64,000 nt of DNA. Source: a candidate division KSB1 bacterium. GTDB lineage: Bacteria; Electryoneota; RPQS01. Location: the NCBI GenBank assembly GCA_016214895.1, contig JACRMR010000012.1, positions 62,001-126,000 of the forward strand, written 5' to 3'. The first letter of the stretch is position 1, and every line of letters starts with the position of its first letter. The notes beneath the pieces were generated by a model. It had not been told where the DNA came from and ran no database searches. It worked only from the letters and a program-made list of their open reading frames with translations. A program made the translations under genes and the position numbers. Below are positions 1 to 64,000 of this stretch, in pieces.

Positions 1-212
1 AGATCGAGCTCCTTGTCGCGCATGAACACCTCAAGCTGAGCCGGCGTCAGCAGCTCCTTGAGAAACGCCTCCATCTCCTCCATCGAGACGCGCTCGGGAC
101 GCGTCGCGAATAGGTCCCCGTTGATCCGCAATACCGGAACCGCGCCGCTGCGCAGATGCAGATCCGAGGCTTTCTTTACGAATAGCAGCTCCAGTAGTCC
201 GCGAATGTCCAT
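1..212 (-). CDS. PilT-like retraction ATPase, N-terminal fragment (cut by window edge)
   Basis: This is the first 70 codons of a second PilT-type ATPase; the gene runs out of the window. The ATG at 212 is followed by a typical PilT N-terminal domain with the motif KKASDLHLRSGAVPVLRING, the ASDLHL signature of PilT/PilU proteins that precedes the RecA-like core. By family, such hexameric ATPases power pilus retraction at the inner membrane. It is the last visible gene of the minor-pilin operon, about 55 bp after the TPR gene. A complete pilT lies at 17131-18273, so this would be a pilT2/pilU-like paralog. The Walker and catalytic motifs cannot be checked here. Confidence 0.85.
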   Translation of the reverse strand, partial: MDIRGLLELLFVKKASDLHLRSGAVPVLRINGDLFATRPERVSMEEMEAFLKELLTPAQLEVFMRDKELD

Positions 213-268
213 TTGTCCTCAATACGACTGAGTGTGACGTGCCCGGGATTCGGACTTGCCGGCGGCGA

Positions 269-1453
269 TCAGACCGGATTCCGGCCCAAGCGCCGGGACA
301 ACTCCGCGACTTTCTGGCCGGCTCCCTCGTGCGAAGCATTCTGTTGCCGCACTAATTCAAATTGCTCCAGCGCCTGGTCAAGATTGCCCACCAGTTCATG
401 CACCACGCCCAGTTGATAGTGGAGCCCCATCTGTTCGCTCGGCGAGCCACTGTCGTGCTGCTGCTCGTTCTCGAGCAAGGTCAAGGCGCCCTGCAAATCG
501 CCGCTCTCCTGAAGACATTCGGCCAGCGCGAGTGATGCGCGCAACCGAATCGCCGGATCGCGCCGCGCCTGTTCAAACTCGGAGATCCCGGCATCCCATA
601 ACTTCATCTCGCGATACACGACACCGAGGTCGTAGTGGTCCTTGCCGTCGCCGGCCGGCAGCGGCTCGCTGTCGTCCGTGCCGTTTGCGGATCCCGCGAA
701 ACCCATCCCGTCCGATCCCGCTGATCCGAATCCGCGTGACATCCCCGGAAACTCCTCCGCACCGATGCTCATCGTTTCGTCCAGCGTGTTCAGACCGCCG
801 TAGTCCGAATACTCGCTTGCCTTCGCCCGCGTTATCGCGGGCGACTCCAGCGCGGTCTCGACCGTCGCTTCCGCCGACGGCATGGACCGCTCCGCGTATT
901 CGCGGTTGGCCAGCCGTGATTCGACGTATTGCGTCAGCCGCTGCTGCGTCTCGACGTCCTCGATCTTCGAATCCGTGTACAGGCTGGCCAATTCTTCAAG
1001 CAGGTGCGGACTACGGATGTCCGACTCCAGGATCTTCTTGAACGAGGACCGCAGCTCTTGCTCGGACTGCTGCTTCGCCAATTTGACGTAACTGCGAATC
1101 TGCGCGAGGCAGTCTGCGTAGTATTCGAGTCCGAGATAAGCTTCCGCGAGAATCAGATAGACGTCCTCTTCCTCGGGAGCACGACGAAGCATCTTTCGCC
1201 CGATCCCCAGCACGTTCTCGTGCAGTCCCTCGAGCACGTAGCCTTCCAGCGCCCGGCGCCAAGCCTCAATCGCCTGACCCCGCGACTTGTTGCTCATGTG
1301 AAGGTCGCCCACGAGATTCCACAACGAGTAGTCACGCTCCTGGCTCGACGCCTTACTCTCATAGTACGCCAGCGCCTTGCTCCAATGCTTCTGCCGAATC
1401 GCGTCCCGGGCCACCAGCTCGGGCTGCTTCGTCGCGCCGAACAATTTCTTCAT
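269..1453 (-). CDS. TPR-repeat protein of the pilus cluster
   Basis: A 394-residue protein with no signal peptide, starting MKKLFGATKQPELVARDAIR. It is rich in TPR-like helix pairs: one block near residues 15-110 (ALAYYES, AIEAWRRALEG, LILAEAYLGLEYYADCLAQI) and another near 265-385 (HYDLGVVYREMKLWDAGISE, LHYQLGVVHELVGNLDQALE), separated by a Gly/Ser-rich linker. TPR proteins are usually assembly scaffolds, and several pilus systems use them. A reading frame open further upstream overlaps the pilX-like gene; the ATG at 1453, just after that gene's stop at 1465, is the natural start. The specific role is unknown. Confidence 0.8.
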   Translation of the reverse strand: MKKLFGATKQPELVARDAIRQKHWSKALAYYESKASSQERDYSLWNLVGDLHMSNKSRGQAIEAWRRALEGYVLEGLHENVLGIGRKMLRRAPEEEDVYLILAEAYLGLEYYADCLAQIRSYVKLAKQQSEQELRSSFKKILESDIRSPHLLEELASLYTDSKIEDVETQQRLTQYVESRLANREYAERSMPSAEATVETALESPAITRAKASEYSDYGGLNTLDETMSIGAEEFPGMSRGFGSAGSDGMGFAGSANGTDDSEPLPAGDGKDHYDLGVVYREMKLWDAGISEFEQARRDPAIRLRASLALAECLQESGDLQGALTLLENEQQHDSGSPSEQMGLHYQLGVVHELVGNLDQALEQFELVRQQNASHEGAGQKVAELSRRLGRNPV

Positions 1454-1464
1454 CGATAGATCCC

Positions 1465-3117
1465 TTAGCTGATCTGTTTCCAGGCTCCGCGCTGTACCGT
1501 CTGCACCCGCGGCGTGCCCGGAGGCCAATTCCCGGGTTGCAACAGGTCGGTGTCAAATCCCCATACTCGCCGCGGCGCATTGTACACCGGACTGCCGTAA
1601 CGCCAGCTCCCGATGTTGTAAACGCTGCTCCACAGATGTACGATGCTGCCACGAAACGTTACCGTCACACCGCTCCAGTTCTCGAGAAACCGGAAGCTGT
1701 TTTCCAGGCCGCCGCTGTAGGTCGTGCCCACGGTGACCACGTGACCCGCCATGACACAGGCGTTTACGGTCAGCGCGGTCGGAATCCGTGCGCTCATCGT
1801 GCCGGCTGACAAGGCGTCGTTCCAATTCGGTGAAAGTAACGTAATCGCGTCGCACATTAGCGCCGCACCCTTCTTGGCCACCGAGTTGAAGTGCCCCTGC
1901 GTGTACAGCGGACGGTCCGTAACGATGGTCAGGCCGCCCACCGGCAGCGTCGCCGCATTCTTGAGCCGCACGACGGCGCGATCACCGTTGGTGTGGCTCA
2001 CATACATGATCCCGTTCGGCGGCGAATAACCGCCCGCGATCATGGCTCCAATATCGATGTTCAGCACGTCCACCACGCGCGACTCGCGGGCATCCGTAAA
2101 CTGATTCTGCGTGTAACTGAAGACGCCGGGCATGCTTATCACGGCTCCCGAACTGTCCGTGATTGCGCCGTCGAGGTATCGAACGGATGCCTTATACCAA
2201 TACTTCGCGTTCCGGTCCGTCGCATTGTCACCTGGCAGCGGTCGTTCGATGATCTTGTGCTGGTTGTCCGTCGGCGGCAAGGGAAGCCGGAGCGTGGTCA
2301 ATCCGTGCGAGCGATCGCGGAAGTTGCCTGTCCAAAGCGCCAGCGCGTCCTGCTGCCAGGTCGGACGGCGCTCGTCCAGCCAGTAGCTGCCACGCCAGAC
2401 ATTCTGTGGAACGCCGAATCCATTGGTAACCGTCACCGGTCCGGCCTCATCCACGCCGTTGTCCTTGCGGTAATGGTAGTAGTACCCCACCGCGGTAACG
2501 GTCGAATTGCAAGCAATACTCGCGCCCGAACCCATGTACAGATTCGCGTTCGTGTGGATCGGTCCCACAAACGTCATCGCGACGCCGGGGAAGATCTCCA
2601 GGTCGTTTTCATAGAACACACCGAACTGAAATAGCGGGATGAACTGGTGCTGGATCTCGCGCCACACTTGCGATGAGCGCTTCCCGCTCTGGGCGCGCGC
2701 GGCAATCGTGTAGCGCTGTACGAATCCGATCAGTCCCTGATAGTCGCCCGCGGTGATATTCTCCTGCGTCAGCGGACCGACCTTGTCCACGTCGAAATTC
2801 TCGATCGTGTACTCACCGATCGTCGGCCGGACCAGTCCAGCGACCTGATCGGAGCTCGGGTCGATCACGTTTTCCAGCAGAGTACGCAACTCCTCGGAGC
2901 CCTCTTCGACCGCCGCTTCGGCCGCATAGAACGCCCGCGTGTGATCCAGCTCAACCGCGGTGGTCTGTGTCTCCCGCGTCGAGCGGAGCGAGGAGGTCCC
3001 CGCCAGGAAAATCAGCCCGCTCATTAGGACGAGCGCCATCATCATCACCATACCGCGATCTGCCCTCCGTGTCCCTCGTGCTGGCCCTTCTCGACCCTTC
3101 ACATCCATTCGCCGCAT
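1465..3117 (-). CDS. PilX-like minor pilin / pilus assembly protein
   Basis: A 550-residue protein with a short basic leader ending in RG, then one hydrophobic helix (MVMMMALVLMSGLIFLAGTS). It is followed by the region seen after PilX N-termini, with RAFYAAEAAVEEG close to the AAEAALRxGE motif. The Glu5 of normal prepilins is absent, as is common in PilX/GspK-type proteins. The remaining roughly 450 residues look like a secreted, beta-rich, Asn/Tyr/Trp-rich domain that I do not recognise and that is much longer than ordinary PilX (about 170-200 residues). It follows the pilW- and pilV-like genes in one operon, so a tip or minor-pilin role is inferred. Confidence 0.75.
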   Translation of the reverse strand: MRRMDVKGREGPARGTRRADRGMVMMMALVLMSGLIFLAGTSSLRSTRETQTTAVELDHTRAFYAAEAAVEEGSEELRTLLENVIDPSSDQVAGLVRPTIGEYTIENFDVDKVGPLTQENITAGDYQGLIGFVQRYTIAARAQSGKRSSQVWREIQHQFIPLFQFGVFYENDLEIFPGVAMTFVGPIHTNANLYMGSGASIACNSTVTAVGYYYHYRKDNGVDEAGPVTVTNGFGVPQNVWRGSYWLDERRPTWQQDALALWTGNFRDRSHGLTTLRLPLPPTDNQHKIIERPLPGDNATDRNAKYWYKASVRYLDGAITDSSGAVISMPGVFSYTQNQFTDARESRVVDVLNIDIGAMIAGGYSPPNGIMYVSHTNGDRAVVRLKNAATLPVGGLTIVTDRPLYTQGHFNSVAKKGAALMCDAITLLSPNWNDALSAGTMSARIPTALTVNACVMAGHVVTVGTTYSGGLENSFRFLENWSGVTVTFRGSIVHLWSSVYNIGSWRYGSPVYNAPRRVWGFDTDLLQPGNWPPGTPRVQTVQRGAWKQIS

Positions 3118-3159
3118 GACACACCTCGCTTCGAGAAGTCAACTGGATTCAGTCATTGT

Positions 3160-3939
3160 TCACGAACTAAGCCGTAAGTTCCGGCCGCGGATCATAAACG
3201 TCGTCACGCGCCGCTCATAGCGGTCGTACCACGAAGATCCGTCCGGCGCCGAATAGTAAATCGCCCTGCCGTTCCGCTCGTCCTCCGAGCGCGTCACCAT
3301 CGTCACCTGCACCACCGTGATCCGCGTCCGCTCGGAAAAACTGAGCGTGAAACCACCCATCGGATAGCCCACCTCGTCCGGAATGCGATCCCCCTGTTCG
3401 TCATAATAATCAAAGAGCACCAGATCGACGTTCGACGCAACTTTGCGCGTGAGCGGCGCGAGCCACACCGTCGAATCGCGATCCCAGCTCCAGCTTTCCT
3501 GATAAACGATTCCCGCATCCGGATTCGTATGGTAGCGAATCGTCTCCGTCGTGCTGTCGTCGTTGATATCGGCGGTAAACACCAGCTCGTAAGTCGTCGC
3601 GTATTCGAAGTCCGAAAACACCGAGTCACTCCACACCTGATCCGGGACGTCGCGGTCGATGTCATTGGAGTCCCCGTCGATATCTTCCGTCGCCGCAAGT
3701 CCGATCATCGTCAGGTCGCGCTCCAACCGCTGCGACACGGAGCGCGCGCCGTCGCCCGCCTGCGAGCGCTTCTCTTCCGTGCTCACCGTCTTGACGGCGC
3801 CCACGTAAAGACTGACCAACGAAGTCATCAGCAAGATCGAAAGAGTCGTCGCCAGGATCGTCTCGATCAGCGTGACGCCGGCCGCGCGCGATCGCCGTCG
3901 CGCATCCCCTGCCTCTGCCCTCTCAATTCGCCGCTTCAT
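3160..3939 (-). CDS. PilW-like type IV prepilin
   Basis: A 259-residue prepilin-like protein. It has a long basic leader, then a class III cleavage site (AAG before VTLIETILATTLSILLMT) with Glu5 present, as recognised by the prepilin peptidase PilD. The C-terminal part is globular and Asp-rich (EDIDGDSNDIDRDVPD), resembling PilW/PilJ minor pilins. The ATG at 3939 is preceded by AAGGAG at good spacing, which supports the start. It lies between pilV-like and pilX-like genes, the usual minor pilin order. By family it would join the priming complex for pilus assembly. Confidence 0.85.
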   Translation of the reverse strand: MKRRIERAEAGDARRRSRAAGVTLIETILATTLSILLMTSLVSLYVGAVKTVSTEEKRSQAGDGARSVSQRLERDLTMIGLAATEDIDGDSNDIDRDVPDQVWSDSVFSDFEYATTYELVFTADINDDSTTETIRYHTNPDAGIVYQESWSWDRDSTVWLAPLTRKVASNVDLVLFDYYDEQGDRIPDEVGYPMGGFTLSFSERTRITVVQVTMVTRSEDERNGRAIYYSAPDGSSWYDRYERRVTTFMIRGRNLRLSS

Positions 3940-3968
3940 CGTATGCTCCTTTCCACTCGCACCATGCG

Positions 3969-4337
3969 CTACATGTCCGAGATCGAGGTGATCGCCACCG
4001 CCGAGCGCCGATCCTGCTCAAACAAGATCGTCAGCTCGATCCGCTTAATTCGTCCATCCTCCGTCACGCTCAGCGTGTGGCGAAAGTCCGGGTGATCGGC
4101 AAATTCGCCGTAGGCGGCCGTTTCGCTCGCGATGTCGGGCCAATCCATGTTCTTGACCCGCTCCATCTCCATCCGCAACAGCGAATTAGCGGTCTCCATG
4201 CGCTGACTGTACCGGCTGGACTTCGCCGTCGCCACCATCGCGCTCATCACGACCAACAGCCCGATCATGATCAGAAACATCGTGACCATCACCTCGAGCA
4301 TGCTGATTCCCGACTGCGCCCGCGTCTGTCGTCTCAT
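3969..4337 (-). CDS. PilV-like type IV prepilin
   Basis: A 122-residue minor prepilin. The leader MRRQTRAQSG is followed by ISMLEVMVTMFLIMIGLLVV, a class III prepilin motif with Glu5. This PilV-type signature is usually found next to PilW and PilX. An AAGGAG ribosome site sits 6 nt before the ATG at 4337, which decides this start over one eight codons upstream. The C-terminal half (residues about 50-122) is short and ends in a hydrophilic strand-rich segment. It is co-directional with the pilW-like gene, about 30 bp away. Confidence 0.85.
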   Translation of the reverse strand: MRRQTRAQSGISMLEVMVTMFLIMIGLLVVMSAMVATAKSSRYSQRMETANSLLRMEMERVKNMDWPDIASETAAYGEFADHPDFRHTLSVTEDGRIKRIELTILFEQDRRSAVAITSISDM

Positions 4338-4385
4338 CGTTGACTCCTTCTGCTCACACATCCCGTGACTTGCCGCTCCGCGCCG

Positions 4386-5135
4386 CTATCTCAAGACCTG
4401 CGCGAGGCCCAACGACAACGTCCAATGACCCTCCATCGAGGCGGCCGCCTCCGCGTTCAGCGAGTAGCCTTCGGGAAGCTTCCATTCCAAGCCAAACAGG
4501 CCGCGAAACGATTGCTCTGCGTCCGTGTAGTTCAACTTTCCGCCCGCTGACGCGTACTCCTGACCGTTAAAGCTGACTTTCACGCTCTTTTCGCCAAATA
4601 GAAACGGCTTGCTGACGCCGAGATACGGAATCAGCGAGCCGAATCGGTAACCGCCGATCAAGACCGGCGTGACTTCATGCCACGTGTATTTGCTGTCAAT
4701 CGACTTCATCCCGTTTGAGGTCTTGCCACCCGGCTGAAATCCGAAGTAGTGAAGCGATCCGACGACCTGATAGGGTGTGTCGGTCGTCGGCAGCCCAACG
4801 TGCACGTTCGCTCCCCATGCCAGGGACCAGTTTGAGGTGAAGTCCCCATAATCGCCGGACAACTCGCTGAACGTCAGATTCGCGCTGCCCACCGATAGTC
4901 CGGCATCCACGCCCGGCGCCAGTCCGTAACGAGCGGTCAAGCTCACGCGCTGCGAACTCAATTGATCCGTCGCGGACGTGCCCGCACCGCCGGCCAGCTC
5001 GCTCATCAGCTGTCCGCCCTCAACGTTCATGCTGGTCATTTGCGGCGGCACGATGAACGCCGGACCTCCGGCCATGGCCGACGCACTTCCGCTCACACAC
5101 ACCAGCGCCAGCAGGATGATTGTATATTTGCTCAT
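4386..5135 (-). CDS. Small outer-membrane beta-barrel-like exported protein
   Basis: A 249-residue protein with a clear signal peptide (MSKYTIILLALVCVSGSASA). The rest alternates hydrophobic and polar residues in a way typical of transmembrane beta-strands, with many strands ending in aromatic residues (ARYGLAPGVDAGLSVGSANL, SLHYFGFQPGG, WHEVTPVLIGGYRFGSLIPY). This suggests an 8-12 strand outer-membrane barrel, but I do not recognise a family. It is placed between the giant Ig-like lipoprotein and the minor pilins, so it could serve surface display of those components; that is inference from position only. Confidence 0.65.
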   Translation of the reverse strand: MSKYTIILLALVCVSGSASAMAGGPAFIVPPQMTSMNVEGGQLMSELAGGAGTSATDQLSSQRVSLTARYGLAPGVDAGLSVGSANLTFSELSGDYGDFTSNWSLAWGANVHVGLPTTDTPYQVVGSLHYFGFQPGGKTSNGMKSIDSKYTWHEVTPVLIGGYRFGSLIPYLGVSKPFLFGEKSVKVSFNGQEYASAGGKLNYTDAEQSFRGLFGLEWKLPEGYSLNAEAAASMEGHWTLSLGLAQVLR

Positions 5136-5183
5136 GAGATCCTCATTTCGTTGCTCTGACTGTTGTGCACGTGCCCGTGTTGA

Positions 5184-8100
5184 CTATTCCTGGGGCAGCA
5201 GTGCGCGCAGCGTGAATGTCTCCGTGAATGCGAACGCGTCGCCCTGACGCGTATCGACTTCGATCAACACCGGCGTCGCGGCGTCCGTATCCTCCAACGT
5301 CAGGTCGTTGAAGAAGCTGATCGTGTACGTGGTGTCACCCGGACACCCAATCGTGATCTCCTGCGGGTAACAACGGCCTTCGTTCGCCGAAAACCGAACT
5401 ACGGAGCCGGCGACCAACGGCCAGTAATCCGGGTCGTAAGCCGCGATCGTGATCAACGCGTTCTCACCGATGTACATTTCGCGCTGCTGCGAATCACCAT
5501 TGACGCTTGCGTCACGCAGGTACAGTTGCGGCTGGCTGTATTCGAACACCACGTTTGTGCTCGCCCAGACCGTCACGCTGTCGCCGTTCGCATCAACTCC
5601 GGCCGAACTCGCCAGAACTTTGGCGAGGCCCGGCTGCGTCGGAATCGCCGAACAGAGAATGGCGGAACCCGTGTTCGGATCCACCAGCGTGCTCAACCAG
5701 CGCGGAATCGTCGGCAACGGATTGCCCGACCAGAGCGTCACACGCGCAAAGCCCATCGAGTCCGTGTAGCCGGTCGCCGTGGTGATCACACCCCCGGAAG
5801 TCGTGAAGTACACGGCCGTTCCCGGCGTCACCGGATTGTTGTAGCGGTCGCCGACTAGCGCCAACACCTCGACCGAGTCGCCGACAACGTCCATGCCGAA
5901 CATACTGCACGGCCCTGCCGCGAGCGACATGTGCGTCGTGTTGCAGCCATCCACGATGCTCTCGATATACGGCGGACCCGCATAGATCAGAATCTCCGTC
6001 GAGACCGCGCTGATCGTCTGACAGACCGCGCGAATCCGCGCGCTGCCGGATACCGTGCCGCTGTTATAAGAGACCGTCGCGTGGCCGTTGATCGTCGGGA
6101 TCGGACCGTTAGAGGAGAGGAAATCCCCGCCGCCCGGTGAATTGTTGATGTTGAAATAGACCGGCGTACCGTCGATTACTGTGTTGTTGTTCACGTCACG
6201 AACCGTCGCCGTCACCAGCAGGGTTTCGTTGCGACCGCTGCCGCGAACACCCACCGAGCCCGGATCATAGGCGAGTTGGATACTATTGGGTCCGCCCGGG
6301 ATCAAGTACACCGTATGGTCCGCAAAGATCGAGTCCGCCAGCGCCGTAATCGTCGCCGTTCCTGTCTGCGGCGAACTGAACGCCACGCTGGCCCGGCCGG
6401 TCGCGTCCGTGGAGCGGCTCGGCGCGATGTTGCCGATCGTCGCGCTGAATCGAACTTCGACGTTCGCAAGCGCGTGCCCGACCGCGTCGGTCACATAGGC
6501 CGAAATCGTGTCTGTTGCGATGCCGTCCGCGGAGAGCGTGTCGCTCTGCGCTGTGATCGTGACCACCGCCGGCGGACCGACGACGTAGGTGATCGCGACG
6601 CTGTCACGAACGCTCGGGTCCGCCTCCGCCCACGCCAATACGCTCACGGTGCCCGGCGTCGTACTGGACGTCAGCGAATTCACCGCGACACCGCCGGTCG
6701 TCGTGCGCAAATTCTCCAGGGAGCCGCTTTGCGGCGGCAGGCTGAACCGAATCTGCGTCCCGTTCGGGACTGGATTCCCGTTCTGATCCGTCACAACGGC
6801 GGTTAGCGTCGAAGTCGAATTATTGTCCGCCAGCAGCACGGTCGGCAATCCCGTCAACGTCAAGTGGGTCGGCGTAGATGGCGCGAACACAACTTGTACC
6901 ACATCCGTCAAGGTGTTGCCGAACGAGACATTTACCGAGGCGGTTCCGGTCTCCGTGGACGAGGTCAACGTCGCCTCGGCAATCCCGGACACATTCGTAT
7001 TCGCGACGCCTACCATCGTGCCCAACGTCGAACCGAAATGTACTTCCACTCCGCTGATGGCATAGTTGCTCTCGGTCTCAAACACGTGCGCCCGGATCAG
7101 CGAGAGGGAACTGCCGTCCGCGATTACCGTACCCGGCGTAGCCGTGGCTTCCACCGTTACTCCGCGTTGCATCAGCGTCAAGGAGCTCTGGGCTTCGACT
7201 GAGGTGGCGGTGATCACGGCCTGCTGATTCTCACTCGAGGCGGCGGACACCAGCGTCGCCGTTGCCGTGCCGGTTCCGTCGGTCATGGTCTCCGCGTCGA
7301 TCACAGTTCCTGATGTCGTAATCCAGCTCACCGGAGAATTCACCAGCGCATAGCCCTGCACGTCAAACACGCGGGCGCTGATCTCCGCCGACGAAATGCC
7401 ATCCGCGCGGACGCTATTGATCTCGCTGCTCATCTGAACCGAGGCCGGAACCGCGGCATACATCTCGATATCCATCGCGCTGGACAGCCCGGTCCCGTAC
7501 GTCGCGGTTAGATGCGCGGTTCCCGGTGCCGATGACGCCGTCAAATTGACCTGTGCGATACCGGAAGTATTCGTCAGCGCCATCACCGGAATACTGCCCA
7601 GGGAGGTCGCGAAGTTCACCGCCTCGCCCGCTACCGCCAGCATGTTGGTCGTCTCGCGAATTTGACAGCGCACGGCCGTCCCGCTCTGTCCGTTCGCCGG
7701 AAGAGATGCTGCATCGGATTCGATCTGGACGGTCACGCCCCGCAATTGGATGGCTGTCGCCTCATTCGTCCGCTCAATCGACACATCCACATTCGCCACG
7801 GCATCGGTGGCCGATGCGGAGCTAAGATACGTGGAGACCGCCCACCCGCTGTCATTGCTCATGACCGTCGGCGTAAGCATCGCACCCGGACCGGTGACTG
7901 CAAAACTCACTTCCGTATTCGGGACCGGTTGGCCCGACTCATTCGTTACGATCGCGCTTACCGTCACGGTAGATACGCCGTTCGCCAACACGGAGTTCGT
8001 GCTGAGTTGAACCATGAGCACCGACGCTTCGGTATCGGTCAGCCTGAGTCCGGTGTTCGAGCGCAGCGCATTCCCGTACGTGCACGTTACCGTCACCGCC

Positions 8101-10637
8101 GCCGGATCGCTCGCCGCACGGTATTGCGCGGTCGCGATGCCGCTCGCGTCGGTGACGGCGCTCTGCGCCACGGCACCGGCGCTGGCCGCAAAGTACACCA
8201 CGCCGTTGCTGATCGCGATATTGCTGGTCGTTTCCCGCAATTGCGCGTTGACGTTCGTGGTCGAGTTGCCGTCAGCCGGCAGTTCATCCGTGTCCATCCA
8301 GGAGCTGATCGTCACGCCCGTCATCTGCATGCCGAGCTGATCGCTCTGACCACTCGCCGTGCACATCACGATCTGCGCGGCGTCAACTTCGGACGGTCCG
8401 CTCGTGAAACGTGCGGTGACCTGACCGTTTTCGTCGGTGATCGTGCTCAGCGGCTGCAAGCTGCCGATTCCCTGTTGCGCCTGCCACACCACCGCGGCCC
8501 CGGACACCGGTAAGCCATAGTTGTCGGTCGCGGTGCACGTCAGCGTGCACGTGGATGCGCCGTCCGCATATATCGGATTCGCGCTTGCCGTCAGCACAAC
8601 CTCGGCCACCTGCGGGGCCACGAACTGCACTTCGCCATAGCCGTTCGCGGTACCTGAATTGGCCACGATTGCGCAGATGCCGCGATCGCGCGTCGAAATC
8701 ACATTCGTCGTAAACACGCCCGCATCGTTCGTGTATCCCACCTCCGGAATGACGGTCCCGATGGTCGCGCTGCATTCCACTTCGACGCCCGCGCCGACAG
8801 GGTTCCCGTACGCGTCCACGACCCGGCATGCCACCGGTGTCGAGCTGACACCGTCCGCGGGAATCTGCGAAGACACCGGAGTCACCTGTATTCCCGCTGC
8901 GTCGCCCGCATGGTACACGATCACGCGCTCATGCGACAGCGTTCCGCACGCCGCCTGCACCGAGTCGGGACCCGCCATCGTGGGACTCGTCAGCGTTGCA
9001 TACGCATAGCCGTCCAGGGTCGTCGTGCTGTAGGTCGATGAGGTCGGGTTCGACACCGCGGCGCGCTGCGGATTTCCGCTGACACCCTTGATGCGCAGCC
9101 CGGCCGGGCGCTCTAACCGCGCCGTCCACGACGATGGCATGCCGCTCCGGTCCACGTGAAGACTATTGGTCGAAGACAGCCCCGAAATCTGCCCTTGCTG
9201 CGAGGTAAACGTTACACTCGTACCGTTAGATACCGGCCGGCTCTCCGAGTCAAGGATCATAGCGCGAAGGTCCGACGTGCTCACCCCGTCCGCCACGAGC
9301 TGCAACGGGTCCGCGTTGAAGGTCATGGACGAAGGAACCGTGGCTTCGAGCACCACGGTCACGCTGCCCGTCACGTTGCCGCTCGTCGCCGTGATCGCGG
9401 CCGGACCGGGGTCCAGTCCGCTGCGGAACTGGGCCGTCGCCTGACCATTGGGACCAACCGTCGAAGCGGGCGTTACCGCTCCCGTCGGACTGGCGAAACT
9501 GACCGGCGTCCCCTCAGCCACGAAGTTTCCGTACGTGTCTGTGCAAGTCGCGGTGATCGTGGTCTCGCTGGCGTTATCGGCGAACATGGTCTCCGCTGCC
9601 GCGCTCAGATCGATCAGCGCACACGGTCCGGCGTTAACCACGATCGGCACGTTGCCGGTAACCTGATTACCCGTGGTCGCCGTCACCGTGGTCGTGCCCG
9701 CTACCGTCGCCGCATACAGCGTCGTGCGCGCCACACCACCCAGTGTGTTTGCCGTGAGGCTGCTGAGGCTTCCGCCGTCGGCCGCGAAGAAGACCACCGT
9801 ATTGTCGATGACCGGCTGCATATTCGAATCATAGACGCGCGCCGTAATCTCCGCGCTGTCGAGGCCGGCTGACATTTGCGCCAGCGAGGACGTCACGATA
9901 ATCATGCTCGCCGCCGCCGGTTCGAGAAACTCAATCTCGACCGTGTCCGACGTGTCGTTGAAGCGCGCGATCACGATCGCTCGCCCGGTTTCCATCGACG
10001 AGACCAGGGTCGCCGTCGCGGTGCCACTCACCGGATCGGTGACGCCCGGTGACGTCACGGAGCCCAGCGTGGTCGAAAAGTAGATCGTCGCATTCCCGAT
10101 CGGATTATGCTGCTCGTTGCGCAGCCGCGCGAAAATCAGAGTGGACGATGCTCCATTGTCGGCATAGACCGTATCGCTGGCCGACCACACGCTAAGTTGG
10201 CCCTCGACCGTGCCTTCGGTTTGTGCCACCATCAGCGTCGTCGTTCGTAACTCGTTCATGCTCGGAAGCTCGGTGCGCAATAGTACGCCGCCGGTATCCG
10301 CCGGAGCCGTGTACGTCGTGCGCGCGCGCCCCTGGACATCGGTTTTCACCGTCGTATCCGCCCGGTGCGACGCCACGGTGCCGCGATTCACGCTGAATCG
10401 CACATCCTCGTTCATCGCCGGCTCATTGGATTCGTTCAGCACCCGCGCTTCAATCGTCGCCTCTGCTCCCGGACCCAATATCAGCGGGTCCACGGTTACG
10501 GTGTCGATGAAGGTCAACGTCTGACGGTTGGTGCCCGTCGGACTGATCTCGCCCTTCTGTTCACAACCTAACCAGAGCACCGTTATTACCAGCAAGCTTG
10601 CCGGCAACCAAAGACCTGTTGCGGAACGGCCTTTCAT
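5184..10637 (-). CDS. Giant multi-Ig (Big_1/invasin-like) lipoprotein
   Basis: An 1,817-residue exported lipoprotein. The signal sequence ends in a lipobox (VLWLGC, then EQKGE), so it should be lipid-anchored. From about residue 40 to 1600 it carries around 16 tandem domains of roughly 95 residues with the bacterial Ig-like Big_1 pattern: ADGxSxxxxxAxVxDxxGNPV, then xVxFxxxxGxV and a threonine-rich TDxxGxAxxxLxSxxxxG strand. Examples are IPADGVSSTPVACRV and LLADNNSTSTLTAVV. Such chains form long, stiff surface stalks in invasin/intimin adhesins. No beta-barrel or LysM domain is visible. The ATG at 10637 has GGAG upstream and is better than a longer frame. It is 20 bp after the orphan NtrC regulator gene. 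Confidence 0.9.
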   Translation of the reverse strand: MKGRSATGLWLPASLLVITVLWLGCEQKGEISPTGTNRQTLTFIDTVTVDPLILGPGAEATIEARVLNESNEPAMNEDVRFSVNRGTVASHRADTTVKTDVQGRARTTYTAPADTGGVLLRTELPSMNELRTTTLMVAQTEGTVEGQLSVWSASDTVYADNGASSTLIFARLRNEQHNPIGNATIYFSTTLGSVTSPGVTDPVSGTATATLVSSMETGRAIVIARFNDTSDTVEIEFLEPAAASMIIVTSSLAQMSAGLDSAEITARVYDSNMQPVIDNTVVFFAADGGSLSSLTANTLGGVARTTLYAATVAGTTTVTATTGNQVTGNVPIVVNAGPCALIDLSAAAETMFADNASETTITATCTDTYGNFVAEGTPVSFASPTGAVTPASTVGPNGQATAQFRSGLDPGPAAITATSGNVTGSVTVVLEATVPSSMTFNADPLQLVADGVSTSDLRAMILDSESRPVSNGTSVTFTSQQGQISGLSSTNSLHVDRSGMPSSWTARLERPAGLRIKGVSGNPQRAAVSNPTSSTYSTTTLDGYAYATLTSPTMAGPDSVQAACGTLSHERVIVYHAGDAAGIQVTPVSSQIPADGVSSTPVACRVVDAYGNPVGAGVEVECSATIGTVIPEVGYTNDAGVFTTNVISTRDRGICAIVANSGTANGYGEVQFVAPQVAEVVLTASANPIYADGASTCTLTCTATDNYGLPVSGAAVVWQAQQGIGSLQPLSTITDENGQVTARFTSGPSEVDAAQIVMCTASGQSDQLGMQMTGVTISSWMDTDELPADGNSTTNVNAQLRETTSNIAISNGVVYFAASAGAVAQSAVTDASGIATAQYRAASDPAAVTVTCTYGNALRSNTGLRLTDTEASVLMVQLSTNSVLANGVSTVTVSAIVTNESGQPVPNTEVSFAVTGPGAMLTPTVMSNDSGWAVSTYLSSASATDAVANVDVSIERTNEATAIQLRGVTVQIESDAASLPANGQSGTAVRCQIRETTNMLAVAGEAVNFATSLGSIPVMALTNTSGIAQVNLTASSAPGTAHLTATYGTGLSSAMDIEMYAAVPASVQMSSEINSVRADGISSAEISARVFDVQGYALVNSPVSWITTSGTVIDAETMTDGTGTATATLVSAASSENQQAVITATSVEAQSSLTLMQRGVTVEATATPGTVIADGSSLSLIRAHVFETESNYAISGVEVHFGSTLGTMVGVANTNVSGIAEATLTSSTETGTASVNVSFGNTLTDVVQVVFAPSTPTHLTLTGLPTVLLADNNSTSTLTAVVTDQNGNPVPNGTQIRFSLPPQSGSLENLRTTTGGVAVNSLTSSTTPGTVSVLAWAEADPSVRDSVAITYVVGPPAVVTITAQSDTLSADGIATDTISAYVTDAVGHALANVEVRFSATIGNIAPSRSTDATGRASVAFSSPQTGTATITALADSIFADHTVYLIPGGPNSIQLAYDPGSVGVRGSGRNETLLVTATVRDVNNNTVIDGTPVYFNINNSPGGGDFLSSNGPIPTINGHATVSYNSGTVSGSARIRAVCQTISAVSTEILIYAGPPYIESIVDGCNTTHMSLAAGPCSMFGMDVVGDSVEVLALVGDRYNNPVTPGTAVYFTTSGGVITTATGYTDSMGFARVTLWSGNPLPTIPRWLSTLVDPNTGSAILCSAIPTQPGLAKVLASSAGVDANGDSVTVWASTNVVFEYSQPQLYLRDASVNGDSQQREMYIGENALITIAAYDPDYWPLVAGSVVRFSANEGRCYPQEITIGCPGDTTYTISFFNDLTLEDTDAATPVLIEVDTRQGDAFAFTETFTLRALLPQE

Positions 10638-10656
10638 CACATGCACTCCTTCGCCT

Positions 10657-12030
10657 TTATGCGCAGTTGTATTCTTTGAGCTTGTAGAGCAGCGACCGAT
10701 GCGATATCTCAAGCAACCGCGCCGCCCGTGTCCGGTTATTGTTCGTCTTCCGCAGTGCGCGCTGAATCAACTCCTGTTCAACCCGCGGAACCAGCTCGGC
10801 CAGCGTCTGCTTGATACTGAGCTGCTCGTCCGGAATCTGCACCTGAAATTCGTGATCGTTGATGCGCAGCTCGACCGGCAGCGAGTCCAACGTGATTCGA
10901 TTGCCGTCCGAGAGCACCACCGCGCGCTCGATAATGTTCTGCAGCTCGCGGACGTTCCCCGGCCAACTGTAATTCGTCAGCGCCTGCGTGGCCTCCGGCG
11001 TCACATCGTAAAGCTCGCCCGCCGGCGAGAGCTTCCGCAGGAAGTGATGCACCAGCAACGGCACGTCCTCGGACCGGTCGCGCAACGGCGGCATCACGAT
11101 CGGAATGATATTCAAGCGGTAGAACAAGTCCTCGCGGAACGTACCGTCCTTCACCGCCTGCGTCAGATTCCGCGACGTCGCGGCGATCACGCGAACCTCA
11201 ACCGTCGTTTCCTGCACGTCGCCCAGCTTGCGCAGCTTCCCCTCTTGCAGCACGCGCAACAGCTTCACCTGTAACGACAGCGGCATTTCCCCAATCTCGT
11301 CCAGGAGCAGCGTGCCCCCGCTGGCCTCCTCGAACAAGCCCTTCTTCATCTTCAGTGCGCCCGTAAAGGCGCCTTTCGCGTGCCCGAACAGCTCCGACTC
11401 CAGAAGCGTCTCGGGAATCGCCCCGCAATTGACCGTCACAAACGGCATGTTGCGCGCCTTGCTGTGCAGATGAATCAACCGCGCAACGACCTCCTTGCCC
11501 GTCCCCGATTCCCCCGTGATCAACACCGTGCTGTTGAACGGCGCAATCCGCTGAATCCGCTGAAACACGTCGCGCATCGGCCCGGACTTGCCCACCAAAT
11601 TGTCAAACGAATACTGGGCCGCGACTTCGCGCCGCAACCGGGCATTCTCCAGCTTCAACTCCCGCTGCTCCAGCGCCGCGGTCATCGTCAAGTCCAGCAG
11701 ATCCGGCGACAACTCTTCCTTCGCGATGTAATCGAACGCCCCCGCCTTCATCGCCTGCACCGCGGTCTGCACAAACCCATAAGCCGTCATCATCACGACC
11801 GGCAGCTCCTTGTGCAATCCCTTGATCTGTCTCAAAATCTCGACTCCGTCACGGTCGGGCAGCCGCAAGTCCAGCAGGACCGCGTCGTATTCCGCCGACT
11901 CCAGAGCGCGCAACGCAGAACCGCCATCGCTTACCGTATGGCAAATCTGCTCACGCTCCTCAAAGTAATGACTTAAGAATTCAGCGTAGCCCGGCTCGTC
12001 CTCGACGACCAAAATCTTGGCTTTCGTCAT
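10657..12030 (-). CDS. Sigma-54-dependent response regulator (NtrC family), orphan
   Basis: A 457-residue enhancer-binding protein. The receiver domain (1-120) has the acidic pair E10/D11 and phospho-acceptor D54 (LLDLRLPD). The AAA+ domain (about 140-375) has Walker A GESGTGKE, the sigma-54 contact loop GAFTGA, Walker B LLLDEIGEM and the arginine-finger region FREDLFYRLN. A Fis-type helix-turn-helix ends the protein (NNNRTRAARLLEISHRSLLY). No kinase gene is beside it. A near-perfect sigma-54 promoter stands just upstream (12083-12098), so it may be controlled by PilR or by itself. It leads the operon for the Ig-like lipoprotein and minor pilins. Confidence 0.95.
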   Translation of the reverse strand: MTKAKILVVEDEPGYAEFLSHYFEEREQICHTVSDGGSALRALESAEYDAVLLDLRLPDRDGVEILRQIKGLHKELPVVMMTAYGFVQTAVQAMKAGAFDYIAKEELSPDLLDLTMTAALEQRELKLENARLRREVAAQYSFDNLVGKSGPMRDVFQRIQRIAPFNSTVLITGESGTGKEVVARLIHLHSKARNMPFVTVNCGAIPETLLESELFGHAKGAFTGALKMKKGLFEEASGGTLLLDEIGEMPLSLQVKLLRVLQEGKLRKLGDVQETTVEVRVIAATSRNLTQAVKDGTFREDLFYRLNIIPIVMPPLRDRSEDVPLLVHHFLRKLSPAGELYDVTPEATQALTNYSWPGNVRELQNIIERAVVLSDGNRITLDSLPVELRINDHEFQVQIPDEQLSIKQTLAELVPRVEQELIQRALRKTNNNRTRAARLLEISHRSLLYKLKEYNCA

Positions 12031-12082
12031 ATCTTCGTTACGCCCGGTTCGAGAGTACCCACTTCAAGCTACCGCAACGGTT

Positions 12083-12098
12083 TGCAAGGGGCGTGCCA
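12083..12098 (-). promoter_or_regulatory. Sigma-54 promoter of the orphan NtrC / adhesin / minor pilin operon
   Basis: Read on the minus strand the site is TGGCACGCCCCTTGCA, an exact match to the -24/-12 consensus TGGCACG-N4-TTGC. The GG and GC dinucleotides are separated by 10 bp. Transcription would begin near 12072, about 40 nt before the ATG at 12030. Seen directly; function is inferred. Confidence 0.9.
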
Positions 12099-12244
12099 CG
12101 TACTTCGTATCGGCGCCGCGTCAGCCTGCGCAATGACTTGCACCCGCTCCCGACCCGGCTCTCGTTGCGACTCCGCAACCCGCTGCACCCCCTGCGGAGC
12201 AATTTGCCGCGCACTCCGTTCGGACACTCCCCGTCCCGCCGAGC

Positions 12245-12282
12245 CGAAACAACGCACCCCCCGTATCGCTACGGAGGGTGCG
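12245..12282 (-). terminator. Probable Rho-independent terminator after pilA
   Basis: Inverted repeat with 13-bp arms (12253-12265 and 12270-12282, one mismatch) and a 4-nt loop. On the minus strand it is followed by TTGTTTC. It lies about 55 bp after the pilA stop and before the next sigma-54 promoter, so it separates pilA from the downstream operon. The T-run is short. Confidence 0.7.
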
Positions 12283-12334
12283 CCTTATCGGGCTGTCATG
12301 GCCGCGTCACGCGCGACCCAGCGCGGTTGTCGGA

Positions 12335-12751
12335 CTAGTTCACGCCATCCGGTGTCGCCGTCAGCACGGTACCCGCATTGTCGTTGCAGGTCACCGAAAT
12401 GCTGTACGAGGTCGGCGTGCTCGCACCATCATAGGTGTAGGTGAAAGCCGCGAAGTTCGTGCCGGTCGGCAGCGACATATACGGATCGCTGTTCGGGTCC
12501 ACCAGCACAGTCGGCGCAGTGGCCAAAGTGAGCGCAGCGGGGTAATCCGCATAGTCGATTTCATACATACCCAGCGCCTGACGGAACTGGTTGACGTCCG
12601 CGCGCGCCGCGCCGACACGCGCTCGATCCTGCGCGCCCATGAAGCGCGGAACCGCGACCGCCGCCAAAATGCCGATGATCACGATCACAACCAGCAACTC
12701 GATCAGGGTGAATCCCTTTTGTGCCTTGCGGCGACGAAGACTCTTGAACAT
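12335..12751 (-). CDS. pilA: Type IV major pilin PilA
   Basis: A 138-residue prepilin. The leader MFKSLRRRKAQKG is cleaved before FTLIELLVVIVIIGILAAVA, the textbook N-methylated pilin helix with Glu5. A short globular domain follows (about residues 45-138), without the cysteine pair that forms the D-loop in pseudomonad pilins. GGAG lies 6 nt before the ATG at 12751, which fixes the start. It is transcribed alone, from a sigma-54 promoter at 12814-12829 to a hairpin terminator, and sits directly downstream of pilS-pilR, its expected activators. The size and motif resemble GspG-like short pilins as well. Confidence 0.95.
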   Translation of the reverse strand: MFKSLRRRKAQKGFTLIELLVVIVIIGILAAVAVPRFMGAQDRARVGAARADVNQFRQALGMYEIDYADYPAALTLATAPTVLVDPNSDPYMSLPTGTNFAAFTYTYDGASTPTSYSISVTCNDNAGTVLTATPDGVN

Positions 12752-12813
12752 CTTTTTCTCCAATCTGTGTGTAGGCCTGACGTTGACTTATCGTGCTTTC
12801 TGGTTGTCTAATT

Positions 12814-12829
12814 GGCAACAGCCATGCCA
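12814..12829 (-). promoter_or_regulatory. Sigma-54 promoter of pilA
   Basis: On the minus strand the sequence is TGGCATGGCTGTTGCC, with GG and GC spaced by 10 bp as required for sigma-54 (TGGCAC-N5-TTGC). Predicted transcription start is near 12803, giving a leader of about 52 nt before the pilA ATG. PilR, encoded immediately upstream, is the likely activator, as in the well-known PilSR control of pilA. Confidence 0.88.
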
Positions 12830-12982
12830 CGCCCAAGGTGATACCCTAACTCCTTAACTTTTCAATCGTTCACGGGACTCGCGCCGGACCCTCTCCCGCG
12901 TTTGAGTTGACGCCTGCAAGCATTCTGCAAGGCGACTCGCAACGCGCTGGTGGATATGCTCGCCCATATTTACTATCCGAAA

Positions 12983-14350
12983 CTATTTCGGGGCATCGAT
13001 ACCATAACGCTGTAACTTCCGGTAAATCGTTGACGGATCGATCCCGAGGATCTCCGAGGCCCGCTTCTTCTGCCAACCCGTCGTCTCCAGCACTCGCAGC
13101 ATATAATCGCGCTCCACGTCCTCCAAAGTACCCGCCAACGGAGAGGACGGAGCGGCCGCACTCGGCGCGGCGCCCGAACTGATCTTCCCCGGCAGTGATG
13201 ACGTGTCAACGGTATTCGTCTCACAGAGTATCACCGCCCGTTCTATCGTGTTCTCCAATTCGCGTACATTGCCGGGCCAGCCGTATGACCGAAGCAGCGA
13301 ACGACTTTCCGGCGTTAGTTGCTTCAACTCGACGTTGTGGCGGCGGCACGAGCGCTCCGTGAAGTGATCGATCAGCTCTTCAATGTCCGCCGGCCGCTCC
13401 CGCAGCGGCCGAATGTGGATCGGAATCACCGAAAGTCGGTAGAACAGGTCGGAGCGAAACTCGCCCGTGCGCTGCTTACGTTCCAAATCCGAATTCGTCG
13501 CCGCGATCACGCGCACATCGATCTTCAGCGGTCGCGTCGCTCCCACCGGCAGAATCTCGCGCTCCTGCAACGCCCGCAGCAGCTTCACCTGCAAATTCGG
13601 CGTCATGTCGCCAATTTCGTCCAGGAAAAGCGTGCCCCCGTGCGCCATCTTGAACAGCCCGTCCTTGTCCCGCACGGCGCCGGTGAAACTGCCGCGCATG
13701 TGACCGAATAGCTCGCTTTCCAGCAGCGTGTCGGGAAGTGCCGCGCAATTCACCGTTACGAAATCCGCGTTGGCGCGCTCCGAGTGCGCATGAATCACCT
13801 GCGCGACGACCTCCTTGCCCGTGCCCGATTCTCCCGTGATCAGGATCGTCGAGTCCGACGGCGCGACCCGGCGAATCAACTCCAGCAGCCGCTGCGATTC
13901 CACCGAGGAGCCGATCAGCCGCGCGGGCGACGCCCCCTCCGCAACCAGGCGCGCCTTCAACTTTCGGTTCTCCCGCTTCAATAACTGACCGTCCAGCACC
14001 TTCTCCACCACGGTGCGAATCTCGTCCACGTGAAACGGCTTCGTGATGTAGTCCGCCGCTCCCGTGCGCATGGCTTCGACCGCCGACTCCAGCGACGCAA
14101 ACGCGGTGATCACGATCGCACCGATTTCCGGCGAGCGCTGCTTCACCTCGCGGACCAACTCGATCCCGCTCATTTCCGGCATCCGGAGATCCGTGATGAC
14201 GAGATCAAACGGCTCCTCGTCCAGCCGCGCCAGCGCCGCCACCGGGGACGTCAAGGCCTGCACCCGGTAGCCCTCCTTGGTGAGGATCAGCGTCAGGAAC
14301 TCGCCGATGCTCGTCTCGTCATCGACGACTAATATGCGTTCTTTCGCCAT
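12983..14350 (-). CDS. pilR: PilR-like sigma-54 response regulator
   Basis: A 455-residue NtrC-family activator. Receiver domain with D10/D11 and phospho-acceptor D54 (VITDLRMPE) plus the switch lysine in YITKPF. The AAA+ domain has GESGTGKE, GSFTGA (the sigma-54 loop with Ser in place of Ala, seen in other members) and FLDEIGDM. A Fis-type HTH closes the protein (KKRASEILGIDPSTIYRKLQ). It starts 3 bp after the pilS stop, so the two are co-transcribed. Its position next to pilA and the sigma-54 promoter there supports assignment as PilR. Confidence 0.92.
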   Translation of the reverse strand: MAKERILVVDDETSIGEFLTLILTKEGYRVQALTSPVAALARLDEEPFDLVITDLRMPEMSGIELVREVKQRSPEIGAIVITAFASLESAVEAMRTGAADYITKPFHVDEIRTVVEKVLDGQLLKRENRKLKARLVAEGASPARLIGSSVESQRLLELIRRVAPSDSTILITGESGTGKEVVAQVIHAHSERANADFVTVNCAALPDTLLESELFGHMRGSFTGAVRDKDGLFKMAHGGTLFLDEIGDMTPNLQVKLLRALQEREILPVGATRPLKIDVRVIAATNSDLERKQRTGEFRSDLFYRLSVIPIHIRPLRERPADIEELIDHFTERSCRRHNVELKQLTPESRSLLRSYGWPGNVRELENTIERAVILCETNTVDTSSLPGKISSGAAPSAAAPSSPLAGTLEDVERDYMLRVLETTGWQKKRASEILGIDPSTIYRKLQRYGIDAPK

Positions 14351-14353
14351 TCG

Positions 14354-15895
14354 TTATAGTGAGAGTTCAAAGTAAGTCCCGGTCTGTGTGTCCGACTCCA
14401 ATACCAATGTGCCGCCGTGGGCATGAACTGCGCGCATCGCAATCGGCAGCGCCAGTCCGCTCGATCGCTTCTGTACCCCGGAAAACGGACGAAATGCCGC
14501 GTCGCGAATCTCCGGCGATAGCACCCGGCCGCCAAGCCGGAATCTGACCGTCGCCGTGTCGTCGCACGCTCCTTCAATCTGCAGCTCGTCACCCTGCTCG
14601 CCCCACTCCGACAGTGTGAGCAGGATCGTGTCAACCGCCAGCGAAATCTGCTCCGTATCAATCTGCACCGGCAGCGAGGCCTCCAACGTCTCACGCACCG
14701 GCATGCGCAACGACGCATGGCGAAGGCAGCGTCGGATCAATTCGCGCAGATCATCCGGCGCCCGGTGCGGTGCATCCAGCCGCGCAAACGTCAGAAAGTC
14801 CGCGAGGAATCCGTTCAAGCGATCCGACTCTTTCAACGCCAGTTGAAAGTAGGGTAGTTGCTCGGCATTCGCCGCCGGAGATCGCGACAACATTTCCACA
14901 CAGCCCCGCACCGTCGCCAGCGGATTCCTGATCTCGTGCGCCAGGTCACGCGACAACATGCCCACCGCGGCCAGCCGATCGCGCTCGCGCTCCTGCCGCT
15001 CCGCCTCCTTGATCCGTGTGAGGTCGTTAAAGAGCACGATGTGACCGCGCAGCTCTCCTTCGGGTGTTGTCAGCGACGAAATCGAATACCCGACGGGACG
15101 AACTCCGGTTCCCGTAGCGACGCTCATTTCGCTGCGTCGTTCAGGACTTCCGTCGCTGCCCCGCAGGGCCGCCACGAGTTCCGCCTGGTCATGCAGCTTG
15201 CTCTCAATCGCTTGCCCCGATGCGTCCTCGGCAAGTCCGAGTATCTGGAGGCCCGCCGGATTCGAAAACAGCAGTTGCTGCTCTCGATTCAGTACCACCA
15301 AGCCCGTTCCCAGACTATCCAGAATCGCCTGCGTGTCCAGCTTGGACTGGGCCAGTTCACCCAGCGTCTCACGATGACGCCGTTCACGCTGCGCAAACCG
15401 ATCATGAACGTACGATGCCAGCGCCGCCGTCAATGCAAAGTTCACGCCGTACCCGAATCCGCGTAAACCGCTGAACGCATCGATTCGTCCCGTGGCCGAC
15501 CAGTCCAGCCACAGCACGCCGGCCGTCGCGAGCAGCGTTACCCACATGCTTCCCGTGATCCCGGTCAGGAGGCCGGCGGAACCAACCGAGAAGAAGTAGA
15601 GAAACACGAACTCGCTGTTCGAGCCGCCCGTGTACCACAACACCAGGGTATCGACGATCACCGCTGCCGACAGGGCGAACCACTGCAAGAGCAGTGCAAG
15701 ACGCCGATGGCGATACCACTCCCAACAGCCGAGACTCAAGCCCGCGTTGACGGCCAGCAAGGTCAGATAGGGCCCTGCACCTACCGCGTCCGCGCGATAC
15801 AGCAGCCCAATCCCCAGCAATACCGTGACAAAGATCAGCCGGGCGGCGAGAAACGCCGAGAAGTTCTGTCCCGTCTCCAGGACTAACTTTATCAC
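14354..15895 (-). CDS. pilS: PilS-like membrane sensor histidine kinase with divergent ATPase domain
   Basis: A 513-residue sensor. Six or so N-terminal membrane helices (about residues 12-180) are followed by a coiled segment, a PAS domain (about 190-300) and a HisKA domain with the H-box AHEIRNPLATVRG intact. The C-terminal HATPase region is unusual: the N-box has no recognisable Asn (SLAVDTILLTLSEWGEQG), the DxGxG box reads FRLGGRVLSPEIRDAAF, and the G2 box is SSGLALPIAM. The start is a GTG at 15895 with GGGGAG just upstream. It is directly followed by pilR. The topology matches PilS, which responds to pilin in the membrane. Confidence 0.88.
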   Translation of the reverse strand: MIKLVLETGQNFSAFLAARLIFVTVLLGIGLLYRADAVGAGPYLTLLAVNAGLSLGCWEWYRHRRLALLLQWFALSAAVIVDTLVLWYTGGSNSEFVFLYFFSVGSAGLLTGITGSMWVTLLATAGVLWLDWSATGRIDAFSGLRGFGYGVNFALTAALASYVHDRFAQRERRHRETLGELAQSKLDTQAILDSLGTGLVVLNREQQLLFSNPAGLQILGLAEDASGQAIESKLHDQAELVAALRGSDGSPERRSEMSVATGTGVRPVGYSISSLTTPEGELRGHIVLFNDLTRIKEAERQERERDRLAAVGMLSRDLAHEIRNPLATVRGCVEMLSRSPAANAEQLPYFQLALKESDRLNGFLADFLTFARLDAPHRAPDDLRELIRRCLRHASLRMPVRETLEASLPVQIDTEQISLAVDTILLTLSEWGEQGDELQIEGACDDTATVRFRLGGRVLSPEIRDAAFRPFSGVQKRSSGLALPIAMRAVHAHGGTLVLESDTQTGTYFELSL

Positions 15896-15904
15896 AGCTC
15901 TCCC

Positions 15905-17110
15905 CTACTTGATCGCGCCGATCATGTCGAACATCGGCAGGTACATCGACACGAGCAGACCGCCGATTACTCCGCCCATCAGCACAATCACAACCGGTTC
16001 GATCAACGACGTCATCGCGGACACCGCCGCATCCACTTCCTCGTCGTAGAAGTCCGCGATCTTCCCCAACATCTCCGCCAAGCGCCCCGTCTGTTCGCCC
16101 ACCGAGACGAGTTGGACCACCATCGGCGGGAACACACCCGTCTCCATCAGCGGTTGCGATATCGTCTTGCCTTCGGCGATGGCCTTGCGGATCCGGTCGA
16201 TTGCCGCCTGTATGACCATGTTGCCTGACGTCTTCGCGGTAATTTCCAATCCGTTCATGATCGGGACACCCGACGAAATCAACACGCCCAACGTGCGCGA
16301 GAAACGTGCGACGGCCGTCTTCCGGATGACATTCCCGATCACCGGGGTTTTCAACAGCAACTTGTCAACGGCACGCTTCCCGTTCTCCGTCCGATGCCAC
16401 TTCTTGAACAGGAAGAAGCCAATGATTGCAAGTCCGACTCCCGGCAAAAACGTGACCCGCACAAAATCGGAGAGCGCCAACACGAATTTTGTCGGCCCGG
16501 GCAGGTCCGCACCCAGGTCCTTGAACATCTTTGCGAACACCGGAATCACTTTGATCAGTAGGAACACCGTCGCACCGATCGCGACGCACGCGATCACCGC
16601 CGGATAGATCATCGCGCCCTTCACCTTCCGCTGCAAGGCGTCCGCCTTCTCCAGATAGACCGCCAAGCGCTGGAAGATTCCCGGCAGCGAGCCTGAGGTC
16701 TCGCCCGCCGCGACCATGTGCACGAACAAATTGTCGAACGCGTGCTTCTGGCGGCCCATCGCCTCGGCCAGCGAAGCACCGCCCGAGACCGCGCTGTGAA
16801 CTTCAGCGATCGCCCGGCGGAATGACTTGTTCTTCATCTGGTCCGCCAAAATCTGCAAGCACGTATCGATCGGAAGTCCGGCATTGATCATGGTCCCGAA
16901 CAACCGCGCGAAGATCTTCAGGTCTTTCACGCCAATCCGCGTCTTGAGGCCCACGCCCAGCGCGATGTCTTTCGGCTTCGCCTTAACGTCGGTGACTACT
17001 ACCTTGCGTTGTCGCAGCTTGGCAACGGCCTCGTCTTTGGTCCGCGCTTCGATCTCCCCGTTGATCGTCTTTGACCCGCCGGACCGCCCGGCATATATGA
17101 ACACTGGCAT
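15905..17110 (-). CDS. pilC: Type IV pilus inner-membrane platform protein PilC
   Basis: A 401-residue GspF/PilC family protein with two repeated T2SSF domains. The first cytoplasmic domain (about 65-190) contains LKIFARLFGTMINAGLPI; the second (about 270-390) contains FSRTLGVLISSGVPIMNGLE and SVGEQTGRLAEMLGKIADFY. Three membrane helices lie near 170-195, 220-240 and 375-395. PilC couples the cytoplasmic ATPases PilB and PilT to pilin addition or removal. It follows pilT in the operon and precedes pilS. Confidence 0.95.
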   Translation of the reverse strand: MPVFIYAGRSGGSKTINGEIEARTKDEAVAKLRQRKVVVTDVKAKPKDIALGVGLKTRIGVKDLKIFARLFGTMINAGLPIDTCLQILADQMKNKSFRRAIAEVHSAVSGGASLAEAMGRQKHAFDNLFVHMVAAGETSGSLPGIFQRLAVYLEKADALQRKVKGAMIYPAVIACVAIGATVFLLIKVIPVFAKMFKDLGADLPGPTKFVLALSDFVRVTFLPGVGLAIIGFFLFKKWHRTENGKRAVDKLLLKTPVIGNVIRKTAVARFSRTLGVLISSGVPIMNGLEITAKTSGNMVIQAAIDRIRKAIAEGKTISQPLMETGVFPPMVVQLVSVGEQTGRLAEMLGKIADFYDEEVDAAVSAMTSLIEPVVIVLMGGVIGGLLVSMYLPMFDMIGAIK

Positions 17111-17130
17111 GGCGCGTCCTATCTACTTGG

Positions 17131-18273
17131 TTAACGATTCCACTGATTGGCTAATGAGCGCGCGCGATCCGTCGGTGCCGCTTTGCCCATTCCCATCATC
17201 CGCTCAAGCTCCTCCGGAATGTTCGAGGCGCTGATCGCCCGCTCCGGCGTCACCAGACCCGATGTCACCAGGTCCAACAGTGACATGTTCATCGTTTGCA
17301 TGCCGTACTTCTGCGACACCTGCAGAACTCCGTACATCTCATGCACCTTGTTCTCGCGTACCAACGCGCGAATTGCCGGAGTGCACATCATCACTTCCGC
17401 CGCCAGCACGACGCCGCCGCCGGTCTTCCGCGGCAACAGCTTCTGCGTCATCACCGCCTCCAGCGACAACGACAACTGCGCTCGCACCTGCGCCTGCTGA
17501 TGAGGCGGGAACACGTCAATAATGCGATTCACCGACTCCGTCGCCGAGTTCGTGTGCAGCGTCGCAAATACCAAATGCCCGGTCTCCGCCGCCGACAGCG
17601 CCGCCTGAATCGTCTCCAGATCGCGCATCTCACCCACCATGATCACGTCCGGATCCTGACGCAATACGTACTTCAAGGCCGTAGCGAAACTGCGCGTGTC
17701 CGCCCCCACCTCGCGCTGGTTCACCAGCCCCTGCTTGTGCGTGTGAATATACTCGACCGGATCCTCAATCGTAATGATATGCACCGGACGCTCCGTATTG
17801 ATCCGGTCGACCATCGCCGCCAAGGACGTGGACTTTCCCGATCCCGTCGGCCCCGTCACCAGAATAATGCCCTTCGGCTTATTCGGAAACTGCGCGCAAA
17901 TCTTCGGCAGCTTCAACTGCTCCATCGGCGGAATCCGAAACGGAATCGCGCGAACCACCGTGGACAACGAACCGCGCTGAAAGAACACGTTGCCGCGGAA
18001 CCGCGACAAGCCGTCAATGCCAAACGCAAAGTCCACTTCAAGATCCAGCTCGAGTTTCTTCTGCTGCTTGTCCGTCAGAATGCTGTACGCCAGCGCCTTG
18101 CATTGATCCGGGGTCATGGCGTCATACTTCAGACTGCGGATTTGCTGGTCCACGCGGATTCGCGGCGGACTGTTGACCGTCAAGTGCAAGTCACTGCCGC
18201 GACCGTCTATTAACTCCTGCAACAACTGCCGAATGTCAAGCCGCGCCGGCGTTCCTGTTTGAGTGTCCGTCAT
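17131..18273 (-). CDS. pilT: Pilus retraction ATPase PilT
   Basis: A 380-residue PilT/VirB11-type ATPase. The N-terminal domain has GRGSDLHLTVNSPPRIRVD. The core has Walker A GPTGSGKS, the Asp box ITIEDPVEYIH, Walker B DVIMVGEMRDLET and the His box TGHLVFATLHTNSA. The AIRNLIRE motif needed for retraction in classical PilT appears as the variant AIRALVREN. GAGGAG lies 7 nt before the ATG. It is encoded between the cyclase-like gene and pilC. Family knowledge: it depolymerises pili, powering twitching. Confidence 0.95.
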   Translation of the reverse strand: MTDTQTGTPARLDIRQLLQELIDGRGSDLHLTVNSPPRIRVDQQIRSLKYDAMTPDQCKALAYSILTDKQQKKLELDLEVDFAFGIDGLSRFRGNVFFQRGSLSTVVRAIPFRIPPMEQLKLPKICAQFPNKPKGIILVTGPTGSGKSTSLAAMVDRINTERPVHIITIEDPVEYIHTHKQGLVNQREVGADTRSFATALKYVLRQDPDVIMVGEMRDLETIQAALSAAETGHLVFATLHTNSATESVNRIIDVFPPHQQAQVRAQLSLSLEAVMTQKLLPRKTGGGVVLAAEVMMCTPAIRALVRENKVHEMYGVLQVSQKYGMQTMNMSLLDLVTSGLVTPERAISASNIPEELERMMGMGKAAPTDRARSLANQWNR

Positions 18274-18282
18274 CTATACTCC

Positions 18283-19188
18283 TCATTGTGCTTCGAGATC
18301 ATACCGAATCAACGCCAGACCGTGGGTGCTCAAGACGCGCTTCAGGCTCTCCATCCGGTCGCTGAAATCCCGGGCCGCGATCTTCTCGCTGTAGTTCACA
18401 TTCTTGCTCTCGCCCGGGTCAAACGCCTGCAAGGTCAGGTCCGTGATCGCGCCGGCAATCCCGCCGGATGCGGCGCGCAGCGGATCCGCTTCCAGGTGCC
18501 GCAGATCATACTTGATCGTCCCGCAACCGGACCGCGACACCATTTCCACGAATTCCTGCAACGCCGAATTGTCGAACCGGTCCGCCTTCGACCCGATCAA
18601 CTCCGGTGTCGCACGGTAAATGTGTTGGCCGTCGATGTCGAACGCCATGCGCATCGACGCCTGCCGCCCCGGCCACTTCGCCGACGTCGCCTCATCCATC
18701 AAAATCACGCCGTTCGCGCTGCGCCACGCGCATTCATTCGCCCGCCGCACGGTCGCCGATGACCGCACGCTCCGCGGAGCGCCCGGCCCCAGCGTGTCCT
18801 CGCCGCTCGCCACTCCCAACTTGAGACCAATCTTGTACGATTCCGATTCGCCGCGACCGTTGAATTCCGGCAGACCTGCATACAACGCCGCGCAGCTCCG
18901 GCTGGTTTGCTCAATCTCGTTGAACAGCATCAAACAGCGCTCCGGCGAAAACGCCAGCAGGGTTCCCCCCCCCACCGCCGCGCTCTCGGTCATCAGACGC
19001 CGCAGGTCGCGCGCCAGCGACGCCAAAGATACGGCCGGATGCTGGAGCAGCACCGGCCGATCCGTGTGCACGGAGAGCACGCTGTACTGCCGCGTGTACG
19101 GCTGCTTGTGGCGCTCGATCTCTTCCTCAAGGAACATCAGCTCCTCGAGCGTCAAGCTGTTCATAAAGAGGGATAGTCGTGATCTCAT
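18283..19188 (-). CDS. Degenerate class III nucleotidyl-cyclase-like protein in the pil operon
   Basis: A 301-residue soluble protein. Residues about 35-195 follow the fold pattern of a class III adenylate/guanylate cyclase homology domain: VLSVHTD at the first strand, AAVGGGTLLAFSPE where cyclases have a GDxxLAxF loop, YKIGLKLGVASGE, then TVRRANECAW and GVILMDEATS. The two metal-binding Asp residues are not seen in these positions, so catalysis is unlikely; this is my alignment by eye. Residues 200-301 match nothing I recognise. It lies between pilB and pilT with gaps of only 9-15 bp, suggesting a role in pilus motor control. Confidence 0.6.
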   Translation of the reverse strand: MRSRLSLFMNSLTLEELMFLEEEIERHKQPYTRQYSVLSVHTDRPVLLQHPAVSLASLARDLRRLMTESAAVGGGTLLAFSPERCLMLFNEIEQTSRSCAALYAGLPEFNGRGESESYKIGLKLGVASGEDTLGPGAPRSVRSSATVRRANECAWRSANGVILMDEATSAKWPGRQASMRMAFDIDGQHIYRATPELIGSKADRFDNSALQEFVEMVSRSGCGTIKYDLRHLEADPLRAASGGIAGAITDLTLQAFDPGESKNVNYSEKIAARDFSDRMESLKRVLSTHGLALIRYDLEAQ

Positions 19189-19203
19189 AGCTCTCCGGCC
19201 TGG

Positions 19204-20898
19204 TCAGAATTCGCCCGTGACGCGCAGAACTTCCTCGATCGTGGTAACCCCGCGCTCAAATTTCGCGATGGCGCTCTTCCGCAGCGTCAACATCCCGTCC
19301 TCCACCGCCGCCGCCTCGAGTTCCGCCGTATTCTTGCTGTCCAGAATCATCGTCCGGAGCCGCGGCGTGATTGGCATCACCTCGTAGATGCCGGTGCGCC
19401 CGCGATAGCCCGTGTTGTTGCACTCCACGCAGCCGGCCCCGCGATAGTAAACGTGACCCTTGTTCTTCGCCGGATCCAGACCGATTTCCGACAGCGCCTC
19501 CGGATGCACCTCAAACGGTGACTTGCACTTGCTGCAGATCTTCCGCACCAACCGCTGCGCGCAAATCAGATTCACCGACGACGACACCAGAAATCGCTCG
19601 ATCCCCATGTCGATCAGGCGCGAGATGGTTGCCGCCGCGGAATTCGTGTGCAGCGTCGACAGCACAAGATGCCCCGTGAGCGCCGCGCGCACCGCGATCG
19701 AACCCGTTTCCAAATCGCGAATCTCGCCGATCATGATGATGTCCGGGTCCTGGCGCAGGAAGGCGCGCAACGCGGAGGCGAAGGACATCCCGACTTCGTC
19801 CCTCACCAGCACCTGATTCAGCCCCGCAAAGTTGTACTCGACCGGGTCCTCGGCGCTCATCGTGTTCACCGTCGGGACGTTGAGCTTGGCCAGCACGCTG
19901 TAAAGCGTCGTCGTCTTGCCCGAGCCCGTCGGTCCGGTGACCAGAATCATCCCGTAGGGCGAGCGGATGGCGCGGGCGAAATCATCCAACGACTTCTCCT
20001 CGAAACCGAACGTGGACAGGTCCAACGTCAAATTCGACTTGTCAAGGATTCGCATCACCACCTTCTCGCCGAACATCGTGGGCAGCGTGGACACGCGCAG
20101 GTCGATCGTACGATCCGGCAGCCGCATCTTGATATGACCGTCCTGCGGCACCCGGCGCTCGGCGATGTTTAAATTCGCCATGATCTTGAGCCGCGACGTG
20201 ATCGCGCTCCGCATATGCTGCGGCGGCGACATCACTTCCTGCAGCATGCCGTCGATCCGAAAGCGCACGCGCAACATGGTCTCATAGGGCTCAAAGTGAA
20301 TATCCGAGGCTCCGCGCTGAACCGCGTCGGCGATAATGCCATCGACCAGCTTGACAATGGGCGCAGCCTCCAGATCCTCCTTCAGCTTGTCAACTTCGGA
20401 GTCCTGTCCCTGCTGCACCACCTCCAGCCCCACGTCATCCCCCATGTCCTTGAGAATCCGGTCGAGCGTCCCCCCCATCTGATAGTGGGTCTCAATCGCC
20501 CGCAGGAATCCCGTCTCGGTGACCACGATCGGCTGCACGTTGCACCCGGAGATGAACTTAATATCTTCCAACACGAAGTCGATCGAGGGGTCCACCAGCG
20601 CGACCTGGATCGTCTTCCCGGTCTTCTTGATCGGGAGCGCCTGAAATTTCTGGATGAACTCCGGTGACAATAACTTGCGGACCTGCTCCGGAATGTCCAG
20701 GCCTGACAGGTCCGCACGCGGCATGTCGTAGTAGCTGCTCAGGAAATCGGCGATCTGGTCCTCGCTGATCACGCCCAGCTTCGACAGCTCCGTGACCACC
20801 GTGTTGCCTGAGTCCTTTTGCCGCGACTTAAACAGCAGGAACTGTTCCTGCGTGATCAAGTTGTTGTTCAGTAGCAGACTTGGAATTCGCGAACTCAT
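19204..20898 (-). CDS. pilB: Pilus extension ATPase PilB
   Basis: A 564-residue GspE/PilB family protein. The MshEN (GspII_E_N) domain is at about 1-150, a region that in some relatives binds c-di-GMP. The ATPase core carries Walker A GPTGSGKTT, the Asp box SAEDPVEYNFAG, Walker B DIIMIGEIRDLET and the His box TGHLVLSTLHTNSA. The C-terminal zinc motif reads CSKCKSPF...CVECNNTG. It drives pilus polymerisation. It is first in the operon with pilT, pilC, pilS and pilR and has a sigma-54 promoter 70-85 bp upstream. Confidence 0.95.
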   Translation of the reverse strand: MSSRIPSLLLNNNLITQEQFLLFKSRQKDSGNTVVTELSKLGVISEDQIADFLSSYYDMPRADLSGLDIPEQVRKLLSPEFIQKFQALPIKKTGKTIQVALVDPSIDFVLEDIKFISGCNVQPIVVTETGFLRAIETHYQMGGTLDRILKDMGDDVGLEVVQQGQDSEVDKLKEDLEAAPIVKLVDGIIADAVQRGASDIHFEPYETMLRVRFRIDGMLQEVMSPPQHMRSAITSRLKIMANLNIAERRVPQDGHIKMRLPDRTIDLRVSTLPTMFGEKVVMRILDKSNLTLDLSTFGFEEKSLDDFARAIRSPYGMILVTGPTGSGKTTTLYSVLAKLNVPTVNTMSAEDPVEYNFAGLNQVLVRDEVGMSFASALRAFLRQDPDIIMIGEIRDLETGSIAVRAALTGHLVLSTLHTNSAAATISRLIDMGIERFLVSSSVNLICAQRLVRKICSKCKSPFEVHPEALSEIGLDPAKNKGHVYYRGAGCVECNNTGYRGRTGIYEVMPITPRLRTMILDSKNTAELEAAAVEDGMLTLRKSAIAKFERGVTTIEEVLRVTGEF

Positions 20899-20966
20899 CC
20901 GCGGGTCTTTTTCCTTCAGTTTCCGGCAGTTTCATTGCAATTCGCCCATTCAGCATGTCGCGGATT

Positions 20967-20982
20967 TGCAAATCGCATGCCG
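20967..20982 (-). promoter_or_regulatory. Sigma-54 promoter of the pilB-pilR operon
   Basis: Minus-strand reading is CGGCATGCGATTTGCA, with GG and GC separated by exactly 10 bp. It matches TGGCACG-N4-TTGCW apart from the first T and one C. Predicted start of transcription is near 20956, giving a leader of about 58 nt before the pilB ATG, almost the same geometry as at pilA. Confidence 0.8.
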
Positions 20983-21125
20983 AGCGGGACAGTCGAATTC
21001 GAAATCAGGCAGGATGCCGTTGCAATTCGCAAACAGCGGCGCCACCGTCGGACAAGTGACACGCTTCCGCTGGCTTCGGCTATGAACTCCGGTGCGGAGC
21101 TTGACGACGCTAAACACGGATGCTC

Positions 21126-21163
21126 TGAAAAAACAAACGGCCTGAGCACAAAGCTCAAGCCGT
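21126..21163 (-). terminator. Rho-independent terminator after ychF
   Basis: On the minus strand an 11-bp stem (21137-21147 with 21153-21163, one mismatch) and 5-nt loop is followed by TTTGTTTTTTC. It lies about 50 bp past the ychF stop and before the pilB promoter. A second, GC-only palindrome at 21176-21192 sits between it and the gene. Confidence 0.85.
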
Positions 21164-21211
21164 CTTGAAGTCCGACCGCGGCTCCGCCGCGGATGCCGAA
21201 TTCCCGCGATG

Positions 21212-22291
21212 CTAACCGCTGTGACGAATCACAAGGATATCCCCGTCCTTGATCGGGTATTCCTTGCCTTCCAGCCTGACCAGTCCTTTCGCCCGGCAGC
21301 CCGCATAACCGCCCTCCCGCACAAAATCATCGTAATTGACAACTTCCGCACGAATGAACCCTTTCGCGAGATCGGTGTGAATCACCCCGGCGGCGTCCAG
21401 CGCACTGTCGCCCTTGTGGATCGACCACCCGCGCGATTCCTTGTCGCCTGTCGTCAAGAAACTCTGTAGTCCCAGCAGCGCGTAGCTCGCTCGCAAGACG
21501 CGATCCCGCGCGAGTTCTTCCACTCCGAGGTCGGACATGAATGCGGCCTGCGATTCACTGTCAAGTCCCGCAATCTCAGCCTCGACCAGCGCCGACAAGG
21601 CGATCGCCTGGATGCCGTGCGCCGCAAGCGCGCCGTTCAAGGCCGCGAGCGAAGAGTTGATCTGCTGCAAACGGTCGTCCGCAGCGTTGACGATGGCCAG
21701 CAACGGCTTCTCCGACAGGAACTGATACCCGCGAAGCGCCTTCTTGTCGTGTGCGTCAAGCGTCAGCAGCCGTAGCGGCTGCCCCGTTTGCAACAGCTCC
21801 AGGCCCCGGTGCAGCAGCTCCGCCTCGTGCTTCTCGTCCGGCGTCGCGGCTTTCACCCGCCGCTGTTTCTCCAGTCGGGAGAGCTTGTTCTCCAGCACAA
21901 CCAGGTCCGCAAAGACCAGCTCATCCTGAATCGCGAGGATGTCCCGCTGCGGGTTGAGTTCGCGGGCCGCCGAATCCTCACCGAACGCACGGACTACCGT
22001 GAGTAGGGCATCGCTGTTCTTCACGCCGCCCTCAATGGCCGCCGCGAACCACTCCGTCTTCGATCCGCCGTGCTCGATACCCGGCGTGTCCACGTACTCC
22101 ACGGTCACATAGACCGTCTTCTTGGACTGTGACATCTCGGAGAGCTTGTCCACGCGGCGGTCCGGGACATCCGTGACCGCGTGCTGAACCTCGCGCTTGA
22201 AAGACGCGGCAGGATCGTGCGCGGTGCCGGTCAGCAAGTGAAACGTCGTCGTCTTGCCCGACTGTGGCGGGCCGATAATTCCGATATTCAT
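21212..22291 (-). CDS. ychF: YchF/OLA1-type Obg-family P-loop NTPase
   Basis: A 359-residue protein close to the usual YchF length. G1 is GPPQSGKTT, G3 is DTPG, the central part is a helical coiled domain (FADLVVLENKLSRLEKQRR), and a TGS domain ends the protein (residues about 275-359, DFVREGGYAGCRAKG). YchF proteins prefer ATP because their G4 motif is NxxE; here the corresponding motif appears to be NAAD. They associate with ribosomes and stress responses. The gene is followed by a strong terminator and appears monocistronic. Confidence 0.9.
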   Translation of the reverse strand: MNIGIIGPPQSGKTTTFHLLTGTAHDPAASFKREVQHAVTDVPDRRVDKLSEMSQSKKTVYVTVEYVDTPGIEHGGSKTEWFAAAIEGGVKNSDALLTVVRAFGEDSAARELNPQRDILAIQDELVFADLVVLENKLSRLEKQRRVKAATPDEKHEAELLHRGLELLQTGQPLRLLTLDAHDKKALRGYQFLSEKPLLAIVNAADDRLQQINSSLAALNGALAAHGIQAIALSALVEAEIAGLDSESQAAFMSDLGVEELARDRVLRASYALLGLQSFLTTGDKESRGWSIHKGDSALDAAGVIHTDLAKGFIRAEVVNYDDFVREGGYAGCRAKGLVRLEGKEYPIKDGDILVIRHSG

Positions 22292-22313
22292 GAGCAGGTG
22301 CAGAGATTAGAAG

Positions 22314-22340
22314 TGAAAAAGCCCGCAGCAAAGCGGGCTT
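22314..22340 (-). terminator. Rho-independent terminator
   Basis: Perfect 8-bp stem AAGCCCGC/GCGGGCTT with a 6-nt loop, followed on the minus strand by a run of five T residues. It closes the transcript of the small exported protein gene that ends at 22363 and separates it from ychF. Confidence 0.92.
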
Positions 22341-22362
22341 ACCACATACCACCGGCAAAGAA

Positions 22363-22791
22363 CTACTCGCACAGATTCGCGAGGCGAAGATAGTCGTGTT
22401 CGACATCCTTCATCGTCTGATAGACGACCGGCGAGGAACCGCCGAACGCCTGCTCCCGCAGTTTCGCGCAGTGCGAAACCAGATCATGCGCGGCGCGATT
22501 GAAGTGTTTGCGCAAGTCGCCGTCGTCGGAATTCCACGAACCCCGGACCTGCTTCGACAGCCGATACATGTTGTCGGCATGCTCGCGAAGGTATGCCGAC
22601 TCGGCCGACCCGCGCGCCTCCAGCATCGGGATAAACACCTCGTGGAAGCTCTTCAGCTCGTCCGGAGCGTTGTCCGGGACATAGTGGGCATCGATCCAGG
22701 TGTAGCCCCAGTCGGGCTTATCTTCGGCGCGCGCGCCGCCGACGAACAGCGCCACGAATATGATGAGCAGCAGGGGTAGAAAACGACGCAT
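22363..22791 (-). CDS. Small exported protein, unknown function
   Basis: A 142-residue protein with a signal peptide (MRRFLPLLLIIFVALFVGGARA). The mature part is helical with conserved-looking positions for a cytochrome-c'-like or DUF-type four-helix bundle: WIDAHYVPDNAPDELKSFHE, YLREHADNMYRLSKQV, and SHCAKLREQAFGG near the C-terminus. It ends in a single cysteine. No family is recognised with certainty. A longer frame exists upstream but the signal peptide fixes the ATG at 22791, preceded by GAGGG. It is transcribed toward a strong terminator. Confidence 0.75.
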   Translation of the reverse strand: MRRFLPLLLIIFVALFVGGARAEDKPDWGYTWIDAHYVPDNAPDELKSFHEVFIPMLEARGSAESAYLREHADNMYRLSKQVRGSWNSDDGDLRKHFNRAAHDLVSHCAKLREQAFGGSSPVVYQTMKDVEHDYLRLANLCE

Positions 22792-22920
22792 GTGTGAAAC
22801 CCTCGTGTGCGAATGCGGAGCTGACTGCACTACAGACCAGCGGGTCAGTGTCGATAGGGTCAGAAGATACAAAGGCTTTTGTACTTTTGCAAGCCCTAAT
22901 ACCCGGTTCAACCGCAAGTT

Positions 22921-23937
22921 TCAGGCCGTGGCCGGCGCCGGCGCCGCGGCGGCGGCAACGCCCAGCCGATCTGACGCCCCGGTCAGCGCGGTTTCCAGGG
23001 AAACGATCGCCACCTCGCACATCTCCGGAGTCGGCTCCTGGGTTGTGATCCGCTGCAGCCACAACCCCGGCTGGATCAAGGCCCAAACCAGCCGGTTTTC
23101 GACGTGCCTGGCCGAGAATTTGAGGAATTCATAAGACAGGCCCGCCACCAGCGGGATCAGCGGCAGGTGGACGAGAAACCGCACCAGCACATTCGGATAC
23201 TGACCAAACAGCGCGACGACGAGGCTGTCCACGATAACGAAGAAGATGATCGCCGACAGGGCCACGATCAGCAGAAAGCTCGTCCCGCAGCGGGGGTGGA
23301 AGCGCGTCCGGCGGTTGACAGCGTCGGGATCCAGTTTGATCTTCTCCTCGAAGGCCACGATCGTCTTGTGCTCAGACCCGTGGTACTGAAACACGCGGTG
23401 GATCTCCTTCCACCGCGAAATCGCCCACAGGTACACCAGCAGGATCGTGATGCGGATGCCGCCCGCGATCAGGTGAAATGGCAGCTGCGAGCCGTCCGCG
23501 CCCAGCGTCCAGCGGGCGACCCAGTACGGGAAGTACATGAACAGCACAAGCCCGAATCCAAAAGCGGCGGCCAACGACAGCATTGTGAGCGCCCGGTGCT
23601 TCCAGCTCGTGTGATCCGGGAGCTGCTCGTCCCCGGTCATTTGCTGCTGGGCCGACCAGTTCAGGGCGTCGGTGCCGATCTTGAGCGCCTCAATCATTCC
23701 GGCCGCTCCGCGAATCACCGGCCACCCAAGCCATTTGATTCGCTTGCCGATGCCGACATAGGGATAGCAGCGAACCACAATCCCGCCATCGGGCTTGCGC
23801 GCCGCCATGGCGATGCGGGTCGGGCTGCGCATCATCACCCCCTCGATTAGCGCCTGGCCTCCCATGGCCAGTTCTGCCGAGAGTTCGTGGCGATCGGGTT
23901 CGGGTGCGTTCGTGAATTTTCCGTTGGTATCAGTCAT
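22921..23937 (-). CDS. DUF1385 (YqhQ-like) membrane protein
   Basis: A 338-residue integral membrane protein with the DUF1385 opening motif GGQALIEGVMMRSP and the conserved HGSEHKTI (YHGSEHKTIVAFEE) and RRTRFHPRCGTSFL blocks. Five or six hydrophobic helices follow (about 130-160, 175-195, 235-285). The function of the family is unproven; it is often found near rpmE and prfA, as here with rpmE 70 bp upstream. The ATG at 23937 is used; a TTG seven codons earlier is also possible because no strong ribosome site separates them. Confidence 0.9.
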   Translation of the reverse strand: MTDTNGKFTNAPEPDRHELSAELAMGGQALIEGVMMRSPTRIAMAARKPDGGIVVRCYPYVGIGKRIKWLGWPVIRGAAGMIEALKIGTDALNWSAQQQMTGDEQLPDHTSWKHRALTMLSLAAAFGFGLVLFMYFPYWVARWTLGADGSQLPFHLIAGGIRITILLVYLWAISRWKEIHRVFQYHGSEHKTIVAFEEKIKLDPDAVNRRTRFHPRCGTSFLLIVALSAIIFFVIVDSLVVALFGQYPNVLVRFLVHLPLIPLVAGLSYEFLKFSARHVENRLVWALIQPGLWLQRITTQEPTPEMCEVAIVSLETALTGASDRLGVAAAAAPAPATA

Positions 23938-24010
23938 TTTTGCAACCCGGGTAAGCAAGAGGCGGCACCGGATGGATGCCGCCCTCGTAAACCGTCATGG
24001 GGAGCCTGAA

Positions 24011-24223
24011 TCAGGCTGACGCCTTCTTGTACTTCTTCAGGAACTTGTCCACGCGACCCGCCGTATCGACCAGCTTCTGCTGACCAGTAAAGAACGGATG
24101 GCAAGCTGAACAAATTTCTACCTTTACCTTGTCTGTTTTCTGCGTCGAGCGAGTCTGGAAACTGCTCCCGCACGCGCACTCGACAGTCACAAGATGGTAG
24201 CCGGGATGGAACTTCTCTTTCAT
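24011..24223 (-). CDS. rpmE: 50S ribosomal protein L31
   Basis: A 70-residue L31 starting [20 protein letters not shown]. Cysteines in CAC and [12 protein letters not shown] show the zinc-binding (C+) form. GAGGAGAGAGG before the ATG at 24223 and a strong sigma-70 promoter support this start over a longer frame. The normal length is 65-90 residues. Confidence 0.97.
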
Positions 24224-24248
24224 GGCCTCTCTCCTCAGTTGAACCCTA

Positions 24249-24277
24249 AATATACGAAACTCAAGCGGGTGAGTCAA
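24249..24277 (-). promoter_or_regulatory. Sigma-70 promoter of rpmE
   Basis: On the minus strand TTGACT (24272-24277) is followed after exactly 17 bp by TATATT (24249-24254). The start of transcription would be near 24242, about 20 nt before the rpmE ATG. Both boxes are close to consensus. Confidence 0.85.
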
Positions 24278-24602
24278 GCTCCGGGGCAGAGCGGTTACTC
24301 GGGTACGTGGCTCGCGGTTCCCGGCAGGGATGAGGGCTGAAGGATGAGCGATGCGGGATGAAGTAGATCGGGGATGGCGTACAAAAACAATTTTGACCGA
24401 ACGAACTGGTTAACTCATTGTAATACTTTTCGCTTATCTGTTTGTCCGGGACGACCGAATGCGGCGAGCATGGAGACAACGGTACTGGCGGTTTGGGTAA
24501 AGAAGAGGACCATTCTGGGCACTCATGAACGGCAGCTCTGCAAAGATCTCTCAGAGCCAAGCCCTGCCGAAATGCGCTGACAGTGGGCTGACAGCGAGGC
24601 AT

Positions 24603-24900
24603 GGATCATGATCAATTGCCCTAAATATACTACCGAAATTTTATGAAGTCAGAAAGAACTTTTATAAAAGCAACAAATAGTTGAACATAAAGGAGTTGCA
24701 CGGAGCTATGATGACTCTAAAGCATTGAACGTAATCGAGTTATCTGCTCAGGTTTACGGGTCAGGAATGCGGTCGGAGCGGTAGCGCGAGAGGACGAAAT
24801 ACGTAAACCGAAATTGCTGAACCGGGCACTCAGGAATGGAAGTCACGCGGCGGGCAGAGTCCCAAGTACTTGCCAGATCAGACAATGTCTCACTATGCGC
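24603..24900. other. Long AT-rich intergenic stretch with an unexplained structured segment
   Basis: No convincing gene is seen between rpmE and tRNA-Pro (24278-24935). The first part (24600-24720) is AT-rich. Within 24751-24809 an 8-bp perfect stem (GGTTTACG with CGTAAACC) encloses 43 nt, and the 9-mer TCAGGAATG occurs at 24761 and again at 24830. I tested by eye for SRP, RNase P, tmRNA and 6S motifs and found none. Confidence 0.35.
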
Positions 24901-24902
24901 AC

Positions 24903-24930
24903 AAAAACAGCATCGTAAGATGCTGTTTTT
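24903..24930. terminator. Bidirectional hairpin terminator beside tRNA-Pro
   Basis: A perfect 12-bp palindrome AAAAACAGCATC / GATGCTGTTTTT with loop GTAA. T-runs occur on both strands, so it can end the minus-strand tRNA-Pro transcript and any plus-strand transcript from the intergenic region. Confidence 0.88.
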
Positions 24931-24933
24931 ATT

Positions 24934-25009
<76 letters not shown>

Positions 25010-25088
25010 AGATGAGAAGTATAGCAAATTTTTCGGACACTCGCTAACCGGACTTGGGAAGAGACCGATTCCAGTGGCCCGAGGAGGG

Positions 25089-25164
25089 GCGGATCGGCGA
25101 AGAAGTGCAGATGCGCGCGGACGCGCACCCCCCCGGCTCCCCACTGGATGTGGGGGGAGTCCGA
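25089..25164. repeat. 76-bp direct repeat, copy 1
   Basis: First of two near-identical 76-bp units separated by 40 bp. It begins GCGGATCGGCGAAGAAG and ends GGGGGGAGTCCGA, and differs from copy 2 at about five positions. Each unit contains an internal inverted repeat CTCCCC/GGGGAG and a C-run. It lies between tRNA-Pro and a transposase remnant and has no coding explanation. Confidence 0.9.
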
Positions 25165-25204
25165 AACGGAGTCGGTGACTCAACGATGCCGGCCCACTGA
25201 GGAA

Positions 25205-25280
25205 GCGGATCGGCGAAGAAGCGCAGATGCGCGAAGACGCGCACCCCCCCGGTCCCCCACTGGATGTGGGGGGAGTCCGA
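25205..25280. repeat. 76-bp direct repeat, copy 2
   Basis: Second copy, same orientation as copy 1. The spacer and flanks are not conserved except for GGAGT just after each unit. Only two copies, without regular spacing, so this is not a CRISPR array; it resembles an interspersed hairpin-forming repeat family. Confidence 0.9.
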
Positions 25281-25348
25281 GTTGGAGTAAGAAAGAGGCG
25301 GCCCAGCAGGGTCGCCTCAACTTGCAGCGTCAGTACAATGTGATTTCG

Positions 25349-25783
25349 TCAAAAACCATTCAAACGGGTGTGGATCGTCACGCTGCGGCTCACATGACGA
25401 TTCACAAGGTCGCGAAGCTCGCCGGCGTCGCCGGTCAGCACGCCGCGCTCGGCCAGGAACCGCTCCACGACCCCAAAATCCTTGCCCGCCAAGCGAAGAT
25501 AACGCTTGACGGTGTTCTTCGAGAGGTTGTGAATGCGGGCTGTGGCCCGAATGCCCTGCCCTTCGAGGAGTGACTTGTAGATCTTCTCGATCGTGTCCCA
25601 GTCGAGTCGGCTGTCCCAGAAAGGAGATCCCTTCAGTTCGCTGAACGTCTTGCCACACGTGTTGCAGATCAGCAGGCGGACCTGCTTCCGTCCGTAACGT
25701 GTGTAAAGTGATATATTTCCATTCCCGATCTTGCTAAAATCGGAACATGCGGGGTTTGGGCAGGCGAAATGCTCATTGCTCAT
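25349..25783 (-). CDS. Zn-ribbon/HTH half of an IS1-like transposase (orphan or truncated)
   Basis: A 144-residue protein. The N-terminal zinc ribbon is CPNPACSDF...CNTCGKTFSE, followed by a helix-turn-helix: LLEGQGIRATARIHNLSKNT, then VKRYLRLAG. Full-length transposases of this kind continue into a DDE catalytic domain of about 150 residues; here the frame stops after the HTH and no DDE coding is seen downstream, where the 76-bp repeats lie. GGAG precedes the ATG at 25783. It is either a truncated transposase or a surviving DNA-binding regulator. No terminal inverted repeats were found. Confidence 0.6.
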   Translation of the reverse strand: MSNEHFACPNPACSDFSKIGNGNISLYTRYGRKQVRLLICNTCGKTFSELKGSPFWDSRLDWDTIEKIYKSLLEGQGIRATARIHNLSKNTVKRYLRLAGKDFGVVERFLAERGVLTGDAGELRDLVNRHVSRSVTIHTRLNGF

Positions 25784-25955
25784 GATTGGGACTCCGTTTA
25801 GGTATGTCGTATCTAATGTATCGGCACATGTGACCCTAACCTTTAACCAGACTAACCCACCCAGCGCCCCCGACGCGGGAAAGCGATTTGAGGCAGACGG
25901 CGGCAAACGGCCGGCCTTTCCGATAATACAGTCTCGAAGCGGGGTTCTCGCGCAC

Positions 25956-25984
25956 TTGACTATTCTTTGAGAAATTAGTAACTT
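25956..25984 (+). promoter_or_regulatory. Sigma-70 promoter of the tdh operon
   Basis: TTGACT (25956-25961), 17-bp spacer, TAACTT (25979-25984). The -35 box is good and the -10 box weak. It predicts a start near 25991, which places the tdh ATG at 26026 inside the transcript and excludes an earlier TTG as start. Confidence 0.6.
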
Positions 25985-26025
25985 CAGTAGTTTTGGCAAT
26001 ACCCCTTCCCGCATTCATCCCACCT

Positions 26026-27093
26026 ATGCAAGCCATTCAGAAACAAACTACTGCCGTCGGTCTCACCTACCTCACCGACGCCCCAACTCCTCAGATCGTT
26101 CACTCCGACGAAGTCCTCATCCGGGTCCGCGCCGCCGGAATCTGCGGCACCGACGTTGACATCTACCGTGCCGACCCTCCGCTCATGAATCGCATGCGCG
26201 ACAAGCTGCCGGTCGTGCTGGGTCACGAATTCTGCGGAATCGTGGAAGCCATTGGCAAGGGGGTGACCGGCCTGTCCGTGGGCGACTTCGTTTCCGCCGA
26301 GATGCACCTCATCTGCGGTGTCTGTCACAACTGCCGAACGGGAAACGGCCAGTGGTGTCTAAACACGGTCATTCGCGGCATTGATGCGGCGGGCGCGTTT
26401 GCCGACCACATCGTGCTTCCCGCACGAACGGTCATTCCGCTGCCGGGCGATTTGCCCGTGGAAATCGCCGCTTATCTGGATGCAATCGGTAACGCGGTGC
26501 ACACCGTGCGTTCGGTGGACGTCGTCGGCAAGGATATTGTGATTCTCGGCGCGGGTCCGATGGGCATCATGGCCACCGCACTCTGCCGGCTGATGGGCGC
26601 GCGGCGTGTTTATGTCAGCGACATTCACGACTCCATGCTCAAGATGGCCAAGGACGAAGGCGCCGACGCGGTCTTCAACGTCCGCGACGAAGCTCAACAG
26701 CGGGAACTCGTCAAGGCCGCCAAGTCGGATCCGCGCAAATTGGGTGTGGACGTCGTGCTGGAACTGTCCGGCCACGGACCGGCCTATCGCGATGCCTTCG
26801 CTACCATCCGCATGGGCGGCGAGCTGGCGCTGCTGGGGCTGCCGCGCGGCGACATCGCCGTCAATTTCTCGCAGGATGTCGTGTTCAAAGGCCTCACGAT
26901 CAAAGCGATCATCGGTCGCAAGATCTTCTCCACATGGATCGATATGCTGGCACTCCTCGAAGGCAAGTTCCGCGACACGTGTCACCGCATCGTCACGCAT
27001 CGCTTTCCGATGGCCGAGTTCGAGAAGGGTTTCAACACGAAACTGCACGGCGAGGGACTCAAAGTCATCCTGTTGCCGAACGCCGGAAACTAA
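26026..27093 (+). CDS. tdh: L-threonine 3-dehydrogenase (zinc MDR family)
   Basis: A 355-residue medium-chain dehydrogenase. Catalytic zinc ligands are in AAGICGTDVDIYR and GHEFCG; the structural zinc site is CGVCHNCRTGNGQWC; the Rossmann motif is ILGAGPMGIMA, with Asp in YVSDIHD suggesting NAD. The family also includes sorbitol dehydrogenases, but kbl two genes downstream supports threonine oxidation to 2-amino-3-ketobutyrate. The ATG at 26026 lacks a clear ribosome site. The gene opens a plus-strand operon with a permease and kbl. Confidence 0.88.
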   Translation: MQAIQKQTTAVGLTYLTDAPTPQIVHSDEVLIRVRAAGICGTDVDIYRADPPLMNRMRDKLPVVLGHEFCGIVEAIGKGVTGLSVGDFVSAEMHLICGVCHNCRTGNGQWCLNTVIRGIDAAGAFADHIVLPARTVIPLPGDLPVEIAAYLDAIGNAVHTVRSVDVVGKDIVILGAGPMGIMATALCRLMGARRVYVSDIHDSMLKMAKDEGADAVFNVRDEAQQRELVKAAKSDPRKLGVDVVLELSGHGPAYRDAFATIRMGGELALLGLPRGDIAVNFSQDVVFKGLTIKAIIGRKIFSTWIDMLALLEGKFRDTCHRIVTHRFPMAEFEKGFNTKLHGEGLKVILLPNAGN

Positions 27094-27156
27094 CGCGAAT
27101 GACGGGGTTGCTCATTGACGCGGACGCAATCCGCAAGTGCGCAGCCCCGTTCGTAA

Positions 27157-29169
27157 ATGAACGATCATCATTCCCCGCCTCCGATTGACGAAACGCCGGC
27201 TTCTCTGTTCAAGAGAATCCGGCGCCGACTCATCGGCGGGCGGCGCAATCCGTTCGATCCGAAGGTTTTTCATTCGATTTCGCTGATCGCGTTTTTTGCG
27301 TGGGTCGGAATGGGAGCTGATGGAATTTCGTCGGCCAATTACGGCCCCGAAGAGACGTACCACGCATTGCACGGTTATACGTTCCTTGCGCCGATCCTCG
27401 CGGCCGCCATCGGGTTTGTCGTTCTGATCATCTCGGCGAGCTACGTTCAGATCATTGAACAATTCCCGTCCGGAGGCGGCGGCTATGTGGTTGCGTCTAA
27501 GCTCCTGCACCCGCGAGCCGGTGTCGTGTCGGGAGCGGCGCTGGTCATCGACTACGCACTGACAATCGCCGTCTCCGTTGTTTCGGGTGTGGACGCAATC
27601 TTCAGTTTGCTGCCATCGCACTACGCAGCGTTCCGCTTGTTGACAGCGCTGGCGGCGGTCGTATTGCTCACATACATGAATCTGCGCGGCGTGCGCGAGT
27701 CGGTGGTGGTGCTAACGCCGATCTTCATCCTCTTTATCCTCACGCACTTTGGGTTGGTGTTTTACGGTTTCGTCAGCCATCTGGGCGCGCTGCCCGAACG
27801 CGCCGCTCAAGCAACTCTTGACGCGCACGGGGCGGCTCAATCTGTCGGCGTGTTCGGCTTAATCCTGGTCTTCCTGCAAGCGTTCAGCAAGGGCGCCGGT
27901 ACTTTTACGGGGATCGAGGCCGTATCGAATGGTCTGCTCGCATTGCGCGAGCCACGTGTGCACACCGGCAAGAAGACAATGGCATACATGGCGATCACCC
28001 TTGCCGTGCTGGCTTCCATGATCCTCATCAACTACTTTCTGTTCAACGTTCACGGTCAGACGGGTAAGACACTGAATGCCGTCTTGTTCCAAGAGATGAT
28101 GCAGAACTGGAAGGGATCCGCTGCCGTAGCCGGGCATGCACTGATGTGGTTTACGCTTGTGTCCGCCGCGCTCTTGCTGTTTGTTGCCGCACAAACGGGC
28201 TTTATTGACGGGCCACGTGTACTCGCGAACATGGCGCTGGATTCTTGGCTACCGCATCGCCTCAGCCACCTTTCCGAGCGGTTGGTCACGCACAACGGCA
28301 TCGTGATCATGGGCGTTGCCGCGACCGGGCTGCTGCTCTGGGCGGGCGGGAATATCACGATTCTGGTCGCGCTCTACGCCATCAACGTTTTCATCACGTT
28401 CACGTTGTCGCAACTTGGCATGTCGCGACTGTGGATACAGAAACGAAGAGAGGACCGACGCTGGTTCGTTCACTTGCTCATAAACGGCTTCGGGTTCGTT
28501 GTCTGCGCCACGCTACTCGTGATCATGATCGCATTCAAGTTTACGAGCGGGGGTTGGCTTACGTTGTTGGTCACGGTCGGTTTGATCGGGTTGTGTCTCT
28601 ACATCAAGAATCACTACGAGGCCGTCAAGCAGCGCGTCGCCAAGATCGACGAGATCCTGTCCACGCTCTCGTTCGGCGATGAGCCGGTGGCGAAGCAGAC
28701 GCTCGACCCGCATGAGCCGACGGCCGTGATTCTGGTCGAGAAATACAACGGCGTCGGCATCCACGTGCTCTTGAACGTGCAGCGGCTGTTCGGGCCGCGC
28801 TTCAAGCAATATGTGTTCGTTTCCGTGGGCGCGATCGACGCCGGACACTTCAAAGGCGTCGATGAACTTGCGGAGTTGAACGCCGCCATCAAACGTGAAA
28901 CGGACCGCTATGTCACGCTGGCACGGTCCTACGGACTCAAGGCCGACTCCCGCGTCTCGTGCGAAATCGACTACATCGCCGAAATCGAGCGGGTCTGCCT
29001 CGAGGTCTATGAAGAGTACCCGAATTCGGTGTTCTTCGCGGCCCGCCTGCTGTTCTGGAAAGACAGCGTCTGGTCGCGGATTCTGCACAATGAAACTCCG
29101 CTGACGATTCAGCGCAGACTGATGTTCCACGGCCTGCAGTTCGTCGTGCTGCCGGTTCGCCTGCAATAA
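27157..29169 (+). CDS. APC-superfamily amino acid permease with large C-terminal domain
   Basis: A 670-residue transporter. About 12 membrane helices span residues 40-490, with the APC-like motif GMGADGISSANYGPEETYHA in helix 1 and FPSGGGGYVVASKLLHPRAG in helix 2. A cytoplasmic tail of about 150 residues (EKYNGVGIHVLLNVQRLFGP) follows. The tail has alpha/beta character as in other large APC members. It sits between tdh and kbl, so threonine or a related amino acid is the likely substrate (inference). No clear ribosome site is visible at the ATG. Confidence 0.85.
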   Translation: MNDHHSPPPIDETPASLFKRIRRRLIGGRRNPFDPKVFHSISLIAFFAWVGMGADGISSANYGPEETYHALHGYTFLAPILAAAIGFVVLIISASYVQIIEQFPSGGGGYVVASKLLHPRAGVVSGAALVIDYALTIAVSVVSGVDAIFSLLPSHYAAFRLLTALAAVVLLTYMNLRGVRESVVVLTPIFILFILTHFGLVFYGFVSHLGALPERAAQATLDAHGAAQSVGVFGLILVFLQAFSKGAGTFTGIEAVSNGLLALREPRVHTGKKTMAYMAITLAVLASMILINYFLFNVHGQTGKTLNAVLFQEMMQNWKGSAAVAGHALMWFTLVSAALLLFVAAQTGFIDGPRVLANMALDSWLPHRLSHLSERLVTHNGIVIMGVAATGLLLWAGGNITILVALYAINVFITFTLSQLGMSRLWIQKRREDRRWFVHLLINGFGFVVCATLLVIMIAFKFTSGGWLTLLVTVGLIGLCLYIKNHYEAVKQRVAKIDEILSTLSFGDEPVAKQTLDPHEPTAVILVEKYNGVGIHVLLNVQRLFGPRFKQYVFVSVGAIDAGHFKGVDELAELNAAIKRETDRYVTLARSYGLKADSRVSCEIDYIAEIERVCLEVYEEYPNSVFFAARLLFWKDSVWSRILHNETPLTIQRRLMFHGLQFVVLPVRLQ

Positions 29170-29187
29170 CCACCACTTCCCGCCCCG

Positions 29188-30375
29188 ATGTACGGAGACT
29201 TCCGGAAATTCCTGACGGACGAACTGACCGCGATTCGCGAGAGCGGCTTGTACAAACACGAGCGTGTGATTCAGTCGCCGCAAGGCGCGGCGATCCGCGT
29301 GCGACAGGGCGTGGTGCTGAATTTCTGCGCCAATAACTACCTGGGGCTGGGTGACCATCCCGAGCTGGTCAGCGCGGCCAAACAGGCCCTGGACGCCTGG
29401 GGCTACGGCATGAGCAGCGTGCGGTTCATCTGCGGGACGCAGGAAGTTCACAAGACGCTGGAACAAAAGCTCGCGCAATTCGTGGGCACGGATGACGCCA
29501 TTCTCTACAGCTCGTGCTTCGACGCCAACGGCGGTGTGTTCGAGACGCTGATGAAGGAAGAGGACGTGATCATCACCGATGAGTTGAACCACGCGTCCAT
29601 CATTGACGGAATCCGGTTGTCCAAGGCGAAGCGGCTGATCTACAAGCATCTCGATCTGTGCGACCTGGCGGCGAAGCTCGGCGCCGCTCAGACGGCGCGG
29701 TTTCGGCTGGTCGTGACCGACGGCGTGTTCTCGATGGACGGCGATATTGCTCCGCTGCGAGCGATTTGCGAGCTGTGCGAGCAGCATGATGCGCTGCTGA
29801 TGGTGGATGACTCCCACGCGACGGGCTTCGTCGGCAAGACCGGTCGCGGGACACCGGAGTATTGCGGCGTGGAGGGACGCGTCGATATTCTGTCTTCCAC
29901 GCTGGGCAAGGCGCTCGGCGGCGCGTCCGGCGGATTCATCGCGGCGCGACAGGAAATCGTTGATCTGCTCCGGCAACGCTCGCGACCCTACTTGTTCTCG
30001 AATACACTGCCGCCGCCGATCACGGCGGCCGCGATCCGGTGCGTGGAGATGATCAGCGCTACGACGCGGCTGCGTGACAAGCTCGAGGAGAATACCCTGC
30101 ACTTTCGCCGCGAATTGACGAAGGCGGGGTTCCAGATCCGGCCCGGTGTGCATCCGATTGTGCCGATCATGTTGTTCGAGGCCAGTGTGGCGCAGACCAT
30201 GGCGGCGCGGTTGCTCGACGAGGGTATTTATGTGATCGGCTTCTTCTTCCCGGTCGTGCCGAAAGGCCAGGCCCGCATCCGCGTACAAATTTCCGCGGCG
30301 CACGAGACCGAGCACGTCGAGCGCGCCATCGCGGCCTTCACCAAGATCGGCAAAGAGATGGGAATCATCAAATAG
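29188..30375 (+). CDS. kbl: Glycine C-acetyltransferase (2-amino-3-ketobutyrate CoA ligase)
   Basis: A 395-residue PLP enzyme of the alpha-oxoamine synthase family. It has [15 protein letters not shown], the substrate-site [25 protein letters not shown], the PLP Asp in [12 protein letters not shown], and the PLP lysine in [13 protein letters not shown]. It cleaves 2-amino-3-ketobutyrate with CoA to glycine and acetyl-CoA, completing threonine degradation begun by Tdh. It starts 18 bp after the permease and is followed by a terminator. Confidence 0.95.
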
Positions 30376-30416
30376 CGATTGCGCATCGCGTGCGCTCGAT
30401 CGCCTTGACTGCAAGA

Positions 30417-30442
30417 ACGCCCGGCATGCGCCGGGCGTTTTC
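30417..30442 (+). terminator. Rho-independent terminator shared by kbl and the methyltransferase
   Basis: 9-bp perfect stem ACGCCCGGC/GCCGGGCGT, loop ATGC, T-run on the plus strand. It lies between the convergent kbl and methyltransferase genes and may serve both, though the T-run favours kbl. Confidence 0.85.
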
Positions 30443-30463
30443 CATGACCGTTGCGGAAGCCGC

Positions 30464-31288
30464 CTATAGCGGCAGCCATTCCGTCTGATCTTTTTTCGCC
30501 CGATAGCGTCCGGTACGCGCGGTCGTGCGCTGGCGACGGGGAAGCGGATCGGGCGGCGGACTGAGCGCGATCTCCAGCAGCTCCGCCTGAGTCGCCAGTC
30601 CGCCTAGACGCCCACGACGTACCCACTCCTCGCTTAACTCAAACAGCAGGAAATTCCGCGGCTGATGATCACCCGAATCTCGCTTGGTGTCGAGGCAGGC
30701 AAATCCGGTGCTGCCCGTTCCCGCGAACGGATCCAGCACGATGCCGTGCGGATCCGAACTCTTTTCAATCAGCTGACGCAGCAGTTTGACCGGCTTTTGA
30801 GTGGCGTGCAGGCGGTGCGCAGAGGGCACGTTTTCGCAGTCGAGTAAGTCGCCCTCGCGCGGGCCGTTGAGGTGACGCGTACCCTTCGCCGCGAAGATGA
30901 TCATCTCGTGCTGCGGGGCGAACGAACCATTCAAATCGCCGCTGCCGTGGTTGTTCTTCGCCCAGATCAGGCAATTCTTGACCTTGAACAGCCGCGAGAT
31001 CGACCGATAAAACGTCGGGTACATGTCGAAGCGCGTGAAGCAATAGAAATGCGTGTCCGGCTTCAGCACGCGATGCATCTGCTCCACCCAGCCGTCCACC
31101 CAGCGCAGGTCGCCGTCGTTCTGAAACTTCGGCAACTTCTCGCGCGCAACACGTCGATTCGATTGATAGTCGATACCGTACGGCGGATCGGTCAAGACGA
31201 GATCGATGCACTCGTCCGGCACCTCATGCAGCAACTCGAAGCAGTCACCGCAGATGAACTGATTGCGAAAGCGATCCGGTAGGCTCAT
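30464..31288 (-). CDS. Solitary beta-class DNA methyltransferase (N6-adenine or N4-cytosine)
   Basis: A 274-residue N6_N4_Mtase family protein. The catalytic motif IV (TDPPYGIDY) comes first, near residue 35, and the SAM-binding motif I (LDPFAGTGSTGFACL) comes late, near residue 190: the beta-class order also found in CcrM-like and YhdJ-like enzymes. TQKPVKLLRQLI is the usual block preceding motif I. GAGGAG lies 5 nt before the ATG at 31288. No restriction gene is nearby, so an epigenetic or orphan role is inferred. The basic C-terminal tail (RRQRTTARTGRYRAKK) may bind DNA. Confidence 0.88.
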   Translation of the reverse strand: MSLPDRFRNQFICGDCFELLHEVPDECIDLVLTDPPYGIDYQSNRRVAREKLPKFQNDGDLRWVDGWVEQMHRVLKPDTHFYCFTRFDMYPTFYRSISRLFKVKNCLIWAKNNHGSGDLNGSFAPQHEMIIFAAKGTRHLNGPREGDLLDCENVPSAHRLHATQKPVKLLRQLIEKSSDPHGIVLDPFAGTGSTGFACLDTKRDSGDHQPRNFLLFELSEEWVRRGRLGGLATQAELLEIALSPPPDPLPRRQRTTARTGRYRAKKDQTEWLPL

Positions 31289-31350
31289 CTCGTCTCCTCA
31301 GAGAGAGGGTCACTCCGCCGCGAAGGCCGAAGTGACCCTGAACAGACTCG

Positions 31351-32247
31351 CTATTTCTTGAAAATGCCGCGTAACACCTGACCGGCCAGCCGCGGGTTTT
31401 CTTTCAAACGCCGCGTCGAATACCCGTACCACGACTTCCCGTAGGGAACATAGATGCGGACGCGATGTCCGCGCGCCTGAAGCTCGTCGCGCATGCGCGG
31501 CAGCACACCGAGCAGCATCTGGAATTCGTAGCGATTCGGAGTCAACTTGTGCTGCCTGATCAGTCGCTCGCTCGCGGCAATCAGCCAGTCATCATGCGTG
31601 GCGATCCCGACGTACGCGCCGCGCTCGAACATGCGATCGAGCAGCGCCACGTAGTTGTCGCGAATCTCCTGCTTGCCCTGATACGCGATCGCCTCCGGCT
31701 CGACATAGATGCCTTTGCAAAGGCGGAAATTCGCCGGTCCGCCATCGAGCAAGCGATTGATATCGTCGAGCGACCGGCGGAGGTAGGCCTGAATCACGAC
31801 GCCGACCTTGAACTCGCGACGAAGTTCATCGTACGCGGCCAGGGTGCCCGTCGTGTACGGTGAATCCTCCATGTCGATGCGCAGAAACGTGCCCAGCTGC
31901 GACGCCGCTTCGACCACGCGACGCAGATTCGCGCGCATGAATTGCGGATCGATCGACGCGCCGACCGCCGTCAATTTGACCGAGACGTTCGCGTCCAGCT
32001 GCTCCCGATGGATCGCGCTCAACAGGTCAATGTACTCCTCCGCGTCCCGCTCCGCGACGGCCCGCTCATGCACGAATTCGCCGAGCACATCCACCGTCGC
32101 CAGCAATCGCTTGCGGTTCAAAGCCTGCACGGTGCGAACCGCATCCGTGAGCGTCTCGCCCGCGATATACTGTGACGCCACCTTGCCGACGATGATTTTC
32201 GGCACGAGCGGCAGCGTTGCCACAACCAATTTATCGAAGATCGACAT
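31351..32247 (-). CDS. Proline dehydrogenase (monofunctional)
   Basis: A 298-residue FAD-dependent TIM-barrel enzyme of the PutA/ProDH family. Diagnostic blocks are VSVKLTAVG, FLRIDMEDS, LCKGIYVEP, YEFQMLLGV and the C-terminal VRIYVPYGKSWYGYSTRRLK whose arginines bind proline carboxylate. It oxidises proline to pyrroline-5-carboxylate; the second enzyme is not in the window. The ATG at 32247 is preferred because a longer frame would overlap the upstream gene. A hairpin (31307-31338, 8-bp GGGTCACT stem) without a T-run follows the stop. Confidence 0.93.
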   Translation of the reverse strand: MSIFDKLVVATLPLVPKIIVGKVASQYIAGETLTDAVRTVQALNRKRLLATVDVLGEFVHERAVAERDAEEYIDLLSAIHREQLDANVSVKLTAVGASIDPQFMRANLRRVVEAASQLGTFLRIDMEDSPYTTGTLAAYDELRREFKVGVVIQAYLRRSLDDINRLLDGGPANFRLCKGIYVEPEAIAYQGKQEIRDNYVALLDRMFERGAYVGIATHDDWLIAASERLIRQHKLTPNRYEFQMLLGVLPRMRDELQARGHRVRIYVPYGKSWYGYSTRRLKENPRLAGQVLRGIFKK

Positions 32248-32260
32248 AAGACGGCCGGAC

Positions 32261-32722
32261 TCAGAAACGATAGGATACACGAACGCCGGCCGCGTCCGGA
32301 TTTGCAGTGGGTCCAAGATCAGGCGAAATATCGAGACCAAGCAGGTGGGCGTCAACGTAAGCATCGCCCATCGATAACAGGACCGTGCCCGCCAGCCACC
32401 AGATCAGCTTGTTGCGGGAATTTCGGTAGAATTGCTCGTAATCGTGGAAGAACGGATCGGTCGAGGTTTTCGCGCCCATCATTAGATCATGATTGCGCGA
32501 GATCCCCCAGATGAACAGCCCTTCCCCGACGAAAAAGACGCCGGCTTTCAGGCGATGCTCGTTGTAATACTGGCCCCAGCCGGGGACCACGATCGAACGC
32601 AGCACCGCGCCCGTCGAACTCTTGAGCGGCTTCGCCGCGTTATCCTCTGCAAAAGCCGGACCGATGGCGAACAGGACCGCCAGCAGAGCAGCGGCAAGGG
32701 CTACGAAACGACCGCGAGACAT
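32261..32722 (-). CDS. DUF5683-type exported/membrane protein
   Basis: A 153-residue protein with a signal peptide (cut after PAFA) and the motif [20 protein letters not shown], typical of DUF5683. Two hydrophobic segments follow ([15 protein letters not shown] and [20 protein letters not shown]). Such small proteins occur widely in FCB-group bacteria and their function is unknown. It overlaps the ridA 3' end by 22 bp, implying coupling in one transcript. Confidence 0.8.
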
Positions 32723-33087
32723 TCGATTTCGACCAGCACATCCTTGGGCAACCGCGAGACCTCAACCGTGCTGCGGGCCGGCGGATCGCCGGGAAAATAA
32801 CGACCATAGACCTCATTCATCGCGGCAAAATCGTTGAAGTCCTTGAGAAACACCGTCGTTTTCACGACGCTCGCCAGCGACGAACCGGCGGCTTGCAGAA
32901 TCGCGTCGAGATAGTGCAAGACCTGCTCGGTCTGCTCGCGAATGCCGCCGCTCACGACGTTGCCCGTCGCCGGGTCGAGCGGAATCTGGCCCGCGGTGAA
33001 CACCAGCGTACCCTGAAAGCGAATCGCCTGACTGTAGGGGCCGATCGCCGCGGGCGCCGCCGACGTGGAAATTCGTTCGCGACTCAT
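32701..33087 (-). CDS. ridA: RidA family imine/enamine deaminase
   Basis: A 128-residue YjgF/RidA protein. It has [10 protein letters not shown] at the N-terminus, [13 protein letters not shown], and the active-site arginine and glutamate in [20 protein letters not shown]. RidA hydrolyses reactive 2-aminoacrylate made by PLP enzymes and trims toxicity in threonine/serine metabolism. The length matches the family. The start overlaps the stop of the preceding small membrane gene by 4 bp. Confidence 0.95.
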
Positions 33088-33278
33088 TGACGTGGAAGGT
33101 CCTTGAATTCAGCGTCTTTAATCTGATCTGCCGGGACCGATGCGCCGCCCGAGCGCGGCTGACCCTTCACCCGCGGATCGCCGCCGGGCTGAGCAGGCCG
33201 CGATAACAGGCGGGCCACATATCGCAGCACCAGAAAACCGGCCACCGCCACCAGCACGATGCGAAACAGGCGACTCAC
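33084..33278 (-). CDS. Small single-pass membrane protein
   Basis: A 64-residue protein: an N-terminal helix ([20 protein letters not shown]), a Pro/Gly/Arg-rich linker, and a C-terminal tail ending [12 protein letters not shown]. That tail recalls the DAEFxEL endings of short DUF4834-like membrane proteins in related phyla; this comparison is from memory. It overlaps ridA by 4 bp and the kinase gene by 4 bp, so it is firmly part of the operon. Confidence 0.7.
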
Positions 33279-33922
33279 AATTCCACCGGATTGAAATAGC
33301 GCGTTCCGACCTCGTCGCGACCCATTTCGCGGATCAGCAAGTCAAGATGCTCGGGAACGCCGACATAATCGAGTGTCGTCGAGTTTACGATCAGAAGCGG
33401 CGTCTCGGCATAGTGAAAAAAGAAGTGGTTGTACGCTTCGTTCAGCGTGCGCAAGTACGGTTCGGAGATTTCCTTCTCGTAGGGCCGGTTGCGCTGACGG
33501 ATGTTTTTCATCAGCCGTTCGGTCGAACTCTGCAGGTAAACCACGAGGTCCGGTTTGGTCACGCGCACATCCATCAGCGAGAAGACCTTCTCGTAGAGCG
33601 CGATCTCGGCTTCGGTCAGGTTGATGTAGGCGAAGATCCGGTCCTTGGCGAACAGATAATCCGCGACGACCAGCGGATGAAAAAAGTCCGGCTGCGGCAG
33701 ATCCTGCTGCTGCCGAAATCGCGACAAGAGGAAGAACAGCTGGGTCTGAAAGGCGTAGTGCCGTGAATCCTTGTAGAACGACTCGAGAAACGGATTGTCC
33801 TCGGGATTCTCCAGTACCAGCCGGCCGTTCATGCGCTGCGCGAGCAGGTTCGTGAGCGAAGTCTTGCCGACTCCGATCACGCCCTCGATGGCAATATAGC
33901 GCGGCGACGTGGATTCGCTCAC
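33275..33922 (-). CDS. Deoxynucleoside kinase
   Basis: A 215-residue dNK family kinase. P-loop IEGVIGVGKTSL, the lid/ERS region RPYEKEISEPYL and PDLVVYLQSSTERLMKNIRQR fit bacterial deoxyadenosine/deoxyguanosine kinases, which salvage deoxynucleosides to monophosphates. The GTG at 33922, 8 bp after the folK stop, is chosen; an ATG at 33970 would overlap folK by 40 bp. It follows folK in the operon. Confidence 0.88.
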   Translation of the reverse strand: MSESTSPRYIAIEGVIGVGKTSLTNLLAQRMNGRLVLENPEDNPFLESFYKDSRHYAFQTQLFFLLSRFRQQQDLPQPDFFHPLVVADYLFAKDRIFAYINLTEAEIALYEKVFSLMDVRVTKPDLVVYLQSSTERLMKNIRQRNRPYEKEISEPYLRTLNEAYNHFFFHYAETPLLIVNSTTLDYVGVPEHLDLLIREMGRDEVGTRYFNPVEL

Positions 33923-33930
33923 TGGGCCTG

Positions 33931-34422
33931 CTACTCCCGAAACAGCTCGACCTTGCTCGTGTCCTGACATGCTTCGCGCAACTCCCAGATCGCGCAACCG
34001 AACTTGGGATGCACGGCATCCGGCAGCAGCTCGCAGAGCGGATCGAGTACGAAGCGGCGCTGCGTCAGGCGCGGATGCGGGACGATTAGATCGTCCGTGT
34101 ACATGGTTACGTCGCCCCAGAGCAACAGGTCGAGATCACAGGTGCGCGCTGCGCCGCCGATCGATCGCTTGCGTCCTAACATCGTCTCGACCTGCAGCAT
34201 GAGCTTCAGCAGCGCCTCCGGCGATTCGCCGCGACGAACTTCCAGCACCGCGTTGATGTAGGCGCCGCCCCGGGCGCCGCCCCACGGCTCCGTCGCGTAC
34301 AGACTTGACACCCGCAAGATCTCGACGCCGCCCTGGCGCAACTCGGCGCTGGCGCGCTGCAGGGTTCCGACGCGATCGCCGAGATTCGCGCCATAGCCGA
34401 TGTAGGCATGCTCAACTGTCAT
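33931..34422 (-). CDS. folK: 2-amino-4-hydroxy-6-hydroxymethyldihydropteridine pyrophosphokinase
   Basis: A 163-residue HPPK. Motifs AYIGYGANLGDR, SSLYATEPWGG, RTCDLDLLLWGD with the two metal Asp residues, and VPHPRLTQRRFVL are all present. It transfers pyrophosphate from ATP to the pterin, the step after FolB in folate synthesis. The ATG at 34422 overlaps the folB end by 11 bp. Confidence 0.95.
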   Translation of the reverse strand: MTVEHAYIGYGANLGDRVGTLQRASAELRQGGVEILRVSSLYATEPWGGARGGAYINAVLEVRRGESPEALLKLMLQVETMLGRKRSIGGAARTCDLDLLLWGDVTMYTDDLIVPHPRLTQRRFVLDPLCELLPDAVHPKFGCAIWELREACQDTSKVELFRE

Positions 34423-34789
34423 GGCGTCGTCTGGAAACTTCGACTTCCACGTTCCGCAAGATGCCCCCCATCGGAACGTGAGGCTTGCGGACACGAACCG
34501 TGGCCAGAAATACGGGCGGAAACTTCTTCAACAGGCCGTTCGCGATCACACCGGCACAGGTCTCGAGCAGATGGAAGTTCTCCTGCGAGAACATCTCCGC
34601 GACGGCCCGGTAGAGCAGCGTGTAATCAACGGTCCAATGCAAATCGTCGCTGCCTTCATGCCGCGAGAAATCGCCATGGACCTCGACGTCCACTTCAAAT
34701 TGCTGACCAATCGTGCGCTCCTCGTCGAGCGCGCCGTGAAAGGCGTAGAAGAGCATGCCGTTCAATCGAATCTTGTCCGCGGTACTCAT
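34412..34789 (-). CDS. folB: Dihydroneopterin aldolase
   Basis: A 125-residue FolB: IRLNGMLFYAFHGALDEER holds the tyrosine/histidine pair of the active site, and HLLETCAGVIANGLL and VRVRKPHVPMGG the catalytic glutamate and lysine segments. It makes the hydroxymethyl pterin used by FolK next door. GGGAG lies upstream, inside the kdsA end; the ATG at 34789 overlaps the kdsA stop region. Confidence 0.95.
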   Translation of the reverse strand: MSTADKIRLNGMLFYAFHGALDEERTIGQQFEVDVEVHGDFSRHEGSDDLHWTVDYTLLYRAVAEMFSQENFHLLETCAGVIANGLLKKFPPVFLATVRVRKPHVPMGGILRNVEVEVSRRRHDS

Positions 34790-34791
34790 GA

Positions 34792-37346
<2,555 letters not shown>

Positions 37347-38078
37347 TTAAACGAGGTGACCCGACAGCACTGCCGCAAGATCCGCCGGAGTGTCCACGCC
37401 GCGCGAACGGCTGTTCACCTGCATGCAGCGAATCCGATAACCTGCCTGAAGCCACCGTAATTGTTCGAGAGATTCCGCCCGCTCAAGATCCGACGGAGGG
37501 AGCGCCGTCAGTTCCAACAGCGTCGCGCGACGAAAACCGTAGATGCCAAGATGCCGCCAGTAAGCAGGCGCGGAGTCGGGGCTGCCGCCGCGGTCGAACG
37601 GAATCGGGGCACGGCTGAAGTAGAGCGCGTCGCCCCGTCGATCCAACACCGCTTTGACAACGTGCGGACTCAGCACCTCCGGCGCTTCAATCAGCGGAGT
37701 GATGGCCGAGGCGATTTCTACCTCGCGATCCTTGAACGCCGCGGCTACCGCGCTGACCGTGTCCGACTCCATCGCGGGCTCGTCGCCCTGCACGTTCAAC
37801 ACAATTTCGTATTCCGGATGGCGCGCGGCCACTTCGGCCACGCGATCCGTGCCGGATCGATGATGCGAAGACGTAATCTCGACCGGGCCGCCAAAACGCT
37901 GACAGGCCGCCGCAATTCGTTCATCTTCCGTCGCGACGGTCACGGCATGAATGCCCGACGCGGCCGAGCACTTCTCGTACACATGCTGCACCATCGGCTT
38001 CCCCGCAATCAGCGCCAGGGGCTTACCCGGAAATCGAACCGACGCATAACGCGCCGGGATCACCACCAGGACCTTCAC
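37347..38078 (-). CDS. kdsB: CMP-Kdo synthetase
   Basis: A 243-residue nucleotidyltransferase: VVIPARYASVRFPGKPL, IAGKPMVQHVYE, TSSHHRSGTDRVAEV, NVQGDEP and YFSRAPIPFDR. It activates Kdo with CTP for transfer to lipid A, so it works with KdsA and PyrG encoded downstream. It starts right after gatC without overlap. Confidence 0.95.
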   Translation of the reverse strand: MKVLVVIPARYASVRFPGKPLALIAGKPMVQHVYEKCSAASGIHAVTVATEDERIAAACQRFGGPVEITSSHHRSGTDRVAEVAARHPEYEIVLNVQGDEPAMESDTVSAVAAAFKDREVEIASAITPLIEAPEVLSPHVVKAVLDRRGDALYFSRAPIPFDRGGSPDSAPAYWRHLGIYGFRRATLLELTALPPSDLERAESLEQLRWLQAGYRIRCMQVNSRSRGVDTPADLAAVLSGHLV

Positions 38079-38366
38079 TCAGTTCACCACTCGCGGCAGC
38101 CGGAAGTAGTCCTCCGTTCGATCCGGGGCACCGTGCAGCGCGTCCTCCCGGGACACGCACGAGTGAGGCACGTCCCGGTCCAGGACGTTCCGCAGGTCCA
38201 GCACATGATGCAGCGGCTCCACCCCGTCCACCGAAATCTCGTTCAACTTGTCAATGTGTTGAAAAACCTTGTTTAAGGTCTCGTACATCGAGTCGAGCTC
38301 GGCCTCACTCATGCGCAAACGCGCAAGCGAGGCGGTGCGAAGTATCGCGGCTTTGTCAACAGGCAT
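38079..38366 (-). CDS. gatC: Asp-tRNA(Asn)/Glu-tRNA(Gln) amidotransferase subunit C
   Basis: A 95-residue GatC. It has ILRTASLARLRMSEAELDSM at the N-terminus and the tail DVPHSCVSREDALHGAPDRT followed by EDYFRLPRVV. GatC tethers GatA to GatB in the transamidation complex; gatA and gatB are not in the window. First gene of the kdsB-pyrG-kdsA operon. Confidence 0.9.
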   Translation of the reverse strand: MPVDKAAILRTASLARLRMSEAELDSMYETLNKVFQHIDKLNEISVDGVEPLHHVLDLRNVLDRDVPHSCVSREDALHGAPDRTEDYFRLPRVVN

Positions 38367-38420
38367 GGATGAGATTCGATCTGGATTGAGCTCAGATGTT
38401 CAAGCGGAACTTCCGGCGTT

Positions 38421-38449
38421 AATCTATGGCAAAATAACCCTAAAGTCAA
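38421..38449 (-). promoter_or_regulatory. Sigma-70 promoter of the gatC-kdsB-pyrG-kdsA-fol operon
   Basis: Minus strand TTGACT (38444-38449), 17-bp spacer, TAGATT (38421-38426). Transcription would start near 38414, about 48 nt before gatC. The -35 box overlaps the stop codon of the upstream ABC gene. Confidence 0.65.
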
Positions 38450-40287
38450 GCCGTTGCGAGGCCGGACTCCGTCGATTTCAATCCATATTGCAACTGGTAG
38501 AGCCGGTAGTAGATGCCCCTTTGAGCAAGCAACTCGGCCTGATTTCCGTGTTCCCGCAACCGACCGTGGTGGAAGACCAGGATCCGGTCGCAGCGCTGGA
38601 TTGTCGAGAGCCGGTGAGCGATGATCAGCGAGGTCCGACCGACCAGCAGCTTGTCGATGGCGTCCTGAATCAGCCGCTCCGTCTCCGTGTCAATGGACGC
38701 CGTGGCCTCGTCAAGAATCAATAATCGCGGTTCGCAGATCAACGCGCGCGCGAACGCCAGCAACTGGCGTTCGCCGGTGGACAGCGTGGCGCCCCGTTCC
38801 ACGACCGGTTCATCGTACCCCCCGGTCAATCGCTTGATGAATCGATCCGCGTGCACCAGCTCGGTCGCCCGCTCCAGCCGCTCCCGCGAAACCCCGGGAA
38901 CGCCATAACTGATATTGTCCGCGATCGTCCCGGCGAACACGAAGACATCCTGCAACACGATCCCCATGGTCCGTCGCAACGCCGTCAGGTCGAATTCACG
39001 GATGTCCACGCCGTCGATGAGAATCTGACCGCGCTGAATATCGTAATAGCGACTCAAGAGCGAAATCACCGTGGTCTTGCCGGCACCGGTGGCGCCGACA
39101 ATCGCGATGGACTCCCCCGGCGCCACGCGGAAACTCACATCTTTCAACACCCACTCCTCGCCGCGATAGGCAAACCAGACCTTGTCAAATTCGATCGCCA
39201 CGCCGGCGCGTTGCGGCTCGCGGCCGTCGCGGGACGCGGGGACCGCGGCAATCCGGGGGTGCGCCGCGGGCGCGATCTCGATGGGATGATCAATCACACC
39301 GAAGACGCGCTCGCTGGCGGCCATGGCGCCTTGCAGGATATTGTACTTCTCCGCCAGATCGCGTACGGGACGGTAGAAGCGCTCCACGTACTGAATGAAC
39401 GCGACCAGCGTGCCCAGCGTCACCGCCCCGCTCATCATCAGATTCCCGCCGCCGAAAATAATCAGCGCCACGGCGAGCGCCGAGACGACTTCCACCAGCG
39501 GAAAGAACACGGCATACTGAAAGATCGTGCGGATATAGGTCTGCTTCAGCTCCGTGCCGATGCCGTCGAACGTATCAAAATTGCGCCGCTCCCGGCCGAA
39601 CAGCTGCACAATCCGCATCCCGACCAGATTCTCGTGCAAGTAGCTGCTCAACCGCGCGACCTGCAAGCGCGTCAGGCGATACAGTTCGCGCACCTTTTTC
39701 CGAAACGTGAACGTGACCAGCAACAGAATCGGAATGACCGAAAGCGTCAACAGCGCAAGCCGCCAGTTGATCGCGAACATCACGATCATGATACCGAGCA
39801 GCGTTACGATGTCGCCCAGAATCGCGACCAGGCCCGAGCTGAACAGCTCATACAACGCCTGAATATCCGAGGTCACGCGGGACAGCAGCCGACCGACCGG
39901 ATTGCGGTCGAAGTAGGGCAGCGAGAGGCGCTGCAACTTGTCGAAGACCTCCATCCGCAAGCGGTACACGATCATCTGCCCCGCCCAACCCGTCAGGTAA
40001 GTCTCCGACCAGCGCAGCACGGCGGCGCCGGTCGCGATCGCAATGAACGCGACGACAATCAAGATCAAGCCATTCCAATCGCCCGCCGCGATATACTTGT
40101 CGATGGCCATGCGGGTCAACAACGGACCGGCGAGTTCCGCTCCGGCTCCCCCCACCAGCGCAAGCACCGCGAGGCCGATCTTTCGCTTTTCCGCGCCGGC
40201 ATACCCCCACAGCCGCTTCGCCAGGCGCGCGTCGTAGGCCTTGCCGAGAATCTCTTCTTCGCGGTTGGTGTCGTCAGGGCTGCTCAT
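38446..40287 (-). CDS. ABC exporter half, catalytically complete (MsbA-like)
   Basis: A 613-residue half transporter: six membrane helices (about 30-325), then an ATPase domain with Walker A GATGAGKTT, signature LSTGERQLLAFARAL, Walker B LLILDEATASID with the catalytic Glu, and the H-loop IAHRLST. Its start overlaps the stop of the partner gene by 4 bp. Together they form a heterodimeric exporter for a lipid or drug; the substrate is unknown. Gene symbol left blank because MsbA identity cannot be shown. Confidence 0.92.
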   Translation of the reverse strand: MSSPDDTNREEEILGKAYDARLAKRLWGYAGAEKRKIGLAVLALVGGAGAELAGPLLTRMAIDKYIAAGDWNGLILIVVAFIAIATGAAVLRWSETYLTGWAGQMIVYRLRMEVFDKLQRLSLPYFDRNPVGRLLSRVTSDIQALYELFSSGLVAILGDIVTLLGIMIVMFAINWRLALLTLSVIPILLLVTFTFRKKVRELYRLTRLQVARLSSYLHENLVGMRIVQLFGRERRNFDTFDGIGTELKQTYIRTIFQYAVFFPLVEVVSALAVALIIFGGGNLMMSGAVTLGTLVAFIQYVERFYRPVRDLAEKYNILQGAMAASERVFGVIDHPIEIAPAAHPRIAAVPASRDGREPQRAGVAIEFDKVWFAYRGEEWVLKDVSFRVAPGESIAIVGATGAGKTTVISLLSRYYDIQRGQILIDGVDIREFDLTALRRTMGIVLQDVFVFAGTIADNISYGVPGVSRERLERATELVHADRFIKRLTGGYDEPVVERGATLSTGERQLLAFARALICEPRLLILDEATASIDTETERLIQDAIDKLLVGRTSLIIAHRLSTIQRCDRILVFHHGRLREHGNQAELLAQRGIYYRLYQLQYGLKSTESGLATA

Positions 40288-42041
40288 GCCACGGGATCCG
40301 ATTCCAACGTTTCCAGCTCCGCCTCGAGCGTCTGCATGCGATCAAGGTCGGCATAATAGCCGCCCCGCGCAATCAGCTCCGCGTGCGTGCCCTGCTCGAT
40401 GAGCCGCCCCTTGTCCAGCACGAAAATCTGATCCGCGTCTTTCACGGTTGAGATCCGGTGGGAAATCAGAATGGACGTGCGGCCGCGCATGAACTCGCGC
40501 AGTCCCTGCAGAATCTCTTCTTCGGTATGTGTGTCCACAGCCGCCAGCGCGTCGTCGAGAATCAGGATGCGCGGATCGCGGATCAGTGCGCGGGCAAGGG
40601 CCGCGCGTCCCTTCTGACCGCCGGACAGCGTGAGTCCGCGTTCCCCGACCAGCGTGTGGTAGCCATCATGAAACTGCTCCACGTCTTTCGCAAGCCGCGC
40701 GGTCCGGGTCACCGCGTCAAACTTCGCGGGGTCGGGATCCGTGATGCCAAAGCAAATATTGTTGCGCAGCGTGTCCGAGAACAGCAGCGCATCCTGCGGC
40801 ACCATGCCGACCATCGCGCGCAATTCGGCGAGTTTCCATTCCGTCGTCGGAATGCCGTCGATTCGCACGGTACCCGTACCGGGATCGAGCAGCCGCGGCA
40901 CCAGCGACGCCAGCGTCGATTTGCCGCTGCCGGTCCGGCCCACAAAAGCCACCGTACTCCCGGCCGGAATCTTGAGGTCAATTCCGCCGAGATTCTCGCG
41001 CTCGCCCGTGTAACTGAAGTTCACGCCGTCGAACTGAATCTCGCCGCGCGGGAAGTCCGGGACCCGGCCGCCGGGCGGGTCCGCGATCTCCGGCCGCGTA
41101 TCGAGGATCTCCGAAATCCGCTTCATGGACGCCGCGCCTCGCTGAAACAGATTCGCCACCCAACCCACCGCGATCATCGGCCAGGCCAGCATGCTGAGAT
41201 ACCCGACAAACGCGACGAAGTCACCCAGCGAAATTTCACCACCGATAATCGCGCGGCCGCCGATCAGCAGAATCAGCGCCGTGCCGATCTCGAACAGCAG
41301 GAACATCACCGGCATGAACAGCGCTTGCACCTTCGTCATCGCCAGATTGCGGCGAACGTACTCGCGGTTCAAACCGTCAAACTTCTCCAGCTCGCGCTGC
41401 TCCTGGGAGAAGGCGCGCACGACCCGCACGCCGGCGAAATTCTCCTGCGCGCAATCCGTCAACGCCGAATACTGCTCCTGAATGCGAGTCTGGAGCTTGT
41501 AGCTGGCCTTTCCCAGCCAGAACACCGACAGCGACACCACGGGCGCGGCAGCCAGCGTCAACAGCGTCAGTTTGCCGGAGATCATGACCATCATAACCAG
41601 CGCGAACGCCGCCATCGTCAGCGTGTCAATGGGATACATGATACCCGGACCCAGCACGTTGCGCACGCTGTCGAGATCACTCGATGAGCGCGAAATCAGG
41701 TCGCCGGTGCGACGCCGGTTGTAATACGACAGCGGCAGCCGCTGCAGGGTCGCGAAGATTGCGTTGCGCAAATCGAGTTCTACCTTGCGCGATACGCCGA
41801 TCAGGATATACCGCATGAAGAAGCGCAACACGCCGGACGCGACAGCGACCAGCAGAATCAGCCCGGCGTAGCGCCCCAACTCGCTCGACGTCGTTCCGCT
41901 TTGCAGTTCATCCACGGCAAGTTTGAGCAGCCATGGCACGAGCACGCCGATCGCATTGTTCGTGAGCGCGAACAGCGATCCCAGCAAAAAGGGCCGGCGG
42001 TAAGGTCGCAGAAACGGCAGGAGCGCTTTCAGCGCGAACAT
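40284..42041 (-). CDS. ABC exporter half with degenerate Walker B
   Basis: A 585-residue half transporter: six membrane helices (about 15-300), Walker A GRTGSGKST, signature LSGGQKGRAALARAL, and Walker B ILILDDALAAVD where the catalytic Glu is Asp. Such a substitution marks the inactive site of asymmetric exporters of the TM287/288 and BmrCD type. It is the upstream partner of the complete half at 38446-40287, with a 4-bp overlap. Transcription probably starts in the 42042-42189 gap. Confidence 0.92.
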   Translation of the reverse strand: MFALKALLPFLRPYRRPFLLGSLFALTNNAIGVLVPWLLKLAVDELQSGTTSSELGRYAGLILLVAVASGVLRFFMRYILIGVSRKVELDLRNAIFATLQRLPLSYYNRRRTGDLISRSSSDLDSVRNVLGPGIMYPIDTLTMAAFALVMMVMISGKLTLLTLAAAPVVSLSVFWLGKASYKLQTRIQEQYSALTDCAQENFAGVRVVRAFSQEQRELEKFDGLNREYVRRNLAMTKVQALFMPVMFLLFEIGTALILLIGGRAIIGGEISLGDFVAFVGYLSMLAWPMIAVGWVANLFQRGAASMKRISEILDTRPEIADPPGGRVPDFPRGEIQFDGVNFSYTGERENLGGIDLKIPAGSTVAFVGRTGSGKSTLASLVPRLLDPGTGTVRIDGIPTTEWKLAELRAMVGMVPQDALLFSDTLRNNICFGITDPDPAKFDAVTRTARLAKDVEQFHDGYHTLVGERGLTLSGGQKGRAALARALIRDPRILILDDALAAVDTHTEEEILQGLREFMRGRTSILISHRISTVKDADQIFVLDKGRLIEQGTHAELIARGGYYADLDRMQTLEAELETLESDPVA

Positions 42042-42094
42042 GCGATGGTGGTTCCGGGCGGTGTGAGTCGGAGCAATTCGATCAAGCCAACTTC

Positions 42095-42130
42095 AAATAA
42101 ACAATCAACCCGGCAACGATTCGCGCCGGG
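42095..42130 (-). terminator. Possible terminator after the DUF4340 gene
   Basis: Inverted repeat CCCGGC/GCCGGG (42109-42114 with 42125-42130), 10-nt loop, followed on the minus strand by TTGATTGTTTATTTG. The stem is short, so support is moderate. Confidence 0.5.
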
Positions 42131-42189
42131 CGATTGACAACGGATCCAACAATTTGCGTGGCGAGGAATGCGCCCCGCCGTCGCCAACC

Positions 42190-43116
42190 CTACTTGGCTT
42201 TCGCGACAGCTTCGGCCTTCTGCTTGAAATCTTCGGGTTTCTTCATCAGCGCCGTCGCCGTACTCTTGTAGATGATAAAGTCGCTGGCCGCTCCCTGTTT
42301 GCGCACAAAGTACTGATTGGCGGTCGTGTCGGTCGGCATCATGCGCAGGTCCACGGACTCGCCGGTGTTCAACTGAGCCGAAAGCTGAAACTCGGCATGG
42401 TTGAACGCGTCAGTCTTCAACGTATCCGCGAAATCGACGGAGGACATCTTCGCCAGCAGGCGCGTGACACGCTCGACCAACGGCTTCTCCGCATCGAACT
42501 TCGTCGCGCCGCTCTCCAACTTCCATGTCGAATCCACGAATGACAACGTCGTGGTTTCCGTGGGGGACCGCAGGACCAGTTTCTGAATCGTGTTCGCGTC
42601 GAAGTCGGTGATCGTCTTGTCGCGCCAATCCTTCGGCTTCTTCTTGAACGTGCTCGTCTGATTGCCGCCGATCTCCCAGACTTCGTTGTCCTTCGAGCGC
42701 GAATAGGTCGTCGTCCCCGTCGGGCCGGGCCTGCCCAGAATGAACTCCTCAACCTTGTTCCCATCCGACAGCCGGACCTTCACGCCCGCGCTGTCGTCAA
42801 CCTGGTATTCCGCGAACTTCTCCGGCTTCTCGGTGATCAACGCGAGCATGTTCATCTCTTTCAGCTTGCCGAGCAGTTGCCCGACCGAGCGGTCGTTGGC
42901 CGGATAATCGATGGGCTTCTTCACCCGCCACGTTTCGCCCTCCTTGGCCAGCTCGACCAAACCGTCGGTGGACTCGATGCGAATCGACGTGACTTTCGCG
43001 CTGTCTTCGATCACCCACGCGCGATTCGTTTCCACGACGTTATTGCGTGACTCCACCAGCCAATAGACCAGCAGCAGCAGCACGAGGACCCCGACACCCA
43101 CGAGCGGTTTCTTCAT
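42190..43116 (-). CDS. DUF4340 membrane-anchored protein
   Basis: A 308-residue protein with one N-terminal helix (LVGVGVLVLLLLVYWLVE) and an exported domain typical of DUF4340: IRIESTDGLVELAKEGETWR near the start, YPANDRSVGQLLGKLKEM, and a second copy of the same strand pattern (IQKLVLRSPTETTTLSFVDS). The family is regularly paired with GldG-like ABC components. It overlaps the gldG-like stop by 4 bp and ends the operon. Confidence 0.85.
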   Translation of the reverse strand: MKKPLVGVGVLVLLLLVYWLVESRNNVVETNRAWVIEDSAKVTSIRIESTDGLVELAKEGETWRVKKPIDYPANDRSVGQLLGKLKEMNMLALITEKPEKFAEYQVDDSAGVKVRLSDGNKVEEFILGRPGPTGTTTYSRSKDNEVWEIGGNQTSTFKKKPKDWRDKTITDFDANTIQKLVLRSPTETTTLSFVDSTWKLESGATKFDAEKPLVERVTRLLAKMSSVDFADTLKTDAFNHAEFQLSAQLNTGESVDLRMMPTDTTANQYFVRKQGAASDFIIYKSTATALMKKPEDFKQKAEAVAKAK

Positions 43117-44708
43117 AGCGCCGCTCCCTTCGTGCGATTGCGCCGCGCCGTCCAGCGAAACATCCCGAACAGCAAGACCAGCGCCGGCGGACCGATCATG
43201 TTCGCGATCTTTACGGTTCGCTTCGTCGCGTCAGTGATATCCGGCTTCAGCGGACGAATCGCCGCCTCGCGCGAGCGAATCGAAATCAGATCGTTGTCCT
43301 GCGACAACCAGTCCACCGCATTCAGAAACAGAATCATGCCCGGCCCGCCCTGCTGCGAGTACTGCCCCTGCGCGAAATTGCCGTCGCCGATCACTACCAT
43401 GCGCGACTCCGGACTCTGCGTCACAATCTGCACACTCGGCGGACCGGCCAGCGAGTCTGACGGCGGCGGCGCCGGCCGGCCCACGAAGGCCGAACCGAAG
43501 GTGCCCTGCAAGGTCACCCCGAGCAGCTTCTTCCCGCCGGTGTACTCTTCGCGCTTCGGTTGTCCCATCGGATTGATGTCGAAGCTGCGGACCTGAACCT
43601 TCGTGGCTTCGCTGGTGGAAAACAGCGGCGTGAATTCAACGTGCCCGTTGGACGGCTGCATCGTGTCGATGGAACTCGGGAAGAACACGTTCAACGTCTG
43701 AAAGTCCTTCACGATCGGACTCTGCTGATTGAAATCCCGAATTTCCGGGAAGGACGGATAGCGCACCAGATTCGTGATCGTGAAGAAGCCCTGCTGCTGC
43801 TGGACGTTGATCATCGACGCGTTCAGGTCGCAAACCAGATTGTTCGCGATGATGAACCCCCACTGGCGCGTCAAGTCGTCGATGTTGAGCTGCGCGGCGC
43901 TGGCCATCGACGTTTGAACGTCGGCCTTGGTCTTGTTGACGAACCAGCCGACCTTGCCGCCCTGCATCACGTACTGGTCCAAACAAAACTTCGTCCACTC
44001 GTCCAGCGCTTCGGTCGGACTGACCACGCACAGCACGTCGATACTCGGATCGATCAGGCTGTTGCCGGACTTCGTGTTCACCGGCACGACCTCATAGTGC
44101 TTGGACAGCGCCGTCGTGATGGTCCGCAGCGCCTGGCCGAGATCGGGCGTGCCAAAATTGCCGAGGAAACCGACTTTCGGCATCTTCTCCGAAGTCAGGC
44201 GGATCACCGCCGATGTCACTTCATACTCGAAGTTATCAACCGTCTGAATCAGGGGAATCGTTTCGTGCTTGTCGCCGTAAATCAGCACCAAGCCCATGTA
44301 AGCCTTTTTGAGCTGGACGTTGTCCTTCTCGAGGACGTTTACCTGCACGGGCTGAATCCGGTACTTGCCCGCTTCGGCTTCCAGCTCGGCTTCGTCCGCC
44401 GGATCGACAAACTCAATCGCCAGATTGCCCTTGCTATAGGAGCGATAATCCTCGAGCGCGTCCTCGACGTAGCGCGCATTGGCGTTATAGGGCGGCGGCA
44501 GATTCTTGGTGAAATACGCCTTGATGGTCATGCGGTCTTCCAACCCGCCGACCACGCGTCGCGAGGCCGCGCTCAACGTGTAAATCTTGTTTTCCGTGAG
44601 GTCGGCGCGCGCGAACAACCGCAATCCGATCAGGTTCACCACCACAATGATGGCCAACACAATCAGCAGCGAGGAGATCGACGATGCGGACCAAGTCTTT
44701 TTCTTCAT
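43113..44708 (-). CDS. GldG-like ABC-associated auxiliary protein
   Basis: A 531-residue protein: N-terminal membrane helix (ISSLLIVLAIIVVVNLIGLR), the family motif LRLFARADLTENKIYTLS, a large periplasmic ABC_transp_aux domain (about 45-480) with PKVGFLGNFGTPD, and a C-terminal helix (PPALVLLFGMFRWTARRNRT). In Bacteroidetes GldG joins GldF and GldA in an ABC complex required for gliding; in other phyla the same set exists without proven gliding. It follows the gldF-like gene. Confidence 0.88.
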   Translation of the reverse strand: MKKKTWSASSISSLLIVLAIIVVVNLIGLRLFARADLTENKIYTLSAASRRVVGGLEDRMTIKAYFTKNLPPPYNANARYVEDALEDYRSYSKGNLAIEFVDPADEAELEAEAGKYRIQPVQVNVLEKDNVQLKKAYMGLVLIYGDKHETIPLIQTVDNFEYEVTSAVIRLTSEKMPKVGFLGNFGTPDLGQALRTITTALSKHYEVVPVNTKSGNSLIDPSIDVLCVVSPTEALDEWTKFCLDQYVMQGGKVGWFVNKTKADVQTSMASAAQLNIDDLTRQWGFIIANNLVCDLNASMINVQQQQGFFTITNLVRYPSFPEIRDFNQQSPIVKDFQTLNVFFPSSIDTMQPSNGHVEFTPLFSTSEATKVQVRSFDINPMGQPKREEYTGGKKLLGVTLQGTFGSAFVGRPAPPPSDSLAGPPSVQIVTQSPESRMVVIGDGNFAQGQYSQQGGPGMILFLNAVDWLSQDNDLISIRSREAAIRPLKPDITDATKRTVKIANMIGPPALVLLFGMFRWTARRNRTKGAAL

Positions 44709-44740
44709 TGCCCGATGTATGTTCGTTGGTTGTGGATCGG

Positions 44741-45451
44741 TTAGTCGCCCTTGCGCCGCGACAGCGCATGGCTTGCCAGAAACAGTCCCGCGAAGATCAG
44801 CGACGCATAGTAGATCAGATTGCGCGTGTCGATCACGCCACGGGAGATGTTATTGAAATGATACTCGATGGCCATGTACTCGAGCACATTGGCCAGCACC
44901 GCCGGCACGTAGAACAGCACCTTGTCCAAAATGAAAAAGAAGAACGAAATCGCCAGCGCAATGATGAACGCCACGATCTGGTTCTCCGTCAAGGCCGAGG
45001 CCAGCACGCCGATGGCCAGATAGGCCGCCGCCAGCAGCAGCAAGCCGAGATAGCCCGCCACCACCTGCCCCCCGTCCAGATCGCCCAGCGTGCTCACCGA
45101 AATCGCGTACACCAGCGTGAACGCCAGCAGCGCCGCCACCAGCCCCAGCGCGGCCAGATACTTGCCGATGATGATCTCGGAATCCTTGATCGGGTAAGTA
45201 AACAACAGCTCGATCGTGCCCGACTTCCGCTCTTCCGCGATCAGCCGCATCGAAATCGCCGGAATGAAAAACATGAACAGCAGCGGCACGATCCCGAACA
45301 GCGTTCGCAGATTCGCCTGATTGGCCAGAAACAGGTTCTGCGTGAAAAAATAGCCCGATACCAGCAAGAAAAATGTCAGCACGATGTAGGCCGCGGCGGA
45401 ATCGAAGTACGATCGCAGTTCGCGCTTAAAGATGACCAGAATATTGTCCAT
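44741..45451 (-). CDS. GldF-like ABC permease
   Basis: A 236-residue ABC-2 type permease with six membrane helices. It has the GldF features FKRELRSYFDSAAAYIVLTF at the N-terminus and ERKSGTIELLFTYPIKDSEI in the coupling helix region. It works with the GldA-like ATPase upstream and the GldG-like protein downstream. The likely role is in surface or cell envelope transport; substrate unknown. Confidence 0.9.
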   Translation of the reverse strand: MDNILVIFKRELRSYFDSAAAYIVLTFFLLVSGYFFTQNLFLANQANLRTLFGIVPLLFMFFIPAISMRLIAEERKSGTIELLFTYPIKDSEIIIGKYLAALGLVAALLAFTLVYAISVSTLGDLDGGQVVAGYLGLLLLAAAYLAIGVLASALTENQIVAFIIALAISFFFFILDKVLFYVPAVLANVLEYMAIEYHFNNISRGVIDTRNLIYYASLIFAGLFLASHALSRRKGD

Positions 45452-45495
45452 AGAGTGAGGGGGTCCGAGGTGAGGTTGACGTCGGTCGCGGTCGA

Positions 45496-46428
45496 TCAGG
45501 TCGTGAGCCGGTGGAAGACATCCTCGAGGCTCCGCGTTTCCAGCGTCATCTCCAGGATCACCCAGTTCTCTTTCACCGCGAGATGATAGAACGGTTCGCG
45601 GACGTCGAAATTCGTTGCCGTCTCGATGCGCAGACGCGACGTGCCGCTTGGACTCGGGATCGGCCGCACCTCCGCGACTCCCGTCAGGCCCTTCGCCTTG
45701 CTGACCGCATCGGCGGCTGTCGTACGTACCGTGGCGAGCAGAACGCCGCGGCCCTGCGCTTCGGCTTGCAGACTTTCCGGGGTGTCGTCCGCCACGACTT
45801 TGCCCTGATTGATAATGATAATCCGCGAACAGGTCGCCTGCACTTCGGACAGAATGTGCGTCGAGAGAATCACGGTCTTCTCGCGGCCCAGCTCCTTGAT
45901 CAGCATGCGAATCTCCGCGATCTGATTCGGATCGAGACCCGCGGTCGGCTCATCCATCACCAGAATCTGCGGATCATGGATGATCGCCTGCGCCAGACCG
46001 ACGCGCTGCCGATAGCCCTTCGAAAGCTGACCAACATCTTTACCCAGAACTTGCCCGAGTCCGCAGCGGTCAATCACTTCCTTGATCCGCTTCGAGCGTC
46101 GATCGAGCGGGATGCGCCGCAATTCGGAGACATACTTGAGGTAGTCAACGACGTTCATGTCCTGATAGACCGGAGCCATCTCGGGGAGGTAGCCGATCTT
46201 CTTGCGCACCTCCAGAGATTGCTCCTCGACATCCAGGCCATCCACCGTGATCTGGCCCTTCGTCGGAGGCATGTAACACGTGATCATGCGCATCGTCGTA
46301 GTCTTCCCCGCCCCGTTGGGACCGAGAAAGCCGAGAATCTGTCCGCTGGGGATCGACACGGTAATGTCGTCCACCGCCTGAGCGCCGCCGTACGATTTGC
46401 TAACCTGATTCAGTTGAATCATAGACAA
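45496..46428 (-). CDS. GldA-like ABC transporter ATPase
   Basis: A 310-residue ATPase: Walker A GPNGAGKTTT, signature LSKGYRQRVGLAQAI, Walker B ILVMDEPTAGLD, H-loop LSTHILSE. Residues 220-310 form the extra C-terminal domain of GldA/CcmA-type proteins. It is the first gene of a gldA-gldF-gldG-DUF4340 operon. A symmetric TCCACTGTGGA element lies about 10 bp upstream of the ATG and could be an operator. Confidence 0.92.
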   Translation of the reverse strand: MSMIQLNQVSKSYGGAQAVDDITVSIPSGQILGFLGPNGAGKTTTMRMITCYMPPTKGQITVDGLDVEEQSLEVRKKIGYLPEMAPVYQDMNVVDYLKYVSELRRIPLDRRSKRIKEVIDRCGLGQVLGKDVGQLSKGYRQRVGLAQAIIHDPQILVMDEPTAGLDPNQIAEIRMLIKELGREKTVILSTHILSEVQATCSRIIIINQGKVVADDTPESLQAEAQGRGVLLATVRTTAADAVSKAKGLTGVAEVRPIPSPSGTSRLRIETATNFDVREPFYHLAVKENWVILEMTLETRSLEDVFHRLTT

Positions 46429-46648
46429 TTGTCCACAGTGGATTTGTCAACTTGCTGGGGATTACACCAATCGACACACTATACGCAATGCGGGGCCGTC
46501 AGGTTCCCGCGCACTGCACAGCCAATTCGCGGATACCGACCAAGCGGATTAGCCGCGTAAATCAATCTAAATTAAATAATTACGTCGTTTCACGGAGATC
46601 TGGCGGCGGAGCGGAGCTGGATGGGAGGAGAGGCGTGAGAGGCAGAGG

Positions 46649-48337
46649 TCAAAGCTGAGTAAAATCGAAACGGATTTCCGCTTCCGGGTCACCCTCCCCA
46701 AACTGCAGGTCCATGGTGTGAGCCGGATAGTCCGGATGCTTCAGCGTTACCCGGTGCGAACCCAGCGAACGGAAGATAATCTGCGCGGACGGCGTTCGCA
46801 CGACGAAGCTGTCGTCCACATAAACATCTGCCCAAGGCTTGACCGATGCGACGCGAATGCGCGCCACGAAGTCGTATAGGTTCAGGTCAAGCGAAGTTGT
46901 GTCCCCGGCCGAGACCTGAACGGTTCGGGCGATCGGCAGTCCGATTTCCGAATTCAAGAACACAAAATTGTAGCTGCCCGCGGCGAGGCTCAGTGGCCGC
47001 GGCAGCGGAGTTGTGCCCAAAAGTGAGTCTGACAGGAACACCTTGGCCCAGGGCCGCGTCGAGATCGCGACGATTGCCGGACCGGTGGGAACCGCGGGGG
47101 ACTGCCCATCCGGCAACGGCTTTTCAGGCGCGTTAACGTCCGGCGGCGTCGGAGGTCCCGTCCTCACGCGTGTCGTCTCGGTGACCGAAGGCGAGACGCT
47201 GTCCGCAACCGCAATCCGCGGTGGATCCGGCGATTGCCGCAACGAATCCGTGATTGTCGTTGGATCACCTGCGGCTGGCCGTTCGCGGACGCTCAGGTGT
47301 CTCACCGTCTGAACCGTCACCCCGATCGCCACCACACCGACCAGGGCCATCAACCCCGTGTGCAACAACCGGTGACTTCGCATCGTGCGAATCGCCGGTC
47401 CGGGGGCCGCGCGCTGAATGCTGGCTCCCGATAGGAAATCCGCGATCAGGGCGTTCGGCAACGGACCATTCGGCAGTGTGCGCAATAGCAACTGCTTCGC
47501 CTCGAGCGCGGTCTGCGGCCGCTTGTCCGCCGATCGTTCGAGTAGCCGTCGCAGCGCCGGTTCGACATGCTCCGGTATCCACTCCCGCAAGTCGTCGAGC
47601 TTCGGCGGACTGTACTTGAGCGCATTCTGGTAGGCTTCCGGAAGCGTCGCGCCCTTAATCAACCGCTCACCCGTCAGCATCTCAAAGAGCATCAGACCGA
47701 CCGCGAAGAGATCCGTGGCGGCCGTGAGTTCCGCTCCGCTTGCCTGTTCCGGAGCCATGTACGAGGGCGTCCCAATCACCATACCTTCCATGGTCACGGA
47801 AGGCTGGTCGCGCAGACTCGCCATGCCGAAATCGGTGATCTTCACCTCGCCGCGATTCGACACCAGGACGTTGTCCGGCTTCAAATCGCGGTGAATGATG
47901 CCGGCCGCGTGCGCCGTCGTCAACCCTTCGAGCACGGCGAGCGTAATCGTCAGCGCAATGTCCGTCGGCAGCGGAGCACGGTCCTTGAGCAGTTTGCCCA
48001 GCGACATCCCCTCGACGAACTCCAGCACCAACGCCACATCATCGCCGTCCACACGCAAATCAAAAATCTGCACCACGTTCGGATGCGAAATGCGCGCGAT
48101 GGCCCGCGCTTCCCGATCCAGCCGCGCGCGTAAATCACTGTCGCGAGCAAATTGCGGATGGATCGACTTGACCAGCACCTTACGGTCCAGGCCGGTGTCG
48201 TATCCTTCCGATACGGTGGAGATCGAGCTGCGCGAAATCTCGCGCGTTATCGTAAGGCGGCTGCCCGGTTCCGGCATGGCCCGAACGGTAAAGTCGATGA
48301 AATACTTCAGCGCTTGAAGTCGAATCGAAAGCAGCAT
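46649..48337 (-). CDS. Ser/Thr protein kinase with PEGA domains
   Basis: A 562-residue transmembrane kinase. Kinase domain about 30-290 with the lysine in KVLVKSIHP, catalytic IIHRDLKPDNVL, ITDFGMAS and GTPSYMAPEQ. The glycine loop is REISRSSISTVSEG, lacking the usual GxGxxG. A membrane helix (about 335-355) leads to an extracytoplasmic region with two PEGA-like repeats (VAISTRPWAKVFLSDSLLGT and VASVKPWADVYVDDSFVVRT). An alternative start at the ATG at 48277 fits kinase homologs equally well. It follows the GAF-NtrC gene. Confidence 0.88.
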   Translation of the reverse strand: MLLSIRLQALKYFIDFTVRAMPEPGSRLTITREISRSSISTVSEGYDTGLDRKVLVKSIHPQFARDSDLRARLDREARAIARISHPNVVQIFDLRVDGDDVALVLEFVEGMSLGKLLKDRAPLPTDIALTITLAVLEGLTTAHAAGIIHRDLKPDNVLVSNRGEVKITDFGMASLRDQPSVTMEGMVIGTPSYMAPEQASGAELTAATDLFAVGLMLFEMLTGERLIKGATLPEAYQNALKYSPPKLDDLREWIPEHVEPALRRLLERSADKRPQTALEAKQLLLRTLPNGPLPNALIADFLSGASIQRAAPGPAIRTMRSHRLLHTGLMALVGVVAIGVTVQTVRHLSVRERPAAGDPTTITDSLRQSPDPPRIAVADSVSPSVTETTRVRTGPPTPPDVNAPEKPLPDGQSPAVPTGPAIVAISTRPWAKVFLSDSLLGTTPLPRPLSLAAGSYNFVFLNSEIGLPIARTVQVSAGDTTSLDLNLYDFVARIRVASVKPWADVYVDDSFVVRTPSAQIIFRSLGSHRVTLKHPDYPAHTMDLQFGEGDPEAEIRFDFTQL

Positions 48338-48432
48338 GGAGTCGCCGGACTCCCGGGCGGGCAGTGCTAAGGGGTAAGATCAGGAGGGAAGCGGCAGGTC
48401 ATGCCGTGAGCAGCGAGCGAACGGAAAGCAAC

Positions 48433-49947
48433 CTAAGCGGCCTTCCACTCCGCAAGTTTGTAGTGCAGCCAGCGCAACGAAACGCCCAGCGACTCCGCGG
48501 TCCGGGTCTTGTTGCCCTTCATCTCTTCCAGCGTCTTGAGCACGAGATCCTTCTCGTAGTCCTTCAGCGAACGCGTCGCCTGCTGCGGCTTCGAGACGCG
48601 TGGAATGATCAGTTCATTCGGCGAGATGTCGCGATCCTCGGCCAGCACAATCGCGCGCTCAATGGCGTTTTCCAATTCGCGCACGTTCCCCGGCCAATGG
48701 TACTGCTCGAGAATCCGCATCGCATCCGGCGTGATCTTCTTCAGCCGGTCGCCCGTCTTGGCCGCGTGCTTGGTCAGAAAATGCTGAACCAGCAGCGGAA
48801 TATCGCCGCCGCGATCGCGCAGCGACGGCATCATGACCGAGATCACGTTCAGCCGGTAAAACAAGTCCTCGCGGAACGTCCCCCGTTCAACCTCTTTTGT
48901 GAGACCGCGATTCGTCGCCGAGACGATCCGTACGTCAACCTTGCGCGCATCCGTATCGCCCACCCGGCGGAACTCGCCGTCCTGCAAGACGCGCAACAAC
49001 TTGGCCTGAATCGAGAGCGGGATGTCGGCTACTTCGTCAAGGAAGAACGTGCCGCCGTTCGCGATTTCCAGCAAGCCCTTCTTATCCGCGATCGCGCCCG
49101 TGAAGGCGCCGCGCTTATGCCCGAACAGCTCGCTCTCCAGCAGGGTCTCGGAGAGATTCCCGCAGAACTGCGCGATGAACGGCTTGTCCCGCCGCGGCCC
49201 GTTGTAGTGCAGCGCGCGCGCCACCAGTTCCTTGCCCGTGCCCGACTCGCCCTCCAGCAGCACGGAAATGTCCGACTGAATGATCTTCGCCAGCAGCTCG
49301 AAAACCTGCTGCATCCGCGACGACGTACCGATGATCTCCTTGAACTGATACGTGCGCTGAACTTCCGTCCGCAACTGGTAGTTCTCGTCTCGCAGCGATT
49401 CCATGAGCCGCGCATTCTCAATCGCGATCGCCGCCAGATTCGAAAACGCCTTGAGAAACGCCAGCGATTCCTCGGTAAAACCGGTGCGCCGCGCCTTGCT
49501 GTCGAGATAGATCGCGCCCAACTGCTTGCCGCGCAAGATGAACGGCACCGCCATCACCGCGTGAATCTGCTTGAAGATCACCGACTCCGCTCCCGCAAAC
49601 CGCGGATCGGTCAGCGCATCGACGGTGAGCACGCCCTGTTGCGTCTCCAACACGCCCTGCACAATCGAGCGACTGATATCCGAGATCGAGAGCGCCGACT
49701 CCGGAGCAATATTCCGCGCCGTGCGCACTTTCAGCTCGTTCGAGTCTTCCTCGATCAACACCAAAAAGCCGCGCTCGCCCTCGACCGTCTGCAACGCGAT
49801 GTCCATCACCCGGTCGAGCAGGCGATCAATGTCCGTGATCGAGTTCAGCACCTGCGCGATTTCGTAGAGCGCCTGCAACTGCTCGCGGGGCAGTTGCGCG
49901 CCGGAAGAGTGCGGCGAATTCGCCGCGAGGTAGGTAGGTTCTACCAT
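48433..49947 (-). CDS. GAF-domain sigma-54 enhancer-binding regulator
   Basis: A 504-residue activator. A GAF domain at about residues 30-185 (VEGERGFLVLIEE, HAVMAVPFILRGKQLGAIYL) replaces a receiver domain. The AAA+ core has GESGTGKE, GAFTGA, FFLDEVAD and FREDLFYRLN; a Fis-type HTH (NKTRTAESLGVSLRWLHYKL) ends the protein. The layout matches FhlA/NifA-type regulators that sense a small ligand or a partner protein. It lies between a lipoprotein and a Ser/Thr kinase. The ATG at 49947 is chosen because the longer frame overlaps the upstream gene. Confidence 0.93.
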   Translation of the reverse strand: MVEPTYLAANSPHSSGAQLPREQLQALYEIAQVLNSITDIDRLLDRVMDIALQTVEGERGFLVLIEEDSNELKVRTARNIAPESALSISDISRSIVQGVLETQQGVLTVDALTDPRFAGAESVIFKQIHAVMAVPFILRGKQLGAIYLDSKARRTGFTEESLAFLKAFSNLAAIAIENARLMESLRDENYQLRTEVQRTYQFKEIIGTSSRMQQVFELLAKIIQSDISVLLEGESGTGKELVARALHYNGPRRDKPFIAQFCGNLSETLLESELFGHKRGAFTGAIADKKGLLEIANGGTFFLDEVADIPLSIQAKLLRVLQDGEFRRVGDTDARKVDVRIVSATNRGLTKEVERGTFREDLFYRLNVISVMMPSLRDRGGDIPLLVQHFLTKHAAKTGDRLKKITPDAMRILEQYHWPGNVRELENAIERAIVLAEDRDISPNELIIPRVSKPQQATRSLKDYEKDLVLKTLEEMKGNKTRTAESLGVSLRWLHYKLAEWKAA

Positions 49948-49964
49948 GCTCGTGTTTCCCGTCG

Positions 49965-50882
49965 TCAGGTTGACCCGCCCGCGGACTGCGCCGGGCTTAA
50001 CGCCCCGCGCAATCTGTTGCTGAGAATATACGATCTGCGCCGCCGCGTGCGTCCGTTGAAAATCCAATCACCCCAGCGGCACCGAAGCTCGGCTCGCGCC
50101 GGAACCAGTATCACAAAATCCCCGGGAGCGGACGTCACGCGGTTGCCCCGACCGTCCGTCACCGTCAAATCCCACGTGTAGAATCCGCCGCCGAAGTTGT
50201 TTTCCGGTAAACTGTCCGTGACAATGACGAACGTGTCGGAAGGCGCCAGGCCCGCCGTATCCCACGCCGCAACGAACGCGTCCTTCAACACCGATACCGA
50301 AAACGAATGCTCACCGGTCGGAGAATTGTTCCAGTAGATCCAACTCAGTCGCGGATAGTTCGTAAACGCGGTGTCCTGACTGAACGGGAAAACAATCACG
50401 GGCCAATCGAGCACGGGTTGCACAAACGAAATCGACCGCGATGCCGTCGAGTCCTGAGCGTCCGAGACCTGCACGCGCAGCGGCTTACCCACGAGCAGAT
50501 CAATGCGCTCGTCCGGGAAGTCCGACTGAGTCTTGCGCACGATGAACCACTGACGCGCCGGATCGTAGGCCATGTGTCCAAGCTCCTCCCACGTGCCCGG
50601 CTCCATCTCAATCGAGGCAATCACCGCGTTCAAGTCGATGTTCTGATCGACGTCCGTGATCCGCGCCAATATCTCAACGGCGCAAAAGTCACTGAACAGG
50701 CTGTGTCGGCAGTCCGTGATCATGAACAGGGTGTCGATCGACGGCGCGTGATTCACCGGGGGCGGCTCCTGATAATAGGGCGAAGCCGGGTCCACAGTGT
50801 TATCCCGAACCGGCTGCCACTCACACCCGACAAGACTCGCCACGAGCCCGGCCAATAGCAAGAGCAGGGAGCTCCGCTTCAT
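49965..50882 (-). CDS. Lipoprotein of unknown function
   Basis: A 305-residue protein with a lipoprotein signal (SLLLLLAGLVASLVGCEW). The mature part has two Ig/fibronectin-like stretches (about 55-160 and 165-275; SIDTLFMITDCRH, AVEILARITDVDQ, GGGFYTWDLTVTDGRGNRVT). The C-terminal 30 residues are strongly basic (RTRRRRSYILSNRLRG), odd for this class. AGAGGA precedes the ATG at 50882. It starts the operon with the GAF-NtrC regulator and Ser/Thr kinase, from its own promoter. Confidence 0.75.
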   Translation of the reverse strand: MKRSSLLLLLAGLVASLVGCEWQPVRDNTVDPASPYYQEPPPVNHAPSIDTLFMITDCRHSLFSDFCAVEILARITDVDQNIDLNAVIASIEMEPGTWEELGHMAYDPARQWFIVRKTQSDFPDERIDLLVGKPLRVQVSDAQDSTASRSISFVQPVLDWPVIVFPFSQDTAFTNYPRLSWIYWNNSPTGEHSFSVSVLKDAFVAAWDTAGLAPSDTFVIVTDSLPENNFGGGFYTWDLTVTDGRGNRVTSAPGDFVILVPARAELRCRWGDWIFNGRTRRRRSYILSNRLRGALSPAQSAGGST

Positions 50883-50905
50883 CGATGTCCTCTGTCCATG
50901 CACGG

Positions 50906-50934
50906 AATATAAGAAATGTTTGCGCAGAGTGCAA
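50906..50934 (-). promoter_or_regulatory. Sigma-70-like promoter of the lipoprotein/GAF-NtrC operon
   Basis: Minus strand TTGCAC (50929-50934), 17-bp spacer, TATATT (50906-50911). The -10 box and spacing are good; the -35 box is moderate. It predicts a short leader of about 17 nt before the ATG at 50882. Confidence 0.65.
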
Positions 50935-50973
50935 GCGCCGGTTATGCACTGTACGCACGAATTCGATTTCGAT

Positions 50974-51006
50974 CGCGCAAAAAAAGGCTGCTCCGATGAG
51001 CAACCT
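50974..51006 (-). terminator. Rho-independent terminator after the type IX cargo gene
   Basis: 9-bp stem (50985-50993 region with 50998-51006, one mismatch) with a 4-nt loop and a run of seven T residues on the minus strand. About 45 bp after the stop at 51053. Confidence 0.9.
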
Positions 51007-51052
51007 CTCAAAAAAAGCGCCACAAAAATAAAGCCAAGTTATCTGTTAACAG

Positions 51053-52681
51053 CTACTTAACAAGATATATCCGCTGTGCAGATGCCGAAAGCGAACTTGT
51101 CGCCATCCGAACGAAGTACGTGCCTGATCCGAGACCGGAGGCATCCCACCTTAACTCGTGATTCCCTGCAATCAGCCGTCCCATCGAGCTTGAATGTACC
51201 TCGCGACCCAGAACATCCAGAATCTGCACATGAACCACTGATTCCCGGGCCAGGGTAAACGGGACTGTCGTCGAAAGGTTGAACGGGTTCGGATAGGCGG
51301 CCCCGACCGTCAAGTCCGTCGGGAGCAGTAACGGAGCGGGTCCCTCGCTCGCGAACGTGCCTTCGTAGGGATACCGGCCAATGTCGGGAGCGCTGTCGTC
51401 AGGGTCGCGCCCGTAAAGCGTGTCCGCGGCATCGATACACGGCGATCCCGGCAACAATGAGTAGTATAACCGGACGTCGGCTTCGCTGCTCCACAAGCCC
51501 CACACCCCCTCCCGACTCCAAAGCGGATCCGCGTCAATGTTGTGCCCGCCGTCGATCAGATTCGGAGAGTCGGTTTCCACGTCGATGACATCTTCGCCCG
51601 GCCCACCAGGAATGCCGTTCGGCCCCGCTGACCCGGAATTCGACCAACGAGTATTGTAATCATAGGTCAGCAGCCCACCCACCAAGGATACAAAGAAATG
51701 GTCGCCACGGTCCAGGACCACGCTGCTGCTGTTGACCGCCACGTCGGCCGAAACCGAGGCCACCACACCCGCCGAATACAGGTAGCTCTCCGGATCGTCA
51801 TTGGCGACGTCGATATTGCAGTGCAACACGCGCAGCGAACCTGTATTCGCGTTAAACACACCCTTGGGTGCGCCATCGACGCTGCGGACGCATACATTGC
51901 AGTGATCCATGATCGCCAACCCCGACCCAAACCCGCCCGCGTCCCCGAAATAGGCGCCCACGCACGTGTGCGGCGCATGCACCGTAAACGTATTGTCCGA
52001 GAGGCACAGATTCGATGACCCATCGACATAAAACGCCGTGGTGAATGACTGCGGCGGGCGAGGCCCCTCCACGTCTTCAACAAGTGCCGTTACGATGTTG
52101 TCGCAGAACTTGTTTCCGTCATGATTGTCGCAAGCATCAGCGATATCATTATAGAGACGGTCAAGCTTCACGGTCCGCGAGAAGATCCCCCATGTCGCGA
52201 ACTTGTTATTCTTCAACCACGCGCGTCCGCCGGTCAGCTCCACGCAAGAGCGCATCGCCACGAAGTCACACTGGCTGATCTCGATCATCGAATTCAGCCC
52301 CATCACCAGGTGAACCGGCACCGCCATCGACGGGTCGAGCAACACGTACTGCAGCGTCCGGACATCCGAGCCCGCCGCCACGAACGAAAATCCACTCCAC
52401 GGCACCGTCGGCCGGATAATGATCGGAGCCAAATGGGACCCGAGCGCCACAAACGAACCCTCTATGATAAAAGGTTCGACAACTTGTACTGTGATCACCA
52501 CGCCTGGCTCGATTGTCAACGAGGCTCCCGCAACCACCGTTGCCGGACCCTCAATGATGATGCTCGTCCCTGATGTCCACGTGCCACTAACCGGTCCGCT
52601 GACGCGGAGATCGCCGCACCAGGCCGCATTCGCGACCAGCAAGAGAATGGCAAGAATTGTGACCATTCCGCGACGGTTCAT
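51053..52681 (-). CDS. Secreted beta-helix-like protein with type IX (Por) C-terminal sorting domain
   Basis: A 542-residue exported protein. Signal peptide (MVTILAILLLVANAAWC), then a region of beta-helix-like repeats (about 30-400; SIIIEGPATVVAGASLTIEP, CLSDNTFTVHAPHTCVGAYF) and a C-terminal domain of about 80 residues with AAYPNPFNLSTTVPFTLA, VHVQILDVLGREV and GSGTYFVRM. That tail is the type A sorting signal of the type IX secretion system (YPNPF motif). Such proteins are exported to the surface and usually anchored. No enzyme motif was found. Confidence 0.85.
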   Translation of the reverse strand: MNRRGMVTILAILLLVANAAWCGDLRVSGPVSGTWTSGTSIIIEGPATVVAGASLTIEPGVVITVQVVEPFIIEGSFVALGSHLAPIIIRPTVPWSGFSFVAAGSDVRTLQYVLLDPSMAVPVHLVMGLNSMIEISQCDFVAMRSCVELTGGRAWLKNNKFATWGIFSRTVKLDRLYNDIADACDNHDGNKFCDNIVTALVEDVEGPRPPQSFTTAFYVDGSSNLCLSDNTFTVHAPHTCVGAYFGDAGGFGSGLAIMDHCNVCVRSVDGAPKGVFNANTGSLRVLHCNIDVANDDPESYLYSAGVVASVSADVAVNSSSVVLDRGDHFFVSLVGGLLTYDYNTRWSNSGSAGPNGIPGGPGEDVIDVETDSPNLIDGGHNIDADPLWSREGVWGLWSSEADVRLYYSLLPGSPCIDAADTLYGRDPDDSAPDIGRYPYEGTFASEGPAPLLLPTDLTVGAAYPNPFNLSTTVPFTLARESVVHVQILDVLGREVHSSSMGRLIAGNHELRWDASGLGSGTYFVRMATSSLSASAQRIYLVK

Positions 52682-52738
52682 GGTATTTGGTTGATACTCC
52701 GCACAGTTCACCAAAACCCAACTACTTCAGCAGTTTAT

Positions 52739-52767
52739 AATATACCGATGTAGTCCACGATTGTCAA
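52739..52767 (-). promoter_or_regulatory. Strong sigma-70 promoter of the type IX cargo gene
   Basis: Minus strand TTGACA (52762-52767), exactly 17 bp, TATATT (52739-52744). It is the best housekeeping-type promoter in the window and gives a leader of about 50 nt before the ATG at 52681. Confidence 0.9.
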
Positions 52768-52795
52768 GAATATGAAACCCACCTGCAAAAAAACT

Positions 52796-53035
52796 CTAAC
52801 TTCCCGCCTTGCCCCGCAGTTGTCTAATCAATTCAATCACTTCGGCGTGGTCGGGAAACCTGTGCTCGTGCAGTTTGCTGAAAATAAGCTGGTCGTCAAC
52901 CTTGATCTCGAATGCGCCTCCTCCCGACGGAATCAACAACGGGCTGGCAAAGCCCTGCCGCTTGAGGTACTCAGCCAAACTGGCTGCCTTGGGCTCGTAG
53001 TTTCAAACTACACAAAACTCGATGGAAATTCGCAT
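52796..53035 (-). CDS. SelW/Rdx-family selenoprotein (TGA-encoded selenocysteine)
   Basis: A 79-residue protein when an in-frame TGA at 53003-53005 is read as selenocysteine. It starts MRISIEFCVVU, then NYEPKAASLAEYLKRQGFA, and ends with the family's thioredoxin-like strand GGAFEIKVDDQLIFSK and a C-terminal helix. The CxxU redox motif has C8 and U11. GAGG lies 7 nt before the ATG at 53035. Without recoding, the gene looks like a 60-codon fragment starting at TTG. Family knowledge: SelT/SelW/SelH (Rdx) proteins are thioredoxin-fold oxidoreductases. It follows the SDR gene. Confidence 0.85.
52972..52986 (-). promoter_or_regulatory. SECIS-like hairpin for selenocysteine insertion
   Basis: On the minus strand CAGCCA-GTT-TGGCTG forms a perfect 6-bp stem with a GTT apical loop beginning with G. 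The loop starts 23 nt after the TGA, inside the window usual for bacterial SECIS elements (roughly 16-37 nt). It lies within the coding sequence, as expected in bacteria. Confidence 0.75.
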
Positions 53036-53094
53036 CGATAACCTCGTTTCATTCCGCAGTGAAGGCGCCGCACTAATCACGCCAGTTCCTCGCC

Positions 53095-53751
53095 TCAAAC
53101 TCCACCTACGACCATCCGGGCGGGGCGTTCGTCGATGGCCCGCGTCAGCCCCAAGACGACCTCGTCGCTGTTCAACCAGCGAAATTCGCCGGCCACCGCT
53201 ATTCGGCCGAGATAGACCTCCGTAATCTCGATCTTCGGCTGCAATTCGCGCCGGAGCGCCGCCGCGTAAATTTGCAAGGCGGCTTTGCTGGCGGCATAGG
53301 CCACTCCGGTCGTCTCCGGATGTAATGCGTCCGCCGAGGAAATCACAATGGCCTGACCGCCGCCCGATCGCTTGAACATCTCGTTGGCCAGCTGAAAGCA
53401 GTTCACAAAACCAAAGAAGTTTGTCCCCATCACACGCACAAGCTCCGATTCGGTCAGCGTGCTGGCGGACTCGCCGGAGACGACGCCGACATTATAGATC
53501 AGGCGATCCAGCCGCGGCGACCACCGGGCCAGCCGCTTAAACGCTTCCGTCACCGAAGCCGAATCCGTCACATCCGCCATATAACTCTCACATGGCGTGC
53601 CCAGCGAGTTCAACCGGGAGCGAAATTCCACCAGCCGCGGCTCGTTCCGCGCCAACAACGCAACCTGCTCGCCGCGACGACCCAACTCCCGCGCGAACTC
53701 AACCAGATCAGGCGATGCCCCCGCGATCAACGTGGTCGGCCGTGCGCTCAT
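53095..53751 (-). CDS. Short-chain dehydrogenase/reductase
   Basis: A 218-residue SDR. The cofactor loop is IAGASPDLVEFARELGRRGE, where classical SDRs have TGxxxGIG, so the glycine pattern is relaxed. The catalytic Ser/Tyr/Lys are present in VISSADALHPETTGVAYAAS followed by K. The NNAG position reads YNVGVV. It may act on a sugar or lipid precursor, unproven. The ATG at 53751 lies next to the stop of the Wzi-like gene; the selenoprotein gene follows by 60 bp. Confidence 0.85.
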   Translation of the reverse strand: MSARPTTLIAGASPDLVEFARELGRRGEQVALLARNEPRLVEFRSRLNSLGTPCESYMADVTDSASVTEAFKRLARWSPRLDRLIYNVGVVSGESASTLTESELVRVMGTNFFGFVNCFQLANEMFKRSGGGQAIVISSADALHPETTGVAYAASKAALQIYAAALRRELQPKIEITEVYLGRIAVAGEFRWLNSDEVVLGLTRAIDERPARMVVGGV

Positions 53752-53753
53752 TA

Positions 53754-55604
53754 TCACAGATTCCAACCAAATCCGATGCGCGTTTCGAAGCGATCTGCGG
53801 CCCGCGACTTCGTGAAAGTTGCGCCTTCCCCGTACAGCCACAAGTTTTCCAGTGCTTCAAAGCTCGCCCGCACGCCAAGTCTCGTGGTCCGCTCAAACCG
53901 TCCTGCCAAAAACGGCGCGTCAGCCTTCGCGTCCCCGGCCGACGGCAGGTAGATATCCCCGCCGACATTCTCCGTCTCCGTGTTCGCGCCGTGATTCTGC
54001 CGCGAGGCGTGCAAAGTCAGGTAGAACGGATAGAACGAGCCCGTCAGCTCCGCCGTCATGAATTCACTGTTCGGCTCCAGCGTGTACCCCAGTGGTGAAT
54101 ACCAATGCGTGTACGTGTTCGTCGCGAAGAAGTGCGAATAGACAAATGGACGGATGTGCGTGTACTCCAGCTTGAGGTCAAAGTGATTCCAAACCTCGCG
54201 CGGCACGATCGTTTGCGTCCCGATCGTGTACGCCGATTTGTTCGTCACCGCAGAGTTCATGAGTTCACCGACAATGATGTCATCGAAGAGCGCTTCGCCG
54301 TAGAGCTTCAGCCCCGCCACCGGCCGCCACGTGCCGTCGAAGCTCATCAGGAAATTGTCCTTGTCGTCGTTCGAGTGCTGCACACTGTAAAGGAAGTTCA
54401 GCGGCGTCAGATAACCGAGCTGCACGCCGCGGTCGCCGTAGATCACGCTCTGACTAAAGGCCACGATCAGATTCCCGCGCGGCCTGATCTCCAGCCGCTG
54501 CGCGCTCAAGTACTTCTCACGATTCAGATAGCGCGCGCGACCGTCCGACGCGTAATACAACGTATCGCCCGGCAGCGACGATTGCAGAAAGCCGTGCAGA
54601 AACGTGTAATAGACCGCCGCCGAACTCCGCGGCCCTTCCGATTCAAACGCGCCGTCGAATCGCAGATAGTCAAACGGCGGATTCTTCGAGTTCAGGAACA
54701 GGCTGCCGAACTGCCCCGGTCCCCACTGAAATCGTCCGCGTCCCGCCGCCAGTGACAGATCTTTCCCGTACCATTGCACAAACGACTCAGAGGTATTGTA
54801 GCTGGTCGAGGCGTTGTGCTTGAGGTCCACCGATCCCCACTCGTCTTCATAGAGCTGCGACCGCGTATCATACGGCCCGTTTCCCGATTCCGTATGATCG
54901 CGGAAGTCCATCATGTACCGCAGCTTCCCCGCATACCCGCCTTCGACTCGAAGCCCACCCGTAAATCGCGAAATCTGTCCGCGATCGTCATCCGTCGAAA
55001 TCAGTTCGTAGCCGTAAACGGGGTTGATGGCGAAGCCCAGCTTTCCGCCAACGGATGTGCGATAAAGGTGAAATCCATCGCGATACACCCATGACAGCGA
55101 CGCGGTGCGATGAATCGTCGCCCCGCACCACCTCGACATCTGGCTCGTAAGCACAGTATCAATTGGTACGGATAGGTTCTCGGTTGAGCGTGACTCGCGG
55201 TCGAATCTGCGAGCTTCTCGTCCTGCGCGGGAGGGACTCCACGTGCTTCCACGCGCGAGCGATGGGGATCGCCAGCGGCGTCGGATCTGTAGCCACGGCC
55301 GCGATGAAGAAATCATCGGCATCGATCCCAAAGTCTCTCTACGAGAGACCAATTGGAGAATGCGCTCGTCAACTCGTGGAAACAGGATACCGTTCAACAC
55401 GCCCGGGTCGGGAAGTGTGTCGTACACGAAGGTGTCATCAATCGCTACCAGCACCTCGTGTGTGCGCCCGCCGCGCACGTGCCGTTTGGTCGAATCCTCC
55501 GGGATCGGCTGACCGCTGGCCAGCGAACTGAGTAACAAGGCAAGCAGCAGCACCACCACCCCCCGGCCCCAAAATTGCACATTTCGACTGAACCACGAAC
55601 CCAT
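53754..55604 (-). CDS. Wzi-like outer-membrane beta-barrel, with an internal frame displacement
   Basis: A 616-residue exported protein: signal peptide (VVVLLLALLLSSLASG), then a long beta-barrel. The C-terminal 400 residues resemble capsule-assembly Wzi-type porins, with LAAGRGRFQWGPGQFGSLFL and YGDRGVQLGYLTPLNFLYSV. Residues about 95-150 are R/S/W-rich and unlike the rest. In the same DNA another minus-strand frame reads FGIDADDFFIAAVATDPTPL, clearly protein-like. So the gene contains a frameshift and probably a second one restoring frame. It may be a real indel or a sequencing error. It starts an operon with SDR and selenoprotein. Confidence 0.7.
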   Translation of the reverse strand: MGSWFSRNVQFWGRGVVVLLLALLLSSLASGQPIPEDSTKRHVRGGRTHEVLVAIDDTFVYDTLPDPGVLNGILFPRVDERILQLVSRRETLGSMPMISSSRPWLQIRRRWRSPSLARGSTWSPSRAGREARRFDRESRSTENLSVPIDTVLTSQMSRWCGATIHRTASLSWVYRDGFHLYRTSVGGKLGFAINPVYGYELISTDDDRGQISRFTGGLRVEGGYAGKLRYMMDFRDHTESGNGPYDTRSQLYEDEWGSVDLKHNASTSYNTSESFVQWYGKDLSLAAGRGRFQWGPGQFGSLFLNSKNPPFDYLRFDGAFESEGPRSSAAVYYTFLHGFLQSSLPGDTLYYASDGRARYLNREKYLSAQRLEIRPRGNLIVAFSQSVIYGDRGVQLGYLTPLNFLYSVQHSNDDKDNFLMSFDGTWRPVAGLKLYGEALFDDIIVGELMNSAVTNKSAYTIGTQTIVPREVWNHFDLKLEYTHIRPFVYSHFFATNTYTHWYSPLGYTLEPNSEFMTAELTGSFYPFYLTLHASRQNHGANTETENVGGDIYLPSAGDAKADAPFLAGRFERTTRLGVRASFEALENLWLYGEGATFTKSRAADRFETRIGFGWNL

Positions 55605-55612
55605 TTTAGACT

Positions 55613-56791
55613 ATGCGCCTCTGTTCAACTGAAGACCTCAGACCCGGGATGAAGATCGCCCGCGATATCTGCGATGAGCAGCTCGAACTCATCGCCGCGG
55701 CCGGACTCGTGCTCGATATGAAAGCCATTTCCCGGCTGGTCATTCTGGAAGTTCAGGATGTGTATGTCGATGAAGCGGGAACCGAAGATATCGTACCCGC
55801 CGAAATGGTAAGTGATCTGACCCGGCGCAAAACCCACAAACTGCTCAAACGCACCTTCGACGACCTGCTGAACATCGCCGACTTGGCCGACCTTGCGGGG
55901 CAGGACGTCATGACCGTGTTGCAGTATGACGACCGCTATTCCAACGCCGTCAAACTGCAGAGCTTCCGCGAAGTCATCCACACCACCATCGACGACCTGC
56001 TCAAGCTTAACGTCAATACGTTCGAGACGCCGCTCGTCCGCAACTACCTGAATCGCAGCTATGAGCACGCGCTGAATGTCTCGATTCTGGCGATCATGCT
56101 GGGCCGCGCATTCCACTTCTCGCCCGATGAACTGATCGTGCTCGGCACCGCATCCATGCTGCATGACCTCGGCAAACACGTCTTTCCCGCGTTAATCAAC
56201 CGGCCATTGCGCGACCTGAATCCTGAAGAACACAGGCAACTGCATCTGCATCCCGACGCCGGTGCGCTGATCGTCTCCAAGACCGCGCAAAACGCCACGC
56301 TCGAACTCGCCGCCATCCGCCAGCACCACGAGCAACCCGATGGCCGCGGCTATCCCGGCAAACTCACCTCGTCCAACGATGCGCCGCTCAAAGCCCGCGT
56401 CGTGTGGCCGTCCGAGATCTTCCGGATGGCCGAGATTCTCGCCGTCGCCAATGCCTACGACAATCTCATCAATGGCGATCTGCAGGTCCCGCCCATGTCC
56501 CCGGCAAAGGCGTGCGAATGCCTCGTGCGCGGCGCCGGATCACTCTACAATCGGGCGGTCGTCTCCAAAGCATGCGAGCTGATCAACATCTACCCCGCCG
56601 GCTCCATCATCGAAGTCACCGTCGGCGACGCACACTTCGCCCCGGGCTGCCGGGGTGTCGTCCGGCGCAGCGCCGGCACCAACTTCCGCAAACCCGAAGT
56701 GCTGATGATCTGGGATCCGCGCGGCGCTCGCCAGACCCCGCGAATTCTTGACCTGAACCGCCATCCCGGAGTCCAGATTTCGCTGGTTTAA
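55613..56791 (+). CDS. HD-GYP domain protein (candidate c-di-GMP phosphodiesterase)
   Basis: A 392-residue protein. Residues 1-50 resemble the N-terminal module of HD-GYP proteins (EDLRPGMKIARDI). The HD-GYP domain (about 145-320) has YEHALNVSILAIMLGR, SMLHDLGKHVF, HLHPDAGALIVSKTA and HHEQPDGRGYPGKL, with the HD and GYP residues present. The C-terminal part (320-392) is a beta-strand domain of unknown role. Family function: hydrolysis of c-di-GMP, fitting the many pili and surface proteins here. The ATG is only 8 bp from the divergent Wzi-like gene. Confidence 0.9.
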   Translation: MRLCSTEDLRPGMKIARDICDEQLELIAAAGLVLDMKAISRLVILEVQDVYVDEAGTEDIVPAEMVSDLTRRKTHKLLKRTFDDLLNIADLADLAGQDVMTVLQYDDRYSNAVKLQSFREVIHTTIDDLLKLNVNTFETPLVRNYLNRSYEHALNVSILAIMLGRAFHFSPDELIVLGTASMLHDLGKHVFPALINRPLRDLNPEEHRQLHLHPDAGALIVSKTAQNATLELAAIRQHHEQPDGRGYPGKLTSSNDAPLKARVVWPSEIFRMAEILAVANAYDNLINGDLQVPPMSPAKACECLVRGAGSLYNRAVVSKACELINIYPAGSIIEVTVGDAHFAPGCRGVVRRSAGTNFRKPEVLMIWDPRGARQTPRILDLNRHPGVQISLV

Positions 56792-56878
56792 CCCCGAACC
56801 GCCCCCCAATCCCGGATTCCCGCAGAAGATAGAGATTCCCGCCCCCAATCGCAAGCCCGCGACCGCGTCGCCCAACGC

Positions 56879-56907
56879 AAAACGGGCAGGCCCCGCGACC
56901 TACCCGT
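56879..56907 (-). terminator. Terminator after the cysteine-rich exported protein gene
   Basis: 9-bp stem (56882-56890 with 56899-56907, one G-U pair), 8-nt loop, then TTTGCG on the minus strand. A second perfect hairpin with a TTCG loop (56923-56940) sits between it and the gene stop. The T-run is short. Confidence 0.6.
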
Positions 56908-56953
56908 CGAACCACAAACATGCCGCCGGTTCGCCGGCGGATTCGCGTCTGCT

Positions 56954-57508
56954 TTAGTCGCCCTTGGATTCCTGCTTCACGGCCGGGGCAGCCTTAATCA
57001 GCGCCAGCTCCGCCTTGTAGCGGTCCAACGCCGACATCTTGGTCAGCTGCGTGTGGCAGGCGTCGCTGCAACAGTAAAGTGCCACGCCGTTCTCAAGGAT
57101 GACGGGGGTCTTCGTCTCCACCGTGAACTTCTTGCCACAGGCACACGTGGCCATCTTCGTGCCTTCCTTGTCTTCCACTTCCTTGGCATTCGCCCACAGG
57201 TCCGGGACTTTCAGATCCCACGCCTTCTTCCACGTGGCCATCATCGCCGTAGACTCTTCTTTCGTTGCCTTCGACGCGTGGTCGTGGCACTCCGGCGAAC
57301 AGCAGTACATGTCGGTGCCCTCGGCGGACAACGACGGCGACTTATCGCTCACCGGGAACTCCTTCGTGCAACCACACAGGCCGGTGCGCTCGCCGGTCGT
57401 CGTCATCTTGAACACGTTGTTGCCAGGCTTCACCGTGGTCAAGTCGCCGGCGAACACCAGACTACAGACGCACGCCGTTACCAAAACACCGATTAAATAG
57501 CTCCGCAT
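56954..57508 (-). CDS. Exported cysteine-rich protein with a duplicated metal-binding-like domain
   Basis: A 184-residue protein with a signal peptide (YLIGVLVTACVCSLVFA). The mature part contains two copies of a unit of about 40 residues: TGLCGCTKEF...DMYCCSPECHDH and MATCACGKKF...ALYCCSDACHTQ. Each copy gives a CxC pair and a CCxxxC block with a nearby His, well suited to bind zinc, copper or an Fe-S cluster. AAGGAGGCAAAGAGG before the ATG at 57508 is an ideal ribosome site. I do not recognise a named family; TRASH-like heavy-metal domains are the closest idea. Confidence 0.75.
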   Translation of the reverse strand: MRSYLIGVLVTACVCSLVFAGDLTTVKPGNNVFKMTTTGERTGLCGCTKEFPVSDKSPSLSAEGTDMYCCSPECHDHASKATKEESTAMMATWKKAWDLKVPDLWANAKEVEDKEGTKMATCACGKKFTVETKTPVILENGVALYCCSDACHTQLTKMSALDRYKAELALIKAAPAVKQESKGD

Positions 57509-57638
57509 CCTCTTTGCCTCCTTCTGTTCCAAAGTGGATTCCTCGTTCTCGGCCCGACGGGCCGAACCCTGTCACTTCGAGCCATGGCGCATGAACCCGC
57601 GGGGTGTTCCTACCTCGGCCCATGCTATACATTGCTGT

Positions 57639-57667
57639 ATAATACTCATTATTACCGGGAAATTCAA
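57639..57667 (-). promoter_or_regulatory. Sigma-70 promoter of the cysteine-rich protein gene
   Basis: Minus strand TTGAAT (57662-57667), 17-bp spacer, TATTAT (57639-57644). Leader of about 120 nt to the ATG at 57508. The 57509-57830 gap holds nothing else recognisable. Confidence 0.6.
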
Positions 57668-57830
57668 GAACTCACGAATAATATTGTCCGCCTCGCAATA
57701 CAGAGAAGGACCAACATCTAAAGTTATTAATTATATGTGTTTATGTCTTAGCGCGTAGTGCGTCAGGAGCAGCCGATGGTCGGATCCATGCATCCACCCC
57801 GGTCACCCAACTGCGTCTCCAATTGCCGTC

Positions 57831-58452
57831 TCATGGTCTCTCGGATGAAGCCGAACCAAAGGTCCGAACAGCGCCGCGGTCCAATACCAAACAAGCCGCT
57901 CCGCGGGCAATCGCTTCCGCCTCCGTCCGCACGAGGAGGTACGAAACTAATGCTTTCTGGCCGCTATACGCGCACATCACGCCATAGGGGACCTCGCCGT
58001 CTTTGATATCCTGAAGCAACGGCCGACGATAGACACTGTCTCCCTTGTAGCCGGGGTCCATGACCGCGATCACGAGCTTATCTTCCGCTGGCGACGGTAT
58101 CGCCCGCAGCAGTTCACGCCGAAAGCGGTCATTCCGCGTCTGCGAACGCACGATGTCGCGTGACTTGTCGTACACCGCCGCAAGATCAAACGCGAACCAG
58201 ACTGCGAGGCCGGCTGCGATGAAGACAAACCTCGATCGATGATCCCAGCCACACAATAGCGGTTTCAAGCAAAGTGCTACCGCGATCGAACCGAGAGCGA
58301 GCGACCTCACTAAGTCGGCCTCGGTCAGATGAGGCATGAAGAACACGGGTCCCTGCGCCCGCGATGGCAACTGCAACGGGCAGTACGCGCGGCCAGCGCA
58401 CCGGCCGGTCGGAGACTGACGCCGCGGCGCCCGGGGTGCTCAGACTGTTCAT
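57831..58452 (-). pseudogene. Frameshifted, N-terminally truncated paralog of the adjacent membrane protein
   Basis: The frame from 58376 to 57831 encodes GPVFFMPHLTEADLVRSLAL and RELLRAIPSPAEDKLVIAVM, which align with GPSLLFAHVNERNLTRSLSL and MDQVQQLMPRPPDRTVIFAA in the intact gene just upstream. The first codons lie in another frame starting at the ATG at 58452 (ATGA overlap with the upstream stop), reading PRVLPVAVAIAGAG, which corresponds to the helix before the shared motif. A one-base-type shift near 58360 joins them. Only the last third of the protein is left. Confidence 0.7.
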
Positions 58453-59933
58453 TCCTGTTTGTCACCTCGCGGAGGTACCTTGACTAACCCGTCCACGCTT
58501 ACCCAGAAATCCGGGTCGGGTCGCCCATCCGAAATCGAATCGAGAGAACTTACAACATAGAAGTCCGCACGAAAACCGGGCTCTCCATAGCGGTAACGCA
58601 ATCCCACGTCGCACGTGCCCGGCAGGTGCTGCCAGAATGGTTGATCGTACTCCGAGTAGCCGGGTGGTGCGTCCTCCGCGGCGAAGATCACCGTTCGATC
58701 CGGTGGCCGCGGCATCAACTGCTGTACCTGGTCCATGAACCTGCTCGCACGTTCGTGCATTCGCACAATGGCCACGGCTTTCTCCGCCATCGCCGCCTGT
58801 GACAGACCCAGCCAAACCCCGAACAGGCCAATGAGCAGCGCCCGACGTCGCTTCGATGCGTCAGACCACAGGGCGTTCGCTGCGATCGCCAACAGCAGTA
58901 TGCCCAACGAAAGCGAACGAGTCAGATTCCGCTCATTGACATGTGCGAACAGCAAGGACGGACCCTGAACCGCGATGAACAGTATTGTGAGGATCGCGAT
59001 CTGTCTGCCGCGACCCGCCAGGTACGCGCGCCAGATTCCGCATCCGGCGAGCAGCGCGATTAACAAGGTCAGCGAGACGGCGAGGCCGAGGATCCAGCCG
59101 CCTTCAACAAATACGCGAATCGTGGAAACCGGACACGCTAAGGCCCCGAACATCAGGGCGACATTTCGCGGGATGTTCAACCCCAGCGAAAACCGGTAAT
59201 CGACGTGTGAAGAGTCCGCGATGAACGGTAGCTCCTGCAGCACGAAGCGAATCAACAGGTAGAGGATCACGGCGACGGCGGCGGAAACCGCCGCCGTCAA
59301 ATGCCCGCGAGTGACTTGACGCAGTGGTCCCCGGCGAGTTCCAACGATCACGAAGGCGGCCGGTATGAGCGGTACGACGACTCCGGCTTCCTTCCCGAGG
59401 CAGGCCATCGCTGTGATCGCGGCTACACCTATCCAGTAGGGGCAAAGTCGCAACTTGCATCCGTCAAACCGTGCGCTCAGGTGGACCGCCATCACCACCG
59501 CCAGCGAGCAGAGGACGTCCCCCATCAGATCCGGCTCGCCGCCTAACACCTGACTCTGATGCAGGAGCAAGTCAGCTCCCGTCAGGGAGGCAGCTGTCGC
59601 ACTGAACCCGAATGACTCCGCGCAGCGCGCCATCGCAAACCCAAGCACGACAACCGCGATCAACTTGGACAACTGAACCCAAACCAGCGACTCGCCTGAG
59701 ACCAATACGAATGGCAGCACATGAAACGGCCGCCAGAACATCCCGAGCGGAGCCACAAATACCCGCCACAGCCCCTCGATGAAGCCGACGCCCGCCGATT
59801 GGGTTCGCACCAATTCGATCATCCCCCAATCGTCGTAGCTGGGCGGAATCCACAGGCAGCGAACATACTGCAAGCAGTAGAGCGCCGCCGCGATCCACAA
59901 GTAGCCATACGCCAGTCTCGGCTTCAGATTCAT
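58449..59933 (-). CDS. Multi-transmembrane protein, glycosyltransferase GT-C-like
   Basis: A 494-residue membrane protein with about 11 helices. It starts after a short loop with the acidic motif PPSYDDWGMIELVR between helices 1 and 2, where GT-C glycosyltransferases hold a catalytic Asp pair, and ends with a soluble domain (about 400-494) with GYSEYDQPFWQHLPGTCDVG. The family assignment rests on topology and the DD motif only. Its ATG at 59933 lies 7 bp beyond the rRNA operon terminator, with no ribosome site; a TTGACT/TATTTT pair overlaps the terminator. Confidence 0.65.
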   Translation of the reverse strand: MNLKPRLAYGYLWIAAALYCLQYVRCLWIPPSYDDWGMIELVRTQSAGVGFIEGLWRVFVAPLGMFWRPFHVLPFVLVSGESLVWVQLSKLIAVVVLGFAMARCAESFGFSATAASLTGADLLLHQSQVLGGEPDLMGDVLCSLAVVMAVHLSARFDGCKLRLCPYWIGVAAITAMACLGKEAGVVVPLIPAAFVIVGTRRGPLRQVTRGHLTAAVSAAVAVILYLLIRFVLQELPFIADSSHVDYRFSLGLNIPRNVALMFGALACPVSTIRVFVEGGWILGLAVSLTLLIALLAGCGIWRAYLAGRGRQIAILTILFIAVQGPSLLFAHVNERNLTRSLSLGILLLAIAANALWSDASKRRRALLIGLFGVWLGLSQAAMAEKAVAIVRMHERASRFMDQVQQLMPRPPDRTVIFAAEDAPPGYSEYDQPFWQHLPGTCDVGLRYRYGEPGFRADFYVVSSLDSISDGRPDPDFWVSVDGLVKVPPRGDKQE

Positions 59934-59937
59934 GGGA

Positions 59938-59976
59938 GCAAAAAAATAAGCCCTTGACTTTTGATAGTCAAGGGCT
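59938..59976 (-). terminator. Rho-independent terminator of the rRNA operon
   Basis: 10-bp perfect stem AGCCCTTGAC/GTCAAGGGCT (59949-59958 with 59967-59976), 8-nt loop, and an A/T run with six consecutive T residues on the minus strand, 14 bp after the 5S gene. Confidence 0.95.
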
Positions 59977-59989
59977 CATTCAAACAAAA

Positions 59990-60106
<117 letters not shown>

Positions 60107-60467
60107 ACCCACGGCGTGGGGTCTCTGCCGCGAAGATCCTACCCAAGGGGCAGGACCGTCCGGCATGCCCACGCGACAAACATTGCGGCTTGGCGATTCC
60201 ACCTGGCCCGATTACAGGTCCATGTCCGGAAGTCGAACAGCAAGCCGCGACTCACTGCGTGAGGGCATGGCCACCGCAGCCCGCCCCAAGGGACGGCGCT
60301 GTGCCACTCTGCCCGCACACAAAACCACGACAATCGGAAGTGACGACGAATCGTCAGACAATAAGGGCTCGTCAGGGAGATACCTGATCGAACTTAGATG
60401 AATCAAAAACAGCTAAAGCTGCATGGGACGACTTGATCGACGGTTTATGCGAAAAGAAAAAATAAAC
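60107..60467 (-). other. 23S-5S spacer (about 360 bp)
   Basis: Long spacer without a tRNA or open frame. Near 60441-60458 lies the 3' arm of the 23S processing stem. A hairpin TCCTGCCC/GGGTAGGA is present near 60137-60155. I see no other feature. Confidence 0.7.
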
Positions 60468-63381
<2,914 letters not shown>

Positions 63382-63553
63382 AAAATCTTTCCGCTTAAAC
63401 CGGTAGAACGATCAAATCGTCCCAAGCAGCTCTCAGCTATTTTCTAGTCACCCACGAACATTGATCAGAAAAACCGTGTCTGAAAAACTCCAAACACGAC
63501 TTTCTTACAAGTCGTTAGATTGATTTGTCTCTCGAGATTTAATTGCCCGTACA

Positions 63554-63577
63554 TTCGTTAGCTGGGTAGCTAACGAA
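63554..63577. other. Perfect hairpin in the tRNA-Ala/23S spacer
   Basis: 10-bp inverted repeat TTCGTTAGCT/AGCTAACGAA with a 4-nt loop in the 63382-63749 spacer. It is probably a processing or folding element of the precursor transcript; the rest of the spacer shows nothing recognisable. Confidence 0.5.
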
Positions 63578-63749
63578 GTACACTTCCGATTGTCAAAGAT
63601 CACATGCCGGTTGTGCCCCGGCACTCACATCCCGCCATTTAAGAGACGGGAGGAGGTACGAAAAAAAATCGAAATGCAGAAAAACGAAAATCGAAAAATC
63701 CCGCGCCCCCAAACCCAACGGGCAGGGAACAACAACGCTCCAACCATCG

Positions 63750-63822
63750 TGGAGCGTATCGGGATCGAACCGATGACCTCCGGCTTGCAAAGCCGGCGCT
63801 CTCCCAGCTGAGCTAACGCCCC
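63750..63822 (-). tRNA. tRNA-Ala (anticodon UGC)
   Basis: 73-nt cloverleaf: acceptor GGGGCGT/ACGCTCC with one G-U, D-arm TAGCTCAGCTGGGAGAGC, anticodon loop with TGC (GGCTTTGCAAGCC), T-arm TCGGTTCGATCCCGA, discriminator A, no encoded CCA. Standard position in the 16S-23S spacer. Confidence 0.97.
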
Positions 63823-63907
63823 AATCTCAACACCGGGCGTTCGCATCGTGGCCGACAGGCGGACGATGCAATCGGCCCCTACGATGAGGGGTGCCGGTTG
63901 ATTTCCG

Positions 63908-63981
<74 letters not shown>

Positions 63982-64000
63982 AAAAAAATGCGGTTCGCGG

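Follow-up and report, generated by a model that had tools for sequence, protein, structure and literature searches.

Here, we identify a SelW-like (Rdx family) selenoprotein gene on the minus strand at positions 52796-53035 of the window, i.e., the whole stretch of 64,000 nucleotides of DNA that was analyzed. We consider it nearly certain (probability roughly 0.97) that this gene encodes a protein of thioredoxin-like fold and that its in-frame UGA is decoded as selenocysteine (Sec). The reading frame extends from an ATG at 53035-53033 to a TAG stop at 52798-52796 and has a single interruption, a TGA at 53005-53003. When the TGA is read as Sec, the frame yields the 79 residues MRISIEFCVVUNYEPKAASLAEYLKRQGFASPLLIPSGGGAFEIKVDDQLIFSKLHEHRFPDHAEVIELIRQLRGKAGS, and Sec becomes residue 11 in the motif CVVU. 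The original prediction had left the strand unstated. The sequence itself shows a ribosome-site-like GAGGT (53041-53045, minus strand) whose end lies 5 nt upstream of the ATG, in agreement with the original prediction, which mentioned a good ribosome site. The gene is a further member of a well-described family, and both the family and the mechanism are already known. It comes from an uncultured lineage and is truncated or dropped by standard annotation; our understanding of the SelW-like family is left unchanged by the new member.

Several lines of evidence support that the TGA is a Sec codon, and it is because homology across the TGA, a conserved TGA column and covariation in the following RNA hairpin come together that the case goes far beyond chance. 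First, the read-through protein matches the Pfam Rdx profile over residues 2-72 with 67.2 bits (cut-off 22.6), covering profile positions 1-74 of 74, and matches NCBIfam TIGR02174 (CXXU_selWTH) with 62.9 bits (cut-off 34.2), the TGA falling at the second redox position. These matches across the TGA bear out the proposal of a hidden SelW/Rdx-family selenoprotein of 79 residues with CVVU. Among NCBIfam models, the protein scores highest against NF041051 (SelTWH_Campy, a SelT/SelW/SelH family (seleno)protein), with 81.7 bits over 68 residues, just short of the curated cut-off of that model (88 bits); we therefore assign it only to the broader TIGR02174. The AlphaFold model has a pLDDT of 94.8 and the SelW (thioredoxin-like) fold. 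Its best match in the PDB is the SelW-related 2fa8 (E 1.2e-6, TM 0.82-0.84), and it also matches the SelW-related 3dex, 2obk and 2p0g with TM-scores of ∼0.8. These four structures share the fold with the protein described here at 27-36% identity, while their chains are longer (103-107 residues vs 79). Relatives by sequence in the PDB are C17orf37, Atu0228 and SAV_2001, and Atu0228 (2fa8) has a Cys at the column of the present Sec codon. A search of the organism's own genome with the Rdx profile found no second Rdx copy.

The same frame can be read without Sec if translation starts at an internal TTG (52978), which would give a truncated protein of 60 residues. Indeed, the translation table 11 list of open reading frames holds, in the SelW-like frame, only this 60-residue fragment (52978-52796), just as had been anticipated in the claim that standard gene finding would be misled to the internal TTG. 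However, a product of this kind would lack two elements kept by all relatives, namely the first strand and, after it, the redox motif. Upstream of the TGA, there is also an ATG preceded by a ribosome site. We judge initiation at the TTG to be the least probable of the explanations considered, with a probability close to nil.

Second, the TGA is conserved at one column. Among 147 genomes searched, 36 had an Rdx match, and the matching frame contained exactly one in-frame TGA in 32 of these 36. In all 27 aligned homologues that carry a TGA, the one in the window included, it is the second position of CxxU. This motif follows the first strand (C8-V-V-U11 here). Its last position corresponds to a TGA in 26 homologues, and other relatives have Cys there, among them three from the same search (L002-L004) as well as Nitrospira, Verrucomicrobiales and other records. 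Thus, the suggested check of this column for Cys or Sec turned out as foreseen, homologues holding TGA or Cys at exactly this place. In addition, selA is present in 30 of the 32 genomes with the Sec form, and the two without it are drafts that are 86 and 88% complete.

These observations bear on the idea that the TGA is a true stop in a former Cys-form SelW gene, either as a pseudogene or through a sequencing error of TGC/TGT. A single TGA interrupting the frame and the Cys found at this position in some homologues would fit such a history. By contrast, 26 further aligned homologues that come from other genomes have the same TGA, the frame 3' of the TGA is fully conserved and a covarying Sec insertion (SECIS) hairpin is retained (see below). 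Because the same TGA recurs in 26 homologues from other genomes, a sequencing error appears very unlikely, and for a true stop in general we see only a very slight chance.

Third, the TGA is followed by a bacterial SECIS hairpin at 52972-52986 (minus strand) with the exactly pairing stem CAGCCA/TGGCTG and a GTT loop. The original prediction was exact in describing a 6-bp hairpin with a GTT loop but misplaced it: nucleotide 23 after the TGA, given as its beginning, is the G of the loop, and the stem starts at nucleotide 17, with 16 nt in between. Published criteria for bacterial SECIS elements are a loop of 3-9 nt, a stem of 4-16 bp, a G at loop position 1 or 2, a distance of 16-37 nt between UGA and loop, and a minimum free energy (MFE) of ≤ -7.5 (PMC13188914). 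The hairpin, with a GUU loop of 3 nt, 6 bp, 22 nt between UGA and loop and -11.0 kcal/mol (45 nt), agrees with them. Taken alone, it is weak evidence for a SECIS: if G-U pairs are allowed, a rule-fitting 6-pair stem comes after 14% of the window's TGAs, and the 45 nt downstream of the present TGA fold with an energy that is not exceptional for their composition (z = -0.35). A perfect Watson-Crick stem of 6 bp with a 3-nt loop follows 4 of the 2073 TGAs in the window, the SelW-like one among them.

The comparison of homologues adds to this. Across the 27 homologues, the loop G is invariant and 90.7% of stem cells pair. The covariation score of the stem is 0.270 vs 0.108 for shuffled alignments (0/500 shuffles), and controls in which the stem was slid gave ≤0.111; this shuffle test, like the following one, ignores kinship among the homologues. 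Residues 17 and 21 are both Ala in 25 sequences. The codon pairs in these are GCC/GCG (13), GCG/GCC (7), GCA/GCT (2) and GCT/GCA (1), such that the third positions pair in 23 of the 25 (mean of shuffles 10.7; 0 of 100000 shuffles gave 23). Because these codon changes are synonymous, constraint on the protein is no explanation for the pairing, and the SECIS stem looks to be under selection at the RNA level, on top of selection on the protein. This covariation at synonymous sites provides a clean illustration of the two layers of selection and, together with the published criteria, upholds the claim of a bacterial SECIS.

The original prediction also implied that the organism has the machinery for Sec, and this machinery is complete in its own genome (3.2 Mb, 98% complete), where selA (518 bits), selB (326 bits), selD (356 bits) and selC were all found. 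The tRNA-Sec, with anticodon TCA, lies at C8:198297-198390 (L031 1501-1596; plus strand), scores over the Rfam cut-off and is called tRNA-SeC(TCA) by ARAGORN. Among 41 genomes, i.e., the own genome and its nearest relatives, 33 have a tRNA-Sec, some in two copies. The selD gene (C12:250371-251294; L048 1459-2484; minus strand) itself has, by profile match and translation, an in-frame TGA in the motif VRCAGUASKMDP and encodes a Sec-form selenophosphate synthetase. At 187 bits, a second selB-like match, on C13, falls short of the cut-off; we take it to be a GTPase of the elongation factor Tu type. The organism very probably makes selenoproteins.

A further candidate is a peroxiredoxin gene (AhpC-TSA, 110 bits) at C23:55546-55947 (L067 1441-2000; plus strand) with one in-frame TGA in the motif FYPADYTFVUTTEF. 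The TGA falls at the apparent peroxidatic position, and the best NCBIfam match is PrxU (NF040737), below the cut-off of that model. This peroxiredoxin is likely a second selenoprotein in the own genome. The alpha subunit of formate dehydrogenase was rejected as another selenoprotein, the search of the own genome for it having yielded neither a match above the cut-off nor a TGA. Outside the SelW-like gene, a mechanical scan of the window for frames that are interrupted by a TGA and have a Cys close by and a SECIS-like hairpin yielded 27 candidates; judged by eye, none of them resembled a protein conserved across the TGA, as the SelW-like one does. A study of KSB1 from 2022 reported selA, selB and selD and the absence of selC (PMC9012183). 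Because selC is plainly present here, the absence reported in KSB1 may reflect a matter of detection, if the lineage is the same. It is conceivable, although we put this at somewhat less than an even chance, that a small selenoproteome, comprising at least the SelW-like protein, SelD and the peroxiredoxin, is served in this lineage by an ordinary selC, which, if the lineage is KSB1, would be contrary to the published statement.

The decoding of Sec by means of SelA, SelB, SelD and a SECIS is an established bacterial mechanism. We suggest that SelA would convert Ser-tRNA(Sec) to Sec-tRNA(Sec) using selenophosphate from SelD, and that SelB, together with GTP and Sec-tRNA(Sec), would bind the SECIS hairpin in the mRNA and deliver Sec at the upstream UGA. 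In the resulting product of 79 residues, the redox center would consist of Cys8 and Sec11 in the CVVU motif that follows the first strand, and a selenenylsulfide between these two residues would be formed in a thiol oxidoreductase cycle. From the sequence, we infer Sec insertion at the TGA as well as redox activity, with the SelW-like product predicted to function as a thiol/selenol oxidoreductase.

SelW-like proteins rank among the most abundant bacterial selenoproteins known and have long been listed as a bacterial selenoprotein family (PMC1794560). In the table from the Global Ocean Sampling, no family has more selenoprotein sequences than they do (427; PMC2398784), and a 2026 review lists them as PF10262 with CxxU, predicted with high confidence (PMC13188914). 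The present protein shares with the bacterial SelW-like selenoproteins (PF10262/TIGR02174) the family profile, the size and the CxxU motif, as well as a TGA followed by a bacterial SECIS and the occurrence of the Sec form in Sec-decoding bacteria. Nothing of substance differs, the present member being from an uncultured lineage.

The upstream gene on the same strand (53098-53754, minus) encodes a short-chain dehydrogenase (adh_short) according to the list of open reading frames and a profile match, and we conjecture that it might be co-transcribed with the SelW-like gene. Downstream, a gene at 51053-52714 (minus strand) codes for a secreted protein that carries a Por secretion-tail sorting domain of the sort employed in type IX secretion. 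These two neighbors give no clear hint of a partner for the SelW-like protein. Elsewhere in the window, a capsule assembly Wzi-like outer membrane protein is encoded at 53754-55604 (minus strand), and part of a ribosomal RNA operon, comprising tRNA-Ile, tRNA-Ala, 23S and 5S rRNA, occupies 59989-63981 (minus strand).
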